From an uncultured Pseudothermotoga sp. (GTDB lineage: Bacteria > Thermotogota > Thermotogae > Thermotogales > DSM-5069): a stretch of 64,000 nucleotides of DNA. Both the position numbers and the translations under genes were made by a program. This document shows, in pieces, positions 1-64,000 of this stretch. The DNA lies in assembly GCA_937995655.1 (NCBI GenBank), contig CALKJI010000001.1, forward strand, positions 62,001 to 126,000. The letters run 5' to 3'. The notes under the pieces are model-generated. The model did not search any database and was not told the origin of the DNA. It worked only from the letters and a program-made list of their open reading frames with translations. The first letter of the stretch is position 1. Each line of letters starts with the position of its first letter.

Positions 1-2
1 AA

Positions 3-953
3 AAGAGAGAATATTCAGAGCCAGATTATGCCAAAGTAGATATATTCACAGAAATAGATTGTTTAATAGAAAACAAACAGTGGAAATTACCTGCAGTTCT
101 AACATTGCCAGAAGGCGAAGGCCCTTTTGCAGCCGTAATTCTTGTTCATGGATCTGGTCCGAATGACAAAGATGAAAGTGTAGGACCCAACAAACCTTTC
201 AAAGACATCGCCTGGGGACTTGCAAGTAATAAAATTGCAGTGCTCAGATACGATAAACGAACAAAAGTCTATCCACAAGAACTCACATACACGGTGAAGA
301 AATTCACAATAAATGATGAGACCATCGATGATGCAATTGCCGCATTAGATTTACTTGGGCAAATTGACAAGATAGATGAAAAAAGAATATTCATTCTTGG
401 GCATAGCCTTGGAGCCACTATGGCACCAAGAATTGCAGCAAGATCAGGAAAGTTGGCAGGAATAATCATGCTGGCACCAACTGCTAGAGGTTTGTACATA
501 CTAAATGCTCTGGACCAACTGGAATATATTTCCTTGTTAGATGGTAGTATCAACGAGAGTGAATCAAAACAACTACAGTATATAAAGAAGCAATTGGAGC
601 GCATTCAAAAAAGGCAGTTGGAGGACGATGAAGTAATCTTCGGTATCTATAAAGCTTACTGGTACGATCTTCTCGAGTATGATCCTGTAGAAGTAACAAT
701 ATCATTAGATATTCCTGTTTTAATAATGCAAGGGGCACGGGATTATCAAGTAACGATGAAAGATTTCAAAATATGGCACGAATCTCTGAAGGACAAAGAG
801 AATGTCACCTTCAGAGTGTATAACGACCTAAACCACCTTTTCATGTCTGGTGAAGGTCTTTCGACACCGTTTGAATATCAACAACCAGCAAATGTTTCAC
901 ACAAAGTGATTGAAGATATTGTAAAGTGGATCAAAGATGCCATTTCGAGGTGA
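3..953 (+). CDS. Alpha/beta hydrolase, 5'-truncated by window edge
   Basis: The reading frame is open from the first complete codon at base 3 to the stop at 953, so the gene starts before the window; the in-frame TTG at 105 is only an internal candidate. The visible 316 residues form an alpha/beta-hydrolase fold: an HGSGPND segment that would supply the oxyanion hole, the nucleophile elbow GHSLGA, an Asp in GARDY and a His in NDLNHLF completing a Ser-Asp-His triad. The sequence resembles the dienelactone-hydrolase/acyl-esterase branch often annotated as a secreted or DUF3887-linked hydrolase. The substrate cannot be told. There is no obvious terminator before the next gene, but 119 bases separate them. 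Confidence 0.85.
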   Translation, partial: KREYSEPDYAKVDIFTEIDCLIENKQWKLPAVLTLPEGEGPFAAVILVHGSGPNDKDESVGPNKPFKDIAWGLASNKIAVLRYDKRTKVYPQELTYTVKKFTINDETIDDAIAALDLLGQIDKIDEKRIFILGHSLGATMAPRIAARSGKLAGIIMLAPTARGLYILNALDQLEYISLLDGSINESESKQLQYIKKQLERIQKRQLEDDEVIFGIYKAYWYDLLEYDPVEVTISLDIPVLIMQGARDYQVTMKDFKIWHESLKDKENVTFRVYNDLNHLFMSGEGLSTPFEYQQPANVSHKVIEDIVKWIKDAISR

Positions 954-1072
954 GTTTTTCTCTTGTGTCCCTCAAAAGCTCTATGCTTGTTTTATGTAGA
1001 AAAAAGATGATTTTTGACACACAATTCCGGAAATGAAAAAATTATTTAAAATAAAAAAGGAGGTGTTCTAAT

Positions 1073-1393
1073 TTGATATTAGCAACAACCGAGAGAATTG
1101 AAGGTTATGAAATTATTGAAACGCTTGGCCTTGTAATGGGAAATACCGTTCACTCAAAGCACCTTGGTAAAGACATAGCAGCTGCTTTCAAAACACTAGC
1201 TGGCGGGGAGATCAAATCCTATACAGAACTTCTGACTGAAGCAAGAAATATTGCCATGCAACGAATGATAAGTGAGGCAGAAAAACTCGGAGCTGACGCC
1301 ATAGTAGGCATTCGTTTTGGTAGTGCTGCGATCATGCAATCTGCTGCCGAAGTCCTTGCTTACGGAACGGCCGTAAAGATCAAGAAGATCTAA
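1073..1393 (+). CDS. YbjQ family (UPF0145) protein
   Basis: A 106-residue protein matching the YbjQ/DUF74 family, small pentamer-forming proteins of unknown role sometimes labelled heavy-metal binding. Family hallmarks seen are the N-terminal IEGYEIIETLGLVMGNTV stretch and the C-terminal GADAIVGIRF. The TTG start at 1073 is chosen because an AAAGGAGGTG ribosome site lies 8 bases upstream. The last codons overlap the 3' end of the convergent lysA by 14 bases, so no terminator fits between them. A TTGACA hexamer lies at 1014-1019 but no well-spaced -10 box was found. Confidence 0.85.
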   Translation: MILATTERIEGYEIIETLGLVMGNTVHSKHLGKDIAAAFKTLAGGEIKSYTELLTEARNIAMQRMISEAEKLGADAIVGIRFGSAAIMQSAAEVLAYGTAVKIKKI

Positions 1394-2528
1394 GTAGTTC
1401 TTTCCCGTTCCAGATGATCTCTTTTGGTTTTGGTATCAGATTGTAATCGGATGCCATGGCATAACCGTAGGCTCCCACATCGCATATAGCTACATACTCA
1501 CCTTCTTGCGGTTCTGCCATGGTATATGATTTTCTGAACGTGTCCGCGCTTTCACAGATGGGCCCAACGATATCTGCTTTGATTTTCTTTCTGTTTTTCG
1601 TCTCGTACAAAGGAATTATCTTATGTTTTGCCCCATACAGGGCTGGTCTTATGAGATGAGTCATACCTGTATCGAGCATAATGAAGATTTTACTTGAGGT
1701 TCTCTTCACATATTCTACTCTGGCAACCAGGTATGCCGAAGGTGCGACAATCCATCGACCCAGCTCTAAGATGATTGTCGAGTCAAATTCCTTAAGAATG
1801 GGAAAGATCTTTTGTTTGTAATCTCCAAGATCAAGAACCTTACCGTTGCCATAGTCTATACCCCAGCCACCACCAAGGTTCAGTACCTTTAACTTTAAAT
1901 TCATCGATTTTGCAAAGTATTTTATGGAGACAACTGCCTCGAGATACGGTTCTACTTCTGTGATTTGCGAACCTATATGACAGTGAAGGCCTATGAAATC
2001 AAACATTTTGTTGGTGTTTATTCTTTCAATCATCTTGGCTGCTGTATCAAAATCAACACCAAACTTGTTTTCCTTTAAACCTGTTGCAATGTGATGGTGT
2101 GTCTTTGCATCTACATCTGGATTGACTCTAATAGAAACTCTAATTGGTTTTGAGAGAACCTTTTCAAGTCTCAACAATTCTTCATAACTGTCAAGGTTTA
2201 TAGAAAAGACCCCGTCTTTTACATATTGTTCAAGCTCTTCTTTTCTTTTACAGTTGCCATTGACGATTATCCTGTCTGGCGTGAAACCGACCAAACGGAC
2301 TTGTTTGTATTCCCCAAAGGAAACCACATCGACCATCGTGTTTTCTTTTTCAAGAATACTCAAGATATCTTTATTGAAATTGGCTTTTACAGCATAAGCG
2401 AGTCGAAAATCGAAATCTTTGAACATTTCTTTGAGGAGAGAAAGTCTTTGGTGGATGAAAGGAAGGTCGTAGACGTAGATAGGAGTACCAAAAGACTCTG
2501 CGGCTTCTACAAGCGTGTGGGAATCCAT
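1380..2528 (-). CDS. lysA: Diaminopimelate decarboxylase
   Basis: Converts meso-diaminopimelate to L-lysine with pyridoxal phosphate, the last step of lysine synthesis. The 382-residue product has the fold type III layout: AYAVKAN with the PLP lysine at about residue 48, HCHIGSQ in the barrel, GGGWGIDYG for phosphate binding, and CESADTF carrying the active-site Cys of the partner subunit. An upstream in-frame ATG at 2543 exists, but AGAGGTGATC ends two bases before the ATG at 2528, which is taken as the start. The gene follows the aromatic amino-acid transporter ATPase by 28 bases on the same strand and may be the last gene of that operon. Confidence 0.93.
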   Translation of the reverse strand: MDSHTLVEAAESFGTPIYVYDLPFIHQRLSLLKEMFKDFDFRLAYAVKANFNKDILSILEKENTMVDVVSFGEYKQVRLVGFTPDRIIVNGNCKRKEELEQYVKDGVFSINLDSYEELLRLEKVLSKPIRVSIRVNPDVDAKTHHHIATGLKENKFGVDFDTAAKMIERINTNKMFDFIGLHCHIGSQITEVEPYLEAVVSIKYFAKSMNLKLKVLNLGGGWGIDYGNGKVLDLGDYKQKIFPILKEFDSTIILELGRWIVAPSAYLVARVEYVKRTSSKIFIMLDTGMTHLIRPALYGAKHKIIPLYETKNRKKIKADIVGPICESADTFRKSYTMAEPQEGEYVAICDVGAYGYAMASDYNLIPKPKEIIWNGKELLRSS

Positions 2529-2556
2529 AAGATCACCTCTCATAAAAGTCGATGTC

Positions 2557-3303
2557 CTAAGTTGTGCTAAACACTGTAGATCTTATCATGGATTTCAGTT
2601 GAGAAGCCACCACTTTTTGTTGCGATTTGTCTATTTTTGTGCAAATCTTTCCATCTTCCATCACAACGACATTGTTACCAAATTGTTCTGCAAGTAACAT
2701 ATCATGTGTGATCATTACAATAGTGGTACCGAGTTCTCTGTTTATTTTATCGGTTAGCTCCATGATCTTTTCCGTACTCTTCGGATCCAGCGCCGCTGTG
2801 TGTTCATCCAAAAGTAGTAACTTGGGATTTGATGAAACGGCCATCACTATAGCCAATGCCTGCTTTTGTCCGCCAGATAGCTTGGACGCCTTCCTTTTCA
2901 AAGACCCCTCTAGACCCATTCCAGTAGACTTTAGTAGATCTATACTCGTGGATGAAATTCTGCCAAAACTAAAGCCTCTCATACCTTTTCTACCTGCAAG
3001 TATGAGATTTTCTTCCACCGTCAGATTCGGAAATACACCTTGGTTTGGGTCCTGACAAACTATGCTGGTCTTTTTGAATATCTTCTCAGAAGTCACAGGC
3101 ACACCAAGAATTTTACAAACACCTTGAATCGGTTTCACTTCACCTACGAGTAACTTCAAAAGTGTTGACTTTCCAGCACCATTTGATCCAACCACGACCA
3201 AGAATTCGCCTTCATTTACCTTGAGAGAAATATCTCTCAAAGCCACCTTTTCATCTAAGGTACCTTTGTTATAAATGACCGTTACATTTTCAATCTCTAT
3301 CAT
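2557..3303 (-). CDS. ABC transporter ATP-binding protein, TrpXYZ-type importer
   Basis: ATPase of the importer encoded with the next two genes. The 248 residues contain Walker A GSNGAGKST, the signature LSGGQKQ, Walker B LLLLDEHTAALDP and the switch His in MITHDM. The frame is open for another 228 bases upstream, but that extension is Cys/Trp-rich shadow of the permease gene; the ATG at 3303 follows GAGGTGACC and overlaps the permease stop as ATGA, so translational coupling is likely. The DEHTAALDP form and the neighbours match the ATPases paired with ABC_sub_bind (PF04392) systems. Confidence 0.93.
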   Translation of the reverse strand: MIEIENVTVIYNKGTLDEKVALRDISLKVNEGEFLVVVGSNGAGKSTLLKLLVGEVKPIQGVCKILGVPVTSEKIFKKTSIVCQDPNQGVFPNLTVEENLILAGRKGMRGFSFGRISSTSIDLLKSTGMGLEGSLKRKASKLSGGQKQALAIVMAVSSNPKLLLLDEHTAALDPKSTEKIMELTDKINRELGTTIVMITHDMLLAEQFGNNVVVMEDGKICTKIDKSQQKVVASQLKSMIRSTVFSTT

Positions 3304-4262
3304 ATGGTCACCTCGCTTCTTTTGAATCTTCTTATTGCGATCACTGCTACAACAAAAAGTGCTGTGAGTAGTTTCATATCGCTCGGTTTGAAGCCAATGC
3401 GATACCCATACTTCATCGCAAAGGTCAACAAAAATTGATACAACAAAGCACCAACGATAGGAAAAATGACACCATAGATCGGCTCGCGAGAGCCAAACAC
3501 AATCTCTCCTAAAATCACCGCAGCAAGGCAAATTACAACGGTACCGATTCCCATATTTACATCTGCAAAACCACTGTACATTGAAAACAAAGCACCTGAG
3601 AAACCAGCAAAAACATTACCCATGATCAAGCCAACAAAGGCAAAGAGATCAGGATTGACTCCTAAAACCTTTACTGCAAAACGATTTCTACCATACCCAC
3701 GAAGCATGGTACCAAACTCCGTTTTAAGAAAGAGTGCAACAATTATGACCGACAACAAAACAATTACAGAGATGATAATAAGGTCATGACCATCTGCAAG
3801 GTTAGTAAAGGGTATTCTTACGGCTTTCAATCCGCTGGCTTCAAAGTTTGTATTTGCTGAACCGCCGAGAATATCGTCTAAAGGTGTCTTTCCAACTATC
3901 TGCTCATAGCTCTTGATCTTTCCTGTATCAAATTTTGGGACAGGTAGATTTGGTGCATTCATAACTCTGATACTCAATGAATAAAGCCCTGTCATGACCA
4001 TGATTGAAGCAAGTAAAGAATTGATTCTGAACCTTGTTGTTATGAAGGCAACAACAGCACCGGCCGCACCAGCGGCAAGTGCAGCCATAAAGGTTGAAAA
4101 GACCCACCCATGACCGGAATGAAGGAGGACGACCGCGACGGCCCCCCCAAGAACATAGGAGCCATCGGGCGTCAGATCGGGAAGATCAACGAGGCGGAAT
4201 GATATATATACACCCATGGCGGCCAAGGATAATAAGAGTCCTTGTTCAATTATTGGAATCAT
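3300..4262 (-). CDS. ABC transporter permease, TrpXYZ-type importer
   Basis: Membrane subunit of the BPD_transp_2 (branched-chain/ribose-like) class with about eight to nine hydrophobic segments over 320 residues. Conserved permease features include LPDLTPDGSYVLGGA near the N terminus and GYGRNRFAVKVLGVNPD in the cytoplasmic coupling region. The ATG at 4262 overlaps the stop of the binding-protein gene (ATGA), and its own stop overlaps the ATPase start in the same way. The three genes are therefore one translationally coupled unit. In characterised relatives this type of system imports tryptophan or tyrosine; the leader peptide upstream supports an aromatic substrate here. Confidence 0.92.
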   Translation of the reverse strand: MIPIIEQGLLLSLAAMGVYISFRLVDLPDLTPDGSYVLGGAVAVVLLHSGHGWVFSTFMAALAAGAAGAVVAFITTRFRINSLLASIMVMTGLYSLSIRVMNAPNLPVPKFDTGKIKSYEQIVGKTPLDDILGGSANTNFEASGLKAVRIPFTNLADGHDLIIISVIVLLSVIIVALFLKTEFGTMLRGYGRNRFAVKVLGVNPDLFAFVGLIMGNVFAGFSGALFSMYSGFADVNMGIGTVVICLAAVILGEIVFGSREPIYGVIFPIVGALLYQFLLTFAMKYGYRIGFKPSDMKLLTALFVVAVIAIRRFKRSEVTI

Positions 4263-5230
4263 TTAGACACCTCTTTGCCGTCTTTGACAACAATATTGGC
4301 TCTGTCAAGAAGATCTGGCGGTATCTCAACATTGAGTTGTTTTGCTATATCAAGATTTATGTATAAAACAAGTGAATCTGGTCCGACCACATGAGATTCA
4401 AGATCACTTGGTTTGGCTCCCTTGAGCAGAGCAACGAGCAACTGGCCAGTTTCAACTCCAACTTGGAAATAGTTGAAACCAAAACCAACAATCCCTCCAC
4501 CACGTGCTATGTCTATGTCCGCCGCGATTATTGGCTTTTTCAATCTCAAAGCCGCACTACCGATGGCTTCAATCGAAGAAGCAGCGGTGTTGTCAGTCCC
4601 TATATATAGAGCATCCACACTGGGTCCTATACTATTGAGAGCTATGATCATTTCACTTGGAGAGGTACCTGGAATATCGATGATTGTTATTCCAAGTGAT
4701 GGGGCAGCAGATTTAGCAATATTAGTTAGAGTGACAGAGTTTGCTTCCCCGGGGTTGTAAATCACGCCAACTTTCTTGGCGTTTGGAAAGATCTTTTTGA
4801 CCAATCTAAGCTGAGTTGCAACAGGAACCATATCTGATACTCCAACAACATTCGAATCGTTTTTTCCAAGTTGTTTTATCAGTCCAGCACCTACTGGATC
4901 GGTCACAGCCGAAAAGATGACAGGCCTGTCGCTTATCGTCTGAACGCAAGCTTGAGCAGACGGTGTTGCAATGGCAACCACAAAATCTACTTTTTCAGTT
5001 GCAAACTTCTTTGCTATGGTTACAGCATTCTGCATACTTCCTTGTGCATTCTGTCTGTCGATGACAACATCCTGGCCCACTTTGAAACCTGCCTCTTCGA
5101 GTGTTTTAACGATTCCATCAAAGACTGCATTCAGTGCTGGATGATCCACAATCTGCGTTATACCAACCCTGACAGCACCAAAACTTACAACACAAAAGAC
5201 TAAAATTACAGCGGCTATTAACCTTTTCAT
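4259..5230 (-). CDS. ABC substrate-binding protein, tryptophan/tyrosine type (TrpX-like)
   Basis: A 323-residue periplasmic binding protein of family ABC_sub_bind (PF04392). It has a signal peptide (MKRLIAAVILVFCVVSFGA) followed by VGITQIVDHPALNAVFDG, a family-typical N terminus. Other markers are the FAVTDPVGAGL-like segment (FSAVTDPVGAGL) and IYIGTDN-like ALYIGTDNTAASS. The ATG follows GGGGGTGTTAGT. It heads the operon binding protein-permease-ATPase-(lysA). Regulation is visible upstream: strong promoter, leader peptide rich in aromatic codons, and a terminator 26 bases before the start codon. Substrate assignment to aromatic amino acids rests on family plus the leader. Confidence 0.9.
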   Translation of the reverse strand: MKRLIAAVILVFCVVSFGAVRVGITQIVDHPALNAVFDGIVKTLEEAGFKVGQDVVIDRQNAQGSMQNAVTIAKKFATEKVDFVVAIATPSAQACVQTISDRPVIFSAVTDPVGAGLIKQLGKNDSNVVGVSDMVPVATQLRLVKKIFPNAKKVGVIYNPGEANSVTLTNIAKSAAPSLGITIIDIPGTSPSEMIIALNSIGPSVDALYIGTDNTAASSIEAIGSAALRLKKPIIAADIDIARGGGIVGFGFNYFQVGVETGQLLVALLKGAKPSDLESHVVGPDSLVLYINLDIAKQLNVEIPPDLLDRANIVVKDGKEVSK

Positions 5231-5256
5231 ACTAACACCCCCAGCAGTGAGTTTTT

Positions 5257-5289
5257 AAAAAAAGAGGGCATCCTTTTTGGATGCCCTCT
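5257..5289 (-). terminator. Attenuator terminator before aromatic amino-acid importer
   Basis: On the minus strand the arms AGAGGGCATCC and GGATGCCCTCT form a perfect 11-bp stem with an AAAAA loop, followed by seven T residues. It sits between the leader peptide and the binding-protein start, so it must be bypassed for operon expression. Confidence 0.92.
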
Positions 5290-5316
5290 CCCTTTACCTT
5301 TTACAGATTCCCCTGC

Positions 5317-5427
5317 CTATGTACCAAGCACTATTAGGGGAATCTCGGAAGAGGGCATTCCCCTAAACCACCAATAAGCATATGCAAATTGAGCCACCTT
5401 TTGATTTAAAGTCATCCTATACGTCAC
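5317..5427 (-). CDS. Leader peptide with aromatic codon run
   Basis: A 36-residue ORF starting GTG at 5427, seven bases after GGAGG, ending TAG at 5319-5317. Residues 14-23 read FAYAYWWFRG, that is one Phe, two Tyr, two Trp and one Phe within eight codons, an extreme bias for a random short ORF. It starts about 25 bases after the predicted transcription start and ends 28 bases before the terminator stem. The role proposed is sensing of charged tRNA-Tyr, tRNA-Trp and tRNA-Phe for the downstream importer. An in-frame ATG at 5415 is an alternative start but lacks the ribosome site. Confidence 0.8.
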   Translation of the reverse strand: MTYRMTLNQKVAQFAYAYWWFRGMPSSEIPLIVLGT

Positions 5428-5458
5428 ACAGAATCCTCCAAAGAATTTTATTGCTTAC

Positions 5459-5488
5459 ATTATACCAGAGTATCCATTTTAGTGTCAA
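5459..5488 (-). promoter_or_regulatory. Promoter of aromatic amino-acid importer operon
   Basis: Minus-strand TTGACA (5488-5483) and TATAAT (5464-5459), both perfect consensus, with an 18-base spacer. Transcription should begin near 5452, 25 bases before the leader peptide start. Confidence 0.9.
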
Positions 5489-5710
5489 GGGGTAGACCTG
5501 TCTCGAGTATGGAAAAAGACTGCAAGAAACTACACCGCGAAGACGTCCCTAAAAAAATACTACAAAGTTGACCCGAAAGAAACTTGCAACTAAAGAGTAC
5601 AAAGCCTTCTGAACGTCTAAGCTGATTTGTGAAGAGCCAAAATTTCTGTGTGGTTGAGTTTTTTGAAATTTCTTCTAATCGATGAACAGAACCACATCAA
5701 TAACAAACTC

Positions 5711-5739
5711 TTGAATTTAGAAAGCTGATGTGGTAAAAT
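5711..5739 (+). promoter_or_regulatory. Promoter of tRNA-Val gene
   Basis: TTGAAT (5711-5716) and TAAAAT (5734-5739) with a 17-base spacer end nine bases before the tRNA. The stretch 5490-5710 upstream shows no gene or structure I can support. Confidence 0.6.
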
Positions 5740-5748
5740 CTAGACTAA

Positions 5749-5823
5749 GGGTGCGTAGCTCAGTGGAAGAGCGCTTCCTTGACGAGGAAGAGGCCGTAGG
5801 TTCAATCCCTGCCGCACCCACCA
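5749..5823 (+). tRNA. tRNA-Val (anticodon GAC)
   Basis: Acceptor arms GGGTGCG (5749-5755) and CGCACCC (5813-5819) pair fully. The D arm GCTC...GAGC, the anticodon stem CTTCC/GGAAG around loop TTGACGA, and the T arm with GGTTCAATCC are all present. The CCA end is encoded (5821-5823). The anticodon GAC reads valine GTC/GTT codons. Confidence 0.95.
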
Positions 5824-5825
5824 AT

Positions 5826-5850
5826 AGGGGTCCCCAGGGGACCCCTTATT
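5826..5850 (+). terminator. Terminator after tRNA-Val
   Basis: GGGGTCCC (5827-5834) pairs with GGGACCCC (5838-5845) around a CAG loop, followed by TTATTTC. The hairpin begins immediately after the tRNA CCA end. Confidence 0.75.
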
Positions 5851-5872
5851 TCATCATAGGGAGGTCCAAAGT

Positions 5873-6634
5873 ATGGATAGACTTGATTTTTCCATAAAAT
5901 TAGCTCGAAAGGTTGGACTCTATGTAATGCAACACTGGGGTCATGCATCGAATGTAACTGAGAAAAGCTCATTTCAAGATCTTGTAAGTGATTGTGATAA
6001 ACATGCACAACAGATGATAGTCCAAGAAATTAGGAAATATTTTCCAAATGAAGCGATTTTGGCAGAAGAAGGGCTTTTCGAAAAAGGTGACAGAATTTGG
6101 ATTGTAGATCCGATAGATGGTACTATGAACTATGTCCATGGTTTACCATCCTTTGCTGTTGGAATTGCATACGCTGAAAAAAATGAAGTGATCATAGGCG
6201 TTGCACACGATCCTCTCATGCTAGAAACATACTATGCAATTAAAGGTGGGGGGGCCTATCTAAATGGGGAGAAGATACATGTCTCAAAAAATTCATTGTT
6301 GAAAGATAGTATAGGAAACGTTGGATTTTATGTGGGTTTTACAGGTCCCTTCATAAGCGCCATCGAAAAGAATGTGAGAAGAATGAGGATGACTGGCAGT
6401 GCCATTTTGGCTGGAGCGTACGTGGCTTGTGGAAGGTTTGACTTTTTCGTTGCAAGAAGAGCTAACCCATGGGACGTGGCTCCATTGTTTGTAATGATTC
6501 CAGAATCTGGAGGAACTATAACGGATCTATCAGGAAAAGAAGCAAACCTTGAAAGTGGCAACTATCTTTTCAGCAATGGTCTACTTCACAGTCAATTGAT
6601 CCGTATTCTCAAGAAGGTTAGGGAAACCCAGTGA
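5873..6634 (+). CDS. Inositol monophosphatase family protein
   Basis: A Mg-dependent phosphatase of the IMPase/fructose-1,6-bisphosphatase-like superfamily, 253 residues, the usual length. Metal-site motifs are visible: EE of LAEEGLF near residue 65, DPIDGT with Asp79 and Asp82, and WDVAP near the C terminus. GGGAYLNGEKIHVS is also typical. In Thermotoga the related enzyme (TM1415) acts on inositol-1-phosphate, in line with di-myo-inositol-phosphate solute use; other sugar phosphates are possible. The ATG follows GGGAGGTCC. It is first in an operon with tsaE, lon and engB, overlapping tsaE by four bases. Confidence 0.92.
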   Translation: MDRLDFSIKLARKVGLYVMQHWGHASNVTEKSSFQDLVSDCDKHAQQMIVQEIRKYFPNEAILAEEGLFEKGDRIWIVDPIDGTMNYVHGLPSFAVGIAYAEKNEVIIGVAHDPLMLETYYAIKGGGAYLNGEKIHVSKNSLLKDSIGNVGFYVGFTGPFISAIEKNVRRMRMTGSAILAGAYVACGRFDFFVARRANPWDVAPLFVMIPESGGTITDLSGKEANLESGNYLFSNGLLHSQLIRILKKVRETQ

Positions 6635-7110
6635 GTATGAAATACAACTTTGGCTGCCTTGAAAGGGTTGAGATGTCCAAGCTGGCTTCAATAGTTGCAA
6701 AAGAGCTGAAACCATCAAAGACGGTGTTACTGTATGGTCAACTTGGTTCTGGGAAGACTACCTTTGTTGCCCAAATGGCTCAAGATCTTGGAATAGAAAA
6801 AGGACGTGTTAGAAGTCCTAGTTTTTCACTAATCAACGTTTATAAAGGTCATTCACTGGTCTATCACGTTGATCTCTACCGTTTGGAAGGTCCTGATAAA
6901 GAAATCTTGATGGATCTTGAAGAAATCATTGAAGGTCGTGATGGAATACTGATAGTGGAATGGGCTGACCGATTTGAAGGCTTTTGGTCTCAAGATTGTT
7001 TAAAGATATTTTTTGATTTTTGCGAAAATGGTAGGATGATACAGATGGAAGCAAAAGACGAACTGCTTCAAAAAATTGTTTCGAGGTGGTTGAATGGAAA
7101 GAAAGTTTGA
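6631..7110 (+). CDS. tsaE: tRNA threonylcarbamoyladenosine biosynthesis ATPase TsaE
   Basis: Small P-loop ATPase that drives turnover of the TsaB-TsaD complex making t6A37 in ANN-decoding tRNAs. The 159 residues include Walker [10 protein letters not shown] near residue 37, [10 protein letters not shown] (the conserved S-P-T/S-F motif), HVDLYRLEG and IVEWADRF. The GTG at 6631 overlaps the preceding stop; an ATG two codons later (6637) is an equally good start. Its 3' end overlaps lon by 17 bases. TsaB and TsaD are not in this window. Confidence 0.93.
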
Positions 7111-9439
7111 GAAACTTGAAAAACTCGCAAAAGAATCTATACAGACTCCTGAACTTCCAAAAGTACTTCCTCTGATCCATCTAAGAAATGGCATGATCAT
7201 ATTTCCTCAGACAGTCATGCCAATCCATGTTGCCAGAGAAAAAACACTGATGGCTCTGGAACATTCTATAGACTCACACCAACAATTGGTTTTCGTAACA
7301 AGCCAGAAAGACCCAACGGTCGAGGAACCTACCTTCGAGCAGCTTTACCAAATCGGAACGATATCGAGGGTTTTACAAGTGGTTCAACTTCCAGACGGGA
7401 CCTTCAGAGTTTTGCTTGAAGGGATAGAAAGAGCAAGAGCTTATGAAATTGTTCAACAAGAACCGTTGATTGTAAGGCTTGAAATTTTAAGAATCAACTA
7501 CAAGAAAACCAAGAAAATGGAAGCATTGATGCGAAGCGTCAGAGAAAGTTTCTCAAAGTATGCACTGTACACCCAGAGATATCCACAAGAAACATTAGTT
7601 GCTATCTCTGAAACGGTTGAGGCAAGCAGATTTGCAGATTTCATAGCTTCATTATTGCCAATCCCATTACAGCAGCGACAAATGTTACTTGAAGAACTCC
7701 ATCCCAGTAGAAGGCTTGAAATACTTCTTCAAATCCTGCTACATGAAAATGAGATTCTCGAAATAGAAAGACAACTTGACACAAAAGTGAAAAAAAGGAT
7801 AGAAGAAAGCCAGAAAGAATTCTTCTTGAGGGAAAAACTCAAAGCCATCACTGAAGAACTTGGAGAAAAGGACTCCGAAGTCGCTCAACTTAGAACAAAT
7901 CTTGAAAAATCACAGTTACCAGATTTCGTCAAAAGGAAAGCCTTGTCAGAAATAGAAAGATTGGAAAAGATGTCCCCCTATTCTGCCGAGGCTACCGTAG
8001 TGAGAACATACCTCGATTGGTTGATCAATCTGCCTTGGAATAGTTCAACAAAAGATATGGAAGACATCAAACAAGCCAAGAAAATCCTTGAGGAAAGCCA
8101 TTATGGGCTTTCAGAGGCAAAGGAAAGAATTCTCGAATTCCTTGCTGTTAGAAAGAGGAGTAAATCGGTGAGAGCTCCTATCTTGTGTTTCGTTGGACCT
8201 CCTGGCGTTGGAAAAACTTCGCTTGCAAGGGCCGTTGCACAGGCACTGGATAGAAAGTTCGCTCACATGTCTCTTGGCGGCTTAAGAGATGAAGCGGAAA
8301 TCAAAGGACACAGGAGAACCTATGTAGGGGCAATGCCAGGAAGGATTCTTCAGCTGATTAGAAACGTCCAGAGTAAGAACCCTGTACTGTTGTTCGATGA
8401 GATCGATAAACTAGCGGTGAGTTTTCAGGGAGATCCGGCAGCAGCTTTACTCGAGGTTCTCGACCCCGAGCAGAACAGGGAATTTGTTGACCACTACCTT
8501 GAGGTACCTTTCGATCTATCTAATGTTTTATTCATAACCACTGCGAATGTTACACACACGATTCCACCAGCCTTGCTCGATAGAATGGAAGTTATCTGGT
8601 TAGAGGGCTACACAGACCAAGAAAAAGTAGAGATAGCCAAGTCGTATGTTATACCTAAACTCATGTCTGAATTCGCTCTGAACGATGAACAGTTAAAAAT
8701 CTCTCGGGGTGTTATCAAAAAGATCATCCACTCATACACAAAGGAAGCAGGTGTGAGGCAACTCACAAGAACTCTTCAAAGATTGATGAGAAAGGCTGTT
8801 CTTGAGATAGAAGAGGGCGAGAAAGTTATAACGATAAGTAGTAAAGATTTGGAACAATACTTAGGACAAGAGCTCATTCAAAATGACGTGATACTCACAA
8901 AACCCGAAATCGGCGCGGTACATGGTCTTGCCTGGACCGAATATGGTGGAACGGTAATGATCGTAGAGACCTTAATGATGCCAGGTAACGGACAGCTAAT
9001 TCTCACGGGAAGACTCGGAGAGATCATGAAAGAATCAGCAAGGATTGCTTTGAGTGTTGCACGATCATTTTGTGGTGAGGAGTGTAAAGGACTTTTCCGA
9101 GAAAACGATATTCACATAAACCTTCCCGAGGGGGCTGTACCCAAAGATGGACCTTCTGCCGGTGTAACCATGACCGTGGCGATGATATCTTCGGCCTTGA
9201 AAAAAAGAGTAAGAAATGACACGGCGATAACAGGAGAAATAACTCTGAGGGGCAAAATTCTTGCTGTCGGCGGGATTAAGGAAAAAGTCCTTGCCGCGTA
9301 CAGATACGGAATAAACAGGATCTTGTTACCAAAGACAAACCAGAAGGATCTTTCAAAGATACCACCTCAAATTAAGAACAAAATGGAATTTGTTCTTGTT
9401 GACAGTATCGATGAAGTGGTAGAGAAGATATGCTTGTAA
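7094..9439 (+). CDS. lon: ATP-dependent protease Lon
   Basis: Cytoplasmic AAA+ serine protease degrading damaged and regulatory proteins; 781 residues, close to E. coli Lon. The N-terminal LON substrate-binding domain ([21 protein letters not shown]) is followed by the coiled-coil region, Walker [10 protein letters not shown], Walker [11 protein letters not shown] and a C-terminal protease domain with catalytic Ser688 in DGPSAGVTM and Lys731 in KEKVLAAYR, 43 residues apart as in E. coli. The ATG follows GAGGTGG inside the tsaE end. The 3' end overlaps engB by 10 bases, so expression is coupled. Confidence 0.97.
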
Positions 9440-10002
9440 AAACAGTTCAGTTCGTCATCAGCGCATATCATGAGAAAGAGTTTCCAAAACCATTGAACGG
9501 TGAAGTTTGTTTTGTAGGTAGGTCCAACGTAGGAAAATCAACTTTGCTGAACGTACTATTTAACAAGAAACTGGCAAGGGTCAGTAAGAGGCCAGGTAAG
9601 ACTCGGTCAGTCAATTTTTATGTAATAAATGGAAAGTATTATTTTGTAGATCTACCTGGTTATGGATACGCTAAAACATCGAAAGAAGAAAGACTGTATT
9701 GGAGACATTTGATTGAAACATATTTTGAAAATAGAAAAGATAAAATTAAACTGAGTGTGCTTTTGATTGATAGTAGACTCATTCCACAAGAAAGTGATAA
9801 AATGTTTATTGAGTGGAGCCGACATTTCCGAATACCCGTCCTTGTTGTTTTGAGTAAAGTCGATAAGTTGAGCAAGGTAGAGATTTTTGACAAAGTAGAG
9901 GTGATTAAACAGCAGTTTGGGACCCATGTAATAGCCTATTCTGCTATAACCAAGCAAGGTGTAGATGTTATAATAGAGCGGATTAATCAGTATTTAGTGT
10001 AG
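9430..10002 (+). CDS. engB: Ribosome biogenesis GTPase EngB (YsxC/YihA)
   Basis: TrmE-Era-like GTPase needed for large ribosomal subunit assembly, 190 residues. G1 is GRSNVGKST, the switch I region includes [13 protein letters not shown]3 is DLPGYGYA, and G4 is LSKVDKLS. Translation starts at the ATG inside the end of lon, without its own clear ribosome site, which implies coupling. It is the last conventional gene of the suhB-like/tsaE/lon/engB run. Confidence 0.94.
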
Positions 10003-10005
10003 CTT

Positions 10006-10192
10006 TGCCGGGGTGCAATTTCAGAAGAGCGAAGCGGGGGAGCGGAGATAAAAAGCGGAGTCTCATTCTGAGATATAGGGGGGATTGTTGTGAAAAAACT
10101 GTGGAAGATATTGATTCTCACTGGAAGCTTCCTCGCACTTTTGATTTCTGCAGTTGGAAATATCGAACTTTGGTAAGGCATGCACCCCGGCA
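10006..10192 (+). repeat. Distant 12-bp inverted repeat enclosing small ORF
   Basis: TGCCGGGGTGCA (10006-10017) is exactly complementary to TGCACCCCGGCA (10181-10192). Between them lie three copies of AGCGG (10033-10059), a TCTCA-TTC-TGAGA hairpin (10061-10073), a ribosome site and a 28-codon ORF. Possible inner pairings CAGAA/TTCTG nest within the outer stem. It may be the closing stem of a structured RNA in the HD-GYP leader; it matches no riboswitch class I recognise. Confidence 0.45.
10090..10176 (+). CDS. Small hydrophobic peptide, 28 aa
   Basis: A GTG start at 10090 lies eight bases after a GGGGGG-rich ribosome site, and the frame stops with TAA at 10174-10176. The peptide begins MKKLWKILILTG and is one predicted membrane helix or signal-like segment ending NIELW. 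It lies between engB and the HD-GYP gene inside the distant inverted repeat. No family is recognised. It could be a membrane micropeptide, a leader ORF for the HD-GYP gene, or a chance frame. Confidence 0.4.
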   Translation: MKKLWKILILTGSFLALLISAVGNIELW

Positions 10193-10225
10193 TCAGACTG
10201 AGTGGTAGAAGCGGAGTGATAGAAA

Positions 10226-11479
10226 TTGACAAGAGCTTTCAAAATTTTTGCCACTGTACTTTTTGTTATTTTTGTTTCGATTATGATTGCGATCAGCTTA
10301 TTACTATACAATACAGGTTCCTTAAGACTGAGTCATGAGAGTTTAATCTTTCTTATACTTGGAATTGTCTTTGAAGCGATAGGTTTTTCTGTCTCAAAAT
10401 TCTCCGGTCACAGCATAAGAGTAACAAGTGGACTGATAGTGAATATTTTAGCCGCCAGTGTTTTCTCGACCTTTGAAGCTGCTATGATTGCTTCTGCATC
10501 GGTTTTAACGGTAGGATTGTTTATCGTGAGAGGTAAAGATATATTCAAGTACATGTTCAATGTATCTCAAGTCAGTTTGAACACGATTTTTATATCTTTC
10601 TTGTTTTCTCTGCTAAAGTCTTCCCAAGTATCGAAGAATGTTTGGTTGGTCCTAACCATATCCCTGACATACATGATAATCAACGCTTTCTTCTTTTCAT
10701 TAGGTTTCAGCCTGATTGCAAAAGCAACCTTCACAAGTAGCTTTGCCCAAACCATGAGAACTCCCCTTCTCAATTCAATAACCGTTCTACCTCTTGCCTC
10801 AGTTGCCTATGTACTCTACTATTTCATGGGTCTGATGGCAGTTCCTCTGGTCCTTGTGATTTTACTTGCACTGCAGTTGGGCAATTTATTTCGCAGTGAA
10901 TACCAACAATCCAAATTTGAAAACTTGAAAGTCTTAGTAAAGAGTCTGGAACTAAAAGATTCTTATACCAGTGGTCACAGCGAGAGAGCTGCCCAACTTT
11001 CCTACATAATAGCTAAGAATTTGGGACTTTCCGAGAAACTCTGCAACAGAATCAAAACAGCATGTCTGCTGCACGATGTTGGCAAAATTGGTGTGCCTGA
11101 TTATATATTAAATAAGCCTGAAAAGCTCTCAGATGAAGAATTTAAAATGATAAAGACTCACTCAACCAAATCGGAAGAGTTGCTGAGGACCGTAAATATC
11201 TTCAAAAACAAGGAAGCTCGATGGGTTAGACATCACCATGAAAGATGGGATGGCTTGGGCTATCCTGATGGTTTAAAGGGTGAAGAGATTCCATTACCAT
11301 CAAGAATAATAGCTGCAGCCGATATATACGAAGCACTCACAAGCGCAAGACCTTATCGAGAAGCATATGATAAAGAAGAGGCAGTAAAAATGATAAAAGA
11401 AATGGCTGGCACGGTTCTGGATCCCAAGATCGCTGAGATACTGGTGGAAATAGTAACTAACGGTCATTTCGGTGCCTGA
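10226..11479 (+). CDS. Membrane HD-GYP domain phosphohydrolase
   Basis: 417 residues: about 210 N-terminal residues with six to seven membrane helices, then an HD-GYP domain. The domain has SGHSERAAQLS, His283-Asp284 in HDVGKIGVPD, the HHHERWDGLGYPDGLKGEEIP block from His336, and AAADIYEALTSARPYR. HD-GYP proteins typically hydrolyse cyclic di-GMP to pGpG or GMP, so this is probably a membrane-sensing cyclic-dinucleotide phosphodiesterase; no GGDEF domain is fused. The TTG start at 10226 follows GGAGTGATAGAAA. The 3' end overlaps the convergent DUF6115 gene by 23 bases. Confidence 0.92.
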   Translation: MTRAFKIFATVLFVIFVSIMIAISLLLYNTGSLRLSHESLIFLILGIVFEAIGFSVSKFSGHSIRVTSGLIVNILAASVFSTFEAAMIASASVLTVGLFIVRGKDIFKYMFNVSQVSLNTIFISFLFSLLKSSQVSKNVWLVLTISLTYMIINAFFFSLGFSLIAKATFTSSFAQTMRTPLLNSITVLPLASVAYVLYYFMGLMAVPLVLVILLALQLGNLFRSEYQQSKFENLKVLVKSLELKDSYTSGHSERAAQLSYIIAKNLGLSEKLCNRIKTACLLHDVGKIGVPDYILNKPEKLSDEEFKMIKTHSTKSEELLRTVNIFKNKEARWVRHHHERWDGLGYPDGLKGEEIPLPSRIIAAADIYEALTSARPYREAYDKEEAVKMIKEMAGTVLDPKIAEILVEIVTNGHFGA

Positions 11480-12005
11480 AAAGTGATAATATGAGCATTA
11501 CTTCACCAACGCCAATACTCAATTCTCTTGCTATATCTTGTTCACTTTTTCCTTCCTGATACAGCAGAAGAATCTTCCTTTCGATCGATGTGTTATTTGT
11601 ATCTGTTCTTAATGATTCACTTTGACCCTGTGCATCTCCATCATTATTGTCTGTCTGAAACTCTGTAGTTTCCGGTTCTACTCTATTTGACTCTGATCCA
11701 TTCATTCTTACAGAGTAAGAAAATTTTTCCACAAACTTTGTTTCTTGAGTGCATAGAGAGGCATACAATGTATTGGCTTCCTTGATCAATTTCTTGAGCT
11801 CTTCTATCTTCTTGTCAAGCATTTGCAATCTGACCGATGAGATATGTCTGAATTGTCCCATCAGCTCAAGTATCCTTTCTTCAAATTTTTCATACTCTTC
11901 TTGCTTTGGTGTTCTCTGAGCCGTGTTTGAGAGAAAGAGTCCCCACGCGAAAGCTACAGTACCGAGCGTGCTCAGAAAAACTACCCAGGAAAAAAAGTCA
12001 GCCAG
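11457..12005 (-). CDS. Membrane-anchored DUF6115-type protein
   Basis: One N-terminal membrane helix (ADFFSWVVFLSTLGTVAFAW), a predicted coiled coil of about 60 residues, an acidic low-complexity linker, and a C-terminal helix-turn-helix-like block (LLYQEGKSEQDIARELSIG) that resembles DUF6115. Function unknown. The frame is open to an ATG at 12065, but that ATG lies within promoter-like DNA (TTGTTG, 17 bases, TATGAT). The only good ribosome site, GGAGGTG, is followed by six bases and CTG at 12005, so a CTG start, or GTG at 12014, is proposed. If the ATG at 12065 or 12041 is used, the protein gains 12-20 residues. Confidence 0.65.
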   Translation of the reverse strand: MADFFSWVVFLSTLGTVAFAWGLFLSNTAQRTPKQEEYEKFEERILELMGQFRHISSVRLQMLDKKIEELKKLIKEANTLYASLCTQETKFVEKFSYSVRMNGSESNRVEPETTEFQTDNNDGDAQGQSESLRTDTNNTSIERKILLLYQEGKSEQDIARELSIGVGEVMLILSLFRHRNDR

Positions 12006-12139
12006 CTCAAACACCTCCAACCTGTTGTTATTGTATATCATAGTCAGTTGATTTTTGTGCAACAATAATCTTTCACACCCTTCACTAAAATCTAGACAAA
12101 TTTGGTATAATTAGTATAGCGAACAAGGGAGGTGTGAAG

Positions 12140-13099
12140 ATGGAGTACAGAAAAGTGGGAAAATGGGGTATAAGAATCAGTGAACTGTCTTTGGGATCGT
12201 GGATCACCTTTGGCAATCAACTCGATCTTGATTCGGCTAAGGAGCTAGTAAAGAAAGCCGTGCAAAATGGTATAAACTTCATCGATACAGCAGAGGCATA
12301 CGCAAATGGGATGGCAGAATCTATGTTGGGAGAAATAATAAAATCATACAGAAGGTCTGACTTGGTCATCTCCACCAAAATCTTCTGGGGAGGAAATGGC
12401 CCAAACGACAAAGGTCTTTCAAGAAAGCATTTGCTCGAGGGCACATGGGCTTCCTTGAAAAGGCTTCAGCTGGACTATGTTGACCTTTTGTATTGTCACA
12501 GACCAGATCCAGAAGTACCGATGGAAGAAGTGGTTTGGACAATGGACCAGATTGTGAGAAGTGGTTTAGCACTGTATTGGGGTACATCAGAATGGAGTGC
12601 TAAAGAGTTAGAAAAAGCTCACCAAACAGCAAAAGAATTGAATTGTATTCCACCGATCGTTGAGCAACCTCAATATAACATGTTGGTGAGGGAGAGGGTA
12701 GAAAAAGAATATCAACCCATATATGAAAAATATGGGATGGGCCTGACGACGTTCAGCCCACTTGCATCTGGACTGCTCAGTGGTAAATATTTGCAGGGTA
12801 TACCTCAAGATTCAAGGCTTGCAAGGTACGAATGGCTCAAAAAAAGATTTGAAGAGACAGGATTACTCAGTGAAAGAACCTTTTCCAAGCTTCTAAGACT
12901 CAAAGAGATTTCACAAGAACTAAACTGTACTCTATCTCAACTGGCAATAGCCTGGATACTGAAAAACCCACGCGTATCAAGCGTCATCTTAGGTGTATCA
13001 AGAACCGAACAGTTTGATGAGAATATCAAAGCCATTGAAGTGAAAGAAAAGCTCAACAACGAAATTATGAATCGTATCGAAGAAATTCTTAAAGAATAA
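12140..13099 (+). CDS. Aldo/keto reductase, potassium-channel beta-subunit-like
   Basis: NADPH-dependent oxidoreductase of the AKR superfamily, 319 residues. The barrel shows NFIDTAEAYANGMAE with the catalytic Asp/Tyr, a Lys in ISTKIF, and YCHRPDPEVPMEE with the active-site His. WGTSEWSAKEL and the C-terminal SSVILGVSRTEQFDEN resemble the Kv-beta/YghZ group. The substrate is unknown. A GTG at 12134 overlaps the ribosome site GGGAGGTG, so the ATG at 12140 is used. A perfect TATAAT lies at 12106-12111 with only a poor -35 (TTCACT, 19-base spacer). It is a single-gene unit ended by a shared terminator. Confidence 0.93.
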   Translation: MEYRKVGKWGIRISELSLGSWITFGNQLDLDSAKELVKKAVQNGINFIDTAEAYANGMAESMLGEIIKSYRRSDLVISTKIFWGGNGPNDKGLSRKHLLEGTWASLKRLQLDYVDLLYCHRPDPEVPMEEVVWTMDQIVRSGLALYWGTSEWSAKELEKAHQTAKELNCIPPIVEQPQYNMLVRERVEKEYQPIYEKYGMGLTTFSPLASGLLSGKYLQGIPQDSRLARYEWLKKRFEETGLLSERTFSKLLRLKEISQELNCTLSQLAIAWILKNPRVSSVILGVSRTEQFDENIKAIEVKEKLNNEIMNRIEEILKE

Positions 13100-13123
13100 A
13101 AAGCAGGCTTTCGCCTGCTTTTT
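13098..13123. terminator. Bidirectional terminator between aldo/keto reductase and hydF
   Basis: AAAAAGCAGGC and GCCTGCTTTTT form an 11-bp stem around TTTC, with a T tract on the plus strand and a T tract on the minus strand as well. It serves two convergent genes. Confidence 0.9.
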
Positions 13124-14312
13124 ATTTCAAAAGGGGTTCTATCACTCGATTTAAAATACCATGCAGATGAGAGATCAGCATACCGTAGTTAACAACCGGA
13201 ATTTTCAAACGCCTTGCCCAAGTCATGCGGCGCATGAATGCGCTCCTTGTTAATACACAGCCACCACAATGTACTACCAATTTGCAGTCTTGTAATTGTT
13301 CAAGATCTGGGAACTCTTTACCAGCGAAGAATTTATAGTGAAATTTCATCCCCATTTTTTCTTCTATCCACCTTGGTATTTTTACTCTTCCTATATCATC
13401 ACAAGTTGGTACGTGAGAGCAAGCTTCAACGATCGCAACGGGATCGTTGTTCTTTAGTAACTTGAGTTTTTCAATGCCTTCCAAAAAGAATTCAAGATCA
13501 CCTTTGTTTGCCGCTTCCAGTATGGAAAAAGTCGTCAAAGGTATCTCCTTTGGTACTATCTTCTCAATTTTCATTACAACTTGAGAATCTGTGACGACCA
13601 CATCTACACAGTTCGAAAGCTTCGTGAGGGTATCATGAAGTTCATGATCTCTTGTTACGACAGCAGTCCCTCCAAAATCTATCACTTCTCTTATCACTTC
13701 TACTTGGGGCATGATCAGTCTACCTTTGGGTGCTGCTTTATCTATTGGAATCACAAGAACTACTGTCCTCGTATCTTTGAGCAAATGTCCTATCAAAGGC
13801 TTTTCTTCCTCCACTGGAATTATCTCAGCGAGTCTTTCAACCAATGTGTCAATATTTCTTCTTTCTTTGGCAGAAACTTCAACAACTGGCGCACCATAAG
13901 ATTCATACAGACCGACAAGTCCATCTGGTTGAAGATCAACTTTATTCAAAGCCACCAAAAAGGGTATCTCAAGTTCTCTGAAAATATCCATCAACATCTC
14001 TTCATAGCAAGATGGTCGGTCATCGGTAACCAAAATCGCCACATCAGCCCTGTAAAGTGATCTTTTTGCCCTTTCTACTCGTTTCTGACCCACGATTCCT
14101 TCATCATCTATCCCAGGTGTATCGATCAGGGTAACAGGACCAATCGGTTGTATCTCAAGAGTCTTGTATACTGGATCTGTCGTCGTCCCTGGTATTTCAC
14201 TGACAATCGCTACATCTTGGCAAGCAATAGCGTTTATCAGAGAAGACTTTCCAACATTTCTACGACCCGTTATGGCTATATATTTTCTAAAACCTGCATG
14301 TGACACGTTCAT
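13122..14312 (-). CDS. hydF: [FeFe]-hydrogenase H-cluster maturation GTPase HydF
   Basis: Scaffold that carries the 2Fe subcluster precursor to apo-hydrogenase. The 396 residues show an N-terminal GTPase domain (ITGRRNVGKSS, LIDTPGIDDEG, ALNKVD) and a C-terminal iron-sulfur domain with Cys-Ser-His in EACSHVP and a His-Cys-x-x-Cys in VVHCGGC, the family pattern. The ATG at 14312 follows GGAGGAAGTTCT; the in-frame ATG ten codons upstream lies inside hydE and is rejected. The start overlaps the hydE end by 26 bases. It is the last gene of the maturation operon. Confidence 0.95.
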   Translation of the reverse strand: MNVSHAGFRKYIAITGRRNVGKSSLINAIACQDVAIVSEIPGTTTDPVYKTLEIQPIGPVTLIDTPGIDDEGIVGQKRVERAKRSLYRADVAILVTDDRPSCYEEMLMDIFRELEIPFLVALNKVDLQPDGLVGLYESYGAPVVEVSAKERRNIDTLVERLAEIIPVEEEKPLIGHLLKDTRTVVLVIPIDKAAPKGRLIMPQVEVIREVIDFGGTAVVTRDHELHDTLTKLSNCVDVVVTDSQVVMKIEKIVPKEIPLTTFSILEAANKGDLEFFLEGIEKLKLLKNNDPVAIVEACSHVPTCDDIGRVKIPRWIEEKMGMKFHYKFFAGKEFPDLEQLQDCKLVVHCGGCVLTRSAFMRRMTWARRLKIPVVNYGMLISHLHGILNRVIEPLLK

Positions 14313-15339
14313 AGAACTTCCTCCTATATCCAAAATCGTCACTTGCCGTATAACCAGCAGATCTTATGAGCTCTTTCGTGCATTCTCCGCAGGCAGTGTC
14401 GCTCTCAAAAATGCATATCTTATTTGGATACAAAGTATATAAAGAGCGATAAGGTGCAGGAGTAAAATTAGGCATTATGACATTTGCACCACATTTGAGC
14501 GCTAACTGTCTTCCCAGTGGGTGAATCGTGCCAAGGGCTGTCGTCGCCGGAATGTTTGTATCAGGCAGAAACAGTCTTGTGAGAGCTATCATTTTCAATG
14601 TTTTTGTCAAAGTTCCGGGTTGGGCATCTCTCAGTGGCGTTGACGGGTGTGGTATAAATGGTCCTATTCCCACCATATCTGCGTCGAAATCACGTACAAA
14701 CGATATATCCTTTGCTAAAGAAAGATCATCCTGACCTGGCAATCCGACCATCGATCCTACACCAACTTCGTAACCCAGTTCTCTGAGTTTCTTCAAGTGT
14801 TCTACCCTCGTTCTGAATGAATCATTTGGATGCAGTTTGCTATATAACTCTTCGTCTGCAGTCTCATGACGCATCAGATATCTGTCTGCTCCAGCCTCCT
14901 TCCAAAGTTTATACTCATTGAAGTCTCTTTCGCCAATACTCAGAGTGATTGCGACTTTGAATTCCTTTATTTTTTCAATGATTTGAGCTATTATTTTGTC
15001 GCTGTAGTGCGTATCTTCACCCGATTGAAGAACGACGGTCTTGATGCCCATTTGAGATACCAATCGTGCACGTTCGATGATTTGTTCCACTGACATTCTG
15101 TATCTTGAGATATCTTTGTTTTGTGCCCTAATGCCGCAGTACAAGCAACTATTCTTACAGTAATTTGAAAACTCAATAATTCCACGAATATAAACAGTCT
15201 TTCCAAGATACCTTTGTCTGATTTCATCAGCTAAGGCAAAGAGCTTTACATTTATCTCTTCCTTTGAGAGGATCAGTGCAATTTCATCAACTTGGACCTT
15301 TTGTGGATGTTTTATGATCTTTTGTAGAATTTCGTACAC
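14287..15339 (-). CDS. hydE: [FeFe]-hydrogenase maturase radical SAM protein HydE
   Basis: Radical SAM enzyme of H-cluster assembly, 350 residues. The SAM cluster motif is CKNSCLYCGI near residue 60, followed by VVLQSGEDTHYS and the biotin-synthase-like barrel with GVGSMVGLPGQ. The C-terminal CGECTKELIRSAGY may be the site of an accessory cluster, which some HydE have. The GTG start at 15339 follows GGAAGGTGATAGACT and overlaps the small upstream gene by 53 bases. Order hydG, small protein, hydE, hydF on one strand. Confidence 0.95.
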   Translation of the reverse strand: MYEILQKIIKHPQKVQVDEIALILSKEEINVKLFALADEIRQRYLGKTVYIRGIIEFSNYCKNSCLYCGIRAQNKDISRYRMSVEQIIERARLVSQMGIKTVVLQSGEDTHYSDKIIAQIIEKIKEFKVAITLSIGERDFNEYKLWKEAGADRYLMRHETADEELYSKLHPNDSFRTRVEHLKKLRELGYEVGVGSMVGLPGQDDLSLAKDISFVRDFDADMVGIGPFIPHPSTPLRDAQPGTLTKTLKMIALTRLFLPDTNIPATTALGTIHPLGRQLALKCGANVIMPNFTPAPYRSLYTLYPNKICIFESDTACGECTKELIRSAGYTASDDFGYRRKFYERVTCRF

Positions 15340-15568
15340 AGTCTATCACCTTCCGAGCTGCCTCCACCAACTGTGGATATTCATTTTCAACCTGTGCAAA
15401 AACTACAAATTTTTCATCCTCAAAGACTACTCTTGGTGGTTCGAATCTCTCTGGTCCAGCCTTCAAACCTTGAATGAACGAAACTCTCTTCCCAAATTTT
15501 TCGCATACCCATACTTTACATTTGAAAGCTTGCGCCATTTTCTGGACTAGCTCTCTACACTCTAACAT
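15287..15568 (-). CDS. Small unknown protein of the hydrogenase maturation operon
   Basis: About 93 residues, wedged between hydG and hydE, overlapping hydG by 14 bases and hydE by 53. The ATG at 15568 is preferred over a TTG at 15595 because GGTGTCAGGG precedes it. The sequence starts MLECRELVQKMAQAF, contains CKVWVCEKFGKRVSFIQG, then a beta-rich core ending in a Lys/Thr-rich tail. It has three Cys in the first 35 residues. I do not recognise the family. Its fixed place inside the hyd operon suggests a role in maturation or its control. Thermotoga maritima probably has a counterpart at TM1268, which is recalled and not checked. Confidence 0.7.
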   Translation of the reverse strand: MLECRELVQKMAQAFKCKVWVCEKFGKRVSFIQGLKAGPERFEPPRVVFEDEKFVVFAQVENEYPQLVEAARKVIDCVRNSTKDHKTSTKGPS

Positions 15569-16970
15569 CCCTGACACCTGCTTCAACCTGTTCAAGGAGC
15601 TTTTTTAAAATCTTTCTTTTCTGCTCTGGGATCTTTGAGAGTTCTCTCTCTATGAGCAACTCACCTATTCTCTTTGTTTCCAAAGTGGCATAGTCTGTTA
15701 GGTATTCTTTCAAGGTCAGTAAGGCGTTTGGTGTACAAAACTCCTTTACAAAACCAGGTATGGCAAACTCCATGAAATGTTGACCGGTCCTGCCAGCTCT
15801 ATAACAAGCTGTACAGAAGGAAGGTATGTAGCCATTCTGTGCCAGTTCTTTTACAACGTCATCGAGCGATCTAGTATCACCAAGAACGAACTGACTTTTC
15901 TTAATGATTTCTTGATCCTTTTGTGAATAGGAACCCACACCGATGCTCGAACCAGCATCTATTTGGGAGACACCAAGTTCGAGAGCCTCACGCCTGATTT
16001 CTGGTTTCTCTCTTGCTGTCAGAATCAAGCCAGTGTATGGTACCGACAATCTTATGATGGCTATCAATCTTTTGAAATCATAATCGTTCACAGGATAGGG
16101 CGGTTTGTTTGCCAACGGTGTATTGAATGCCGGCTCTATCCTTGGGAAAGAAATAGTGTGTGGTCCCACACCAAACCTTTCTTCCAGATGCTTTACGTGA
16201 TACATGAGACCCATCACTTCAAATTTCCAGTCATACAATCCAAACAAAGCCCCGATGCCAACATCATCGATTCCACCAACCATAGCTCTATCCAATCCAA
16301 ACAACCTATAAACATACGAAGATTTTGGACCGTGGACATGTAAACTCTTATAACTAGGCAGATGATAAGTTTCCTGAAATATCTGAAAGGTACCAATGCC
16401 AACTTCCTTGATCACTTTGTATCCATCTATGCTCTGGGGTGCTGCGTTTACGTTGACTCTTCTTATCTCGCCCCTTTTGTTTTTGAAATTGTATATTTTT
16501 TCTATGATATTCGCTATGAATTTTGGTGAATACATGGGATCTTCACCAAAAACGACTATGAGTCTCTTGTGACCTTTCGAGGTAAGTGCATATAACTCAC
16601 GATTCAACTCTTCTTCACTCAAAGTTTTACGAACAATATCTTTATTTTGATTCCTAAAGCCACAGTACAGACATCCATTTATACATTCGTTTCCCACGTA
16701 CAGAGGCGCGAACAAAACTATCCTATTCCCATAGATCTTCTCCTTCAAGTTCCTTGCTGCATCAAATATCATCTGAACCATTTCTGGATCATCGGCATTC
16801 AACAAGTATGCCGTCTCAATTGGAGTGAGTCTTTCTTTGTTTAGAGATTTTTCGATGATCTGCTCTATCATCTTCCTGTCGGGATTCCTCGTGGATTTAA
16901 GTAATTCATAGATTTCACCATGTGGAATGAACGATTCCGTTTCCATCAATTTCTTCAAGATTGTATACAT
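15555..16970 (-). CDS. hydG: [FeFe]-hydrogenase maturase, tyrosine lyase HydG
   Basis: Radical SAM enzyme that splits tyrosine to supply CO and cyanide for the H cluster. The 471 residues include the SAM cluster motif CINGCLYCGF near residue 93 and the second cluster motif CTACYRAGRTG near the C terminus with a further conserved Cys in FCTPNALLTL. Length fits the family. The ATG follows AGGTGAAAGA. It is nine bases downstream of the TM1266-type regulator gene and overlaps the small unknown gene that follows. Confidence 0.96.
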   Translation of the reverse strand: MYTILKKLMETESFIPHGEIYELLKSTRNPDRKMIEQIIEKSLNKERLTPIETAYLLNADDPEMVQMIFDAARNLKEKIYGNRIVLFAPLYVGNECINGCLYCGFRNQNKDIVRKTLSEEELNRELYALTSKGHKRLIVVFGEDPMYSPKFIANIIEKIYNFKNKRGEIRRVNVNAAPQSIDGYKVIKEVGIGTFQIFQETYHLPSYKSLHVHGPKSSYVYRLFGLDRAMVGGIDDVGIGALFGLYDWKFEVMGLMYHVKHLEERFGVGPHTISFPRIEPAFNTPLANKPPYPVNDYDFKRLIAIIRLSVPYTGLILTAREKPEIRREALELGVSQIDAGSSIGVGSYSQKDQEIIKKSQFVLGDTRSLDDVVKELAQNGYIPSFCTACYRAGRTGQHFMEFAIPGFVKEFCTPNALLTLKEYLTDYATLETKRIGELLIERELSKIPEQKRKILKKLLEQVEAGVRDVRV

Positions 16971-16979
16971 TCTTTCACC

Positions 16980-17222
16980 TCACTTGATTGGAACCGTCTT
17001 GACCTTTAGTCCTTTGATCTGTCCAAGCCGCCCGGAAAAACTGCCTACCGTGTCATTGGTCGCTTTTATAACCAGTAGAATTATTGCTATGTTTTCATCC
17101 GGTACAGGGTAGCCAACCCTCAGTCTTATCACATCTGCAAAATCATGCAGTAGTTCATTAACCCTTTTGTATGCATCTTGCCTGTCTTGGACAACTATGT
17201 TCACCAAGTAGAACCTCTCCAA
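16980..17222 (-). CDS. Iron-only hydrogenase system regulator, TM1266 family
   Basis: An 80-residue protein with the alpha/beta fold pattern of the TM1266 family (ACT/NikR C-domain-like), described as a putative regulator of [FeFe]-hydrogenase systems. It has the repeating motif LVNIVVQDR...VNELLHDFADVIRLRVGYP and DNTVGSFSGRLGQIKGLKVKT-like C terminus. It has no DNA-binding domain. The TTG at 17222 is seven bases after AAAGGGGG; this ribosome site is itself the 3' arm of the attenuator hairpin. It is the first gene of the hydG-hydE-hydF operon. Confidence 0.88.
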   Translation of the reverse strand: MERFYLVNIVVQDRQDAYKRVNELLHDFADVIRLRVGYPVPDENIAIILLVIKATNDTVGSFSGRLGQIKGLKVKTVPIK

Positions 17223-17288
17223 AATAAAACCCCCTTTCTCAAGACCGAGAAAGGGGGTAAATCAGTGACAAATCGCCCCTTCCTCGGT
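17221..17288 (-). promoter_or_regulatory. Attenuator in the hyd maturation operon leader
   Basis: Terminator state: CCCCCTTTCTC (17257-17247) pairs over 11 bp with GAGAAAGGGGG (17240-17230) around GGTCTT, followed by TTTTATTTT. Antiterminator state: ACCGAGGAAGGGG (17288-17276) pairs over 13 bp, with one G-U, to CCCCTTTCTCGGT (17256-17244), removing the terminator 5' arm. The terminator 3' arm also contains the ribosome site of the first gene, so the terminator state would block initiation too. Pairing is read from sequence; the signal is unknown. Confidence 0.8.
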
Positions 17289-17324
17289 GTCAGAAAATTT
17301 CCTTCACCTCAGAAGTACATGTTA

Positions 17325-17355
17325 ATTATATCACAGACTCAAAACCTGTTGACAA
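17325..17355 (-). promoter_or_regulatory. Promoter of the hyd maturation operon
   Basis: Minus-strand TTGTCA (17355-17350) and TATAAT (17330-17325) with a 19-base spacer and an extended -10 (TGATATAAT). Start near 17318 gives a leader of about 95 bases. The -35 overlaps a plus-strand TTGACA (17349-17354) that may serve pcm. Confidence 0.8.
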
Positions 17356-17401
17356 GAAAATTTTATGTTCAACGTAGTAGAATTGAATCAGAGGTATTTC
17401 A

Positions 17402-18409
17402 ATGCTCACAGATTCATGGGGTATACAATTGGTGAGACAAATATCATTAACAGGTCAATATAGCGAAGAGATCCTTGAAGCTTTCGAAAGGATCCCAAGA
17501 GAAATTTTTAGTGAATACAGCTACCCAAAAGAAGTCATATACTCAGACGATGTTATCATAACTTCAAAAAATGGCTATGACCACAGTACCTCCAGCCAAC
17601 CATCATTGATGGCACTTTTTATGAAAACCGTTGGTCTTTCAAAGCAAATGAGGGTCTTAGAAATCGGATCCGGGACAGGTTACAACGCGTGCGTAATGTC
17701 ACAAGTGGTTGGCGAAAACGGTTTAGTGGTAGGTATCGAGGTAAACAGAAAGTTTTTTGAACATGCTCTGAAAGCCTCTAAAAGCCTGGGTATAAAGAAC
17801 GTCCTGTTTATTAATCAAGATGGTGCAATTGGATATGAAGCTCTTGCACCCTATGATGCCGTGGTCGTAACCGTGGCAGTGGACAAAATTTCCATGGAGT
17901 GGCTAAGACAGCTGAAGATTGGTGGTAGAATAATAGTACCTCTGAATATCTTTGTCACTGGATCACAACCTGCCGTGCTTTTTGAAAAATTGTCAGAATC
18001 GATCACAGCCAGAGAAATTATCGAGACGAGGTTTCTAACAGCAAAAGGTACGCTTGGAAATTTGAATGAGGAAAATGTCTTAAGATTGAAGAAAATACAA
18101 CCCAGGGATTTCGCAGGAGTTCTTAGGTTACAACATTGTTTTGAAGATGAGATGTTCAGGATATTGCATATGACCTCTTGGTCTCTGTGTAAGAAAGATG
18201 AGCAGATATATTATGTTCAAGACAGTGGGTATGCTGTATGGCAAGGTAAATGGGAATTATTTGGCTCAGTTGAAAAGCTCCCAAGACTCTTAGAACAGTG
18301 GGAAAGGGCAGGCTTCGCTGGTTTGAGAAACCTTCAAATCACATATGATAAAGATATGAATTTTCTAAAAATGGAATTGATACACAGAGGGGGTATGGGC
18401 TATGTATAA
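17402..18409 (+). CDS. pcm: Protein-L-isoaspartate O-methyltransferase with C-terminal extension
   Basis: Repairs isoaspartyl residues in aged proteins by SAM-dependent methylation. The 335 residues begin with the PCMT core: IPREIFSEYSYPKEVIYSDD, the substrate loop STSSQPSLMALF, SAM motif VLEIGSGTGYNACVM, and IVPLNIF. The core is about 210 residues; a further C-terminal domain of about 120 residues resembles the longer Thermotoga enzyme. The ATG follows AGAGGTATTTCA. The last eight bases overlap the macroglobulin start. Confidence 0.93.
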   Translation: MLTDSWGIQLVRQISLTGQYSEEILEAFERIPREIFSEYSYPKEVIYSDDVIITSKNGYDHSTSSQPSLMALFMKTVGLSKQMRVLEIGSGTGYNACVMSQVVGENGLVVGIEVNRKFFEHALKASKSLGIKNVLFINQDGAIGYEALAPYDAVVVTVAVDKISMEWLRQLKIGGRIIVPLNIFVTGSQPAVLFEKLSESITAREIIETRFLTAKGTLGNLNEENVLRLKKIQPRDFAGVLRLQHCFEDEMFRILHMTSWSLCKKDEQIYYVQDSGYAVWQGKWELFGSVEKLPRLLEQWERAGFAGLRNLQITYDKDMNFLKMELIHRGGMGYV

Positions 18410-21400
18410 GAAAGTCGTGCTTGCCTTGTTAATCTTTGGAATTTCTGCATTTGCCGGTTATGCGTACTTTACCTGTGAAAACACACTGGAGTTACCTGAT
18501 GCGACGATTTCATTTACAGTATCAGAAATCGATAGAATCGTCTTAAGTCTGTACCGTTTAAACATGGACCCATTGACACTGTTCACAAACCCAAGTATAT
18601 CTTATGAAGATCTGAGACTAAAGGCAGGTCAAAGAGTTTTATACAAAACTTTTCGAGTGAGTGAAAACTGGCAAAGTTTTTCAACAAAATTCTCCAATGT
18701 AGGACTTTACTTGGCGATTCTTACCAATATTGATCAAAGTATTGTTTACGATACAACGGTCCTGAATATAACAGACATAGGGATAATCTTCTTAACAGAC
18801 GAAGAAAAAACGATTGTTTCTACTGTAAAAACAACAACCGGCATCGCCCCGTATGCCGAACTTTTTCTAATAAAGGATCGAAAAGTTATTCTTGTATCGA
18901 AAACCGATGAAAATGGTTTGGCACAGTTTACTCGAGATTTCGATATGATCGTTGCAAAAAAGGGTAGTTCCTACACAGTAAGTAAAGTCTACAGACCCTA
19001 CAAGACTCTAAACTTGAACAAGAAACTTTTTCTGGTCACCGATAGGCCCATTTATAAACCTAAGGATGTAGTGAACTTCAAAGGGCAGCTTTTAAAAAGA
19101 GAAGATGGTATCTACACGGCTTTGGGTGCGACAAAAGTACGGGTCAGTATATTGGATCCAAAAGGCAATGAAATTTACAATGAGTCGCTGACTACAGACG
19201 AACTGGGCGGGTTTTGGGACAGTTTCAGATTGGCCGAAACCGCAGCAATTGGGATCTACCAGATTCATGTGATACACGAGAATAACACATTCTTTGAAAG
19301 TTTCTTGGTCGAGGAATACAGAAAGCCAGAATATAAAGTTGAAATCGAGACGAGCAAGGAAGAATATATCTCTGGGGAAATTATTCAAGCCCTTGTGAAG
19401 GTTAAGTATTTCAATGAATTGCCCGTTGCTGCTGCCAATGTTGCCTTTTATGTAAATGCACGTTCTGATTTAACCGGTGAAAGTTTCCTTGCCTTCCGTG
19501 GGTATGAAATCACCGGTGAAAACGGAGAACTGAGAATATCGGTGAAAACCGAGGAAGGTTTTGAAGGAACCTACTCGATTCAGGTGATAGTCACTGACGA
19601 AAGCCAGAGGCAGATCGAGCAGGAAAAGTCAGTATATGTTTATGCTGATGATGTGAAGATAACATTTTATCAAGATATGATCTCTGCAAAACCTGGAGAA
19701 AAGCTTCCAATTAAGGTTAAAGTAACAGATCTTTTCGACAGACCCCTGAGTGGAGAGATGACAGTTAGAATAGGTAAAGAAACCCTCAGAATCAATGTCG
19801 TCGATGGTGAAGGCCTTATAGAGTTCCAGCCACGAGAGATAGGTATGTACAAGATTGAGCTGCGCTTTCAAAGGGCTAAGAAGTATTTATACCTTTACTC
19901 ATATTCATGGGTACAAGGCTATACCGTCTCTGAATTTGCTATTATCGTTGACAAAAAAAACTACAGAGTCGATGAAGAAGTTTCAGTAGAGATTTTCTCG
20001 CCGACGAAAATGGCAGGAATAATCGCATTAGTCGGGGATTGGGTATACGACGTACAAGCCGTCACAGTTGAGGGACACTCGACTCTCAAAATATCTATTC
20101 CAAAAACAGCGACTGAAAGAAATCTATTTCTAGTCTTTGGTGGCTACGCGAATGGAAAGAGGATCTCCGATACCAAAAAGATTGAGATAGTTCGTCAGTT
20201 CAATGTACAAAAACTCCAGATTCATTTTGATAAAGACGTTTACCAACCTAAGGAAGAAGCAAGACTGATCATTGAATCAGACGAGGATTTTTCCTTCTCC
20301 TTGGCACTTGTGGACGAGGCGATTTATTCAATGCTCGGCACCAATCCCATCTCTGTTGAAGATGTAATATATCCCTATAATGAATATCCAAATGCTAAGT
20401 TGAACTTTGCAACTTTCTGGTTTTACTTAGTTGACAGGTTCCGATCACTGTTCGCCCAATTACCTCAAGAAAAATCATTCGAAGATTTCAAAAGAACTTT
20501 AGTTGAAGCCAAGATAAACGTCAGAGAGTACTTCCCGGATACTGCACTGTGGGTACCGAATTTGAAAACCGTTGGAGGACGGGCAACGGTAATCTTCAAA
20601 GTACCTGACAGTTTGACAACCTTCATCGCCACAGCCTATGGATTTTCCGAGAAAAACATTGCACAAGCCCATGGTAAATTTGTTGTCACAAGAGATTTCT
20701 ATGTACGCCCCATTTTGCCAACTTTTTTCAGAGAAGGAGATATCGTTCAAATATCTGCAAATGTGTTCAACCAGACCTCTGAAACTTTAAAGACAAATCT
20801 GTGGCTTGAATTACCGGGCTCGATCGAATTGATACCAACACAACCACTCCAGATCGATTCATTCAGTCCCATACCATTGCAGGAAGGGACAAGGTTTGAG
20901 TTCTATCTACAACCGAAAAGTACCAGTATATCATACTGGACAGTTAGGGCATCAGTGGAATCCGATCCATCTACGATAACAACCTTAGCAACCGCCAGTT
21001 TTGGTTTTACCGACGCTGTGGCTTTGAACGTGCCAGTTAAACCGTTTGCCTTTGAAAGAGAATTCTATATGCTCGAATTTCTTAACGGTTTGAAAATTTT
21101 TAATCTACCTGATGGTGAATACAAACAAGCAAGAGCGACGATCTATTCGAGTATCATACCACTCGTAGAAAATTCCATTAGAAAACTAATTAAGTACCCA
21201 TACGGCTGTACCGAACAGACCATGAGCAGTTTCCTGCCAGCGGTAGTTGCCGCCCAGATGGGCTTGAAGATAGACAATCTTGATGAAATAGTCCAAAAAG
21301 GACTCATGAGACTTTACAAGTATCAACATTACGATGGAGGGTGGGGATGGTGGCAGAATGATGAAAGTAGCGATTTCATGACCTGCTATGTCATGGAGGG

Positions 21401-23072
21401 GCTTTACCATGCTAGAAAGGCTGGGTTTGACGTTGCTGATTCAGTTATAAAGGCTGGTTTAAGATATCTAAGAGAAAACCTCTCGGCTTACGGATCTTAC
21501 GTGCTGGATCTGTATGGAATAAAACATGAATCTTATCAAGCCAAAAGTGATGTAGATTGGGTCTATCTTTCTCTATTATCAGAAGAAGCCTCTGAAAGAG
21601 CTCTTGCAACAGTGAAACAAGAGGGAACTTTTGCTTTTGTTGATGTACAACAAGACGATTTCTTTACCTCCAGCGTGCAGTTGACATCCATATTGCTTAG
21701 ATCTCTCAATAAATGGGGAAAAAGCAAAGATCTTCAGTCGAAGATGATCAATTACTTGATGAGCAAGAAAGATGGCTATTTCTGGTATTCAACGAAAGAT
21801 ACTTCCTTTGCTATCCTTGCTTTACTTGAGGTTCTACCACAGGTCAGTAAACCACATGTGGTAGTGAAAAACAACGAAAGGACGATTGAATTAGCAGGGG
21901 AAGGTCAAATAGAGATAAACCAAGGCAATTTAGCCATCGAAGGGATTGGTCTTACGGAGGTTCACATCATTTATTATGAAAAACCAGTTTCTGCCGTGAA
22001 TGAAGGTTTAAGCATAAAAAGGAAATTCTACAAAAGATATGAAATACCGGTTATGAACCAAAAAGCAGTCATCGATGCCTTTGTACCCATATCACAGCAC
22101 TATATTCCACTTTCCTTCAAACTCTTAGATGAGTACCAAGATGATGAACTTCATATACTATCTCATGAATCGGGTGACTATACATATAGAGACACAGAAC
22201 TGAAGGTAGAATATTTCAAACTCACCATGAACAATATCATTTATGAATTTGAATACATTCAGACACTAAATGGTTTAATACTCATAAAACTGAAAAACAA
22301 ATCTTTCATGATATATGACACATCATTGAAGACAGCAAAGGTTTACTTGGACATCCTCGATGGAGCATTGATGCAGAAAGGCTTTGTGTATCTAAAGGAA
22401 GGAAAGCTATGGATGAATGATCAAGCCTTGATTGACGTGCCAAGCGATGTTGTCGCGCTCAGTTGTAGTAAATCTGAAATCCTTCTAAGAGCCTTTGACA
22501 GAACCTATTGGTTCAAAGAGGGTGGTTTTGTTGAATTACCTTTCTTGGCCAAGTGTATTCTGTATTGGGACGGAGAAAAGGTCATTGCTAAAGGTGGTTT
22601 TCGCTTTTCCGGTAATGATGATGTAACCACAGACGAGTTGTGTGAAGTTATTTTGAAAGAAGAGACTTGGCCAATTTCAATAGACTTAGGTGACATAGCC
22701 AAGACGGTTATAACACTCGAAGCAGGGCAGGGTGATTACCTGGTTGTTGAAGATTATTTCCCATCCTGTGCGCAAATCTTGGATAGGTACAAAGAGAAAC
22801 GTCTGTTCAGTTACTCCAAATTTGATTACATGTGGTATCAACCTTGGGATAGGTGGTACACAGCAAGGGAGGTTCACCAAGACCGGGTGGTTTTCTTCGC
22901 CCTGAACTACTCTTCAAAAACTTTGAGCTATGTTTGGAGGGCAACAGCAAATGGAAGATACCAAGTTCTTCCGGCGAGAGTTTATTCGATGTATTATAAA
23001 GGTCTTTACGGTCACTCAAATCCTGATAAGCTCGATATTGGCGTATGGTTTGAAGTTGAAAAATCTAAATGA
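18402..23072 (+). CDS. Bacterial alpha-2-macroglobulin with thioester
   Basis: A secreted or periplasmic protease trap of 1556 residues. A signal peptide (MYKKVVLALLIFGISAFAGYA) without a lipobox Cys is followed by MG domains; MG2 is marked by LFLVTDRPIYKPKDVVNFKG. The thioester motif CTEQ is intact with Cys936 in YGCTEQTMSS, in the alpha-helical TED domain (YQHYDGGWGWW). About 300 further residues follow the usual receptor-like region and look beta-propeller-like or MG-like. With the next two genes it resembles the E. coli yfaS-yfaT neighbourhood, thought to protect the cell envelope from foreign proteases. Confidence 0.93.
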   Translation: MYKKVVLALLIFGISAFAGYAYFTCENTLELPDATISFTVSEIDRIVLSLYRLNMDPLTLFTNPSISYEDLRLKAGQRVLYKTFRVSENWQSFSTKFSNVGLYLAILTNIDQSIVYDTTVLNITDIGIIFLTDEEKTIVSTVKTTTGIAPYAELFLIKDRKVILVSKTDENGLAQFTRDFDMIVAKKGSSYTVSKVYRPYKTLNLNKKLFLVTDRPIYKPKDVVNFKGQLLKREDGIYTALGATKVRVSILDPKGNEIYNESLTTDELGGFWDSFRLAETAAIGIYQIHVIHENNTFFESFLVEEYRKPEYKVEIETSKEEYISGEIIQALVKVKYFNELPVAAANVAFYVNARSDLTGESFLAFRGYEITGENGELRISVKTEEGFEGTYSIQVIVTDESQRQIEQEKSVYVYADDVKITFYQDMISAKPGEKLPIKVKVTDLFDRPLSGEMTVRIGKETLRINVVDGEGLIEFQPREIGMYKIELRFQRAKKYLYLYSYSWVQGYTVSEFAIIVDKKNYRVDEEVSVEIFSPTKMAGIIALVGDWVYDVQAVTVEGHSTLKISIPKTATERNLFLVFGGYANGKRISDTKKIEIVRQFNVQKLQIHFDKDVYQPKEEARLIIESDEDFSFSLALVDEAIYSMLGTNPISVEDVIYPYNEYPNAKLNFATFWFYLVDRFRSLFAQLPQEKSFEDFKRTLVEAKINVREYFPDTALWVPNLKTVGGRATVIFKVPDSLTTFIATAYGFSEKNIAQAHGKFVVTRDFYVRPILPTFFREGDIVQISANVFNQTSETLKTNLWLELPGSIELIPTQPLQIDSFSPIPLQEGTRFEFYLQPKSTSISYWTVRASVESDPSTITTLATASFGFTDAVALNVPVKPFAFEREFYMLEFLNGLKIFNLPDGEYKQARATIYSSIIPLVENSIRKLIKYPYGCTEQTMSSFLPAVVAAQMGLKIDNLDEIVQKGLMRLYKYQHYDGGWGWWQNDESSDFMTCYVMEGLYHARKAGFDVADSVIKAGLRYLRENLSAYGSYVLDLYGIKHESYQAKSDVDWVYLSLLSEEASERALATVKQEGTFAFVDVQQDDFFTSSVQLTSILLRSLNKWGKSKDLQSKMINYLMSKKDGYFWYSTKDTSFAILALLEVLPQVSKPHVVVKNNERTIELAGEGQIEINQGNLAIEGIGLTEVHIIYYEKPVSAVNEGLSIKRKFYKRYEIPVMNQKAVIDAFVPISQHYIPLSFKLLDEYQDDELHILSHESGDYTYRDTELKVEYFKLTMNNIIYEFEYIQTLNGLILIKLKNKSFMIYDTSLKTAKVYLDILDGALMQKGFVYLKEGKLWMNDQALIDVPSDVVALSCSKSEILLRAFDRTYWFKEGGFVELPFLAKCILYWDGEKVIAKGGFRFSGNDDVTTDELCEVILKEETWPISIDLGDIAKTVITLEAGQGDYLVVEDYFPSCAQILDRYKEKRLFSYSKFDYMWYQPWDRWYTAREVHQDRVVFFALNYSSKTLSYVWRATANGRYQVLPARVYSMYYKGLYGHSNPDKLDIGVWFEVEKSK

Positions 23073-23553
23073 CCTTCTTATCAATTACAACGTCTCTTTA
23101 GATCGCGTATTCAGAATAGCTAAAATTCTACAGATCGATGTTGAACTTGATGTGATATTCATCGAGTGCGATAGCATATACGAATTCAATCGATTGACTA
23201 AAAAACCATACCATGTTGGTGCCATATACATCGATGGTATGATCATCACTCAGCCCTTTAATCTTCTAAAACAAAAGGGTCTGTTAGAGAGCACGATAGA
23301 ACATGAGTTGCTCCATCATTTGATCGAAAAAAACTACTCTATGCCTAAATGGCTCCAGGAAGGATTGATACTATATCTAACAGGTGCAAAAATTGAAGAG
23401 CTAAAGGGAGACCACAAAGATGCTCTGATAAGGTTTATACAGGAGGTTAGTCATGAAAATATACCAAATTATGTGGCTCGCTATCGCAACAACAATTGCG
23501 TTAATCGTGATCCTGGACTTCAGTTTTCAGGTCCAACTTCAGGTGGACCATAA
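23050..23553 (+). CDS. Putative HEXXH metallopeptidase-like protein
   Basis: About 167 residues with a zinc-binding signature HELLHHLIE at residues 85-93 followed by WLQEGLILYLTG, the pattern of peptidase MA-like (gluzincin-type) proteins where a downstream Glu is the third ligand. The start is uncertain: the frame is open back to 22930 inside the macroglobulin gene; TTG at 23050 or 23056 gives a sensible N terminus, but no strong ribosome site is visible. The last 101 bases overlap the DUF1175 gene in another frame and encode a Asn/Gly/Pro-rich tail unlike the rest, which suggests an ancestral stop was lost. Confidence 0.7.
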   Translation: MKLKNLNDLLINYNVSLDRVFRIAKILQIDVELDVIFIECDSIYEFNRLTKKPYHVGAIYIDGMIITQPFNLLKQKGLLESTIEHELLHHLIEKNYSMPKWLQEGLILYLTGAKIEELKGDHKDALIRFIQEVSHENIPNYVARYRNNNCVNRDPGLQFSGPTSGGP

Positions 23554-24412
23554 GCCCATAAAGGATATCCAGGATCTTTTTCTTGAAGGGAAGATAGTTG
23601 CAGCAAAGATTTATTCGAACAGAACCTTTCAAGTCATGAACAACGGTTTGTACTTACCACGAGTAAAGCCAGCAGAGAGAATAGAACTCTATTTTGAAAG
23701 TATGGGCTTTCTTAAAAGGACAAAGTCACTCAAATTTTTCATCGAACCCGATGCCACGGACCGAGATGAAGATGGATATCCAGATTGTTTAATGCTCGAC
23801 TTGAAAGACTCGGAAAGATTCAGAAACTGGTTCATTTGGATTGCAATAGATGCCTTCAAGAACAACACCCCTTTGTGGAATAAAGATGAAATGGATTGTG
23901 CCGGTTTAGTGAGATACTGTGCAAGAGAAGCCCTCAGAAAACACGATAGTTACTGGTTTGAAAAGACAAAATACACCGGTCCTGTCTTTGAGGATGTTGA
24001 GAAGTACAATTACCCCAATATACCTATAATCGGTAGAAGGATGTTCAGAATAAGTAAAGGTCGGTTCAGAGACAGTTCTGATTTCAGCACTTTCGCAGTT
24101 GCCAGAATACTGTACGAGAACAGTATGAAGTTTGCGACAAAGGACATTAATTTTGCGATTCCCGGAGATATCATGGTCTTTTTTCATCCAGAAGACTTCG
24201 AATTTCCATACCATTTGATGATTTATGTTGGCAATCTTGGCATAGCAGATCATCAAGGCTGGGTTTTGTATCACACAGGTCCCATTGGTGAAGGACCTGG
24301 TGAGCTCAGGTTCGTCAAGTTCGCTGAACTTGCCAGGCTTGATCCTTCCTGGGTACCTAACGCTAAGAACAAGTATTTCATGGGTTTCTACAGATTCAAA
24401 TTTCTACATTGA
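23453..24412 (+). CDS. DUF1175 (YfaT-like) protein
   Basis: A 319-residue protein with an N-terminal membrane anchor or signal (IMWLAIATTIALIVILDF) and a domain matching DUF1175, the family of E. coli YfaT, usually found beside bacterial macroglobulins. Visible features are FIEPDATDRDEDGYPDCL, MDCAGLVRYCAREAL with a Cys, and FPYHLMIYVG with a His, an arrangement reminiscent of NlpC/P60-type Cys-His folds. Function unproven; the context points to envelope defence. The ATG follows a strong AGGAGGTTAGTC. Confidence 0.9.
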   Translation: MKIYQIMWLAIATTIALIVILDFSFQVQLQVDHKPIKDIQDLFLEGKIVAAKIYSNRTFQVMNNGLYLPRVKPAERIELYFESMGFLKRTKSLKFFIEPDATDRDEDGYPDCLMLDLKDSERFRNWFIWIAIDAFKNNTPLWNKDEMDCAGLVRYCAREALRKHDSYWFEKTKYTGPVFEDVEKYNYPNIPIIGRRMFRISKGRFRDSSDFSTFAVARILYENSMKFATKDINFAIPGDIMVFFHPEDFEFPYHLMIYVGNLGIADHQGWVLYHTGPIGEGPGELRFVKFAELARLDPSWVPNAKNKYFMGFYRFKFLH

Positions 24413-24498
24413 TAGTTACATCGACCTTTGATATAAAAGACAAGAGGTGAGTTATCTGTAGTATAATTCACTTGAATTTTCCTTGAGAGGTGATTTTT

Positions 24499-27129
24499 TT
24501 GAAAGACTTCTACAGAATGAAGGCTGAGGAAGTCTGTACAGATATGCAGGTAGATCCTGCGAAAGGACTTAGCAGTCAGGAAGCGAGAAAAAGATTTGAA
24601 AAATACGGTCCAAACGAGATAGTTCAGAAGAGCAGAAGAACTATCTGGCAAATGTTTTTCTCACAATTTACAGATTTTCTGATAATCATACTCCTTGCAG
24701 CAGCCGTAATCTCCATTCTTGTCGGTGAAGGCGTCGATGCCGTTTTGATAATCATAATCGTCCTTCTTAATGCTACATTGAGCACAATACAAGAATCAAA
24801 GGCAGAGAAATCCTTGCAGTTACTTAAGAAAATGGCTGCACCTATGGCAAAGGTGATCCGGGACGGTGTAGTACAAACAATTTCATCCAGAGAGATAGTA
24901 CCTGGCGATGTGATTTTACTCGAGACAGGTAATTATGTCCCAGCAGATGGAAGGTTGATCGAAGCTGTGAACCTCTCCGTCAGTGAGGCCGCCCTGACGG
25001 GCGAATCTCAGCCCGTTGATAAGATAACAGAGGCAATTGAAAGAGACAAACTCCCCATAGGAGACAGACTAAACATGGTTTACTCAGGAACGATAGTGAC
25101 CAAGGGTAGAGGTAAAGCCATCGTAACCTCCACTGGGAATGAAACCGAGCTGGGAAAAATTGCAAAGATGCTTTCTGAAATGGAAGAAGAACAGACACCT
25201 TTGCAAAAGAATCTAGAGAGATTGGGAAAACAAATAGGTGTAATAGTCTTAGCTATATGTGCAATTGTCTTCGTGGTGGGACTTCTCGAAGGAAATCCAC
25301 TACTTGAAATGTTCCTCACCTCGGTAAGTTTGGCCGTCGCAGCGGTTCCCGAAGGTTTACCTGCTGTTGTAACAATAGTTTTGGCACTTGGAATGTATAA
25401 CATGGCCAAAAGACATGCCTTGATTAGAAGGCTTCAAGCCGTTGAAGCGCTTGGCTCTGTCAACGTGATCTGCTCTGATAAAACTGGTACCTTGACAAAA
25501 AATGAAATGACTGTTATCAAATATTACCTGCATCCATCAATGTTTTTTGAACACAATCATGCAAAACAAAAGAACTCGAAATCCTTGCAAATGCTGTTAA
25601 CAGGTGCAGCACTGTGCAATGACAGTTTTATAACGATGAAAGATGGAAATCGCGTAACTTCCGGTGATCCAACAGAGATAGCTCTGGCAGTTGCTGCTTT
25701 TGATATGGGAATCGAAAAGACAGTTTATGAAAGTAAGATGCCACGTATTCACGAAATACCATTTGATTCTGATAGAAAGATGATGACAACGGTCCATAAA
25801 GATCAGGACAAGGTACTGTCTTTTACTAAAGGTGCCCCCGATTTGGTGATAAGAAACTGTAATAGATACATGTCAGACGACGGGCAGATCAAAGATCTCA
25901 CCCAAAAAGACAAGGAAGAGATTCTTCAGAGCAACACAAAAATGGCACAAGAGGGACTCCGTGTTCTAGCAATAGCCTTTAAGGAGGTTCAAAACAACCA
26001 TTTATCAAACCTCGAAAACGACATGATTTTTCTTGGGCTGATGGGTATGATCGATCCTCCAAGACCAGAGGTTAAAGATGCCCTCGAAAAATGCCAAACC
26101 GCTGGGATCAAAGTGATCATGATAACGGGGGATCACAAAGTGACTGCTCAGACAATCGCAAGCGAATTGAAGATCCTTGATCGTGACGATATGATTCTTA
26201 CCGGCAGCGACTTGATAGAGATGGATGTTGATCAATTGGTTAAAGTGATGGAAAAGGTTAAGGTCTATGCCAGAGTATCGCCGAACGATAAATTGAAAAT
26301 AGTAGAGGCTCTGAAGAAACAAGGAAGAATAGTTGCTATGACAGGTGATGGTGTGAACGACGCGCCTGCATTGAAAAAATCTGATATAGGTGTTGCAATG
26401 GGTATCACAGGCACGGATGTTTCAAAGGACGCATCCGATATGGTCTTAACAGACGACAATTTTGCAAGTATTGTAGCAGCAATTGAAGAAGGAAGGAAGA
26501 TTTTTGATAATATCAGAAAGGTCGTCTATTACCTACTATCTTGTAATATCAGTGAGGTTGCGACCATATTCATTTCAATACTATTAAGATTACCGCTACC
26601 ATTGATTCCTGTTCAAATACTCTGGATGAACTTAGTTACCGATGGACTTCCAGCCTTGGCTTTGGGAGTCGAGCCGGCAGAACCAGATATAATGAAAAGG
26701 CCGCCGAGAGATCCCAAAGAGGGTATCATGAGTAAGGATGTTTTGACAAACATCTTTATCGGTGGTCTAATTCTGTCGTTATTAACACTCTTTGTCTACG
26801 CCTGGGCTTTGATAGAACATGACCAGATTGAATTGCTCAGAACAATGGTCTTCTTCACGCTGTGTACAGGTCAATTGATCCACGCCTTTAACTCAAAGTC
26901 ATTGAGATTTTCATTGTTCAAGGTTGGAATCAAAAACAATCCAAAACTCATAATAGCATCTCTTGCCTCTTTTGCTATGTTGATCGCAGTTATATACACT
27001 CCAGGACTTCAAGATGTCTTTGGCACAACCAATCTCACAGGGAAACAGTTTGCTGTATCTATGATTGCCGCACTGACCATGTTACCTCTCTATGAACTAG
27101 TGAAGTTCATAAAATATAGAGGTAGGTAA
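24499..27129 (+). CDS. Calcium-transporting P-type ATPase (P2A)
   Basis: Membrane pump of 876 residues. The phosphorylation site is Asp327 in CSDKTGTLT, the actuator loop is AALTGESQPV, and the hinge is TGDGVNDAPALKKSDIGVAMG. Ion-site motifs are VPEGLPAVV in M4, NISEV in M5 and WMNLVTDGLPA in M6, as in SERCA/PMR1-type calcium pumps. A GTG at 24490 overlaps the ribosome site GAGAGGTGA, so TTG at 24499 is the start. TATAAT at 24462-24467 gives a likely own promoter, with a weak -35. Confidence 0.94.
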   Translation: MKDFYRMKAEEVCTDMQVDPAKGLSSQEARKRFEKYGPNEIVQKSRRTIWQMFFSQFTDFLIIILLAAAVISILVGEGVDAVLIIIIVLLNATLSTIQESKAEKSLQLLKKMAAPMAKVIRDGVVQTISSREIVPGDVILLETGNYVPADGRLIEAVNLSVSEAALTGESQPVDKITEAIERDKLPIGDRLNMVYSGTIVTKGRGKAIVTSTGNETELGKIAKMLSEMEEEQTPLQKNLERLGKQIGVIVLAICAIVFVVGLLEGNPLLEMFLTSVSLAVAAVPEGLPAVVTIVLALGMYNMAKRHALIRRLQAVEALGSVNVICSDKTGTLTKNEMTVIKYYLHPSMFFEHNHAKQKNSKSLQMLLTGAALCNDSFITMKDGNRVTSGDPTEIALAVAAFDMGIEKTVYESKMPRIHEIPFDSDRKMMTTVHKDQDKVLSFTKGAPDLVIRNCNRYMSDDGQIKDLTQKDKEEILQSNTKMAQEGLRVLAIAFKEVQNNHLSNLENDMIFLGLMGMIDPPRPEVKDALEKCQTAGIKVIMITGDHKVTAQTIASELKILDRDDMILTGSDLIEMDVDQLVKVMEKVKVYARVSPNDKLKIVEALKKQGRIVAMTGDGVNDAPALKKSDIGVAMGITGTDVSKDASDMVLTDDNFASIVAAIEEGRKIFDNIRKVVYYLLSCNISEVATIFISILLRLPLPLIPVQILWMNLVTDGLPALALGVEPAEPDIMKRPPRDPKEGIMSKDVLTNIFIGGLILSLLTLFVYAWALIEHDQIELLRTMVFFTLCTGQLIHAFNSKSLRFSLFKVGIKNNPKLIIASLASFAMLIAVIYTPGLQDVFGTTNLTGKQFAVSMIAALTMLPLYELVKFIKYRGR

Positions 27130-27135
27130 ACAACA

Positions 27136-27155
27136 TCCCCTCCTGTTGGAGGGGA
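27136..27155. terminator. Hairpin after calcium ATPase gene
   Basis: TCCCCTCC and GGAGGGGA form an 8-bp stem around TGTT six bases after the stop. It is not followed by a clear T tract, so it may be a weak terminator or an mRNA 3' stabiliser. Confidence 0.45.
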
Positions 27156-27188
27156 CTTACCTTTATTGTCCTTACAGAGCGCACAATC

Positions 27189-28883
27189 TCAACTTTGATT
27201 CTGGTTTTTTAGAACCTTTGCCTTTGCAGCGTTCCTGAGCTTTAAAGACCTTTCCACAAAGACTTTTTCTTTTGTCAAAGGATCGATCCCTGAATAATAC
27301 ATCGCTGTACTCATTGTACCTGGTGAAGGTGTAAAGATCTGTATCTGTTGAGGTCGATACTTCAATTTTTCTTCTATGAACCTTTTTAAGTGTTCATTCT
27401 CTTTTCTTGTTTCTCCAGGGTGTGCAACTATGAAATAACCTACCACATAACGCTGTTTGCCAGAAATTTTGGCATATTTTTCAAACCTCTCTTTGAATTC
27501 TAGAAAGAGTTCTACAGGAGGTTTTCTCATCAAAGTCAGAACCTTTGGATGTGAATGTTCTGGTGCAAGTTTGAGCTGTCCTGGTGTGAAATCAACAAGC
27601 CTTTTGATGAACAGATCTGCATCTGGATCATTCAAAACCAAATCGTGTCGTATGCCTGATGAAACGAAGACATTATTAACTCCCCCAAGAGTTCTTATTC
27701 TATCCAAGAGATTCAAATACTTCTCGTGGTTTGGTTTCACATTCACGCAGCTTTTTGGGTACAAACAAAGTTTCTCACACTGACCTTTTGTCTCCCTTAT
27801 TGAACAACTCGATCCGTACATATTCGCCGTGGGGCCACCCACATCTGTGATAGTCCCGCGAAAGTCCGGATGTCTTGTCAAAATCTTCACTTCTTCAACG
27901 ACCGAGTCGGCAGTTCTTGACATCACGTGGCTGGTCTGATGCTGCGCCAAAGCACAAAAAGAACATGATCCAAAGCAACCTCTTACACATGTTACAGAAA
28001 ATTGAATCATCCTTAATGCGGGCACAATCCCCATACTTTCATAGAAGGGATGTGTTCTTCTCTCAAAAGGTAGAAGATAGATTTTATCTAGTTCTTCTTG
28101 TTCAAGAGGCAGTTGTGGAGGGTTCTGTATGACATATCTACTATCTTGCCTCTGACATAGCGAAACATTCTTGAATGGATCTGTCATAACGGTATGTAAT
28201 CTCACGAATTCTGCGTATTTTGTCCTATCACGGGAAATTTCATCGAAATCAGGTAGTTCGTAACAAAAATTAGGTTTCCTTGAGCTCCACCAGACAATCC
28301 CACGGAGAGTCTTACATTTGTCTATATCATTGGTTTTGTCAAGCATCTGGGCAATTTCCAGGATGGTTTTCTCACCCATACCGTAAACAAGAATATCGGC
28401 TTTGGCATCAACGAGAATGGATTTTCTGATTCTATCAGACCACCAATCGTAGTGTGCAAAACGCCTTAAACTGGCTTCAATTCCACCAAGAATGATCGGG
28501 ACATCTGGAAAAAATCTCCTGACAAGGTTTGAATAGACAATGGTCGCACGATCTGGCCTTTTTCCAGCAATACCTCCTGGTGAATAGTCATCGGTTTTTC
28601 TTTTCTTCATGGAAGCTGTATAATTTGCAACCATTGAATCTACATTACCTGCGCTGATGCCAAAAAACAACCTCGGTCTGCCAAGGCGAGTAATATCCCT
28701 CTGGTTGTTCCAGTTTGGTTGAGCAATGATCCCTACTTTGAATCCTTTTGAAACAAGGTAATGTCCTATCAAAGCAACGCCAAAAGATGGGTGATCCACG
28801 TAGGCATCACCGGTGACCAATATGATGTCAAGCATGTTCCAACCTAATTTTCTTGCTTCTTCAGCGGTTGTGGGTAAAAACAT
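27189..28883 (-). CDS. YgiQ family radical SAM protein
   Basis: 564 residues of the UPF0313/YgiQ group. An N-terminal cobalamin-binding-like domain (DIILVTGDAYVDHPSFG) precedes the radical SAM cluster motif CVRGCFGSCSFCALAQHQ with the unusual spacing typical of the family. DVGGPTANMYG, LKLAPEHSHPKVL and YFIVAHPGET are further markers. The reaction is unknown. The ATG follows GGAAGTGATACT. Downstream there is no strong terminator on this strand. Confidence 0.93.
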   Translation of the reverse strand: MFLPTTAEEARKLGWNMLDIILVTGDAYVDHPSFGVALIGHYLVSKGFKVGIIAQPNWNNQRDITRLGRPRLFFGISAGNVDSMVANYTASMKKRKTDDYSPGGIAGKRPDRATIVYSNLVRRFFPDVPIILGGIEASLRRFAHYDWWSDRIRKSILVDAKADILVYGMGEKTILEIAQMLDKTNDIDKCKTLRGIVWWSSRKPNFCYELPDFDEISRDRTKYAEFVRLHTVMTDPFKNVSLCQRQDSRYVIQNPPQLPLEQEELDKIYLLPFERRTHPFYESMGIVPALRMIQFSVTCVRGCFGSCSFCALAQHQTSHVMSRTADSVVEEVKILTRHPDFRGTITDVGGPTANMYGSSCSIRETKGQCEKLCLYPKSCVNVKPNHEKYLNLLDRIRTLGGVNNVFVSSGIRHDLVLNDPDADLFIKRLVDFTPGQLKLAPEHSHPKVLTLMRKPPVELFLEFKERFEKYAKISGKQRYVVGYFIVAHPGETRKENEHLKRFIEEKLKYRPQQIQIFTPSPGTMSTAMYYSGIDPLTKEKVFVERSLKLRNAAKAKVLKNQNQS

Positions 28884-29137
28884 AGTATCACTTCCAAAAA
28901 CAGTCTAACAGAAAATTAGCAAAGAATTTTTAATCAATGAAGATAATAACAACCCACAGAATGTTAATTCAAATTCACATAAAATGGTTAATGTCTCAAA
29001 AATCAAAGATAAGAGAAGAAAAACAAAAGATTATAAAGAACAAGTCAAAAACATGAGGATGAAAGCAGATAGAAGTCGAATATTAATATTTAAAGCTATA
29101 AATTGAGAAAAGCAGTACTTGACTCCTTTGGAAGTTA

Positions 29138-29165
29138 TTGAAAAGGTTTTCAAAAACCTTTTCAA
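29138..29165. promoter_or_regulatory. Perfect inverted repeat upstream of LacI remnant
   Basis: TTGAAAAGGTTT and AAACCTTTTCAA are perfectly complementary around TCAA, ten bases before the ribosome site of the regulator remnant. It is a plausible autoregulatory operator. The rest of 28884-29188 is A-rich and shows no supported gene. Confidence 0.55.
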
Positions 29166-29188
29166 AACTAGATAGGAGGATTGCCATA

Positions 29189-29941
29189 TTGAAAAACAAA
29201 CGTACAAACGGCTTAGTAAATATCAAAAGTGTAGCACAACACGCGGGAGTCTCCATTTCAACTGTATCAAGAGTGATGAACAATACGCAGAGTGTTATTG
29301 AAGAGTTACGAACAAGAGTCAAGAACGCTATTGAAAAACTTGGTTACCATCCAAACCAAGTAGCAAGAAGTTTGAGGACCGGTTCGACAAAATTGATAGG
29401 TTTTATAATACCAGATATTACGAACCCAGCCTTTCTTTTGATGGTGAAAGGTGCCGAAGATTTTCTAAAGCGTAAGGGTTACGCTTTTATAGTCTGCGGA
29501 ATGGATCATAGCACCCGCGAGGAAACAAAATTGCTCAGAGCATTACTTTCTCAAAGTGTTGAAGGTTTGATCGTAACTTGCTCTGGTGGACAAAATTCAG
29601 ATTTCACGCAAATTGCTGAATCCAGTAGCATCAGGATGGTCTTCATGGACAGACGTTACGAAAATATGAATATACCATATGTAGGTGTAGATAATGCCGA
29701 TGGCTTACAAAAGATTACAGATTATCTCATAAAAAATGGCCATAGATCCTTTGTCTATCTGAGTGGTGAAAGAAACACCTCAAGCGCCAAAGAAAGATTG
29801 CGTGGTTTCATAAAAAGTGTCAAGGAACATGGAATAGAAGATTTCCAAGTAATGTATGGGAAATTCACCTTTGAAAGCGGTTATGAACTCACTAGAAAAC
29901 TGAAAAAAATTCCAGATGCCATAGTTGGAGGATTGGAATAA
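29189..29941 (+). pseudogene. LacI-family regulator, C-terminally truncated
   Basis: TTG at 29189 follows GGAGG; an earlier in-frame TTG at 29138 lies in the inverted repeat and is rejected. The first 60 residues are a complete LacI HTH and hinge (VNIKSVAQHAGVSISTVSRV). The effector domain follows normally through GVDNADGLQKITDYL and GYELTRKLKKIPDAIV, then stops after four more codons where a full protein would continue with the second ligand lobe for about 70 residues. At that point, near 29925, the DNA switches to a sugar-isomerase tail in another frame. A deletion joining two genes explains this best. Confidence 0.8.
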
Positions 29942-30350
29942 CAACTATGCTGAAGACGAAACGATACTGTTCCATTGCGGAAATTTCCCACCACGATTCT
30001 GTAGAAATACGCTATGCAGATGTGAAGGAACTACAGTTGGAAACCAAAATGCCTACGGTGCCTGTACAGGAAAGATAAAAAGTGGGCCATTCACATTCTT
30101 CAGATTGTCTACGGACGACTTCAATGGTAATCTCAAAGCATATGTAGGTGAGGGTGAAATATCATCCACAGACCCCAGGACCTTTGGTTCAAGAGGTATT
30201 GCCAAGATAAAGAACCTGGAAAAATTGATGAACTATATATTTCTTGAAGGCTTTGAGCACCATGTGGCGATAAATCTATCTCAAGTGGCCAGGTCTGTCA
30301 AAGAAGCATTGGAAAGGTATTTGAATATCAAAACCTATCTACACGAATAA
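29925..30350 (+). pseudogene. C-terminal remnant of an L-fucose-isomerase-like protein
   Basis: About 140 codons with no start of their own encode the tail of a COG2407-type sugar isomerase: DWNNNYAEDETILFHCGNFP, TTVGNQNAYGACTGKIK, GPFTFFRLSTDDFNGN, YVGEGE and EGFEHHVAINLSQVA. The N-terminal two thirds are missing. Between 29991 and about 30030 the plus-one frame reads HDSVEIRYADVK, closer to what such enzymes have than the Cys/Arg-rich in-frame reading, so two compensating frameshifts are likely. This supports decay and not a functional fusion. Confidence 0.78.
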
Positions 30351-30352
30351 GG

Positions 30353-30380
30353 AAGAGTGGAGATGGCTCTCCACTCTTTT
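30353..30380 (+). terminator. Terminator after isomerase remnant
   Basis: AAGAGTGGAGA and TCTCCACTCTT form an 11-bp stem around TGGC, followed by TTATT. It is three bases after the remnant's stop, so it probably belonged to the lost gene. Confidence 0.85.
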
Positions 30381-30397
30381 ATTGCTGGAATAACTCT

Positions 30398-32158
30398 CTA
30401 CGGAAGCTCAAAAATTACGGTCAGTACCCCATCTTCGTACAGAAGATCTTTTAAATTCAAATCTTCAAACAATGATTCATCGATTTCTTGATCTGTCTTT
30501 ATACTGAGTTTTACCGTCGTTTTATCGCCGGAAGGCTCCTGTTCATAGGTAATCATATCGAGCACATCATCGGGATAGTAACGATCGATATACCAGTAAA
30601 TCACCGATACCAAACTTTCTGGCGCAGACTCATAGTCTTCATAATAATACCTTATGCCGTTCACAAAATCGATCATTATCTGCTCCACTGAGGGTAGTTG
30701 ATATTTTTCATACCATTTTGTCACATATATAAATCTGTTTTCCTTGTCAATTCGAACACTATCAACTACCACACTCAGGCTCCTCATAACATCCTGTTCT
30801 GTCATAGTTTCGACAAGATCAGTTTCAACACCAACAGTTACAAGCCATCCACCATCTTCTTCTTTTCTCTCGTAAAAAACTCTTTCTAGAAAGTCCTCGG
30901 GAACAACGTCGAGTTCGACTACACGCTCTGGTGGATCCATGTACATGTAATAGCATTGAAAGTCGATAGAATCGATTACATTATTCAAAATCTTGAGCTC
31001 TTCCGGTTTTGGTAAGAATTCAAATAGAATCTCTTTCAAAACGTAGGAGATTAAATCTTTTGATAACTTCGCTTCCATTATTACCGAGCAATCTTTCCTA
31101 TACAGAGAAAGATCGGCAAATATACTCTCCTGATTGAAAATGATTTTACCTACTAATCCGCTCTCTAAAGGCACGAGATCCTTTTCATCAACATTCGGTG
31201 ACAAAATTTCAGCTATACCACCTTTTATTGGAAGTACTGCTATGAATTCGTCTGAATTCAAGTAGACAAAGTCCTTTGTTGTCCTGACAAAGCCTCCGAG
31301 TTCTTCAAAGTACTCGATCAAATCTTGCAATGCTTCTGCTCTAAATTCAAAGAACAGCGCATATTTCGATCCTTCCTCTGAGAAACTCAAAGAAACAGCT
31401 GAAGCCTTTGAAAAGATAAAGCTGAATTCTTCTATATCCAATTCGAATTCTTCCATTACCGAAGAAAACTGATTCAGAATTGACGATGTCATCGCTAAAG
31501 AAAACTGTGCATCCTTGAGTACTTTCAATCCCTCTGGCAAGGTTTGCGACCTAGCCCGATTTATCTCCCAGTCAAATCTAGAAAATTTGTTTGATCTTAC
31601 GAGAATTTTTGCAACCTCCGAATCAAAAACGACACTTACTTCATCATCGGTCGGTATACCTTCGTTGAAACCAAGCAGATGTAAAATTATTCCAATGACT
31701 GGGACAGTCTGAAACCTTGCATATACTGTGACATCTTCGTTTAACTTCATCATTGGTAGTTGGTTTTTGATCATAGCATTCACGTCATCGAACATTAATG
31801 GTGATACAAAATAGTACAGTCCGTTCGCTTCGATAGTCTGATGATCAGTTAGCAAGACGGAGAAATTTTTCTTAACCCAATCAGGATCGTCGGTAACTAA
31901 CGAAAGATCTAGTAAATTCTGAACATTTTCGATTTCTTCTGTTTCGACAAAACCCATCAAGCTTGAAAGCCTCAGTGTCATTTTGCCAAAGAAACAGACA
32001 AAACCTTCTGTTGGGTCCTTCAGTTTATTGCCCTGTGGTAGAAAAGAATTGAGCCTTTCGAAATCCTTCAAAAACAAGACATAATCTGCTGTGGCGGGGA
32101 CATAGGCAAAGGTATAAATGCACAGAAAGACCACTAAAAGGAAGAAACCCTTTTTCAT
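30398..32158 (-). CDS. Secreted protein of unknown function, 586 aa
   Basis: A signal peptide (MKKGFFLLVVFLCIYTFA) without a lipobox is followed by YVPATADYVLFLKDFERLN, then a long acidic protein with repeated beta/alpha segments. The opening resembles the N terminus of DUF3352-type secreted proteins, but this is weak. Two similar halves may exist, each with an FE/D-rich strand and LxxxF pattern, though I could not confirm a repeat. The ATG at 32158 is chosen over one at 32218 because AGGGAGGGATATTGC lies before it. It lies 101 bases downstream of another secreted-protein gene on the same strand. Confidence 0.8.
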   Translation of the reverse strand: MKKGFFLLVVFLCIYTFAYVPATADYVLFLKDFERLNSFLPQGNKLKDPTEGFVCFFGKMTLRLSSLMGFVETEEIENVQNLLDLSLVTDDPDWVKKNFSVLLTDHQTIEANGLYYFVSPLMFDDVNAMIKNQLPMMKLNEDVTVYARFQTVPVIGIILHLLGFNEGIPTDDEVSVVFDSEVAKILVRSNKFSRFDWEINRARSQTLPEGLKVLKDAQFSLAMTSSILNQFSSVMEEFELDIEEFSFIFSKASAVSLSFSEEGSKYALFFEFRAEALQDLIEYFEELGGFVRTTKDFVYLNSDEFIAVLPIKGGIAEILSPNVDEKDLVPLESGLVGKIIFNQESIFADLSLYRKDCSVIMEAKLSKDLISYVLKEILFEFLPKPEELKILNNVIDSIDFQCYYMYMDPPERVVELDVVPEDFLERVFYERKEEDGGWLVTVGVETDLVETMTEQDVMRSLSVVVDSVRIDKENRFIYVTKWYEKYQLPSVEQIMIDFVNGIRYYYEDYESAPESLVSVIYWYIDRYYPDDVLDMITYEQEPSGDKTTVKLSIKTDQEIDESLFEDLNLKDLLYEDGVLTVIFELP

Positions 32159-32259
32159 GCAATATCCCTCCCTTGGATTTTTTAAATGTCTATTCTTTTT
32201 TATTTTATATACTATCACTAAATTTTAGATAAAATGCAAACCATTTATCTCTCGAAGGC

Positions 32260-32925
32260 TTAAATCCCCGACGATCCCCTTCCAGTTCCTGGATGGTGGG
32301 AAGACTTTTTTGCCTGGACTGTCCCTTCAAAAATTACTCGGTATACTTCAAAATAGCCACGCTTTTTTTCTCCTCCTGGGCCAGAAGCCATAACCAGACC
32401 CCAATTCGATCCATCTTTGTAAATCCAACCAAAGGTTTTAGACCGAAGCCAGGTGTACCAGAAAGGTTTTCCGTTTTCATCAAGGTTATAGGGGGACTTA
32501 GGCCAGATGCAAAGGGGTGTCACAACAATGTGGTAGGATTTTCCGGGAACAAGACCCTTGAGCGTAATACTCTGAGGACTAGCTTGAATGTATGTGATGT
32601 TTTTCTCATCGGGGACATATTGAGCTGGATAATCACAAAAGTAGACTGGATACTGGTAACGAGAATCTCTAGTCCAGTAGGCTGTGGAAACTGGATCTTG
32701 TGGTTCCATGATGCTCACGCGATATCCCACCACAAGGCGCTTAAGGGGTAGGTAGTAAAAAACGATACCACCTGCTGAACCCTGGTCAGATTCTAGGATC
32801 GAATCTACTTCTTCTGTATAGGGCGCGAAAGTGATAGAGACTTCACCGTCAAAATTTTGGGAAAAAACATAGGAAAGACACATGGCACTCAAAAGTACCA
32901 GGAAAGACCAGAACTTCCGCAACAT
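32260..32925 (-). CDS. Secreted protein, fibronectin type III-like
   Basis: 221 residues with signal peptide MLRKFWSFLVLLSAMCLSYVF and then one beta-sandwich-like domain with GYRVSIMEP and LKGLVPGKSYHIVVTPL, the last being typical of fibronectin type III strands. It ends in a Ser/Gly/His tail. Function unknown; probably extracytoplasmic. GGAGGG lies six bases before the ATG at 32925, which excludes the ATGs at 32931 and 32991. It has its own good promoter. Confidence 0.8.
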   Translation of the reverse strand: MLRKFWSFLVLLSAMCLSYVFSQNFDGEVSITFAPYTEEVDSILESDQGSAGGIVFYYLPLKRLVVGYRVSIMEPQDPVSTAYWTRDSRYQYPVYFCDYPAQYVPDEKNITYIQASPQSITLKGLVPGKSYHIVVTPLCIWPKSPYNLDENGKPFWYTWLRSKTFGWIYKDGSNWGLVMASGPGGEKKRGYFEVYRVIFEGTVQAKKSSHHPGTGRGSSGI

Positions 32926-32973
32926 ACACATCCCTCCAATCCGCAATTTCCCCTTGGAAGGTGTACTTATTAT

Positions 32974-33002
32974 ATTATAATTCTTTTTCACAAATCTGTT
33001 AA
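32974..33002 (-). promoter_or_regulatory. Promoter of secreted FN3-like protein gene
   Basis: Minus-strand TTAACA (33002-32997) and TATAAT (32979-32974) with a 17-base spacer. The bases 33003-33184 beyond it hold nothing I can name. Confidence 0.75.
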
Positions 33003-33184
33003 AAGAGTATGATAAACACAGTTTCAGTTATCAGGATTACACGAATCTTTTCCTTCTGAATATTGGGTTCTGAAAGTCTGTTTATGCTTGTACATCTGAG
33101 TTATATCCTTTTCTGATTTTGTTGGTCACTGAAATTCTTTTCATGACAACCTAAAGGAGTGAAACAAAAATCAGGCATTTCATC

Positions 33185-33210
33185 AAAGCAAAGACAGCCG
33201 CAAGGCTGCC
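33185..33210 (-). terminator. Terminator of isocitrate-lyase-family gene
   Basis: GGCAGCC (33210-33204) pairs with GGCTGTC (33199-33193), one G-U, around TTGC, followed by TTTGCTTT, just after the gene's stop. Confidence 0.7.
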
Positions 33211-33213
33211 CCT

Positions 33214-34104
33214 TTATAGGGAATATTTCTTCTCTAGTTCGTTCCATCTTCTGATTCCCACAATTTCGTTGAACTCAGACCAGTTCACACCAAGTTGCGC
33301 GATCTTATCCATGTCATTGTGTTTCAAAGCTTCAAGCGCTTGGATCATGGCTTTTGTGGCTGGGTACAGACAGACCATCGGAACGGAGAGGTATTTCACT
33401 CCAACTTTTGCAAGTTCCCTCAAATCGAAATTAGGCGTTTTCCCGCCCGGAATGATATTAAAAGAAATTGGTTTTGGAACTTCACGAACAAGAGTCCTAA
33501 TCTCGTCCATAGACTGTGGTGCTTCAACGTATATGTAGTCTGCACCAGCCTCGGCATAGGCTTTTGCACGCCTAACAACCTCTTCAAAACCTGCCACACT
33601 TCGAGCATCTGTCCTTGCACCTATGACAAGCCAGGGGTTTTCAGAATTTCTTGCATCGACAGCAGCCTTTATCTTGCTGACCATCTCTTCAAGGCTCACT
33701 ATGCTTTTACCCTCCATGTGTCCACATCTCTTTGGCCAAATCTGATCTTCAAGTCGTACACCTGCAGCTCCAATCCTGGCAAAATTCTTGACAGCCCAAA
33801 AAGCGTTGAGAGCATTCCCATAACCTGTATCTATATCGGCATCGACTGGTAAATTTGTGGCGTTGACTATCGTTCTAACCCTTTCCAACATCTCTGCATA
33901 CCCAACCAATCCAATATCTGGTTGGCCTATCAGGGATGCCGAAATCCCATAGCCTGTGGTCCCCACAACCTCAAATCCAGCTCTTTCTATGAGTAGAGCG
34001 GAAAGAGCGTCATAAGCACAAACCCTGAGTGTCAAAGTATTCTCTCGGGCAAGGTAACCTCTGAACCTCTTTGCCTTTTGAACGGCGCTTTCAACAACGT
34101 CCAT
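33214..34104 (-). CDS. Isocitrate lyase/PEP mutase superfamily enzyme (methylisocitrate-lyase-like)
   Basis: A 296-residue TIM-barrel enzyme. It shows DADIDTGYGNALN for Mg binding and the catalytic KRCGHMEGK loop with the active Cys, as in 2-methylisocitrate lyase and oxaloacetate/dimethylmalate lyases. Also visible are IGARTDARSVAGFEEVVRRA and YIYVEAPQSMDE. Length matches PrpB. The reaction is probably C-C cleavage of a 2-hydroxy di- or tricarboxylate. It is divergent from tctCBA, with shared operator-like palindromes, so the transporter may import its substrate. The ATG follows AAGGAGGTGTTTGG. Confidence 0.85.
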   Translation of the reverse strand: MDVVESAVQKAKRFRGYLARENTLTLRVCAYDALSALLIERAGFEVVGTTGYGISASLIGQPDIGLVGYAEMLERVRTIVNATNLPVDADIDTGYGNALNAFWAVKNFARIGAAGVRLEDQIWPKRCGHMEGKSIVSLEEMVSKIKAAVDARNSENPWLVIGARTDARSVAGFEEVVRRAKAYAEAGADYIYVEAPQSMDEIRTLVREVPKPISFNIIPGGKTPNFDLRELAKVGVKYLSVPMVCLYPATKAMIQALEALKHNDMDKIAQLGVNWSEFNEIVGIRRWNELEKKYSL

Positions 34105-34136
34105 CCAAACACCTCCTTGATTGTGTCGTGTCTTGC

Positions 34137-34200
34137 TTGATTAATCATGTAACAATGTGTATAATGTATCATGTCACATATCATATATGATATCATATAT
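34137..34200 (+). promoter_or_regulatory. tctCBA promoter with nested palindromic operator
   Basis: TTGATT (34137-34142) and TATAAT (34160-34165) have a 17-base spacer. Two overlapping perfect palindromes follow: ATATCATATATGATAT (34178-34193) and ATATATGATATCATATAT (34183-34200). They cover the first transcribed bases and face both divergent genes; GntR/FCD regulators often bind such AT-rich palindromes, and one is encoded at the end of the operon. Confidence 0.7.
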
Positions 34201-34247
34201 CACAGACTCCGAGTCAAATTTAAACCAAATTCCTTGGAGGTGGTATT

Positions 34248-35222
34248 GTGAAGGTAAGGTTAACGGCAGTTTTGCTACTAGGTTTGCTGATGCTGTCAGT
34301 TTTCGGGGCAACTTATCCTGACAAACCGGTCACCTTGATCGCACCTGGCAGTCCAGGCGGTGGCTGGGATACCACGGCAAGGGTCGTCGCACAAGTACTG
34401 AAAGAAACAGGTTTGGTTACTCAAACGATTGTAGTCACAAATATGCCTGGTGGAGGCGGTGGAATAGGCCTGGCACACATGCAAACAAAGGTGGGGGACC
34501 CCTACACGATAATAGTCTTCTCTCCACCACTCTTACTCATCAATTTGACCGGACAAACCAAGTACTCCTTTAAAGATCTTACTCCCCTTGCAATGGTTTT
34601 ACACGATTACGGCGCTTTCGCTGTATCAAAGAAATCAAAGTATACCAGCATCAAAGAAATTATGGAAGCGTTGAAGACAAACCCAAAGAGCGTCAAAGTT
34701 GGCGGAATATCAGCATACGGTTCAATGGACCACATTCAGTTCCTAATAGCTGCAAAAGCCGCGGGTGTTACCAGTTTAAAGGACATAACCTATGTATCCT
34801 TTCAAGAAGGTGACCACTTGGCCGCGTTACTGGGTGGGCACATTGATGTATTGTCCACTGGTCTTGCGGAAACTGTGAACGCTGTCCAGGCAGGTGCGGC
34901 CAGGGTTCTTGCTGTAACAGCACCACAACGCGTAGCAGGACTTCTTTCGATGGTTCCAACTCTCAGAGAAGAAGGTATAGATGCAGAATTTGTCAATTGG
35001 AGAGGATTTTTCGGGCCTCTCAACATGCCCTCTCACGCAGTCGAATACTGGATAAGCACCTTCAAAAATATGGTTGAAACTCCCACCTGGGAAAATAAGC
35101 TCGCAAACTACGGTTGGGGTAGGGCGTTCGTGGCAGGAACCGATTTTAAAGCATTCCTTGAGAAAACAAATGATTTATACAAGGAGATACTCTCAGAACT
35201 TGGATTATACAAAGGCGAATAG
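34248..35222 (+). CDS. TctC-type solute receptor (Bug family)
   Basis: Periplasmic receptor of a tripartite tricarboxylate transporter, 324 residues. Signal peptide to about residue 22 (LLGLLMLSVFGATYP), then YPDKPVTLIAPGSPGGGWDTTARV, the family's ligand loop, and GGGGIGLAHM. DVLSTGLAETVNAVQAG and a C-terminal receptor lobe are typical. Ligands in the family include citrate, other di- and tricarboxylates and aromatic acids. The GTG follows GGAGGTGGTATT. First gene of tctC-tctB-tctA-gntR. Confidence 0.9.
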   Translation: MKVRLTAVLLLGLLMLSVFGATYPDKPVTLIAPGSPGGGWDTTARVVAQVLKETGLVTQTIVVTNMPGGGGGIGLAHMQTKVGDPYTIIVFSPPLLLINLTGQTKYSFKDLTPLAMVLHDYGAFAVSKKSKYTSIKEIMEALKTNPKSVKVGGISAYGSMDHIQFLIAAKAAGVTSLKDITYVSFQEGDHLAALLGGHIDVLSTGLAETVNAVQAGAARVLAVTAPQRVAGLLSMVPTLREEGIDAEFVNWRGFFGPLNMPSHAVEYWISTFKNMVETPTWENKLANYGWGRAFVAGTDFKAFLEKTNDLYKEILSELGLYKGE

Positions 35223-35237
35223 CGCTCGCAATACTTT

Positions 35238-35262
35238 ACCCGCAGAGGTTTCCTCTGCGGGT
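35238..35262 (+). terminator. Intercistronic hairpin between tctC and tctB
   Basis: ACCCGCAGAGG and CCTCTGCGGGT form a perfect 11-bp stem around TTT, followed by TATTTGG. It is 16 bases after the tctC stop and inside an otherwise continuous operon, so it may act as a partial terminator or protect the receptor mRNA. Confidence 0.7.
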
Positions 35263-35280
35263 TATTTGGAGGGCTCGAGA

Positions 35281-35718
35281 ATGTACAAAGTAGAAAGGAT
35301 TTTCAACGTTCTTGCTCTTGCCTTTGGTATCATCTACACCATTGCATCTTTGAAATTGCCAAGGGCACCTGTGGGGGACCCAATGGGTCCAATCTATTTT
35401 CCCCTCGGCCTTGGAATCTTCATGGCTGTTTTAGGTGCACTGATGTTGATAACTAGCAAAAAAGACGACTCGGCCCGACATGAAAACTTTCAGAAAAAGA
35501 ATTTTACAATAGTTATCATCATAGTTGCCCTTGGAATCGCTTACAGCTTCCTTTTTAACAAGCTCGGTTTTATCGCCTCGACATTGTTATTTCTCTTGGC
35601 ACTACTTTTCTTGATTAATGGTCCTAAGAGCTGGCTCAAGAACATCTTGATAAGTGTCATCTTTACCGTTGGCATTTGGCTCTTGTTTGAAAGAGTCTTT
35701 TTAATCACCCTGCCATGA
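35281..35718 (+). CDS. TctB-type small membrane subunit
   Basis: 145 residues with four predicted membrane helices, the DUF1468/TctB pattern: LPRAPVGDPMGPIYFPLGLGIFMAV after the first helix and a GFIASTLLFLLALLFLINGPKSW segment later. The open frame extends upstream into tctC, but the ATG at 35281 follows GGAGGGCTCGAGA. It associates with TctA in the membrane; its exact role is poorly known. Five bases plus a ribosome site separate it from tctA. Confidence 0.9.
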   Translation: MYKVERIFNVLALAFGIIYTIASLKLPRAPVGDPMGPIYFPLGLGIFMAVLGALMLITSKKDDSARHENFQKKNFTIVIIIVALGIAYSFLFNKLGFIASTLLFLLALLFLINGPKSWLKNILISVIFTVGIWLLFERVFLITLP

Positions 35719-35731
35719 AGGAGTGGTTTTC

Positions 35732-37228
35732 ATGGAGACATTGCAGTACTTACTTTACGGACTCGAAGTTGTTTTGAGACCATCCACCTTTCTTTGGTTA
35801 ACCATCGGGAGTTTTCTTGGAACTGTCATAGGTATGATACCAGGTCTGGGACCGGCAACTGGCATAGCTTTGCTGCTACCATTGACTTTCGTCCTTAAGC
35901 CAGAGACTGCACTCGTTGCCATGGCTGCCATATATTTCGGAGCCATGTTCGGTGGTTCTCGAAGCGCCATACTTCTCAACATTCCTGGCGACGCTTCAGC
36001 AGTTGCAACTTGCTTTGATGGCTATCCAATGACACTGAAAGGGGAAGCTGAAGCCGCACTTGCTATCTCCGCAATCGCTTCCTTCGTAGGTGGGTTCATC
36101 GCCGCCATAGCTTTTGTGTTTCTGGCTGTCCCACTTTCAAAGATTGCACTTTTGTTTGGACCACCAGAGTACTTCGCATTGATGGTCTTAGCTCTTACAG
36201 CTACCGCGTCATTGTCAGAAGGAAAACTTCTTAAGGGTTTGTTTGCAACTGCGATCGGCTTGATGACTACAGCTGTTGGATTAGATCCTCAGACCAGTGT
36301 GTCAAGGTTCACCTTTGGAAATTTGGAACTTCAAGGCGGAATTGACTTTCTGGTCGTAATAATGGGGGTCTACGGCCTGGGAGAAGTTTTCAAAAGTGTA
36401 GAAAAGACCTTGAATAAGAGCTCAGCAAAATCTATTCAAAGGCAGTTCAAAAAAATATGGATAACAAAGGAGCAATTCAAAAGAACTCTTATACCTATGC
36501 TGCGGGCAACACCCATCGGGTTCATCATAGGTCTTTTGCCGGGTACCGGTGGGACGATAGCTGCATTGATGTCATACAACGTGGAGAAAAAGCTATCGAA
36601 AGAACCTGAAAAATTTGGGAAAGGAGCCATAGAGGGTGTCGCAGCACCAGAGGCAGCAAACAATGCATGCAGCATCGGAGCAATGATACCAACATTCACA
36701 TTGGGAATACCTGGATCTGGAACGGCAGCAATTATGCTTGGCGCGTTGATGATGTATGGACTCCAACCAGGGCCACTTCTGTTTGAGTTTCGTCCAGAGG
36801 TAGGATGGGGAATAGTTGCCTCTCTGTTCGTTGGTAATTTCATTTGTGCGGTGTTGAACATACCCCTTGCGAACTTGTTAGTTCGAGTTTTGATGGTTCC
36901 GGAAAAAATTCTCTATCCCTTGGTAATCGCGCTATGTTTCATAGGTGTTTACGCTGCCGAGATGAGCGTTGTAAACCTTTACCTTCTTGTCTTCTTTGGG
37001 ATCTTGGGATACCTTATGCGAAAGCTCGATATTCCCACAGCACCCATGATACTAGCGAGTGTTATAGGAACAAAACTTGAACAGTCTTTGCGAAAATCTT
37101 TGATGCTCTCCGACGGAGACTTTTCCATATTCTTCAGATCGACGATCTCACAAATACTCATTGCGCTAACCATTCTTTCTCTGCTTTACCCAATGATTTC
37201 AAAAACTCTTAAGCGCAGAAGAACTTAA
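35732..37228 (+). CDS. TctA-type large transport subunit
   Basis: The 498-residue permease has about twelve membrane helices. It carries both TctA signature repeats: GTVIGMIPGLGPATGIALLLP near the N terminus and PIGFIIGLLPGTGGTIAALMSY in the middle, plus ILLNIPGDASAVATCFDGYPM and LGIPGSGTAAIMLGAL. It imports the TctC ligand using an ion gradient. A GTG at 35723 overlaps the ribosome site GAAGGAG, so ATG 35732 is the start. Confidence 0.95.
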   Translation: METLQYLLYGLEVVLRPSTFLWLTIGSFLGTVIGMIPGLGPATGIALLLPLTFVLKPETALVAMAAIYFGAMFGGSRSAILLNIPGDASAVATCFDGYPMTLKGEAEAALAISAIASFVGGFIAAIAFVFLAVPLSKIALLFGPPEYFALMVLALTATASLSEGKLLKGLFATAIGLMTTAVGLDPQTSVSRFTFGNLELQGGIDFLVVIMGVYGLGEVFKSVEKTLNKSSAKSIQRQFKKIWITKEQFKRTLIPMLRATPIGFIIGLLPGTGGTIAALMSYNVEKKLSKEPEKFGKGAIEGVAAPEAANNACSIGAMIPTFTLGIPGSGTAAIMLGALMMYGLQPGPLLFEFRPEVGWGIVASLFVGNFICAVLNIPLANLLVRVLMVPEKILYPLVIALCFIGVYAAEMSVVNLYLLVFFGILGYLMRKLDIPTAPMILASVIGTKLEQSLRKSLMLSDGDFSIFFRSTISQILIALTILSLLYPMISKTLKRRRT

Positions 37229-37271
37229 TCAAATGTATAATCAAAGATGAACCATCGAGGAGGAATTCACC

Positions 37272-37931
37272 TTGACCACAATAGCACGCAAATCTCTCAA
37301 AGAAGAGGTTCTGGAAAGAGTTAGAGAATATATTCTGAAAGGGTACGTGTCTCCTGGTGAGAGGATAGTCATAGATGAACTTGCAAGGAGACTCGGTGTA
37401 AGCATTACACCTGTTAGAGAAGCATTAAACTGTCTTGCCGCCGAGGGTTTGTTGACCTTCCAACCTCACAAAGGTTTCACCGTCAAGAAATGGACCAAGA
37501 ATGAGATCGAGGATCTATTACTTTTGAGAATTTCCCTTGAAAAATTGGCAGTCAGATTGTTCATCGAAAGAGGTTACGAAGCAAACTTACCCCTTTTAAG
37601 GACAACCTTGGAAAAAATGTGGCAGACCCTTCAAAAGGAGGATGTTGAAAGACTCGCAGAGTTGAACGCAGAATTCCACAAGATAATAGTAATGGGTTCA
37701 AAAAATGAGGAGTTAGAAAAAGTCATGAACACCTTACGAGACAAGCTTCAAAGAGTTAGGATACTCTCGCTATCCAATCCGCACCGGCCAAAGCAATCTT
37801 ATGAAGAACACTTTGAAATCTTCCAAGCGATAGAAAAGAAGGATATAACCCTTGCAGAAAAAGCAGTAGAAAAACATGTCTTAAGTATCAAAGACACCCT
37901 GTTAAACCAACTTCCAGAAGATTTCCTGTAA
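37272..37931 (+). CDS. GntR family (FCD) transcriptional regulator
   Basis: 219 residues: an N-terminal winged helix (LARRLGVSITPVREALNCLAAEGLL) and an all-helical FCD ligand domain with LLRISLEKLAVRL, NAEFHKIIV and SYEEHFEIFQAIEKKD, where Asp/His residues usually bind metal and an organic acid. The TTG start follows GGAGGAATTCACC. It ends the tct operon and probably controls it and the divergent lyase through the palindromes at 34178-34200. Confidence 0.92.
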   Translation: MTTIARKSLKEEVLERVREYILKGYVSPGERIVIDELARRLGVSITPVREALNCLAAEGLLTFQPHKGFTVKKWTKNEIEDLLLLRISLEKLAVRLFIERGYEANLPLLRTTLEKMWQTLQKEDVERLAELNAEFHKIIVMGSKNEELEKVMNTLRDKLQRVRILSLSNPHRPKQSYEEHFEIFQAIEKKDITLAEKAVEKHVLSIKDTLLNQLPEDFL

Positions 37932-37948
37932 GAAACCAGTTATTCTTT

Positions 37949-37976
37949 AAAAAAGCCAGCATGAGCTGGCTTTTTT
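37949..37976 (+). terminator. Terminator of tct operon
   Basis: AAAAAAGCCAGC and GCTGGCTTTTTT form a 12-bp stem around ATGA with six T residues; it follows the gntR stop by 17 bases and can also work on the other strand. Confidence 0.92.
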
Positions 37977-38054
37977 AATTTGAGTAGCAAGTGGTATATC
38001 CACACATCGCGACGATCTTAAGTTGATTGAGGAAAGGTTGTCATGGAAAAATAT

Positions 38055-38318
38055 CTATACCATCTCATGCTCTACCTGCTCTTCCAATTTCTTGCGCACA
38101 AGAGTTGCTGCAAGAATTCCTCTGAATATTCCATCCTATCTAACCACAAAAGCTGAAGTTTCGTGTTGAGGAATTTCCTTTGATTTTCTGGTTTTAAGTC
38201 TTTCAGTCACAAAGATTATGATTATGAAAGCAAAGAGCAGAAAAATATATATTTCCAAAAGAGGAATCTAAGCAAAATGAAGAACAATGCCAACACACAA
38301 TGAAACTATGATTATCAA
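38055..38318 (-). pseudogene. Small two-helix membrane protein with two in-frame TAG stops
   Basis: In one minus-strand frame, from TTG at 38318 (after AGGTGGTGGG) to TAG at 38057-38055, 88 codons read as a membrane protein interrupted by TAG at codon 17 (38270-38268) and codon 61 (38138-38136). The segments are IIIVSLCVGIVLHFA, then IYIFLLFAFIIIIFVTERLK with a basic end, then DGIFRGILAATLVRKKLEEQ. Both stops are one change from CAG. The frame has no other break, which chance would rarely give. It lies just downstream of glgX. The family is not recognised. The rest of 37977-38377 holds nothing else I can support. Confidence 0.5.
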
Positions 38319-38377
38319 TTTGACCCACCACCTATTGGCAGAACTATGTAAAGTACTCTATCTTGTAGAAACACTGA

Positions 38378-40528
38378 TCACATTCCAAGCAAGATTACAG
38401 TGCTTCTTGGCTGTGCAACGTAGGTGTATCCAACGGACTCTGGCTCATCAAGGAAATCTTCAGGGCACTCTTTGGATGTATCAACAACCCTATACCATTT
38501 CTTATTGTGGAGATAGGGCAACACAAATTTTAAAGGTTCGCGCCACTGATTCAAAATGACGTAGATATCACTATCTTGTTCTGCATCGGAACTAGAATGT
38601 CCACTTATCATGAAGGCTATTGAGTGGGAGTAGTAGGAAAAATCTGGTTCAAAGGGTTCAACTCCATGCCACGTAAGATCTGGGACCCCCGATTGTGTTG
38701 GCATTCCCGTAAAAAAATGAGTTCTTCTGAGAGCCGAATGAGACTTTCGAAAGTGAATCATTTTTTTGAAAAATCGAAAAACATCGGCATGCTTTTCCTT
38801 CAAACTCCAATCGAGCCAAGTTGTTTCATCATCGTGGCAATATGCATTGTTGTTACCTTTCTGTGTTCTGTACATCTCATCACCCATCAAGATCATAGGA
38901 GTCCCGTGAGAGACCATTAAGATCGTTATAAAATTTTTCACCTGCTGTTTTCTCAAACGAATTATCTGGGGATCACTTGTTTCACCCTCGACGCCATAAT
39001 TAGAACTGAAATTTTCATCGCTACCATCCCTGTTATCTTCACCGTTTGCTTCGTTGTGCTTGTAGCGATAGCTGACTAAATCTCTCAATGTGAATCCATC
39101 ATGACAAGTGACAAAATTTATACTGGCATGAGGTGACCTTGTACCATACAAATCCTGACTACCAGCTATTCTCATAGCAAGATCCTGTACCGTACCTTCG
39201 TCTCCCCGTACAAACCTTCTGACCGTATCTCTATATCTTCCATTCCATTCTGCCCAACCCTGGGGAAACTGTCCTAAGAAATATCCACCCGCGGCATCCC
39301 AACCTTCCGCAATGAGCTTTAAATCATGTAATATGGCATCTTCCGAAATATCTTTCAGCAACGAGAAATCTCCAATCCATCTACCATCTGGTGTTCTGCC
39401 AAGAATCGATGCAAGATCAAAGCGAAAACCATCTACATGCATCTCCGTTGCCCAATACCTAAGGCTATCTATGATCATCTCTTTCACAACAGGATGATTA
39501 CAGTTGAGAGTATTGCCACAACCAGAGTAATTCAAGTAAAAGCGCTTATTGTTAGGGTTGAGCATGTAATAGATCTCATTATCTATTCCCCTGAAAGAAA
39601 GTGTTGGACCAAGTTCATTGCCTTCACCGGTGTGATTGTAAACAACGTCTAAGATCACCTCAAAACCGTTTCTGTGCATCTCTTTGACAAAATCCTTGAA
39701 GAGAAAGACCTGTTCACCAAGCTTCATACCGACTGAGTAGTTGCCTGTCACAGCAAAAAAACCCAAAGGGTTATAGCCCCACATGTCCTTGAGCCTCTTG
39801 TTTGTGAAGGGATCAACATTCGTGTTGGCATTCGCACAGAACTCAAAGATTGGCATCAACTCGATCGTAGTTACGCCAAGCTCCTTAAGATGGTCCAACT
39901 TCTCGAGTATACCCAGAAAAGTACCCGGAAACTTTGTTCCTGATGTAGGACTAATTGTGAAAAATCGCACGTGCATCTCATAGATGATGGTATCTTTCCA
40001 AGAGATCATAGGTTTTCTATCTTTAGACCAATCGTACTTTGAATCGTCTATGACTATAGATTTTGTAGGACTTTGTGCTGAATCGATCGTTGAAAAGGAA
40101 AGATCCTTCTTTGGCGAGTTTCTGTCATAACCATACACGCTGTCTTCATCCCATTCGTAGGACCCAGATACCGCCTTTGCATAAGGATCAGTCAATAGTT
40201 TGTAGACATTAAACCTTTTTCCATCCTGCGGATCGTATTCTCCATCTATTCTCCAACCGTAATACTGTCCATGACCAACGCCATAGACATATATGTGCCA
40301 TATATCACCCGTTCTGTTATGTAAGGGATCAAGCACAAACCTGTGTGATGGTTTTTCATCGTAGTAGTTCTGATAAAGCTCAAGGATCACACGACGACCA
40401 TTCCTAGAAAAGATACCAAAGTTCACACCGGTATCATCTGGGGTTGCACCGAACCTCGGGTAACCCCTTTTTATTTTCAGCTCTACCTCTGGGCCTGGAT
40501 TGTTATACTGTGCAGGATAGTCTGGCAA
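38378..40528 (-). CDS. glgX: Glycogen debranching enzyme / isoamylase-type GH13
   Basis: Cleaves alpha-1,6 branches of glycogen or starch. The 716 residues contain an N-terminal CBM48 (GATPDDTGVNFGIFSRNGRRVILELY) and a GH13_11 barrel. Catalytic regions are DVVYNHTGEGN, the nucleophile Asp in DGFRFDLAS, the acid Glu in LIAEGWD, and VTCHDGFTLRD. GNNNAYCHDDETTWLDW is a GlgX/TreX marker. The TTG at 40528 follows AAGGTGATATA. A plausible promoter is TTGTGT-18-TATACT with -10 at 40551-40546. It is divergent from the sulfosugar operon and probably unrelated in function. Confidence 0.95.
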   Translation of the reverse strand: MPDYPAQYNNPGPEVELKIKRGYPRFGATPDDTGVNFGIFSRNGRRVILELYQNYYDEKPSHRFVLDPLHNRTGDIWHIYVYGVGHGQYYGWRIDGEYDPQDGKRFNVYKLLTDPYAKAVSGSYEWDEDSVYGYDRNSPKKDLSFSTIDSAQSPTKSIVIDDSKYDWSKDRKPMISWKDTIIYEMHVRFFTISPTSGTKFPGTFLGILEKLDHLKELGVTTIELMPIFEFCANANTNVDPFTNKRLKDMWGYNPLGFFAVTGNYSVGMKLGEQVFLFKDFVKEMHRNGFEVILDVVYNHTGEGNELGPTLSFRGIDNEIYYMLNPNNKRFYLNYSGCGNTLNCNHPVVKEMIIDSLRYWATEMHVDGFRFDLASILGRTPDGRWIGDFSLLKDISEDAILHDLKLIAEGWDAAGGYFLGQFPQGWAEWNGRYRDTVRRFVRGDEGTVQDLAMRIAGSQDLYGTRSPHASINFVTCHDGFTLRDLVSYRYKHNEANGEDNRDGSDENFSSNYGVEGETSDPQIIRLRKQQVKNFITILMVSHGTPMILMGDEMYRTQKGNNNAYCHDDETTWLDWSLKEKHADVFRFFKKMIHFRKSHSALRRTHFFTGMPTQSGVPDLTWHGVEPFEPDFSYYSHSIAFMISGHSSSDAEQDSDIYVILNQWREPLKFVLPYLHNKKWYRVVDTSKECPEDFLDEPESVGYTYVAQPRSTVILLGM

Positions 40529-40700
40529 TATATCACCTTAGTAATAGTATACTTCTTAATATCAACTCAACACAACCTGATTTCAGTTGAAACTCTTCGA
40601 AAGATAGCGTAAATCGGTAAGTGATTCTAGAAATCTTAACTCTTTTGCCCTTTTCTTCAATTTTCTTATATTTTTAAGTAAAATCAATGTGACTTCATTC

Positions 40701-40750
40701 TTGACAAATAATCTTTGGTGTCTTTTAATTGATGTGGTAACGTTACCACA
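40701..40750 (+). promoter_or_regulatory. Promoter and LacI-type operator of sulfosugar operon
   Basis: TTGACA (40701-40706) and TTTAAT (40724-40729) have a 17-base spacer. The perfect 18-bp palindrome TGTGGTAACGTTACCACA (40733-40750) covers the expected start point, with the central CG typical of LacI/GalR operators. Repression by the LacI protein encoded at the operon's end is the simplest reading. Confidence 0.85.
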
Positions 40751-40765
40751 CAAGGGGGTGTTTTT

Positions 40766-42037
40766 ATGAAGAGGTTTTTCCTGGCTTTAATCCTTCTCAT
40801 TGCTCTATGCATCTTTGCCGCTCCTTACAACACAAAGATAAAGGTGCTACTGTGGGACGATGCGCTCACTCAGGCTTTGAAAGCTGGATTGCCAGATTTT
40901 GAAAAGGCTACAGGCATCAAAGTCGATTTAGAATTGGTACCAAGTGGCACTCTGCTTCAAAAAACCTTAATAAGTGTCACAGCCAAGAGTTCAGATTACG
41001 ATCTGATAGCAGTCGATGAACCAAATATACCCATGGTAGGCCCGTTGCTCACTGGATTCTCTGATTGGCCACAGACACAGGTTTACACCAGACCCAGTAT
41101 GGCTGATATTATGCCTCTTGCCTTTGCCGCGGGCCAGTGGAAGGGAGAATTTAAGGGTCTCCCCGTGAACGCAAACATCTACGTATGGCTTACGAGAAAG
41201 GATATAGTGGAGAAGTACAAAGAGGAATTCAAAAAAGAATATGGTTATGAAATGAGGGTTCCCAGAACTTTACAGGAATTGCTCGATATGAGCAAATTCC
41301 TCTCAAAGAAGGGTATCTATGGTTGGGCTCCATTCACCAAACCTACCGAAGGTGCTACGGCAGAAGCCGTATGGATCTTCGAAAGCTTTGGTACAAAGAT
41401 CCTAGAACCCGACGCCAATGGTTACAAAGTCGTGTTAGACAAGAAGAAGGCCATTGAGGCTATCAACTTTTATAAAGAACTTCTAAAATATGCACCCCAA
41501 GGCGCTCTTGACTTTGGACATGCAGAGCGTGTTGCAGCCTTTTCCCGTGGAGAAGTCTTCTCAATGTTCAACTGGCCAGCATTGATACCTGACCTTGAAA
41601 ATCCTGAAAAATCTCTTGTCTATGGCAAAATCGAGTACACAGAGCCACCTTCTGGCCCAGCGAAAACCGCTGCTGTTCGAGGCGCCTGGATCGTCGCCAT
41701 ACCGGTGGCATCTAAAGAAAAACAGGCAGCTGCCGAGTTCGCCTATTGGTGGATGAGCGTTGAAACGGGGAAAAAGCTGATACCCAAAGGTTTGACACCA
41801 GCCAGAGAGTCTTTGTTAAAAGATCCAGAGTTCCTCAAAGACAGGCCTTGGTTCCTTGGTATTTACAAATCCATGCAGTATGCCGTTGAAAGACCAAGGT
41901 TTGAAAAGTATCCGGAGGTCTCAGCCGTAATCAGAACACACTGGTTGGATGCAATCTCAGGAAGGATTGCCCCAGAAACTGCCGTTGACAGGATGGTGAA
42001 CGAGATAAATGACCTCCTCAGGAAGTATGGTTACTAA
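40766..42037 (+). CDS. ABC sugar-binding protein, sulfosugar operon
   Basis: A 423-residue family 1 extracellular solute-binding protein. Signal peptide MKRFFLALILLIALCIFAAP; KIKVLLWDDALTQALKAGLPDFEKATGIKVDLELV is the opening lobe, and AVRGAWIVAIPVASKEKQAAAEFAYWWMS a conserved hinge region. First gene of the ten-gene operon, 15 bases after the operator. By context its ligand should be sulfoquinovose or sulfoquinovosyl glycerol; the family by itself only says sugar. The ATG follows AAGGGGGTGTTTTT. Confidence 0.9.
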   Translation: MKRFFLALILLIALCIFAAPYNTKIKVLLWDDALTQALKAGLPDFEKATGIKVDLELVPSGTLLQKTLISVTAKSSDYDLIAVDEPNIPMVGPLLTGFSDWPQTQVYTRPSMADIMPLAFAAGQWKGEFKGLPVNANIYVWLTRKDIVEKYKEEFKKEYGYEMRVPRTLQELLDMSKFLSKKGIYGWAPFTKPTEGATAEAVWIFESFGTKILEPDANGYKVVLDKKKAIEAINFYKELLKYAPQGALDFGHAERVAAFSRGEVFSMFNWPALIPDLENPEKSLVYGKIEYTEPPSGPAKTAAVRGAWIVAIPVASKEKQAAAEFAYWWMSVETGKKLIPKGLTPARESLLKDPEFLKDRPWFLGIYKSMQYAVERPRFEKYPEVSAVIRTHWLDAISGRIAPETAVDRMVNEINDLLRKYGY

Positions 42038-42905
42038 GAAAAGGGGCGTACGCCCCTTTCTTGGTTTCATCTTTCCCGGTATAACACTCTTGACCATGAT
42101 ATTGATCTTTCCCGTGAGTTTTGCCCTAGTCCTTTCTTTCACAGACAGGCAGTTGATCTATCTTGGCTCGACCAATTTTGTTGGTTTATCCAATTACATT
42201 GAGATGGTTAGAGATAAAGGCTTTTGGAGTTCACTTCTACTACAGTTTGGTTTCATAACGATCGCTATACCAATAGAACTCGTAATAGGCTTTTTTGTTG
42301 CCTTGCTTTTCAACAATGAATTTCCATTGTGCAAACTTCTGAGATCTCTGTTGATGTTACCCGTTTTCATCTTGCCGGTACTGTCAGGTCTAACCTGGCG
42401 GTTGATGCTGCAACCACGTTATGGTATCTTGGCAAGTTTTTTTAGCTCTATTTCTCTGGGACCTTCTGCCTGGTTAGCCGACAGGAAATACGCTTACTTG
42501 GCTATCTTATTACAGGATATATGGAGAATGTGGCCCTTCATCTTTATGATCATTTATGCGGGGCTTTCTTCTATGTCTAAAGAGTACTTAGAAGCGGCAC
42601 AAATAGATGGAGCAAGATTTTGGCAAAAGTTATACTATGTGATAATTCCATGTTTGAAACCAGTTATAGCCATGGCATTTCTGCTGAGGTTGATAGACGC
42701 ACTTAGAATCTTTTCCGAGGTCTATGTGATGACCTACGGTGGACCATCCAATGCCACAATGCTTTTATCTTTGTACATACACAAACAAGCCTTTGAATTT
42801 GGAAAGATATCTTACGCATCTTCTATAGCGATCTTTCTTTTGATTATTTCTCTTGGTCTCTCTTACTTTGTTGTAAAAAAAGGCTTGAGGAGTGACATTG
42901 TGTGA
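42009..42905 (+). CDS. ABC sugar permease, MalF-like
   Basis: 298 residues with six predicted membrane helices and the EAA loop EYLEAAQIDGARFWQKLYYVIIPCLKP, typical of CUT1 sugar importers. The start overlaps the binding-protein stop. ATG 42009 gives a 29-base overlap; ATG 42027 (MVTKKRGVRP), 11-base overlap, is equally plausible. It pairs with the next gene. No ATPase is encoded in the operon. Confidence 0.92.
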   Translation: MTSSGSMVTKKRGVRPFLGFIFPGITLLTMILIFPVSFALVLSFTDRQLIYLGSTNFVGLSNYIEMVRDKGFWSSLLLQFGFITIAIPIELVIGFFVALLFNNEFPLCKLLRSLLMLPVFILPVLSGLTWRLMLQPRYGILASFFSSISLGPSAWLADRKYAYLAILLQDIWRMWPFIFMIIYAGLSSMSKEYLEAAQIDGARFWQKLYYVIIPCLKPVIAMAFLLRLIDALRIFSEVYVMTYGGPSNATMLLSLYIHKQAFEFGKISYASSIAIFLLIISLGLSYFVVKKGLRSDIV

Positions 42906-43720
42906 GAAAGAAAGTCTTTCATTGGATAATCTTTGTAGTTGCCCTATTCATAGTTATGGTTCAACTCTTTCCAATCATGATTGTTGTATTCAACAGCTTC
43001 AAAAGAGATATCGACATATGGAGCAAGAACCCTTTTTATTTCAAACCAACGTTGCGAAGCTATGAACTCATATTTCAAAGCAAAGACTTCATCAATTCGT
43101 TAAAGAATTCCTTCTTTGTGGCACTTCTCTCAACGATTGTTTCCGTATTTTTTGGCTCCATGATGGCCTTTGGGCTTGTTAGATTCCAATTCAGGATCAA
43201 CAACCTTGTTATCATGATTATTCTAATGCTCAGAATGATTCCGCAGATAACTATGGTGCTACCTTTCTACATACTTTTCAGGGTTTTTTCTTTGAACGAT
43301 ACTATCTACGGTCTATCCTTGGCACACGTGAGTTTTAACCTGCCGTATATTGTGGCATTGCTATTACCGTTCTTTTCCTCCATACCGAAAGATTACGAAG
43401 AAGCAGCAAAGATTGATGGTTGTAAAAGTTTTGGCATCTATTGGAGAATCTTTTTACCACTCGCATCAGCTGGCATTGTAGTGGCTGCCGTTTTGGGATT
43501 TCTGATGTCCTGGAATGAGTTCATGTACGCTTTAATTCTAACCAGTTCAAGAGCAAAAACAGCACCGATAACGGTGAACGCCTTTCTGGGTCAGTATGCA
43601 CCGCTTTGGGGTCAGCTTTCTGCAGCGGGAACGGTGATGTTAATACCAGTTTTTGCGATCACCTTGAGTTTACAAAAGTACATTATAAAGGGTTTATCTG
43701 CCGGTGGATTAAAAGGTTGA
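42902..43720 (+). CDS. ABC sugar permease, MalG-like
   Basis: 272 residues, six membrane helices, EAA loop DYEEAAKIDGCKSFGIYWRIFLPLASAGI. Translation starts at GTG overlapping the stop of the previous permease by four bases, so the two are made in equal amounts. Its partner ATPase is likely a shared MalK/MsmK-like protein encoded elsewhere. Confidence 0.92.
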   Translation: MRKKVFHWIIFVVALFIVMVQLFPIMIVVFNSFKRDIDIWSKNPFYFKPTLRSYELIFQSKDFINSLKNSFFVALLSTIVSVFFGSMMAFGLVRFQFRINNLVIMIILMLRMIPQITMVLPFYILFRVFSLNDTIYGLSLAHVSFNLPYIVALLLPFFSSIPKDYEEAAKIDGCKSFGIYWRIFLPLASAGIVVAAVLGFLMSWNEFMYALILTSSRAKTAPITVNAFLGQYAPLWGQLSAAGTVMLIPVFAITLSLQKYIIKGLSAGGLKG

Positions 43721-43735
43721 GAAGGAGTGATAAAA

Positions 43736-44395
43736 GTGCTGTTTTTCCTTGATAGTGCAAAGCTTGATGAGATCGAATACGCCATCACAAGATGGAAGAT
43801 CGATGGTGTTACAACCAACCCACGACACTTAATGAACGCTGGAATGAAAGTGGAAGAATTTGCACAAAAGATAATAAAGATGATACCTTCCTTGGATTTC
43901 ACAGTGAGTTTAGAGGTAAATCCCCATCTAAAGGAATCTGAAGAAATATTCCAAGAGGCCGTGAAACTCTCTAAGCTTGGAGAAAACTTTGTCATAAAGG
44001 TCCCAGCAACGGAAGCTGGGTTTGAGGCACTTGTGAAACTCAAAAAGGAAGGTGTCAAAGTCAACGTGACTTTGGTATTCAATCTTGTACAAGCACTCCA
44101 AGCTGCCAAATTGGGAGCTTTTTATATCAGCCCGTTTGTTGGCTGGAAGGAAGAAAGAGGTGATATCGATCCAAACTTCATACCAACAGTTGTGAAGGCA
44201 ATAAAGAACTACCATTACGATTCCAAAATCTTAGTGGCTGCTACGAGATCTGTCAGACATATCGCAGATGCCGCCCTTTGCGGAGCCGATATAGTTACTT
44301 GCTCCTTCGATCTTTACAAGAAAGCCTTTGAAAATCCTTACACCGAGATGGGGTTAAAGATCTTTTCAGATTCGTGGGACTCAATCTACAGATGA
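43736..44395 (+). CDS. sftT: Transaldolase-family protein, probable sulfofructose transaldolase
   Basis: A 219-residue single-domain class I aldolase barrel of the TalC/fructose-6-phosphate-aldolase type. The Schiff-base Lys88 is in VIKVPAT; DGVTTNPRHL and ISPFVGWKEERG are family motifs. In sulfoglycolytic transaldolase pathways such a protein splits 6-deoxy-6-sulfofructose to sulfolactaldehyde and passes the three-carbon unit to glyceraldehyde-3-phosphate, giving fructose-6-phosphate. This role is inferred from the GH31 and isomerase in the same operon. A GTG at 43727 overlaps the ribosome site GGAGTG; GTG 43736 is the start. Confidence 0.82.
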   Translation: MLFFLDSAKLDEIEYAITRWKIDGVTTNPRHLMNAGMKVEEFAQKIIKMIPSLDFTVSLEVNPHLKESEEIFQEAVKLSKLGENFVIKVPATEAGFEALVKLKKEGVKVNVTLVFNLVQALQAAKLGAFYISPFVGWKEERGDIDPNFIPTVVKAIKNYHYDSKILVAATRSVRHIADAALCGADIVTCSFDLYKKAFENPYTEMGLKIFSDSWDSIYR

Positions 44396-44407
44396 GGAGG
44401 TATTGGC

Positions 44408-44689
44408 ATGGTCGATTTCTTAGTCCACAAAAAGGGCGATTATGTTGGTGTGGCTACAACAGATTTAAAGAAGGGTATCATAGCACAAGGCTGGACAGTT
44501 GATAAAGATCTTAACTATGAAATCGAAGTTCTCGAAGATATACCACTTGGACATAAGATAGCTTTAAGAGATATAAAAGGCGGCGAAAAGGTTATCGAGT
44601 ACGGCGAAACAATAGGAGTCGCTACCAAAGACATCAAAATGGGTGAGCACGTTCACATCCATAACATAAAGAGTTTGAAATGGGGGTGA
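44408..44689 (+). CDS. suyA: SAF-domain small subunit, SuyA-like
   Basis: A 93-residue protein consisting of one SAF domain of the UxaA N-terminal type: FLVHKKGDYVGVATTDLKKG and GETIGVATKDIKMGEHVHIHN. With the following gene it forms a split UxaA/GarD-type dehydratase. (2R)-sulfolactate sulfo-lyase has exactly this make-up, a small SuyA and a large SuyB. Alone, it could equally be half of an altronate/galactarate dehydratase; the operon context favours sulfolactate. ATG follows GAGGAGGTATTGGC. Confidence 0.8.
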   Translation: MVDFLVHKKGDYVGVATTDLKKGIIAQGWTVDKDLNYEIEVLEDIPLGHKIALRDIKGGEKVIEYGETIGVATKDIKMGEHVHIHNIKSLKWG

Positions 44690-44693
44690 GAAT

Positions 44694-45848
44694 ATGCAAA
44701 GGCAAGTCATTGCTTATAGAAGAGAAAACGGAACGGTTGGGGTACGAAATTATGTCCTTTTGATTCCCGTTGATGATATATCCAATGCCGTTGTGGAAGC
44801 TGTTGAAAAAATTGTCAACGGAACTTTAGCAATACCTCATCCTTATGGCAGGTTACAATTTGGAGAGGACTTGGAACTGTTTTTCAAAACAATGATAGGA
44901 ACCGGGAAAAACCCCAATGTAGCAGCTGCTATTGTTGTTGGAATTGAACCAAATTGGACACACAGGATAGCAGACGAGATATCCAAAACTGGCAAACCAG
45001 TTGAAGGTTTCTGGGTCGAGGGAAATGGTCAAATCAAAACGATAGAGAAGGTAGCAAGAACCGCTGTAAAATTTGTTGAAGATGCGACGAACTTAAAAAG
45101 AGAACCCGTTGATATAAATGAGTTAACTATCAGTCTTAAATGCGGCGAATCTGACACAACATCTGGTTTAGGATCAAACAAAGTTGTTGGTAGATTTACA
45201 GAAAGATTCCTACAAATCGGTGGAACAGTTCTTTTTGGTGAGACAACGGAGTTAACAGGTGCAGAACACATAGTAGCCTCAAAGTTCAAAGATAAAAACG
45301 AAAAGGAAAAGTTCCTGAAAATCTTCCAAGAGTACCAAGATTTGGTTAAATCAAAAGGTGTAGATCTGCTTGGCTCACAACCGACCCAGGGCAATATTGC
45401 CGGAGGACTCAGTACTATCGAAGAAAAGGCATTGGGAAATATACAAAAAATCGGAGATGCCATGATTGATGGAGCACTCGATTTTGCTGAGCCGGCTCCA
45501 GGTAAAGGACTTTACTTTATGAACACCTCGTCGGCAGCAGCCGAAGCAGTCACATTGTTCGCTTCAGCCGGTGCTGTTATTCATCTATTCCCAACCGGTC
45601 AAGGAAACCCCATAGGAAATCCCATCGTTCCCGTTGTGAAAATAACGGCGAATCCCAAAACCGTTCAGTCCATGAAGGAACACATAGATGTAGATGTCTC
45701 TGCCTTGCTCAGAGGTGATATAAACCTTGATCAAGCCGCAGAGACACTTTGGAATAGGGTCGTCGAGACAGCCAATGGACGACTTGTAAAAGCAGAGATA
45801 CTCAGACACAATGAATTCGTTTTGACAAAACTTTACAGAAGTGCATGA
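44694..45848 (+). CDS. suyB: UxaA/GarD-type large subunit, SuyB-like sulfolactate sulfo-lyase
   Basis: 384 residues matching the C-terminal catalytic domain of altronate/galactarate dehydratases and SuyB: YRRENGTVGVRNYVLLIPVDD, VVGIEPNWTHRIADEI, LKCGESDTTSGLGSN and PTQGNIAGGLSTIEEKALG. SuyAB eliminates sulfite from 3-sulfolactate, giving pyruvate. Size and split organisation fit SuyB. It starts four bases after suyA behind GGGGGTGAG. The sulfolactate assignment rests on neighbours that would make this substrate. Confidence 0.82.
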   Translation: MQRQVIAYRRENGTVGVRNYVLLIPVDDISNAVVEAVEKIVNGTLAIPHPYGRLQFGEDLELFFKTMIGTGKNPNVAAAIVVGIEPNWTHRIADEISKTGKPVEGFWVEGNGQIKTIEKVARTAVKFVEDATNLKREPVDINELTISLKCGESDTTSGLGSNKVVGRFTERFLQIGGTVLFGETTELTGAEHIVASKFKDKNEKEKFLKIFQEYQDLVKSKGVDLLGSQPTQGNIAGGLSTIEEKALGNIQKIGDAMIDGALDFAEPAPGKGLYFMNTSSAAAEAVTLFASAGAVIHLFPTGQGNPIGNPIVPVVKITANPKTVQSMKEHIDVDVSALLRGDINLDQAAETLWNRVVETANGRLVKAEILRHNEFVLTKLYRSA

Positions 45849-45859
45849 GGTGATAAAGG

Positions 45860-47275
45860 ATGAAGATGATCATAGCCGGCCGTTGGACCGATAGATCCCA
45901 GAAAATCGAAGTTCTCTATCCCTACGATGAAAACGTAGTTGATACCGTACCACAGGCAACCGAAGAAGACATAGAAACCGCATTGAAGGAATCAGTCAAT
46001 GGTGCACGACTGATGAAACAAATGCCTGCTTGGAAAAGATCTGAAATACTTGAAAAAACATCAAAAATTCTTTTGAAAAGGAAAGATGAGATGACGAACA
46101 TATTGGTAAAAGAGGTAGGCAAAACCATCAGAGAAGCCCGAGCCGAGGTTGAAAGAACCGTGGAGATATTCAAGTACGCTGCAGAGGAATCAAAGAGAAT
46201 TTACGGTGAAACCTTACCTTTTGATTCATCCATTACCTCCGAAACAAAGATTGGTTATTTCCTTCGCGAACCATCGGGCGTAGTCGTTGCAATTGTCCCG
46301 TTCAATGTACCCTTAGCCCTTTGTGCACACAAAGTTGCACCTGCAATTGCTGCAGGAAATTCCGTTATAGTTAAACCGGCATCCAAAACGCCGTTGAATG
46401 CCATTATCCTGGGAGAGATCTTACTGGAAGCTGGGATGCCTCCAGAAGCCTTGAGTGTTGTAACCGGCTCGGGAAGCAAGATTGGTTTGATGCTCGTACA
46501 AGACAAAAGAGTTAGAATAGTCAGTTTCACTGGGAGTGTCAGCACAGGTGAGGTCATAGCCAAGGCTGCAGGAATCAAGAAACTGTGTTTTGAACTTGGC
46601 TCAAACTCTCCAATGATTGTCTCTAAGACTGCCGATCTTTCAAAAGCTGTAAAGGCTGCTGTAAGCGGTGGCTTTTCAATCGCCGGACAGGTCTGTATAT
46701 CAGTCCAGAGAGTCTATGTTCACAAAGAGATATATCAAGATTTTCTTGACAGATTGTACAACGAAGTAAGCAAAATGAGATTTGGAGATCCTTCTTCCGA
46801 AGAAACTCATATGGGCCCAGTTGTAGATAGATCCAATGCAGACAGAATAATCCAGTGGATAGATGAAGCAGTCACCAAGGGTGGAAAACTTTTAATAGGC
46901 GGTGGTAGAAACAAAAACCTGATAGAACCAACTGTTCTCACTCAAGTGCCCAAGAGCACTAAGATTATGACAGATGAACTTTTTGGGCCTGCCATTGCGG
47001 TTAATCCCTTTGAAACCTTTGATGAAGCTATAGAAGAAGCTAATTCTACAAGGTATGGACTTCAAGTGGGTGTATTCACAAAAGATCTTCAAGAAGCTCT
47101 CAAAGCTATAAAGGAATTGGAGTTTGGAGGTGTCATGATAAACGAAGGTCCAAGATTTAGAGCAGACTTTATGCCTTATGGTGGCTACAAGGACAGCGGA
47201 ATCGGTAGAGAAGGAATAAGATTCACAATAGAAGAGATGACAGAAATAAAAACTGTTTCCTTTGATCTTCTGTGA
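45860..47275 (+). CDS. Aldehyde dehydrogenase, probable sulfolactaldehyde dehydrogenase
   Basis: A 471-residue NAD(P)-dependent aldehyde dehydrogenase. Catalytic Cys279 is in GQVCISVQR, the general-base Glu in FELGSNSP, and VPFNVPLALCAHKVAPAIAAGNSVIVKPA is the cofactor region. The C-terminal NEGPRFRADFMPYGGYKDSGIGREG is common to lactaldehyde- and succinate-semialdehyde-type enzymes. In this operon it would oxidise 3-sulfolactaldehyde to sulfolactate, feeding SuyAB. The ATG follows GAGGTGATAAAGG, 11 bases after suyB. Confidence 0.88.
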   Translation: MKMIIAGRWTDRSQKIEVLYPYDENVVDTVPQATEEDIETALKESVNGARLMKQMPAWKRSEILEKTSKILLKRKDEMTNILVKEVGKTIREARAEVERTVEIFKYAAEESKRIYGETLPFDSSITSETKIGYFLREPSGVVVAIVPFNVPLALCAHKVAPAIAAGNSVIVKPASKTPLNAIILGEILLEAGMPPEALSVVTGSGSKIGLMLVQDKRVRIVSFTGSVSTGEVIAKAAGIKKLCFELGSNSPMIVSKTADLSKAVKAAVSGGFSIAGQVCISVQRVYVHKEIYQDFLDRLYNEVSKMRFGDPSSEETHMGPVVDRSNADRIIQWIDEAVTKGGKLLIGGGRNKNLIEPTVLTQVPKSTKIMTDELFGPAIAVNPFETFDEAIEEANSTRYGLQVGVFTKDLQEALKAIKELEFGGVMINEGPRFRADFMPYGGYKDSGIGREGIRFTIEEMTEIKTVSFDLL

Positions 47276-47293
47276 AATTAGGGATGTGAGACT

Positions 47294-49264
47294 ATGCAAA
47301 TGGAAATAACTTCAAGTGGTTTTAAATTGAGATACAAAGATCTTATGATAATTCACCAGAAAGATAATCCACTGGTTTTCTGTGGCAGTGGAAAATCGAA
47401 TTTTCAGATGAGTCATGGAAACTTTCAGATCACAGATGATCTTTTTTCCAAGATACCTTTAAGGCAATTTTCTATTCAAGGGGGAAACATAATCTTCGAG
47501 AACCTCATAACTTTGAACTTCGAAGAATCAGACGATCTTCTTCAGATTCACTTTGAACCTCTGGACAAAACTCTGAACAGGTTATGGGTAACTCTACCGT
47601 TACAACCAAATGAGCACATATACGGTTGTGGCGAGCAATACTCGCATTTTGATCTCAGAGGGAAGAGGGTTCCTATCTGGGTGAGTGAACAGGGTGTTGG
47701 TCGAAACAAGAAAGACTTAATAACAATTTTTGCCGACTTTTTCTCCAATGCCGGTGGTGATTGGTACACAACCTATTTTCCACAGCCAACCTTTGTTTCT
47801 TCTAGAATGTATTTCTGTCATGTTGAAACATCTTCATACACTGTCTTTGATTTCACCAAAGACCATCTTCAGATAGAAATCTGGCAGTTACCAGTGACTG
47901 TGAAGATCTACTGTGCTGAAAGCTGGCAGGATCTTTTTGCCAAAATGACTACAATCCTTGGAAGACAACCTAAGATTCCAGAATGGATCCTAGATGGAGC
48001 CATATTGGGAATACAGGGTGGCACTCAAATAATGCTTGAGAAAACAGAGAAAATGAGAAACAAAGGATTGAAGATAGCCGGTGTCTGGATCCAAGATTGG
48101 GAAGGTAAGAGAATAACCACCTTTGGAAGGCAATTGATGTGGAACTGGCAGTATTCTGAAGAGCTTTATCCAAATTTGCCAAAGACAATTGAAGTACTAC
48201 AGAAAGAGGATATACGAGTCTTAGGTTATATAAATCCCTTTCTCGCACTGGAGGGAAATCTATACACAGAAGCAAGCGCTAAAGGTTTTCTTGTAAAAAA
48301 CAAGAATGGTGATGAATACCACGTTGTTGTGACAACCTTCCCGGCAGCAATTGTCGATTTGACAAACCCATTGGCTTGCGAATGGTTGAAGAATGTGATA
48401 AAGAAGAATATGATAGGCATAGGTCTTTCAGGTTGGATGGCAGACTATGGCGAATACCTACCCACCGATGCTGTTCTTTACAGTGGCGAATCTGCCGAAT
48501 TGGTTCACAATAAATTCCCTGTTCTTTGGGCAAAGGTGAATTATGAAGCAGTTAAAGAATCTCAAAAAGACGATGTTGTCTACTTCATGCGTTCTGGCTA
48601 TACAGGTAGTGCAAGATACACACCTTTATACTGGAATGGTGATCAATTGGTGAACTGGTCCAAAGATGATGGCTTGGCGAGTATAATACCAGCAACCTTG
48701 TCTCTCGGTATGAGTGGTGTCGCTTTTACTCATTCAGACATTGGTGGTTACACCACTTTGGCAAAAAATGTTCCAGATATGATAAAGACAGTGAGATCAA
48801 AGGAAGTGTTCCTAAGATGGACAGAAATTGCTGCTTTCATGCCTGTTATGAGAACACATGAAGGAAATTGGCCAGATGAAAACTGGCAATTCGATTCAGA
48901 CGAAGAGACAATCGAACATTTTGTAAAGATGACTGAACTTCACAGAAGACTTAAAAATTATTTCTTAAAGTGTGTACATGAATATTACGAGACGGGTTTA
49001 CCAATTATAAGACCTCTCTTTCTTCATTATGATGAACCGTTTTGTTATACCGAACAATACGAATTCTTGGTTGGTAGAGATATACTCCTTTGCCCCGTCT
49101 TAGAAAAAGACGTGACACAGATGACTGTCCATCTGCCCGACGATCTGTGGGTTCATTACTGGACAGGAAAGGAATATTATGGTGGAGAATACAGAATTCC
49201 TGTTCCCCTAGGGGAACCTGCATTTTTCATAAGGAAGGAAGGCGAAAAACCTTGGAAAGATTAA
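47294..49264 (+). CDS. GH31 sulfoquinovosidase, YihQ-like
   Basis: 656 residues, closely similar over the barrel to E. coli YihQ: WIQDWEGKRITTFGRQ, WMADYGEYLPTD with predicted nucleophile Asp384, WNGDQLVNWSKDDGLAS with predicted acid/base Asp450, HSDIGGYTT with Tyr486, and MPVMRTHEGNWPDENWQF. The YihQ subgroup hydrolyses alpha-sulfoquinovosides such as sulfoquinovosyl glycerol, and Tyr486 and Trp283 match its sulfonate-binding positions. The Arg expected three residues before that Trp is Gln280 here, with Arg279 next to it. No signal peptide, so it acts in the cytoplasm on imported glycoside. ATG follows GGGATGTGAGACT. Confidence 0.88.
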   Translation: MQMEITSSGFKLRYKDLMIIHQKDNPLVFCGSGKSNFQMSHGNFQITDDLFSKIPLRQFSIQGGNIIFENLITLNFEESDDLLQIHFEPLDKTLNRLWVTLPLQPNEHIYGCGEQYSHFDLRGKRVPIWVSEQGVGRNKKDLITIFADFFSNAGGDWYTTYFPQPTFVSSRMYFCHVETSSYTVFDFTKDHLQIEIWQLPVTVKIYCAESWQDLFAKMTTILGRQPKIPEWILDGAILGIQGGTQIMLEKTEKMRNKGLKIAGVWIQDWEGKRITTFGRQLMWNWQYSEELYPNLPKTIEVLQKEDIRVLGYINPFLALEGNLYTEASAKGFLVKNKNGDEYHVVVTTFPAAIVDLTNPLACEWLKNVIKKNMIGIGLSGWMADYGEYLPTDAVLYSGESAELVHNKFPVLWAKVNYEAVKESQKDDVVYFMRSGYTGSARYTPLYWNGDQLVNWSKDDGLASIIPATLSLGMSGVAFTHSDIGGYTTLAKNVPDMIKTVRSKEVFLRWTEIAAFMPVMRTHEGNWPDENWQFDSDEETIEHFVKMTELHRRLKNYFLKCVHEYYETGLPIIRPLFLHYDEPFCYTEQYEFLVGRDILLCPVLEKDVTQMTVHLPDDLWVHYWTGKEYYGGEYRIPVPLGEPAFFIRKEGEKPWKD

Positions 49265-50667
49265 AGGTAGGACTTTTGGGCTTGATGCAACCAAATTTCA
49301 GAGGAAATAAACAACAGGTCTTCGATAGATGCCTCAAAGGTTTATCTGAACTTTCAAAAGAACTGGATTTTGATCTATACCATGTGAGGAATCTGGTCTC
49401 TGATGTTGAACATACCAGGAGTTCTTTGAAAGAACTTGAATCCCACGGTATAGATTTACTTTTGATCTTGAATGCCTCCTTTGCTTCCGGTTATCTTGTA
49501 CAGGCTCTCTTTGATTTCAACGGTTTTCTTGGTTTTTGGGCAGTCCCCGAAGAGGGAGAAAAAGGTCCTTTACCACTAAATTCGCTATGTGGTATGAATT
49601 TGAACATTGGTTTGCTCAGAAAGAAAAGGCCACACAGGAAGTTCAAATGGTTTTATGGGTATCCAGATCAAGAGATCTTCAAAAAACGCCTCTTTCTTAC
49701 TGTAAAAACCTTAGGTACTATCAAGAGATTGAAAGGCAAAAGGATATTACAAGTAGAGGGTTGGGCTCCTGGGTTTGATAATCTGTCCTACGAGTCAAGC
49801 GATTTGTACAATCACTTTGGTGTAATTGTAGAAAGAATTAGCTTTGAAGAGTTCAAAAAGATGATTCTGTCTCAGAGATCTTTTGATAAAACCATCGATC
49901 AGATGAAAAAACACTTCATCGCTATAGATGATCTTTCCAAACAGAGCCTGCCAAAGGCAGCAGCATTGGTAGACGTGGTTAAAGAGCTCCATGAAAAAGG
50001 TTATGAGGCTTTTGCAGTAAGTTGTTGGCCATACTTTAGATCACATCTTTCAATGGTACCTTGCGCATCCTTTGGCTTTTTGAACGATCTTGGTATAACG
50101 GTTGCTTGTGAAGGAGATATCTATGGTGCTTTAAGTATGCTCATTTTGAGATATTTGGCCGAATGTCCATCTCTAATATTTGATATATCACACATAGATG
50201 TTGATGAAGATCTTTTACTATTTTGGCATTGCGGGCTTGGTAGTAAATGTTACTCCGATAAACTTTGGATGGAAAGACATTTCAACCCAGGACCCTTCGA
50301 TCCTCAAAAGGGATGGCTTACTATGGCACCAGTTGCCAGTATGGTTATAGATAAAATGCCGGCAACTGTGATGAGAATTTGTGGTGACGGCGATAAAATA
50401 ATCTTTTTCAAAGGTGAATTTTTCGGTGATTCTAAACCATCATTCGATGGCAGTCGTGGCTGGTTTGGTAAGATGAGCTTCGCTGGAAAAAAGCTGGGTG
50501 TGATGGATCTTATTAACACAATCATGACATATGGGCTTGAACATCATTTTTGTGTTGTAAAAGAAGACTGGGAAGAAGAACTATTTGAATTTGCTTACTG
50601 GTCCGATTTAAAGATCCTGGAACCACTTTCATATGAGAATTATCCATCAAAGATTGAAGGGGTGTGA
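49252..50667 (+). CDS. sftI: Fucose-isomerase-fold protein, probable sulfoquinovose isomerase (SftI-like)
   Basis: 471 residues of the L-fucose/L-arabinose isomerase-like superfamily, recognisable by the N-terminal VGLLGLMQPNFRGN, the ACEGDIYGALSMLILRYL metal-site helix and the C-terminal GLEHHFCVVKEDWEEEL. In sulfoglycolytic transaldolase operons this family supplies sulfoquinovose-to-sulfofructose isomerisation. The frame is open far into the GH31 gene, but TTG at 49252 follows GGAAGGCGAAAAACC and yields the family N terminus. It overlaps GH31 by 13 bases. Confidence 0.8.
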   Translation: MERLKVGLLGLMQPNFRGNKQQVFDRCLKGLSELSKELDFDLYHVRNLVSDVEHTRSSLKELESHGIDLLLILNASFASGYLVQALFDFNGFLGFWAVPEEGEKGPLPLNSLCGMNLNIGLLRKKRPHRKFKWFYGYPDQEIFKKRLFLTVKTLGTIKRLKGKRILQVEGWAPGFDNLSYESSDLYNHFGVIVERISFEEFKKMILSQRSFDKTIDQMKKHFIAIDDLSKQSLPKAAALVDVVKELHEKGYEAFAVSCWPYFRSHLSMVPCASFGFLNDLGITVACEGDIYGALSMLILRYLAECPSLIFDISHIDVDEDLLLFWHCGLGSKCYSDKLWMERHFNPGPFDPQKGWLTMAPVASMVIDKMPATVMRICGDGDKIIFFKGEFFGDSKPSFDGSRGWFGKMSFAGKKLGVMDLINTIMTYGLEHHFCVVKEDWEEELFEFAYWSDLKILEPLSYENYPSKIEGV

Positions 50668-50670
50668 ATT

Positions 50671-51663
50671 TTGAAGACGAACCAAGTCACCATAAAAGAT
50701 ATTGCCAAACTCAGTGGTTACTCTATAAATACTGTTTCAAGGGCTTTGAACGGTAACGGATACGTCAGTAAACAGGCAAAACAAAAGATCCTGGAGGTCG
50801 CAAAAAATATCGGTTATTACAAAGACAGAACGGCTCTCTCTTTGAGGCAAAAGAAGACCAAGATCATCGGTGTAATAATAGTAGATAACTCAAACCCATT
50901 TTATGCAGACGTACTGAGTGGTGTAGAAGATGCTGCTTATGAAAAAGGTTTTGAAACGATATTGGTGAACAGCTACAGAGATCCCGAACGTGAAAAAAAA
51001 GCAGTAATCAAGATGATTGAAAGAAGGGTTGATGGTTTAATAATCACTTCTACCCAACAGAACTGGGAGTTATTACTGAGTGCCAAGCAAAAGACAAATG
51101 TTGTAGTAGTCGGATCACACTATCGGGGTTTGAAATCTGTAAGACCTGACGATCAAAAGATCGGTTATATCGCCACGAAATACTTAGTCCAGATGGGACA
51201 CAGAAATATCGTCATGTTCAATTCTTTACCTGAGAAATTTACTTCCCAGTTCCGTCAAAAGGGTTATCAATTGGCGATGGAAGAGGCAGGACTGCGAAGT
51301 CATATAATAAATTCTGCGGAAGGTTTCGAAAACTCCTACGAAAGATTCAAAGAGTTTTTTCAAGAAAAGAACTCACGAAAGTTCACGGCCGTTCTTTGTT
51401 ATAACGACATTTTTGCCTATGCAGTAATAAAAATTGCCAAGGACTTAAAGATAGATGTACCAAACCAACTCAGCGTCATGGGAATAGATGATCTGGTTTT
51501 CTCTGCCATAATTGATCCCCCACTCACCACTGTTCACATAGATAGACGAGAACTGGGTAAATTGGCCTTTCTGTCGGTCATTGGTGAAAACAACGCCGAA
51601 GAAACTGTGATAGATGTACATCTTGTAGAGAGGTCGAGTGTTGCTCGAAAGACCTCTGTCTAA
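50671..51663 (+). CDS. LacI-family repressor of sulfosugar operon
   Basis: 330 residues, complete: HTH and hinge VTIKDIAKLSGYSINTVSRALNGNGYVSKQ, then a periplasmic-binding-protein-like effector domain ending in the dimerisation segment (VMGIDDLVFSAIIDPPLTTVHIDR). TTG start behind GGGGTGTGAATT, four bases after the isomerase stop. As last gene of the operon it would be autoregulated through the palindrome at 40733-40750. A sulfosugar or phosphate-free intermediate is the likely inducer. Its stop overlaps the convergent thiamine permease stop. Confidence 0.9.
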   Translation: MKTNQVTIKDIAKLSGYSINTVSRALNGNGYVSKQAKQKILEVAKNIGYYKDRTALSLRQKKTKIIGVIIVDNSNPFYADVLSGVEDAAYEKGFETILVNSYRDPEREKKAVIKMIERRVDGLIITSTQQNWELLLSAKQKTNVVVVGSHYRGLKSVRPDDQKIGYIATKYLVQMGHRNIVMFNSLPEKFTSQFRQKGYQLAMEEAGLRSHIINSAEGFENSYERFKEFFQEKNSRKFTAVLCYNDIFAYAVIKIAKDLKIDVPNQLSVMGIDDLVFSAIIDPPLTTVHIDRRELGKLAFLSVIGENNAEETVIDVHLVERSSVARKTSV

Positions 51664-53210
51664 CTCCATTGTCCTGTCTGTTCTGAAAGGAAAAACAGTG
51701 CCAAAACAACCAACATCAAAATTGAATTCAGTGCCTGAGCTTCACCAACATGCCGCGTACTAAAGAGCTTGTAAGTCGCAACAGATAGCGTGGTCATTTG
51801 ACCGTTCGAAAGGATTATCGTTGCTGTAATCTCACCAAGTGCTATAGCCGTAGAAAAGGCAAAGGTACCGAGCAATTCTCTTTTGAAAATAGGCAGTGTT
51901 ATCCTGAAAAGCCTCTTTGTAAAATTACAACCATCAATTTTGCTGGCCTCTTCTATCTCCCTTGGAAAACTCCTCCAGACATTTTGAAGAGAGTTGTGAA
52001 CCAAAGGCAAAGAGATCAACATGTAAACAGTACTCAGCTTCAATATCTGAGGTATATTGTCAAAAAGAATCATACCAAATGCCATCGTTGCAGGCGAAAC
52101 AGCTATCGGCAAATATGTCAGCGTCGACAAAGAATTTTTCAACCTCACTGAAGCGTAAGAACTCACTAATCCAAGAGCACATACACACATCCCTACCAGA
52201 GAACCCAAAACAATGCTGTAGACTATCACAGACAATACATTTGCTCCAATTATCCACTCAACACCCTGATTGAACAATCTTTTGAAATTTTCAAGCGTAA
52301 AAGTGCCTCCATACCTAAAGAATCCTCCCAGTGAAGCCATACTCAATGGAAGGAAGACAAATAAGCCCATAACTGCTATGTAAAAGTATGCCCATTTTGG
52401 CCTCCTTTCTTTGAGTGTTTCACCAAAAAATTGCTCAGACTTGTTGGATAAGATCAAGAAAATAAAACTTGCTATAGCTACAAAAATCATTTGAAAGAGT
52501 GTCAAAGATAATGCGCTTTCAAAGTCTAAAAGGATTCTCAAATACATGTAGATACTCACTTCGATAGTTGAATATCTAATGCCTCCCAAGATCAGAACGA
52601 CAGCAAAACTCGTGAAACAATAAAGATAGGAAAGCGCAAAAGCCGAACCAACAGCCGGTGTTACCAAAGGAAATTCTATGTACCAAAATCTTTTAAACCT
52701 TGAGATACCTTCAAGGTTAGCCATTTCAAGAATGTTCCTATCTATTCTTTCAAAAGCATCTCCCACAATTCTTATGAAAAGTGGAAAATTATAGAAGACA
52801 TGACCTATCAAGACGGCAGCAAATGTATAAAGTATTCTAAACCTCAGTCCAAACAACGATAGGAAGGAGTTTATCAAACCGTTATTTCCGAAGGTCAGCA
52901 AAAATCCTATGGCCATTGATATCCCCGGGAGCACAAAGGGTACCATGCTTGCTGCCTTTAAAAGGCTTTTTAAACTGTTTGGTAGTTTTGCCCTTGCCAG
53001 CAGATAAGCCCCTGGTATCCCCAAGAGCATAGTCAAAACAGCTGAAATAAAGGCCTGAAAAATAGTGAAGCGTATGATCGACGAATTTCTGGACACAGTT
53101 TGAAAAAAATTCATCTCTGGAAACCTTGAAAATAACAGAATCAAAGGGAAAATCAAAAAGGTGCCGATAAAGATTACCGGCACCAGAATTAGGATCCTTT
53201 GCCTTTTCAT
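51660..53210 (-). CDS. thiP: Thiamine ABC permease, ThiP-like
   Basis: 516 residues made of two fused permease modules with about twelve helices in total. EAA-type loops are EMANLEGISRFKRFWYIEFPLVTPA in the first half and EEASKIDGCNFTKRLFRITLPIFKR in the second, the ThiP/iron-permease layout. The ATG at 53210 overlaps the thiB stop as ATGA. Control by the TPP riboswitch upstream marks the substrate as thiamine or a precursor. No ThiQ ATPase gene lies in the window. Confidence 0.9.
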   Translation of the reverse strand: MKRQRILILVPVIFIGTFLIFPLILLFSRFPEMNFFQTVSRNSSIIRFTIFQAFISAVLTMLLGIPGAYLLARAKLPNSLKSLLKAASMVPFVLPGISMAIGFLLTFGNNGLINSFLSLFGLRFRILYTFAAVLIGHVFYNFPLFIRIVGDAFERIDRNILEMANLEGISRFKRFWYIEFPLVTPAVGSAFALSYLYCFTSFAVVLILGGIRYSTIEVSIYMYLRILLDFESALSLTLFQMIFVAIASFIFLILSNKSEQFFGETLKERRPKWAYFYIAVMGLFVFLPLSMASLGGFFRYGGTFTLENFKRLFNQGVEWIIGANVLSVIVYSIVLGSLVGMCVCALGLVSSYASVRLKNSLSTLTYLPIAVSPATMAFGMILFDNIPQILKLSTVYMLISLPLVHNSLQNVWRSFPREIEEASKIDGCNFTKRLFRITLPIFKRELLGTFAFSTAIALGEITATIILSNGQMTTLSVATYKLFSTRHVGEAQALNSILMLVVLALFFLSEQTGQWS

Positions 53211-54193
53211 CTAGCAATCATTACCTGTACCCATTTTTCAAGCCATTCTTTGCCTTTTTGATCAAAGATGGTGTAATCAAAAGACAATACTTTGTCTATC
53301 TGCGATGCGTATTTGTAAGCTTCTGGAAGTTTTGTTTCTATGACCGGATACATCCACTGATTCAAAGGCACTTGAGATTGAAATTCCTCACTCAGAACAA
53401 ACTCGACGAATTTCTTTGCGAGTTCAATATTCTTGCTCCCATTCACTATGGCAACATATTCTATTTGGACAAATGCTCCTTCTTCCATCACTACCGGCAG
53501 ATATTTAAGACTCCCATATTCATGGTAGCTGTAAGCACCATCGGTTGCGTAACTGACCATGATATCTGCCTCTCCCGTCTCGAGCATACTGAATGATTCA
53601 TCCCAACCCGGTGTTATAGTTAAAATGTTGCTTTTCAAATTTTTCCAGTACTCCGCAAACCCGTCCTCACCGAAGACTGCCACCGTCCAGAGCATGAAAG
53701 AAAGTCCCGTGCTGGAGGTACGAGGATCTTGAACGACCAGTTTCTTTCTGAATCTTTCATCAAGTAGCTCTTTAAAAGATCTTGGAGGATTTTTGATCTT
53801 CTCCGTATTGTAGACTAATGCAATTGCACCATAATCAAAGGGTGTACCGTAACCTTGCTCATCGAGTAATTTTTCTTCTTTGACCTTAGAGATGTTCTGT
53901 GGAGTGAATGGTACCAAAAGTCCTTCAGAGATCGCTCGTCTCAAAAGTGGTTGATCCAGCCCAATTACAACGTCAGCCTTTGGTTGTCCCTTTTCAATTA
54001 TCAACCTGGCAAGTACATTACCAGCGTCTCCAAAGGATTGTACTCTGACTTTAACACCATTCTGCCTTTCAAAAATAGGTATGACCTTTTGTGCGATGCC
54101 TGCGGCAAAACTACTGTAAGTGTAAACAACTAATTCTTGAGCGAGTATTGACATTGTCAGAATTAGTGATAAGATAAATAACAACTTTCTCAT
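53207..54193 (-). CDS. thiB: Thiamine-binding periplasmic protein, ThiB-like
   Basis: 328 residues with signal peptide MRKLLFILSLILTMSILAQ and the family 1/TbpA start ELVVYTYSSFAAG, plus GTPFDYGAIALVYN and DPRTSSTGLSFMLWTV, all standard in ThiB. An upstream in-frame GTG at 54202 lies in the ribosome site GGGGAGGTGGTGTAT, so the ATG at 54193 is the start. It is 22 bases downstream of the riboswitch terminator. Confidence 0.92.
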   Translation of the reverse strand: MRKLLFILSLILTMSILAQELVVYTYSSFAAGIAQKVIPIFERQNGVKVRVQSFGDAGNVLARLIIEKGQPKADVVIGLDQPLLRRAISEGLLVPFTPQNISKVKEEKLLDEQGYGTPFDYGAIALVYNTEKIKNPPRSFKELLDERFRKKLVVQDPRTSSTGLSFMLWTVAVFGEDGFAEYWKNLKSNILTITPGWDESFSMLETGEADIMVSYATDGAYSYHEYGSLKYLPVVMEEGAFVQIEYVAIVNGSKNIELAKKFVEFVLSEEFQSQVPLNQWMYPVIETKLPEAYKYASQIDKVLSFDYTIFDQKGKEWLEKWVQVMIAR

Positions 54194-54214
54194 ATACACC
54201 ACCTCCCCTAAGTT

Positions 54215-54235
54215 AAAACCCCGCCACCGGCGGGG
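54215..54235 (-). terminator. Expression-platform terminator of TPP riboswitch
   Basis: CCCCGCC and GGCGGGG form a 7-bp GC stem around GGT followed by TTTT on the minus strand, between the aptamer and thiB. Confidence 0.88.
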
Positions 54236-54252
54236 TAATTGATTTTCAATTT

Positions 54253-54340
54253 GCTCCCTACGCCGGCATTACCCGGATCAGGTTCAAGGGTCGAGGACTT
54301 CCGTCCTCCTCTCAGCCTCGGATTAGAAGCTCCCCTGCAC
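54253..54340 (-). ncRNA. TPP riboswitch (THI element)
   Basis: The minus strand carries the conserved TPP aptamer: GGGGAGC (start of P1), GGCTGAGAGGA (pyrimidine-binding CTGAGA), a variable P3a stem, GACCCTTGAACCTGATCCGG, then GTAATGCCGGCGTAGGGAGC closing P1. It is followed by a terminator, so thiamine pyrophosphate should stop transcription of thiB-thiP. Confidence 0.97.
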
Positions 54341-54458
54341 AGATATTCACTTACGTTTTTATTGTATCATAAGTAAAAGACTTGGATCAATATCAAAAAT
54401 GGCTAACTGTGAAAAGATGCTGTAAAATTGTTTTGTGCCACGAGAGGAGTGAAAGACT

Positions 54459-55502
54459 GTGAAACTTGGTGATAAGATCCCTAAAGATCTTTTCAACGAG
54501 TTCGGGGTCAATGCCTTTTCTAATCTTCCGTTCATCCAACAACTCAATCAAAAATTGAATGAAAATGTTGAAATCATAGCTAAAGTGTCGAGTAAGAAGT
54601 TACAAGAGGCAAAAGATCAAAAGAAATTTCTCCTGATGACCTTAACCGACAAGACCGGAAGTATAAGAGCCGTTGATTGGTACAACGCCGATAAGAACTT
54701 CGCCAAAGTCAACGAAGGTGACGTCGTCTTAGCAAAAGGGAGAATTGTTTACTTTGAGGACCACGCTCAACTCAATTTGGACAGAGAACCAGATTCCCTG
54801 CGATGTCTTTCTGATTCCGAGTATGATTTTCAAAGGTTCGTCGATGTGACAAGCCAAGATGTGGGCAAAATGTATGAAAAACTGACGATATTTGTGAAAG
54901 AAATACGAGACGATGATCTAAGAAGGTTATTATTGAATCTTTTTGTAGAGGACGAACAGTTCGTCAAGGAATTCATTCGAGCCCCCGCCGGAGTCAACGT
55001 TCACCACGCTTATATTGGTGGATTGCTTGAACATACTGTGGATGTAGCAAGTTCATGTAAAAAGATCTCGACCGTGTATGAACAATTCCTCAACAGAGAC
55101 ATTCTAATTGCTGGCGCGATATTGCACGACGTAGGAAAGGTAAAGGAATACAGAGTGACTCAAAAAGGTTTTGAGGTGACAGATGAAGGTGAACTCATTG
55201 GGCACATAGTTCTCGGTACACAGATACTCAGAGAACATACCGTTAAAATATCCTTAAGCAAGAACAAATTAATGCAACTTGAACACATTATTCTTTCTCA
55301 TCACGGAGAACTTGAGTGGGGTTCTCCTGTAGTTCCAAAAACGGCAGAGGCCTTTGTTATACACATGCTTGAGAACATGGATGCAAAACTTGCACGTTTT
55401 AGAACCATAGGCGAAAGGGAAAGGAAAAATGGCACAGAAAAACTCTGGAGCGAGTATGACAAGCACCTTCAAAGGCGTCTCTGGCTGGGAGGGATGGAAT
55501 GA
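54459..55502 (+). CDS. YhaM-type OB-fold/HD-domain nuclease
   Basis: 347 residues: an N-terminal OB-fold (LLMTLTDKTGSIRAVDWYNAD...VNEGDVVLAKGRIVYF) and a metal-dependent HD domain (VHHAYIGGLLEHTVDVA, AGAILHDVGKVKEY, LSHHGELEWGSP). This is the architecture of YhaM/CBF1, a 3'-to-5' exoribonuclease. GTG start behind GGAGTGAAAGACT. The ATGA junction with the next gene indicates coupling. First gene of yhaM-like/phosphohexomutase/topA. Confidence 0.92.
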   Translation: MKLGDKIPKDLFNEFGVNAFSNLPFIQQLNQKLNENVEIIAKVSSKKLQEAKDQKKFLLMTLTDKTGSIRAVDWYNADKNFAKVNEGDVVLAKGRIVYFEDHAQLNLDREPDSLRCLSDSEYDFQRFVDVTSQDVGKMYEKLTIFVKEIRDDDLRRLLLNLFVEDEQFVKEFIRAPAGVNVHHAYIGGLLEHTVDVASSCKKISTVYEQFLNRDILIAGAILHDVGKVKEYRVTQKGFEVTDEGELIGHIVLGTQILREHTVKISLSKNKLMQLEHIILSHHGELEWGSPVVPKTAEAFVIHMLENMDAKLARFRTIGERERKNGTEKLWSEYDKHLQRRLWLGGME

Positions 55503-56926
55503 TGAAAATAAAGTTCGGTACATCTGGTTGGAGAGCCATCATAAGTGATCAGTTTACATTCAGCAATGTGAAAATAGTGAGTCAAGCAATCGCTGAATAT
55601 GTCAAAAAGACAGGTGGGAAGACCCTAATTGTAGCTCGAGATACTCGTTTCATGACAGAGCATTACGCACAGTTAGTAGCCCAAGTTCTTACAGCAAACG
55701 GAATTAAGGTTCTGATGCCTGAAAATCCCACGCCCACACCTGTTGTCTCTTTTGCCATAAGGCATTATAAACTTTCTGGTGGTATAAACATTACCGCATC
55801 ACACAACTCACCCGAATACTGTGGAATAAAATTCAACCCGGCAGATGGTTCACCCGCTCCGCCAGAGGTAACAAAAGAAATAGAAACTTTGATCGAGAAG
55901 ATAGACGAAAAGAAGATACCCACGATCAGTATACGTGAAGCAAGCAGTAAGGATCTTTTTGAGATCTTCGAACCAAAGGCACAATATATAAAAGCGATTG
56001 CACAAAAAGTAGACCTGGAAAGAATCAAATTGGCTGGTTTAAAGGTCATTGTCGACTTACTTTACGGAACTTCAACAGGTTACTTAGATGAATTGTGTAG
56101 GTCAACTTGCGGTGAGATCGACATTGTTCACAATTACAGGGATCCATATTTTGGAGGCTATAGACCCGAACCAGATGAAGACAGGTTGAGAGAGCTTGCT
56201 GAGAAAGTGAAAAATCGTGGTTGGGACATCGTCTTAGCAACAGACGGTGATGCGGACAGATTTGGAATTGTGGATGACAACGGCGAATATGTCAAACCAA
56301 ACGAGGTGATAGCCCTCCTTGCACAACATCTGTATACACACCGAAAATTGAAGGGCCCTGTGGCCAGAACAATTGCCACATCCCATGCAGTTGATTCGGT
56401 AGCACAGACCTTCAATCAAAAAATCTTGGAGACACCTGTTGGATTCAAATTTCTCGCAAACATGTTGCTCTCAGAAAATGTAGTCATCGCAGGAGAAGAG
56501 AGTGGGGGACTCACCATACAAGGTCACACACCGGAAAAAGATGGGATTCTAGCATGTCTGCTTGTGCTTGAGATGATCGCATATGAGAGAAAAAGTCTCT
56601 CACAGATAAGGAAAGATTTTCGCAAAAATTATGGTGAATTCTTCAATACGAGGATAGATTTTCAATTATCAAGTGAAGAAGAGAAGCAAGAACTACTCTC
56701 AAAATTTAAAAATATGAAAGATTATCTGTCAGGTATCAAAATAGTCAACCAAGACTCAATCGATGGCACAAGATACTTCTTTGATAAACCAGATGCCTGG
56801 GTGCTCGCCAGAGCTTCTGGGACAGAACCAGTTGTGAGAATATATCTTGAGGCAAAAGATCTTCAAACATTTCAGTCAATGCTTTTAGCAATACGCAAGA
56901 TGAGTAGACAGGAAGGGAAAGCATGA
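55499..56926 (+). CDS. Phosphoglucomutase/phosphomannomutase family
   Basis: 475 residues, four-domain alpha-D-phosphohexomutase. FGTSGWRAIISDQFT starts the protein; the phosphoserine loop is TASHNSPEY, the Mg loop is DGDADRFGIVDD, the sugar loop is GEESGGLT, and the phosphate loop is RASGTEPVVRIY. It interconverts hexose 1- and 6-phosphates; glucose versus mannose specificity cannot be read safely, although GEESGGL fits the mixed PGM/PMM group. ATG overlaps the yhaM stop, and its stop overlaps the topA start. Confidence 0.94.
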   Translation: MMKIKFGTSGWRAIISDQFTFSNVKIVSQAIAEYVKKTGGKTLIVARDTRFMTEHYAQLVAQVLTANGIKVLMPENPTPTPVVSFAIRHYKLSGGINITASHNSPEYCGIKFNPADGSPAPPEVTKEIETLIEKIDEKKIPTISIREASSKDLFEIFEPKAQYIKAIAQKVDLERIKLAGLKVIVDLLYGTSTGYLDELCRSTCGEIDIVHNYRDPYFGGYRPEPDEDRLRELAEKVKNRGWDIVLATDGDADRFGIVDDNGEYVKPNEVIALLAQHLYTHRKLKGPVARTIATSHAVDSVAQTFNQKILETPVGFKFLANMLLSENVVIAGEESGGLTIQGHTPEKDGILACLLVLEMIAYERKSLSQIRKDFRKNYGEFFNTRIDFQLSSEEEKQELLSKFKNMKDYLSGIKIVNQDSIDGTRYFFDKPDAWVLARASGTEPVVRIYLEAKDLQTFQSMLLAIRKMSRQEGKA

Positions 56927-59076
56927 AAAAAATCATAATCGTTGAATCACCTGCAAAGGCAAAGACGATAAACCAAATCCTCAAAGGTGAGTATGAAGTG
57001 ATTTCCTCAAAAGGACATGTTCGTGATTTACCTGAAAGAGAATTCGGTGTAAATATACAAAAAGATTTTGAACCAGAATTCAGGATTATCGATGGAAAGG
57101 AAAAGGTTGTGCAGGAACTCGCTACCAAAACAAAGGATAAGGAAGTCTTGCTGGCATCAGATATGGACAGAGAGGGTGAAGCAATAGCTTGGCATCTTGC
57201 AGATATTCTTGGAATCTTGGGCAAGAAGAACAGGATCGTCTTCAGTGAGATCACGCCACAAGCTATAAAAAATGCCGTCAAATCACCAAGGTACATAGAT
57301 ATGAAAAAGGTTCAAGCACAATTGGCAAGACGCATTCTCGATCGCATAGTTGGGTACAAGATAAGTCCTCTGCTCTGGAAGATGCTCAAGGCAAATCTGA
57401 GTGCTGGTAGAGTCCAATCGGCGGCGTTAAAGATCATTTGCGAAAGAGAAATTCAAAGGCACAGATTCGTTCCAAGAAAATTCTGGAAGGTTCAGGGTTA
57501 TGTTGGCACGTTGAGGTTCTATCTGACACACATAGATGGAAAAAAAATAGAGATGCAAGATATTACAAAGAAAATAGCCCAGGATATAGAAAATAATGTG
57601 AAGAAACTGAAGTTGAAGCAGATCAAAAAAAGACAGGTCTACAGAAAACCACCTTTACCCTTTATAACTAGTACACTCCAACAAGAAGCAGCCAATAAAT
57701 TAGGATTTTCTGTAGGAAAAACTATGCAAATTGCACAACAACTTTATGAAGGAATCGACACACCCAATGGACACAGAGCCTTCATAACCTACATGAGAAC
57801 GGACTCCACAAGAATTTCGGAGTACGCAAAAAAGATGGCAAAGGAATACATATTAGACAAGTATGGTGAAAAGTATCTGGGAGAGCAGAATACTTCTCAG
57901 AAAAAGGGACAGAATGTTCAAGATGCACATGAAGCAATCAGACCCGTTGAAGTTACTCTCAGCCCAATAGAAGCCGACAAAGAACTATCAAAAGACCACG
58001 CCAAGCTCTATAGACTCATCTGGGAAAGGTTTGTCGCATCACAGATGAGCGAGGCAGTTTATGAAGAGACAACAATACTTTTTGAGTCTGGAAGGTATAC
58101 CTTTGAAGCAAAGATAGAACAAAGAATCTTTGATGGTTTTGAAATCCTTTTCAAGAAAGAAAAGGAACAGCATTTTGAATTGCCCTCTTCAGAGGTCTCG
58201 GTCACCAAGTGGCAAATAGAAGAAGATGAAACAAAACCTCCATCTAGATACTCTGAAGCTACAATGGTTCGGGCACTCGAAGCGAGAGGCATAGGTAGAC
58301 CAAGTACATACGCCACCATAATCTCGACTCTCATTGAAAGAAAATATGTCGTCAAAAAAGCTCAAGAACTTGTTCCAACGGTCATGGGTTTTGTCGTAAA
58401 TCATTATATGGAAAAGAGATTTCCCCAGATCATAGATCTGGAGTTCACAGCACGCATGGAGGAGGCCTTAGACAAAGTAGAACAAGGTGAAAAAGATTAC
58501 AAGCAATTGCTCAGAGATTTCTACGAGCAGTTTTCCAAATACTTAACCCAAGCCCAGAATCAATGGCTCTCAATAGACATTCCAACAAATCTAAAATGTG
58601 ATTGCTCTGAAGAATTTCATCTCAAAGTTGGTAGATATGGATTGTACCTTTCTTGTCCTAACTGTTCCAATACAAGCTCGATATCTTTAGATCTGCCAGC
58701 AGTACTCGATCAGAAGATGTATCTTCAAATTGAAAAAGACGAAACACAGGTACCATGTCCGGCCTGTGGTGGTGAACTACAGCAGATGGATGGAAAGTTT
58801 GGAAAATATCTAAAATGTAAAAACTGTGGCAAGACTTATACGGGTTTTGCAAGGGGTAAATGTCCGAAATGCTCTTCAATAGTTGAAAAAAAGGTCTCTA
58901 AGAATAAGAAAGTATTTTTCAAATGCACCAACCCAAACTGCGATTTCATAAGCTGGCTTGAACCGTCTGATGAAAAATGTCCCGAATGTTCCCAAAAGCT
59001 TTTCTATAAAAAAACCAGATCAAAGGAGTTCTTGTACTGTCAAAGTTGCAAAAAATCTTTCACTATCAAAAAATAA
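56923..59076 (+). CDS. topA: DNA topoisomerase I
   Basis: Relaxes negative supercoils through a 5'-phosphotyrosyl intermediate. 717 residues: TOPRIM domain (IIIVESPAKAKTI, ASDMDREGEAIAWHL), catalytic Tyr290 in FITYMRTDSTR, and GIGRPSTYATII. The C-terminal part has four Cys-rich elements, CDCSEEFHL...CPNC, CPACGG...CKNC, CPKCSS...CTNPNC and CPECSQ...CQSC. Four such elements is more than the single zinc site known for Thermotoga maritima topoisomerase I, as far as I recall. ATG overlaps the phosphohexomutase stop. Confidence 0.96.
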   Translation: MKKIIIVESPAKAKTINQILKGEYEVISSKGHVRDLPEREFGVNIQKDFEPEFRIIDGKEKVVQELATKTKDKEVLLASDMDREGEAIAWHLADILGILGKKNRIVFSEITPQAIKNAVKSPRYIDMKKVQAQLARRILDRIVGYKISPLLWKMLKANLSAGRVQSAALKIICEREIQRHRFVPRKFWKVQGYVGTLRFYLTHIDGKKIEMQDITKKIAQDIENNVKKLKLKQIKKRQVYRKPPLPFITSTLQQEAANKLGFSVGKTMQIAQQLYEGIDTPNGHRAFITYMRTDSTRISEYAKKMAKEYILDKYGEKYLGEQNTSQKKGQNVQDAHEAIRPVEVTLSPIEADKELSKDHAKLYRLIWERFVASQMSEAVYEETTILFESGRYTFEAKIEQRIFDGFEILFKKEKEQHFELPSSEVSVTKWQIEEDETKPPSRYSEATMVRALEARGIGRPSTYATIISTLIERKYVVKKAQELVPTVMGFVVNHYMEKRFPQIIDLEFTARMEEALDKVEQGEKDYKQLLRDFYEQFSKYLTQAQNQWLSIDIPTNLKCDCSEEFHLKVGRYGLYLSCPNCSNTSSISLDLPAVLDQKMYLQIEKDETQVPCPACGGELQQMDGKFGKYLKCKNCGKTYTGFARGKCPKCSSIVEKKVSKNKKVFFKCTNPNCDFISWLEPSDEKCPECSQKLFYKKTRSKEFLYCQSCKKSFTIKK

Positions 59077-59098
59077 GGTGGGCGAGAGCCCACCTTTT
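59075..59098. terminator. Bidirectional terminator between topA and nhaC-like gene
   Basis: AAGGTGGGC and GCCCACCTT form a 9-bp stem around GAGA with TTTT after it, and A-rich sequence on the other side to serve the minus strand. Confidence 0.85.
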
Positions 59099-60641
59099 AT
59101 GCATAATTCTTCATAGACATCCTGTTGAAAACCCTGGCAAGAAGAGCCAACAGAACTATGCCAATTGGTAACAATACAAATGGAGATATCTTGAAAAGAC
59201 CATAAGCAAGATACATGATTAGAGCAATGAATGCACAAGTTAAGGCATAGGGTATTTGGGTGTTAACATGGTCGATGTGGTCACTTCCAGAGAAGATGGA
59301 AGCGAGAACGGTCGTATCTGAAATGGGTGAACAGTGATCACCAAAGATGGCACCCGCAAAGACTGTGCCAGCCATTACTGTAACGGAAAGCCATGCATCA
59401 TTCGTGATATTGTAAGCTATGGGTATAGCGATCGGCGTAAGAATAGCCATAGTTCCCCAAGAGGTTCCTGTAGCGAAAGAAATCAACATGCCAACAACAA
59501 AAATAATGGCCGGAACAAAGACAAAGGAAAGATTCTTTCCCACCACAGAAACTACATACCCTGCAAGATTCATATCCTTTGTCACAGTTCCTATAGACCA
59601 AGCAAGTACCAAGATAGCGCACGCAAGCAACATGAGTTTAAATCCTTCCAATATGGTCTTCATCGTTTCTGCTACCGTCATCAGTTTGAAACCTAAGGCA
59701 ATTACTACACCAGTGAGAGTCATTGCAAAGGCACCCCAGAGCAAAGCTGTAGCAGCATCTGCATTTCCGAGTTTCTCAATGAGACTTTCTCCTCCAACTT
59801 TTGCACCAGTGTAGTAGAAGCCAACTATCGTGACGACAACCAATGCCAGGATCGGCAACACGAAAGTTAATATCATCGGCTTCTTTTCTATAGGCTTTCC
59901 AAGCTCAAAATCTACATTCAACATTGGTGAAGCACCCATTCTTGAAGTTTTACCTTCCCTTTGAGCCCTCATCTCTGCTTTCAACATACTTCCAAAGTCC
60001 CAATTTGTAATGGCAATGATCCCAACAAAAATAACTGTGAATATACAGTAAAAGTTGAAAGGAATGCTACCCAGGAATGCTCTCAAAGGTGTGATATTTG
60101 TTATGCCTGCCCCGTCCATTCCATTTTGAATCATGGCCAGTTGATAGGCTATCCAGTCAGAGATGAAAAAGGTCGCAACAGGAGCTGACGTCGAATCAAG
60201 TATGTAAGAAAGCTTTTCTTTTGATATTTTATGTTGCTCGAAGATATCCCTTGTGACATTTCCAACTATTGCGGCATTGATATAATCATTGAAAAAAACA
60301 ATAATTCCCAAAAGCCAAGCCCAAACACTCGCAGATCTCTTGGTCTTTATCTTCGTTCTAGCCCAGTCTGCCAACGCTTTACTTCCACCAAGGCGCCATA
60401 TAAAAGCTATACCAGCGCCCATGAATAGGTTGAACAAAAGCAACTTTGCGTTCCATTCATCAGCCATTGAACCTATAATCTTCTCGAGAGAGTAACCAAC
60501 TCCGGCAATTGGGTTAAAAGAATTCAACAGCATCCCGCCTGTGAAGATTCCTAAGAACAGAGACAGCAAAACGTTTTTGGTGACAAAACAAAGAACAATG
60601 GCAATAAGTGGTGGTATTATTGACCAGATAGTGCTTTCCAC
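59097..60641 (-). CDS. NhaC-family sodium/proton antiporter
   Basis: 514 residues with about twelve membrane helices. Markers are NPIAGVGYSLEKIIGSMAD, FNDYINAAIVGNVTRDIFEQHKISKEKLSYILDSTSAPVA, FATGTSWGTMAIL and FGDHCSPISDTTVLAS, as in NhaC and YqkI-type carriers. The ion pair could be Na/H or malate-lactate/Na-H. A GTG at 60650 lies inside the ribosome site AGGGGGTG; GTG 60641 is better spaced. Confidence 0.92.
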   Translation of the reverse strand: MESTIWSIIPPLIAIVLCFVTKNVLLSLFLGIFTGGMLLNSFNPIAGVGYSLEKIIGSMADEWNAKLLLFNLFMGAGIAFIWRLGGSKALADWARTKIKTKRSASVWAWLLGIIVFFNDYINAAIVGNVTRDIFEQHKISKEKLSYILDSTSAPVATFFISDWIAYQLAMIQNGMDGAGITNITPLRAFLGSIPFNFYCIFTVIFVGIIAITNWDFGSMLKAEMRAQREGKTSRMGASPMLNVDFELGKPIEKKPMILTFVLPILALVVVTIVGFYYTGAKVGGESLIEKLGNADAATALLWGAFAMTLTGVVIALGFKLMTVAETMKTILEGFKLMLLACAILVLAWSIGTVTKDMNLAGYVVSVVGKNLSFVFVPAIIFVVGMLISFATGTSWGTMAILTPIAIPIAYNITNDAWLSVTVMAGTVFAGAIFGDHCSPISDTTVLASIFSGSDHIDHVNTQIPYALTCAFIALIMYLAYGLFKISPFVLLPIGIVLLALLARVFNRMSMKNYA

Positions 60642-60701
60642 TAAACACACCCCCTAAGTTAGTTTGTGCCACCCGACAAGGATCAATACATATAATAAAA
60701 C

Positions 60702-60760
60702 AAAAAGCAGGGTTTAAATCCTGCTTTTTTAATTATATCAGAAAAACAAAGCTTGTTCAA
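60702..60760 (-). promoter_or_regulatory. nhaC promoter with terminator-like 5' hairpin
   Basis: Minus-strand TTGAAC (60760-60755) and extended TGATATAAT (-10 at 60737-60732) have a 17-base spacer. The expected start near 60725 falls at the foot of a hairpin: AAAAAGCAGG (plus strand 60702-60711) pairs with CCTGCTTTTT (60720-60729), and on the minus strand it is followed by TTTTTGTTTT. The region 60761-60923 shows no gene. Confidence 0.65.
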
Positions 60761-60923
60761 CCGAAATTTTTTAAGTCTCTCACCTTCCGTTTTGAGTATG
60801 ACACACTTTCAAAGATCGTGTACAATTATCTTGCAAGCAAGAAACGTTTGCACAGGTTCGCCTTCAAATAGATTTTTGGTACCGACAAATTTGGGCAAAA
60901 GATTCGACTGAGGTGATCCAAAA

Positions 60924-61367
60924 TTGATTGAAATACCCAAAATGGAATTCATTGAGTATTTCAACGCACCGATTCAAAAGGTGTGGAAAGTTTTCGTCAA
61001 TCCGAACGGTTGGGATCCATGGTTCACCGATGGTATGGAAATGGAACTTAGAAAGGGTGGAAAAATTTTCTTTCGTTGGGTTAGGATGACCCAAGGCGAA
61101 GAAGTTGAAGATACAGGTATCACAATAGTACTCGATCCATACAAAGAATGGGAGTTTTGGTGGTATGAATATGAAGACGGTTTTAGATCGCATGTAAAGA
61201 TGTGTTTTCAAGACAATGCAAACAACGGTACATGGGTGAGAGTACAAGATAAAGTATTCGTGTCCAATTTAGATGAAATTTCCATAGCCTTCGGTTGTGC
61301 CTTTGGTTGGGGACAAATGCTCTGTCTTGCGAAGGCTTACATTGAAAAGAACACAATATTGATTTAG
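60924..61367 (+). CDS. SRPBCC (AHSA1/START-like) domain protein
   Basis: 147 residues forming a helix-grip fold: YFNAPIQKVWKVFVNPNGWDPWFTDG at the start, WEFWWYEYEDGFRSHVKMCF mid-protein, and a C-terminal helix with GWGQMLCLAKAYIE. This is typical of AHSA1-like small-molecule-binding proteins. No ligand known. TTG start behind GAGGTGATCCAAAA. It is 11 bases upstream of the alcohol dehydrogenase gene. Confidence 0.87.
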   Translation: MIEIPKMEFIEYFNAPIQKVWKVFVNPNGWDPWFTDGMEMELRKGGKIFFRWVRMTQGEEVEDTGITIVLDPYKEWEFWWYEYEDGFRSHVKMCFQDNANNGTWVRVQDKVFVSNLDEISIAFGCAFGWGQMLCLAKAYIEKNTILI

Positions 61368-61378
61368 GAGGTGAGCTT

Positions 61379-62536
61379 ATGTTTAACATTTTCTTGCCGA
61401 CAAGGATTGTTTTCGGTGAAGGTGCACTGAACAAACTGCCCTTGCTCGTTAAGGACCTTGGCAAAAAGGCAATGATTGTCACAGGCAAAAAGAGCACAAA
61501 ACAAAGTGGAGTACTGGATAAAGTAACAAAATTGCTGGAAGAAAAAGGCATGGAAACCATTGTTTTTGACAAAGTTCAACCAAACCCAGTTAGTGACGAT
61601 GTTGACGAAGCTGCTCAGATTGCGATCAAAGAAAAGGTTGATTTTCTAATCGGTCTTGGTGGAGGGAGTGCCATAGATTCATCAAAAGCGATAGCCATAA
61701 CTGCAGCCATGGGTGGTAACTTCTGGGATTATGTAGAAGTGGGTGGAGGCAAAAAGCCAGACAAAGCTTTACCGGTAATTGCAATACCAACAACCCACGG
61801 GACAGGTACCGAAGCCGACCCATTTGCCGTTATAACCAATCCAAGGACAAAGGAAAAAGTTGGTATAGGATACAACATCATTTTTCCAAGGGTTTCAATA
61901 GTTGATCCAACCTTGATGATCACACTTCCTAAAGATCAAACGGCCTATACATCCATGGATGCCTTTTACCACTCTCTTGAAGCCTTTCTAAACATAGGGG
62001 CAAATGTTTATTCAGACACATTAGCTTTAGACTCTATGAAAAGGATAGTTGTAAATCTTCAAGCTGCTTACGAAAATGGGAACGATATTTACGCGCGCAC
62101 CAACCTCGCTTGGGCGAGCACAGAAGCAGGTATCACCGAAACTCTCACAGGTGTAATTGCAAATCACGCCATAGAACATGGTCTGACTGGCTTCAATCCA
62201 CAATTGCCCCATGGATTGGGTTTGTGTATAACAGGGCCATACTTGCTTGAGTACATCTTTGATGATTGTTATGAAAGACTCTCAGTTTTGAGCAAAGAAG
62301 TCTTCAACGTAGAGGAATACGATGTAAAAAAGTCAGGAAGGCTTTTCATTGAAAAACTTTATGAGTTTCAGAACAGATTTGAACTGAACCAAAAGTTATC
62401 GACCTTGGGATTCAAGGAAGATCAACTTGAACAAATCGCACAGGTCGCCTATAAAACAATGAAAGGTGTCGTTGTAAAGTCACCAAAGAGAATGAGTGAA
62501 AACGATCTGTATCAGATAATCAAACGCGCATTTTGA
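61379..62536 (+). CDS. Iron-containing alcohol dehydrogenase
   Basis: Group III NAD(P)-dependent dehydrogenase, 385 residues. Nucleotide-binding GLGGGSAIDSSKAIA, and metal ligands Asp and His in SMDAFYHSLEAF plus His residues in NHAIEHGLTGF and LPHGLGL. IPTTHGTGTEADPFAVI is conserved. It reduces aldehydes to alcohols or the reverse; the substrate is open, though relatives in Thermotoga act on butanol-range alcohols. ATG behind GGAGGTGAGCTT. Confidence 0.93.
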   Translation: MFNIFLPTRIVFGEGALNKLPLLVKDLGKKAMIVTGKKSTKQSGVLDKVTKLLEEKGMETIVFDKVQPNPVSDDVDEAAQIAIKEKVDFLIGLGGGSAIDSSKAIAITAAMGGNFWDYVEVGGGKKPDKALPVIAIPTTHGTGTEADPFAVITNPRTKEKVGIGYNIIFPRVSIVDPTLMITLPKDQTAYTSMDAFYHSLEAFLNIGANVYSDTLALDSMKRIVVNLQAAYENGNDIYARTNLAWASTEAGITETLTGVIANHAIEHGLTGFNPQLPHGLGLCITGPYLLEYIFDDCYERLSVLSKEVFNVEEYDVKKSGRLFIEKLYEFQNRFELNQKLSTLGFKEDQLEQIAQVAYKTMKGVVVKSPKRMSENDLYQIIKRAF

Positions 62537-62613
62537 CCAATTTTAACAGTTTTGCAACTTGTTGAGGTTAAGATATGACTGTGAAGTTACTAATCGACGC
62601 GGGAGGTGACAGG

Positions 62614-62847
62614 ATGCCATTTTACAGATATGTGTGTGATAACTGTGGATCACAGAATACTATTCTTCACTCAATTAGTGAAAATCCCGTTGTCCATTGT
62701 GAAAGCTGTGGTACACAGATGAAAAGAACTATCTCAAGAGTTGGAATTCTCTTCAAGGGTAGCGGTTTCTACTGCACCGATAATAAGAAAAACGGTTCAA
62801 CTTCGAGTGAAACTACATCAAAATCCGAAAAGGAAAAAGTAGCATAA
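62614..62847 (+). CDS. FmdB-family zinc ribbon protein
   Basis: 77 residues starting MPFYRYVCDNCG, with two Cys pairs (CDNCG and CESCG) making a zinc ribbon, then RTISRVGILFKGSGFYCTD, the FmdB/CxxC_CxxC_SSSS signature, and a Ser/Lys-rich tail. A putative regulator of unknown action. The frame is open upstream, but GGGAGGTGACAGG precedes the ATG at 62614. Confidence 0.92.
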   Translation: MPFYRYVCDNCGSQNTILHSISENPVVHCESCGTQMKRTISRVGILFKGSGFYCTDNKKNGSTSSETTSKSEKEKVA

Positions 62848-62850
62848 AGA

Positions 62851-62876
62851 TGGGGCGTTATGCCCCAGATTTTTTC
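62851..62876 (+). terminator. Terminator between fmdB and epimerase genes
   Basis: TGGGGC and GCCCCA form a 6-bp stem around GTTAT, followed by GATTTTTT. It overlaps the leader of the epimerase gene, 19 bases before its start. Confidence 0.75.
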
Positions 62877-62894
62877 AAGTTGGGAGGTGCCGAT

Positions 62895-63302
62895 GTGTTT
62901 ACGAAAAAAATAGATCATATAGGTATCGCTGTAAAAGATGCTTCTTCAAAACTTTCATTGTACCAGGGGTTTCTTGGCTTAAAGGATGTCCATGTGGAAG
63001 AATTAGTATCAAGAGGAATCAGAGTTTACATGATAAAAGTTGGTGAGAGTAAGATAGAGTTGCTCGAGCCAATGAGTGAGCAATCAGAGATAAGCAAATT
63101 CCTTGAAGCAAAAGGTGAAGGAATACATCACATAGCTTTCAGTGTCGAAGGAATTGATCAGGCAGTAGAGTTTGCCAAACAAAATGGCTTACAACCGCTC
63201 TCAGATGCTCCTAAGCCTGGTGCTGGTGGTGCTAAAGTTTTGTTCCTTCACCCCAAAACAACTGGTGGTGTTTTGATAGAACTTGTTGAAGGTAGTCACT
63301 GA
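62895..63302 (+). CDS. mce: Methylmalonyl-CoA epimerase
   Basis: 135 residues of the vicinal-oxygen-chelate fold, usual length. [18 protein letters not shown] starts the first repeat with a metal His; [18 protein letters not shown] the second; [10 protein letters not shown] supplies the final Glu. It interconverts (R)- and (S)-methylmalonyl-CoA. GGGAGGTGCCGAT precedes the GTG at 62895; the open frame upstream is rejected because it spans the terminator. The next gene is a carboxyltransferase of the same pathway. Confidence 0.93.
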
Positions 63303-63315
63303 TGGGGGGATAAAA

Positions 63316-64000
63316 ATGGATGAATTGCTAAGAAAGCTACAACAACTGAATGAAAAGATGGAGCAAGGTGGTGGTAGTGAAAAAATAGAGAAGCAACATG
63401 CCCAAGGTAAACTCACAGCACGCGAGCGAATCAACCTTCTGGTTGATGAAGGTTCTTTTGTCGAAACCGACAAATTTGTCAAACACAGAGCCACACTCCT
63501 CGGAATGGATAAAGAAGACCTACCTTGTGACGGTGTTGTCACAGGTATAGGTAAGATCAAGGGAAAACCAGCTGCTATTTTTTCACAAGATTTCACAGTT
63601 ATGGGTGGTTCTTTGGGCGAGATGCATGCAAAGAAGATAATGAAGATAATGGACCTTGCCATGGAACTTGGTATTCCACTCATCGGTATCAACGATTCGG
63701 GTGGTGCGAGAATACAAGAAGGTGTAGATTCACTGTATGGTTACGGTGGCATTTTTTACCGAAATACCATTGCATCGGGTTTGATACCACAGATAACTCT
63801 GATCGCAGGACCATGCGCAGGTGGAGCTGTTTATTCACCAGCTATAACTGATTTCGTCGTTATGATAGATAAGAGTGCCAAGATGTTCATAACAGGTCCC
63901 AATGTTATAAAGGCAGTCACCGGTGAAGATATAAACCAAGAAGACCTAGGTGGTGCATATGTGCACAACACAAAGAGTGGTAATGCACACTTCTTAGCTT
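63316..64000 (+). CDS. Acyl-CoA carboxyltransferase / methylmalonyl-CoA decarboxylase alpha subunit, 3'-truncated
   Basis: ATG at 63316 follows GGGGGGATAAAA; the frame stays open to the window end (228 codons). [78 protein letters not shown] and [17 protein letters not shown] mark the crotonase-fold carboxyltransferase domain of propionyl-CoA carboxylase beta and MmdA. Next to methylmalonyl-CoA epimerase it is likely the decarboxylase or carboxylase for methylmalonyl-CoA. Confidence 0.93.

Follow-up and report, generated by a model that had tools for sequence, protein, structure and literature searches.

A predicted Phe/Tyr/Trp leader-peptide attenuator upstream of an ABC importer operon, and related leaders across Thermotogota

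Results

The importer operon and its binding protein

The window analysed here is a 64,000-nucleotide stretch from the genome of an uncultured Pseudothermotoga sp. (G000, 99.86% complete). Its reverse strand carries the genes for the binding protein, permease and ATPase of an ABC importer, followed by lysA and preceded by a short leader with its own promoter, open reading frame (ORF) and terminator (Table 1). The gene for lysA adjoins the ATPase gene also in L002, from the same genus as the window genome, and in L003, from the same family. Given this recurrence, and because lysA directly follows the ATPase gene, it may belong to the importer transcript and thus be under aromatic control. Between the leader promoter and a divergent inositol-monophosphatase-family gene lies a tRNA-Val (GAC) gene (5749-5823, plus strand), and elsewhere the window holds a TPP riboswitch (RF00059, 74.9 bits; 54238-54346, minus strand).

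An earlier note on this DNA had described the importer as TrpX-type. The family assignment stands, as the binding protein belongs to PF04392; the TrpX identity is loose, since the protein scores 249.5 bits against the TrpX equivalog NF041285, below the curated cutoff of 390, and its pocket residues resemble those of a tyrosine binder. Among solved structures its nearest relatives are VC_1101 with bound Phe, the Tyr binder CD0873 and the Trp binder SP1069. Two selectivity positions have been reported (PMC6816091). One has Glu in the Tyr binder and Ala in the others; at the other, Tyr-279 by CD0873 numbering, the Trp binder has Gln, a residue reported to permit Trp binding. At the first of these, the Glu-263 position, the window protein carries Asp and so resembles the Tyr binder; at the Tyr-279 position it has Tyr, as do all relatives, and none of these proteins has the Gln. 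By these residues the pocket looks tyrosine-like, so that the name TrpX should not be taken as proven Trp specificity. In a plasmid search, homologues of the importer were distant, all with less than 60% identity.

Table 1. Positions of the leader elements and importer genes in the window
Feature	Positions	Strand	Remarks
sigma-70-type promoter	5459-5488	(-)	TTGACA 5488-5483, 18-nt spacer, TATAAT 5464-5459; extended -10 (TG upstream)
leader-ORF ribosome-binding site	5435-5439	(-)	GGAGG
leader ORF	5317-5427	(-)	GTG 5427 to TAG 5317; 36 codons, 36 aa; VTYRMTLNQKVAQFAYAYWWFRGMPSSEIPLIVLGT
control-codon cluster F-A-Y-A-Y-W-W-F	5365-5388	(-)	residues 14-21
segment 1	5357-5366	(-)	TTAGGGGAAT; partner is segment 2
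antiterminator 5' arm (arm A)	5347-5358	(-)	ATGCCCTCTTCC
segment 2	5334-5345	(-)	AGATTCCCCTAA; partner is segment 1 or segment 3
segment 3	5305-5314	(-)	AGGGGAATCT; directly after the leader stop codon
arm 4	5281-5292	(-)	GGGAGAGGGCAT; common to antiterminator (with arm A) and terminator (with arm 5)
intrinsic terminator	5257-5290	(-)	12-bp hairpin 5290-5279/5273-5262 and T7 (5263-5257)
substrate-binding protein, first structural gene	4259-5230	(-)	PF04392 (TrpX-like), E 2.8e-79
permease	3300-4262	(-)	BPD_transp_2; 4-nt overlap with the preceding gene
ABC ATPase	2557-3303	(-)	
lysA (diaminopimelate decarboxylase)	1380-2543	(-)	TIGR01048 above cutoff; 13 nt past the ATPase stop

The leader in the window

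The earlier note had placed at this locus a consensus promoter, a 36-codon ORF with its own GGAGG, an aromatic cluster at residues 14-21, a 12-bp antiterminator and a terminator with seven T, and the coordinates of all these parts were confirmed. It had also named a competing 8-bp hairpin. A competing pairing does exist, its length being 10 bp in each of two alternatives: segments 1 and 2 can pair (1:2, 5366-5357/5343-5334), as can segments 2 and 3 (2:3, 5345-5336/5314-5305). The antiterminator helix between arm A and arm 4 (5358-5347/5292-5281) includes one G-U among its 12 bp. The promoter reaches a consensus score of 12/12, and comparable promoters lie upstream of the relatives' leaders, most of which have a GGAGG or GGGGG-like ribosome-binding site.

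Six aromatic residues (F14, Y16, Y18, W19, W20 and F21) fall within nine positions of the leader peptide. Only one of the 145 ORFs of 15-60 codons preceded by a ribosome-binding site in the 64-kb window reaches this density, the runners-up having four. First-order Markov copies of the leader had six aromatics in nine residues in 12 of 20,000 cases, and two Trp in addition in 4 of 20,000. The folding z-score of the leader is -4.0. Against a chance origin, the comparison among genomes described below weighs far more heavily than these figures.

Conservation of leaders before importers

We surveyed 103 Thermotogota genomes, 40 of which encode a close homologue of the binding protein. A PF04392 search across them gave 47 strong importer copies and, beyond these, weak matches only. 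The proposed conservation of aromatic codons in the leaders of orthologous importers was borne out throughout, as an aromatic-rich leader ORF lies upstream, in the same place, in 47/47 copies. The cluster reads FAYAYWWFRG in the window's own family and YAYWFRR in f9 g27; further clusters in f10 are FYFYYFWWKA, AYFYFYWQ, NVYYFRR, VYYFWYKT and YFYFWYWKDT, and others before importers include YYYWYGK and CEYGWWHRG. Aromatic residues are retained among relatives while Phe and Tyr codons change synonymously. The N-termini of the leaders cannot be aligned among relatives, the stretch after the cluster diverges as well, and a search for an invariant column in 23 diverse leaders found none. In the L025 leader a 1-nt shift past the cluster yields a new peptide tail (LSWTPPLCA) and leaves the RNA arms intact, which argues for selection on the RNA, and not on the peptide, downstream of the cluster. 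In most leaders the residue next to the cluster is Arg, Lys or His (WFRG, FRR, WWK, WYWK, WWHR, WWWHL), encoded at 5364-5362 in the window; this basic residue may reflect an RNA-pairing constraint or an effect of the peptide.

Conservation and re-coding of the RNA switch

Each of the 46 leaders measured has a terminator ahead of the importer. Counted from the first base of the last aromatic codon, arm A begins 5-13 nt further on in all 46, a spacing at which a stalled ribosome would be predicted to leave arm A free. Complementarity between arm A and arm 4 exceeded that of shuffled sequences (at most 5/300 as good) in 40/46 leaders. Nearly all arm-4 bases paired in the terminator also pair with arm A.

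Compensatory changes between 5281-5292 and 5347-5358, suggested as a check in the earlier note, were found at two depths. Within the close family (11 relatives) each helix, antiterminator and terminator, has 2 pairs with two-sided changes, and 94% of cells in the antiterminator and 100% in the terminator are paired, as against about 41-67% for slid partners. Between clades the arms are fully re-coded together with their matched partners: arm A and arm 4 read GCCCTCTTCC and GGAAGAGGGC in the own family, ACGTCCTTTCTT and GAGAGAGGACGT in g27, AGACACCCA and TGGGTGTCT in f10, and GGCATCCAC and GTGGATGCC in g32, and the arm sequence of G018 is ACCCTTTC. Among 15 diverse leaders, pairing with the leader's own arm 4 averaged 23.4, against 17.3 (sd 1.0) for permuted partners, with 0/20,000 permutations as good. 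Two-sided counts from 11 related sequences are modest alone, and it is the between-clade test that carries weight.

Leader codons and target genes

Tandem or paralogous importers occur at loci L034, L040, L042, L043 and L045. G006 and G007 combine Phe leaders (FVFAFRT / FAFAFRT), Tyr leaders (VYAYYRA / LYAYYRA) and mixed leaders (VYYFWYK / VYGFWYR). The tandem copies of these two genomes group together in the binding-protein tree, a placement consistent with duplication followed by re-coding. One importer copy of G018 has a mixed leader and one a WWW leader; those of G046 have WWW, FSFF and FSFYFYYW leaders. Given that the FSFF and FSFYFYYW leaders share their N-terminus (MIKDNNKNLINIFSF), a recent duplication with rewritten control codons is likely in G046. 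Phe takes the place of the pocket Asp in the Phe-only copies of G006 and G007 and in the WWW copy of G018; the Trp-only and Phe-only copies of G046 keep the Asp. That loss of the Asp tracks leader type is therefore suggestive only, and with the G046 copies retaining it the pocket residues serve as a partial predictor of leader type at best.

Leaders of the same kind precede biosynthetic genes. A Trp-only leader followed by a terminator was found before a trpE-family gene in 5/16 upstream regions, from five genomes (L053, L056, L062, L063 and L065), with clusters INWWWHL, RTWWWHL, NNWWWKI, NNCWWHR and NNGWWYR, the last having its Trp pair followed by a single Tyr. We left out the ORFs with a WW pair that lie before trpE in L057, L058 and L059, as a search of these loci gave no terminator and the ORFs apparently fall within upstream genes. 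DAHP synthase is the entry to all three aromatic pathways, and a mixed Tyr/Phe/Trp leader precedes its gene in 26 of the 30 loci tested (L069 at 1589-1470, minus strand, and L073-L101). Such leaders occur also in family f3 (YYYFWFNRGTCP), and in G057 the DAHP-synthase leader (FFYAYWFRGMPSS) is much like the importer leader (FSYAYWFRGTPSS). A terminator-like hairpin was present in all 22 DAHP-synthase leaders examined and a significant antiterminator arm in 12 of the 14 with a measurable arm. The putative control codons follow the product of the operon, be it trp, DAHP synthase or tandem importers, and predicted attenuation in Thermotogota extends beyond the importer.

Aromatic physiology and T-boxes

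Searches for DAHP synthase (TIGR01361), chorismate synthase, TrpE and prephenate dehydratase gave no match in G000, while control genomes and relatives did match. With these genes lacking a match, auxotrophy for Phe, Tyr and Trp is probable, and the organism would rely on import to obtain them. We considered whether the leader type is tied to the loss of biosynthesis, and in general it is not: genomes of f10 g34 have aroC, PDT and TrpE-family matches and carry the leader as well, so it does not depend on auxotrophy. The earlier suggestion that all three aromatic amino acids are sensed gains indirect support from the three routes without genes and from relatives' leaders that vary with the target gene.

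T-boxes (RF00230) were found in 0/103 genomes, control genomes matching, and Rfam gave only chance-level matches at the leader locus. A T-box riboswitch at this locus is thereby ruled out, in agreement with earlier surveys (PMC2494555, PMC3766115).

Discussion

Proposed mechanism

The leader very probably controls an aromatic amino-acid ABC importer by ribosome-mediated transcription attenuation, with the charging of tRNA-Phe, tRNA-Tyr and tRNA-Trp as the signal. Shortage of any one of these charged tRNAs would stall the ribosome within F-A-Y-A-Y-W-W-F, where it would cover segment 1 and leave arm A free. Segment 2 would then pair with segment 3 and arm A with arm 4, so that RNA polymerase would get past the site before a terminator could fold, allowing expression of the importer. 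With all three plentiful, the ribosome would reach the stop codon and cover segment 3; segments 1 and 2 would pair and hold arm A in their loop, arm 4 would pair with arm 5, and transcription would end near 5257. The parts, their order and spacing, their conservation and re-coding and the match between codons and target are read from the DNA, and from these we infer translation, stalling, a kinetic choice and a response to amino acids.

Folding of the window leader is consistent with both proposed states. With a ribosome at the stop codon the full transcript forms 1:2 and the terminator; with a ribosome stalled at W20 and arm 5 not yet made, A:4 forms and encloses a nested 2:3. Arm A is at least 75% paired with arm 4 at all six stall positions. 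Equilibrium folding as proof of switching was tried and set aside, as it did not separate the states: the terminator was preferred in the full transcript whatever state was tried, and in transcripts that do not yet include arm 5 most leaders favour A:4 with no ribosome present at all. The fold with a ribosome at the stop also varies between clades and does not hold generally (median P(1:2) 0.01), the 1:2 hairpin being weak or unclear in some of them. Since folding energies alone do not make a switch, the switch must be kinetic and timing-dependent. A kinetic choice is generally assumed for leader-peptide attenuators. None of the observations contradicts the proposed mechanism, although the binding pocket lacks the Gln reported for the Trp binder, yet the window leader has two Trp codons.

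Alternative explanations

Food for thought is whether the leader reads mainly Trp, the rarest of the three, with Tyr and Phe codons incidental or kept for other reasons. This would be a narrower version of the three-tRNA mechanism rather than one that excludes it, and we regard it as unlikely, if worth keeping in mind. The two adjacent Trp codons are best placed to expose arm A, and a Trp auxotroph would be likely to run short of this amino acid. However, Tyr and Phe codons stay when Trp drops to one (L015-L025) or none (L026, NVYYFRR), leaders specific for Tyr or Phe alone exist, and the pocket looks tyrosine-like. Intergenic DNA often contains short ORFs and terminators, and the ORF and hairpins could have come together by chance, or the terminator could be a plain one between transcription units that does not switch; the comparative data already refute this, as the arrangement is kept in 47/47 copies, its arms are matched across clades and its cluster is rare both in the window and in Markov copies, and its probability is close to nil.

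Two further explanations retain a translated leader and change the signal. The ribosome could be stalled through its nascent chain by a free aromatic amino acid instead of an uncharged tRNA, as in a TnaC-type arrest peptide. The leader does contain Trp, and arrest peptides control termination too. TnaC, which senses free Trp, requires strictly conserved Trp12 and Asp16 (PMC8429421), whereas the leaders described here have no fixed residues: both flanks of the cluster diverge, and the cluster itself varies among WWW, FAFAF, YAYY and FYFWYW. Moreover, an importer would be expected to be induced by shortage and not by excess, and we hold arrest by a free amino acid to be very improbable. Alternatively, the leader could respond to a general slowing of translation, like the antibiotic-inducible bmrB, ermC and msrD leaders, which precede ABC genes and use transcription attenuation (BmrC/BmrD). 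Here, however, the target is an importer of an aromatic-binding family and no resistance gene, in three classes of target gene the leader residues agree with the product, and they are aromatic in all 47 importer copies; sensing of slowed translation seems slightly more improbable still than an arrest peptide.

Relation to known systems

The attenuators of trp, phe (pheA, pheST), his, leu and ilv in Proteobacteria share with these leaders an ORF with control codons, a terminator and an antiterminator exposed by stalling. The present case differs in phylum, in having an importer as target and in bringing three aromatics together in one cluster. Additionally, in the window leader the antiterminator would enclose 2:3, and the stop codon would place the ribosome over segment 3 and not over an antiterminator strand. 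Leaders that read several amino acids are known from E. coli, namely thrL (Thr, Ile) and ilvL (Ile, Val, Leu). These are alike in principle, with other amino acids and biosynthetic operons as targets.

Outside the Proteobacteria, the trp attenuators of Corynebacterium and Streptomyces (PMC1262725) likewise combine alternative hairpins with leader peptides in which UGG codons stand in twos or threes; they serve biosynthetic trp operons and trpS and read Trp only, whereas the Thermotogota importer leader is mixed, and it is the Trp-only trpE leaders of Thermotogota that resemble them. The trpXYZ T-box of Streptococcus suis controls an importer of the same PF04392 family by transcription attenuation in response to uncharged tRNA (PMC9382623). 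That RNA needs no translation, since it contacts the tRNA itself, and it is specific for one amino acid, while the Thermotogota leader would be translated. In Acholeplasma, uORFC-13-1 upstream of aroF is a predicted Phe-codon leader ORF with a terminator before DAHP synthase (PMC8632094); the phylum and the motif are different, and the DAHP-synthase leaders of Thermotogota mix Tyr, Phe and Trp.

Novelty and meaning

An earlier survey knew leader peptides from Proteobacteria and Actinobacteria and, for hisS, from Bacilli (PMC2965389). Amino-acid attenuators have been described as probably gamma-proteobacterial in origin, the Thermotogales set having been discussed for other motifs (PMC3766115), and leader statistics for Thermotogae were uninformative (PMC4833913). 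Like the earlier note, which knew of no description for such an importer in Thermotogales, we found none of such attenuation in Thermotogota in the open-access literature; an earlier mention elsewhere, for example on Thermotoga trp genes, is possible. The mechanism as such is known, and what is new is the phylum, the importer target, the mixed cluster for three amino acids and the re-coding among paralogues. A conserved version in a largely thermophilic phylum alters the picture of leader-peptide attenuation as all but limited to Proteobacteria and Actinobacteria (PMC2965389) and of probable gamma-proteobacterial origin (PMC3766115).

On balance we favour, with some reserve, a broader reading in which the phylum controls aromatic amino acids by translated leaders and not by T-boxes. 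The mixed cluster before the importer and DAHP synthase would act as an OR gate, answering to a shortage of Phe, Tyr or Trp, and Trp-only clusters would serve the trp operons. Importer duplication would have been followed by re-coding of leaders for a single amino acid, be it Phe, Tyr or Trp, so that the leader may read out the substrate of the importer. Where one genome has paralogues with Phe, Tyr, Trp or mixed leaders, substrates could thus be predicted for importers indistinguishable by homology. The conserved leaders also provide natural pairs in which the control codons are the main difference. In two lineages a pocket residue of the binding protein changes along with the leader type.

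Follow-up and report, generated by a model that had tools for sequence, protein, structure and literature searches.

The 64,000-nucleotide stretch of DNA analysed here (the window), from a heat-loving bacterium of the Thermotogae, carries an operon at 40766-51663, all of it on the forward strand (+). Its first three genes encode an ABC system, assigned from domains and synteny: a solute-binding protein (40766-42037; Pfam SBP_bac_8/1), probably binding a sulfosugar, and two BPD_transp_1 permeases (42009-42905 and 42902-43720). They are followed by a transaldolase (43727-44395), a small SAF protein (44408-44689), its larger partner (44694-45848), an aldehyde dehydrogenase (45860-47275), a GH31 glycosidase (47294-49264), a fucose-isomerase-like isomerase (49252-50667, with a TTG start chosen from the sequence) and a LacI-family regulator (50671-51663). 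Within 43720-47294 the intergenic gaps are 4-18 bases. A sequence-only reading of this DNA had placed a SuyA-size SAF protein, a SuyB-size partner and an aldehyde dehydrogenase between transaldolase and glycosidase, and the open reading frames lie where it put them; its statement that the operon encodes no sulfolactate exporter is confirmed.

An 18-bp perfect palindrome, TGTGGTAACGTTACCACA (40733-40750, +), precedes the first gene and is the probable operator of the LacI-family regulator. Searching the window with as many as 3 mismatches allowed retrieved this site alone, against 0.02 expected matches. The identical palindrome stands before the same operon in the three relatives that have a LacI gene in the operon, and it is missing in relatives that have none. 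Operator and regulator gene thus sit at opposite ends of the operon and co-occur among relatives, and the regulator, recognized from Pfam and from this co-occurrence, would switch the operon via the palindrome at 40733. A weak probable promoter (TTGACA-N17-TTTAAT, 40701-40729, +) was read by eye and missed by a consensus scan.

The SAF protein (93 aa, PF08666) and its partner (384 aa, GD_AH_second and GD_AH_C) have the make-up of SuyAB, a separate small SAF subunit beside a large catalytic GD_AH subunit, and almost every SuyB locus inspected has a SuyA-type gene next to SuyB. The sequence-only reading had proposed SuyAB and had named beforehand, as the test that might refute it, a phylogeny against SuyB, UxaA and GarD. 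In that tree the protein encoded at 44694-45848 groups with SuyB at a support of 100/99, and UxaA and GarD lie outside this group. The SuyB clade holds 35 sequences, among them the window's and the SuyB of C. pinatubonensis, Paracoccus, Rhodococcus and Desulfovibrionaceae; the references are species or family relatives of assayed enzymes, not the assayed proteins themselves. Twenty-seven residues are invariant in 35/35 SuyB and seen in 0/13 UxaA/GarD-type proteins, and the window protein shares 55-63% identity with SuyB of other phyla versus 34-41% with UxaA-like proteins. We conclude that the pair at 44408-45848 is a predicted SuyAB sulfolactate sulfo-lyase, supported by tree, diagnostic residues and synteny. 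An altronate/galactarate-type dehydratase acting on a sugar acid, in an operon releasing no sulfite, is highly improbable and was rejected on the tree and residues: Pfam and NCBIfam do assign the pair to the galactarate/altronate dehydratase superfamily and its best solved relative is GarD 6u7l, but these names are superfamily-level, the GarD equivalog model gives 140 bits against a cut-off of 731, the protein groups with SuyB and has the 27 SuyB-only residues, and the neighbouring genes' products would make sulfolactaldehyde and sulfolactate.

The transaldolase is of the sulfofructose (SftT/SqvA) type. Its best solved relatives are structures of the B. megaterium sulfofructose transaldolase (8bc3/8bc4/8bc2; 228 bits, versus 142 for the next relative). 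The Schiff-base lysine K91 corresponds in the alignment to that of BmSF-TAL; also kept are the Trp of GWKE and the Ala and Arg of AAxR, so that the catalytic Lys is accompanied by the sulfonate-orienting W/A/R residues, their positions assigned by alignment. The aldehyde dehydrogenase (471 aa; Aldedh, 536 bits) was compared with B. megaterium SlaB, in which the motif consists of Phe-Asn-Val, His164, Asn280 and the catalytic Cys (PMC10599462). FNV 148-150, H157 and C279 of the window protein occur at matching spacing; with the catalytic Cys as anchor, the position of Asn280, the second to bind sulfolactaldehyde (SLA), is Ser, which counts against the assignment. An SLA dehydrogenase, as the sequence-only reading had it, is the likely role of the 45860-47275 product.

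The GH31 protein passes the NCBIfam model for YihQ-type glycosidases (PRK10426) with 883 bits against a cut-off of 553. The QQRWY sugar- and sulfonate-binding motif of YihQ is incomplete: the catalytic pair D384/D450 and Q241, Q267, W283 and Y486 are kept, and YihQ R301, a sulfonate contact, is replaced by Q280. We therefore call the enzyme a putative YihQ-type sulfoquinovosidase by its match to the model, not by the full motif. The isomerase, of putative sulfoquinovose isomerase (SftI/SqvD) type, scores 146 bits with the SftI model NF048012, far under the cut-off of 700; the homolog in one relative (L055) reaches 262 bits. Both this low score and the loss of R301 count against the proposed pathway. 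The position of R301 is Gln in 12/12 Thermotogae GH31s compared, as might be expected if the operon served some other sulfosugar, or a glycoside without a sulfonate group, with a GH31 devoid of the YihQ arginine. We consider this unlikely, since Arg or Lys occupies the preceding position 300, the GH31 keeps the rest of its motif, and three further enzymes of the operon, the transaldolase, the aldehyde dehydrogenase and SuyAB, belong to sulfonate types.

Sulfoquinovose, a plant sulfosugar, ranks among the most abundant organosulfur compounds. The operon is probably a sulfo-TAL operon extended so that all the sulfoquinovose carbon can be used. The sequence itself gives the gene content, the protein families, the placement in the SuyB clade, the conservation of synteny and the operator; we infer every substrate, the reaction order, the stereochemistry and what becomes of the sulfite. 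The ABC system would import sulfoquinovosyl compounds, from which GH31 would release sulfoquinovose for isomerization to sulfofructose. Transaldolase would then transfer the three carbons that bear no sulfonate onto an acceptor from glycolysis, leaving (S)-sulfolactaldehyde; the aldehyde dehydrogenase would oxidize this to sulfolactate, which SuyAB would split into pyruvate and sulfite. Use of all the carbon in one cell, also claimed by the sequence-only reading, stands as the logical outcome of this gene set.

The same gene set was found at 13/13 other SuyB-positive Thermotogae loci, in three families and as far as the contigs reach, hence the arrangement is not due to chance. As a kind, the combination of sulfo-TAL and SuyAB is not new: Wei, Tong and Zhang (PMC9594981, citing their reference 21) reported such clusters in 2022 for Thermotogae and Chloroflexi and proposed that all six carbons are used, and the window differs from that cluster in nothing essential. 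Their text makes no mention of the handedness problem treated below, of a LarA gene or of the fate of sulfite. The sequence-only reading missed both this earlier proposal and the stereochemical gap. The sulfo-TAL pathway of B. megaterium and B. aryabhattai (SftT/SqvA, SftI/SqvD, SlaB) shares the transaldolase, the isomerase family and the aldehyde dehydrogenase-type SLA dehydrogenase. It ends at sulfolactate, whereas the window adds SuyAB and has a divergent isomerase and GH31. A 2026 review states that many Thermotogae reduce SLA to DHPS (PMC12890257), which does not fit the gene content of the window. We found no biochemical test of any Thermotogae enzyme of the sulfo-TAL/SuyAB pathway in the literature.

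Genome-wide statements for the window's organism rest on family searches. Such a search found no siroheme sulfite reductase (NIR_SIR, PF01077) in the window's genome or in any SuyB-positive relative, and the suggestion that sulfite may be reduced is not borne out. The sequence-only reading had called for a search of the genome for a reductase or an exporter; the former gave nothing and the latter only an unlinked, nearly ubiquitous TauE. TauE occurs in 89/101 relatives, with or without SuyB; being uninformative, it was rejected as a pathway-specific exporter. Sulfite would probably be exported, not reduced by a siroheme sulfite reductase.

Sulfoglycolysis yields (S)-sulfolactate, and SuyAB, an enzyme defined by Fe(II)-dependent conversion of 3-sulfolactate to pyruvate and sulfite, is described as (R)-specific. 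The window's operon contains no enzyme for the change of handedness, which counts against the pathway. Chromohalobacter and Paracoccus wurundjeri (PMC12421959) likewise release sulfite with SuyAB from sulfosugar-derived sulfolactate, but there two dehydrogenases, SlcC and ComC, invert the stereocentre. ComC, the (R)-sulfolactate dehydrogenase (Ldh_2, PF02615), had no match in the window's genome or in any SuyB-positive Thermotogae genome; a SlcC/ComC pair elsewhere in the genome was thus rejected, and this racemase cannot operate here.

Seven relatives, from two families (f2 and f9), carry in the operon, beside suyB, a gene for a nickel-pincer racemase of the LarA type, LarAH5 kind. It touches or overlaps suyB at several loci, and in two families it is flanked by suyB and the dehydrogenase gene. 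The encoded proteins have the catalytic His pair, the cofactor Lys, the Arg75 equivalent and, at the site behind the second catalytic His where LarAH5 enzymes have Gln or His, a Gln. The copy in L055 scores 483 bits with the NCBIfam model LarAH5 malate racemase (cut-off 462), and an f9 copy (L061) 391, under the cut-off. LarC and LarE, for cofactor synthesis, are present in the f2 genomes G011, G023 and G025 and were not found in the f9 genomes with an operon LarA; LarC was rejected as a marker of the operon LarA because it tracks genus, not SuyB. LarA on plasmids gave 15 records at no more than 34% identity.

In the operon LarAs, as in the LarAH5/Mar1 malate racemase group (PMC7583248), the group-5 Gln follows the second catalytic His. 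The NCBIfam name, and the caution that genomic context does not always predict the substrate of a LarA (PMC7583248), would suit a malate racemase carried along and unrelated to sulfolactate. This reading has a modest chance at best: the operon context, with LarA against suyB or between suyB and the dehydrogenase gene, indicates sulfolactate, and the KM reported for LarAH5 with malate is 55 mM, the authors themselves doubting that malate is the native substrate (PMC7583248). Moreover, similar Gln-bearing LarAs recur in another phylum, Armatimonadota, beside SuyB or the phosphosulfolactate synthase ComA, both sulfolactate enzymes. Co-occurrence with SuyB is not exclusive, as three SuyB-negative Armatimonadota carry a Gln-type LarA, beside ComA; a putative sulfolactate kinase of this phylum (348 aa) had no match in a solved-structure search. 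We predict that the LarAs of the relatives and of Armatimonadota are sulfolactate racemases, and in f2 and f9 the operon LarA would perform the (S)- to (R)-sulfolactate step.

The window's operon has no LarA, and with SlcC/ComC unavailable, the likeliest solution is that its SuyAB takes (S)-sulfolactate; alternatively, a LarA encoded elsewhere supplies the (R) form. We also looked for SuyB positions at which the family lacking LarA, and no other, has a fixed residue, since these might mark a changed stereopreference; there were none. The window's genome (G000) does have an unlinked LarA (C3:107646) of the LarAH6 malate-racemase type, and such a LarA occurs in every SuyB-positive genome of the family, keeps the anion-binding G-x-H-K motif, and has as its namesake substrate malate, a close analogue of sulfolactate. 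Nevertheless, its neighbours are a tripartite transporter, malic enzyme and a UxaA-like pair, it also occurs in the SuyB-negative G001 and G003, and LarC/LarE for the nickel cofactor were not found in the window's genome. We regard it as a possible, rather doubtful source of (R)-sulfolactate.

Taken jointly, the comparisons tilt slightly towards Gln-type LarA (LarAH5 and close relatives) being a nickel-pincer sulfolactate racemase that replaces SlcC/ComC in anaerobic and thermophilic sulfosugar degraders. In some Armatimonadota without SuyB, LarA would feed a second, undescribed desulfonation, in which a P-loop protein phosphorylates (R)-sulfolactate, reversed ComA yields PEP and sulfite, and TauE/YeiH exports the sulfite. 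The window's operon would represent a branch that lost LarA, its SuyAB having changed enantiomer preference or drawing on another LarA.

If the proposed pathway is correct, thermophilic fermenters would use all the carbon of sulfoquinovose in one cell, releasing sulfite, and the second bacterium demanded by most models would be unnecessary. The comparison with relatives provides a testable substrate for an orphan group of nickel enzymes, and a LarA-type racemase would answer a handedness problem that current drawings of the pathway pass over.

The three genes that the sequence-only reading had proposed, a SAF-domain gene (SuyA-like, 44408-44689), a gene with both GD_AH domains (SuyB-like, 44694-45848) and an aldehyde dehydrogenase (ALDH) gene (45860-47275), all on the plus strand, were confirmed as open reading frames and by domain search. 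They belong to a plus-strand run of ten genes (40766-51663) that overlap or are separated by at most about 20 bases, encoding in order an ABC binding protein, two permeases, a transaldolase, the SuyA-like and SuyB-like proteins, the ALDH, a GH31 glycosidase, an isomerase and a LacI regulator. A sequence scan revealed a perfect 18-base palindrome, TGTGGTAACGTTACCACA (40733-40750), directly before the first gene; it matches the window once, against 0.02 expected. An unchanged copy of the palindrome stands before this operon at L058, L059 and L060, the loci of the three relatives with the LacI gene, and was not found in relatives whose operon is without that gene. The position of the palindrome and its co-occurrence with the last-gene LacI link the two ends of the operon in a single unit of regulation. 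Upstream of the operon, 34248-37931 encodes TctC, a probable TctB and TctA of a tripartite tricarboxylate transporter, and after them a GntR/FCD regulator. Locus L048 likewise has a TctC-type gene close to SuyB, and a link between such a transporter and the operon is putative.

To place the SuyB-like protein, a tree was built by maximum likelihood from 49 sequences: 35 SuyB (the window protein, 13 Thermotogae orthologues and 21 proteins of other phyla) and UxaA/GarD-type proteins. The window protein and its Thermotogae orthologues (72-84% identical) formed one group (support 98/95), which joined the 21 other-phyla proteins in a single clade (100/99). This clade takes in proteins of Cupriavidus pinatubonensis, Paracoccus versutus, Rhodococcus koreensis and Desulfovibrionaceae; SuyAB has been studied in C. 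pinatubonensis and Desulfovibrio lineages (PMC6278857; PMC9594981). E. coli UxaA, E. coli GarD and UxaA-like paralogues of Thermotogae fall outside it. The product of 44694-45848 therefore groups with SuyB and not with UxaA or GarD, as the sequence-only reading had anticipated. Identity of the window protein is bimodal (55-63% to other-phyla SuyB versus 34-41% to UxaA-like proteins), and at 27 positions every one of the 35 SuyB has the same residue, which none of 13 UxaA/GarD-type proteins shares. The tree and these SuyB-only residues make an altronate or galactarate dehydratase very unlikely, and sequence evidence that the pair at 44408-45848 is SuyAB is strong. The window genome has one UxaA-like paralogue, on contig 3, in a second SuyAB/UxaA-like pair beside a tripartite transporter, malic enzyme and a Mar2-type LarA (L065:3675-10882); this pair perhaps serves a tartrate or malate pathway.

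The remaining enzymes were compared with characterized counterparts. The transaldolase scores 228 bits to Bacillus megaterium sulfofructose transaldolase versus 142 to the next structure, and keeps catalytic lysine K91, the GWKE Trp and the AAxR Ala and Arg, which fit the reported WAR motif. The GH31 protein is above the cut-off of the YihQ-type model, and its two catalytic aspartates are conserved, as is most of its sulfosugar motif; the equivalent of YihQ Arg301 is Gln (window Q280) in all 12 Thermotogae GH31 compared, including those of loci L053-L064, with Arg or Lys one position before it. The ALDH shares Phe-Asn-Val and a His with the published pattern of B. megaterium SlaB (PMC10599462), with Ser at the Asn280 position, and the isomerase is by model match a distant SftI relative. 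Each of the 13 further Thermotogae loci with SuyB has the same gene set within the reach of its contig, in two arrangements: GH31-isomerase with LacI, and isomerase-GH31 without a matching LacI. With enzyme roles read from genes, the proposed pathway of sulfo-TAL plus SuyAB is probable.

The suggestion that the sulfite formed might be reduced was not supported. A family search of 101 genomes found no siroheme sulfite reductase (PF01077) in the window genome or any SuyB-positive relative; the sole match above cut-off is in a SuyB-negative genome. A TauE-type protein is encoded on contig 4 of the window genome, and TauE is present in 89/101 relatives. Sulfite would leave by export, its likely fate.

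Sulfoglycolysis gives (S)-sulfolactaldehyde, and known pathways use SlcC and ComC, two dehydrogenases, to racemise (S)-sulfolactate ahead of SuyAB. ComC (PF02615) was not found in the window genome or any SuyB-positive Thermotogae genome. Seven non-Thermotogae SuyB loci (L050, L071, L072, L073, L095, L096 and L100) have SlcC and ComC homologues within the fetched stretch, in which none of the seven has LarA. Seven Thermotogae genomes with SuyB, from two other families (f2: G011, G023, G025; f9: G062, G066, G074, G079), have a gene for a protein of about 415 residues that adjoins suyB, touching or overlapping it in most. It lies between suyB and the sulfolactaldehyde dehydrogenase gene at L054:7890-9137, L055:11412-12656, L061:11026-12264, L062:11235-12473, L063:10856-12127 and L064:11562-12821; in G011 (L056:2-1126) the contig ends beside it. 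Its product has the Lar_N and LarA_C domains of a LarA homologue, together with the catalytic and cofactor-binding residues. The L055 copy scores 483 bits to the NCBIfam LarAH5 'malate racemase' model (cut-off 462), the L061 copy 391. For Mar1, the LarAH5 founder, the KM for L-malate is 55 mM, and its discoverers doubt that this is the native substrate; the LarAH5 hallmark is Gln or His replacing the group 6 Phe (PMC7583248). This position is read here as the one that follows the second catalytic His; Gln occupies it in each of the seven operon LarAs, and they form one clade (100/100). No LarA gene was found in the operon of the window's family, whose LarAs are of Mar2 type or more distant.

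Two Armatimonadota contexts bear on the function of such LarAs. SuyB occurs in 2/291 Armatimonadota genomes, and a LarA scoring at least 350 bits to the operon profile in 5/291, including both SuyB genomes, one of whose LarAs was in the profile, making its own score circular. At L091, SuyB is immediately followed by a LarA that has this Gln too. The remaining three LarAs also have Gln and lie in clusters (L193:921-4089, L194:2376-9627, L195:7855-15108) where their neighbours are a 347-348-residue P-loop protein and the phosphosulfolactate synthase ComA; two of these synthases were scored, at 341 and 353 bits (cut-off 280), and the third is 99% identical. Two of the clusters are almost the same as one another and add transaldolase, TauE, a YeiH-type exporter and a SlaB-like ALDH with 52% identity to that of the window. 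Gln-type LarA hence has SuyB or ComA as neighbour, two distinct enzymes that act on (R)-sulfolactate or its phosphate, and the simplest reading of these neighbourhoods is that it would be a sulfolactate racemase. Its product in the ComA clusters would go to a kinase and on to ComA run in reverse, a possible desulfonation route; a Walker A motif and one weak match of HprK type make the P-loop protein a putative sulfolactate kinase, and ComA may instead run in the making direction. In L146 and L148, from Acidobacteriota genomes also with SuyB, another LarA type lies away from SuyB beside an ALDH 41-42% identical to the window's, possibly another setting of sulfolactate chemistry.

What weighs most against the racemase proposal is the nickel-pincer cofactor: LarC and LarE were found in family f2 genomes with the operon LarA, but not in f9 genomes or the window genome, so that either the cofactor is supplied by another route or the f9 enzymes function otherwise than assumed. 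LarA homologues without detectable LarC/LarE also occur in the window genome (contig 3, 107646-108233; contig 4, 140276-140728) and in f1 and f9 genomes.

According to Wei, Tong and Zhang (2022; PMC9594981), Thermotogae and Chloroflexi sulfo-TAL clusters contain the (R)-sulfolactate sulfolyase SuyAB, read there as suggesting complete carbon use; the window operon is therefore a further member of a reported, still predicted kind. A 2026 review has many Thermotogae reducing sulfolactaldehyde to DHPS (PMC12890257); contrary to this, gene content here speaks for its oxidation. The term 'sulfolactate racemase' was not found in openly searchable literature, nor 'sulfo' in two papers on the LarA superfamily. 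The new point is that a racemase is missing from the window's lineage, its place being putatively filled by LarA in relatives.
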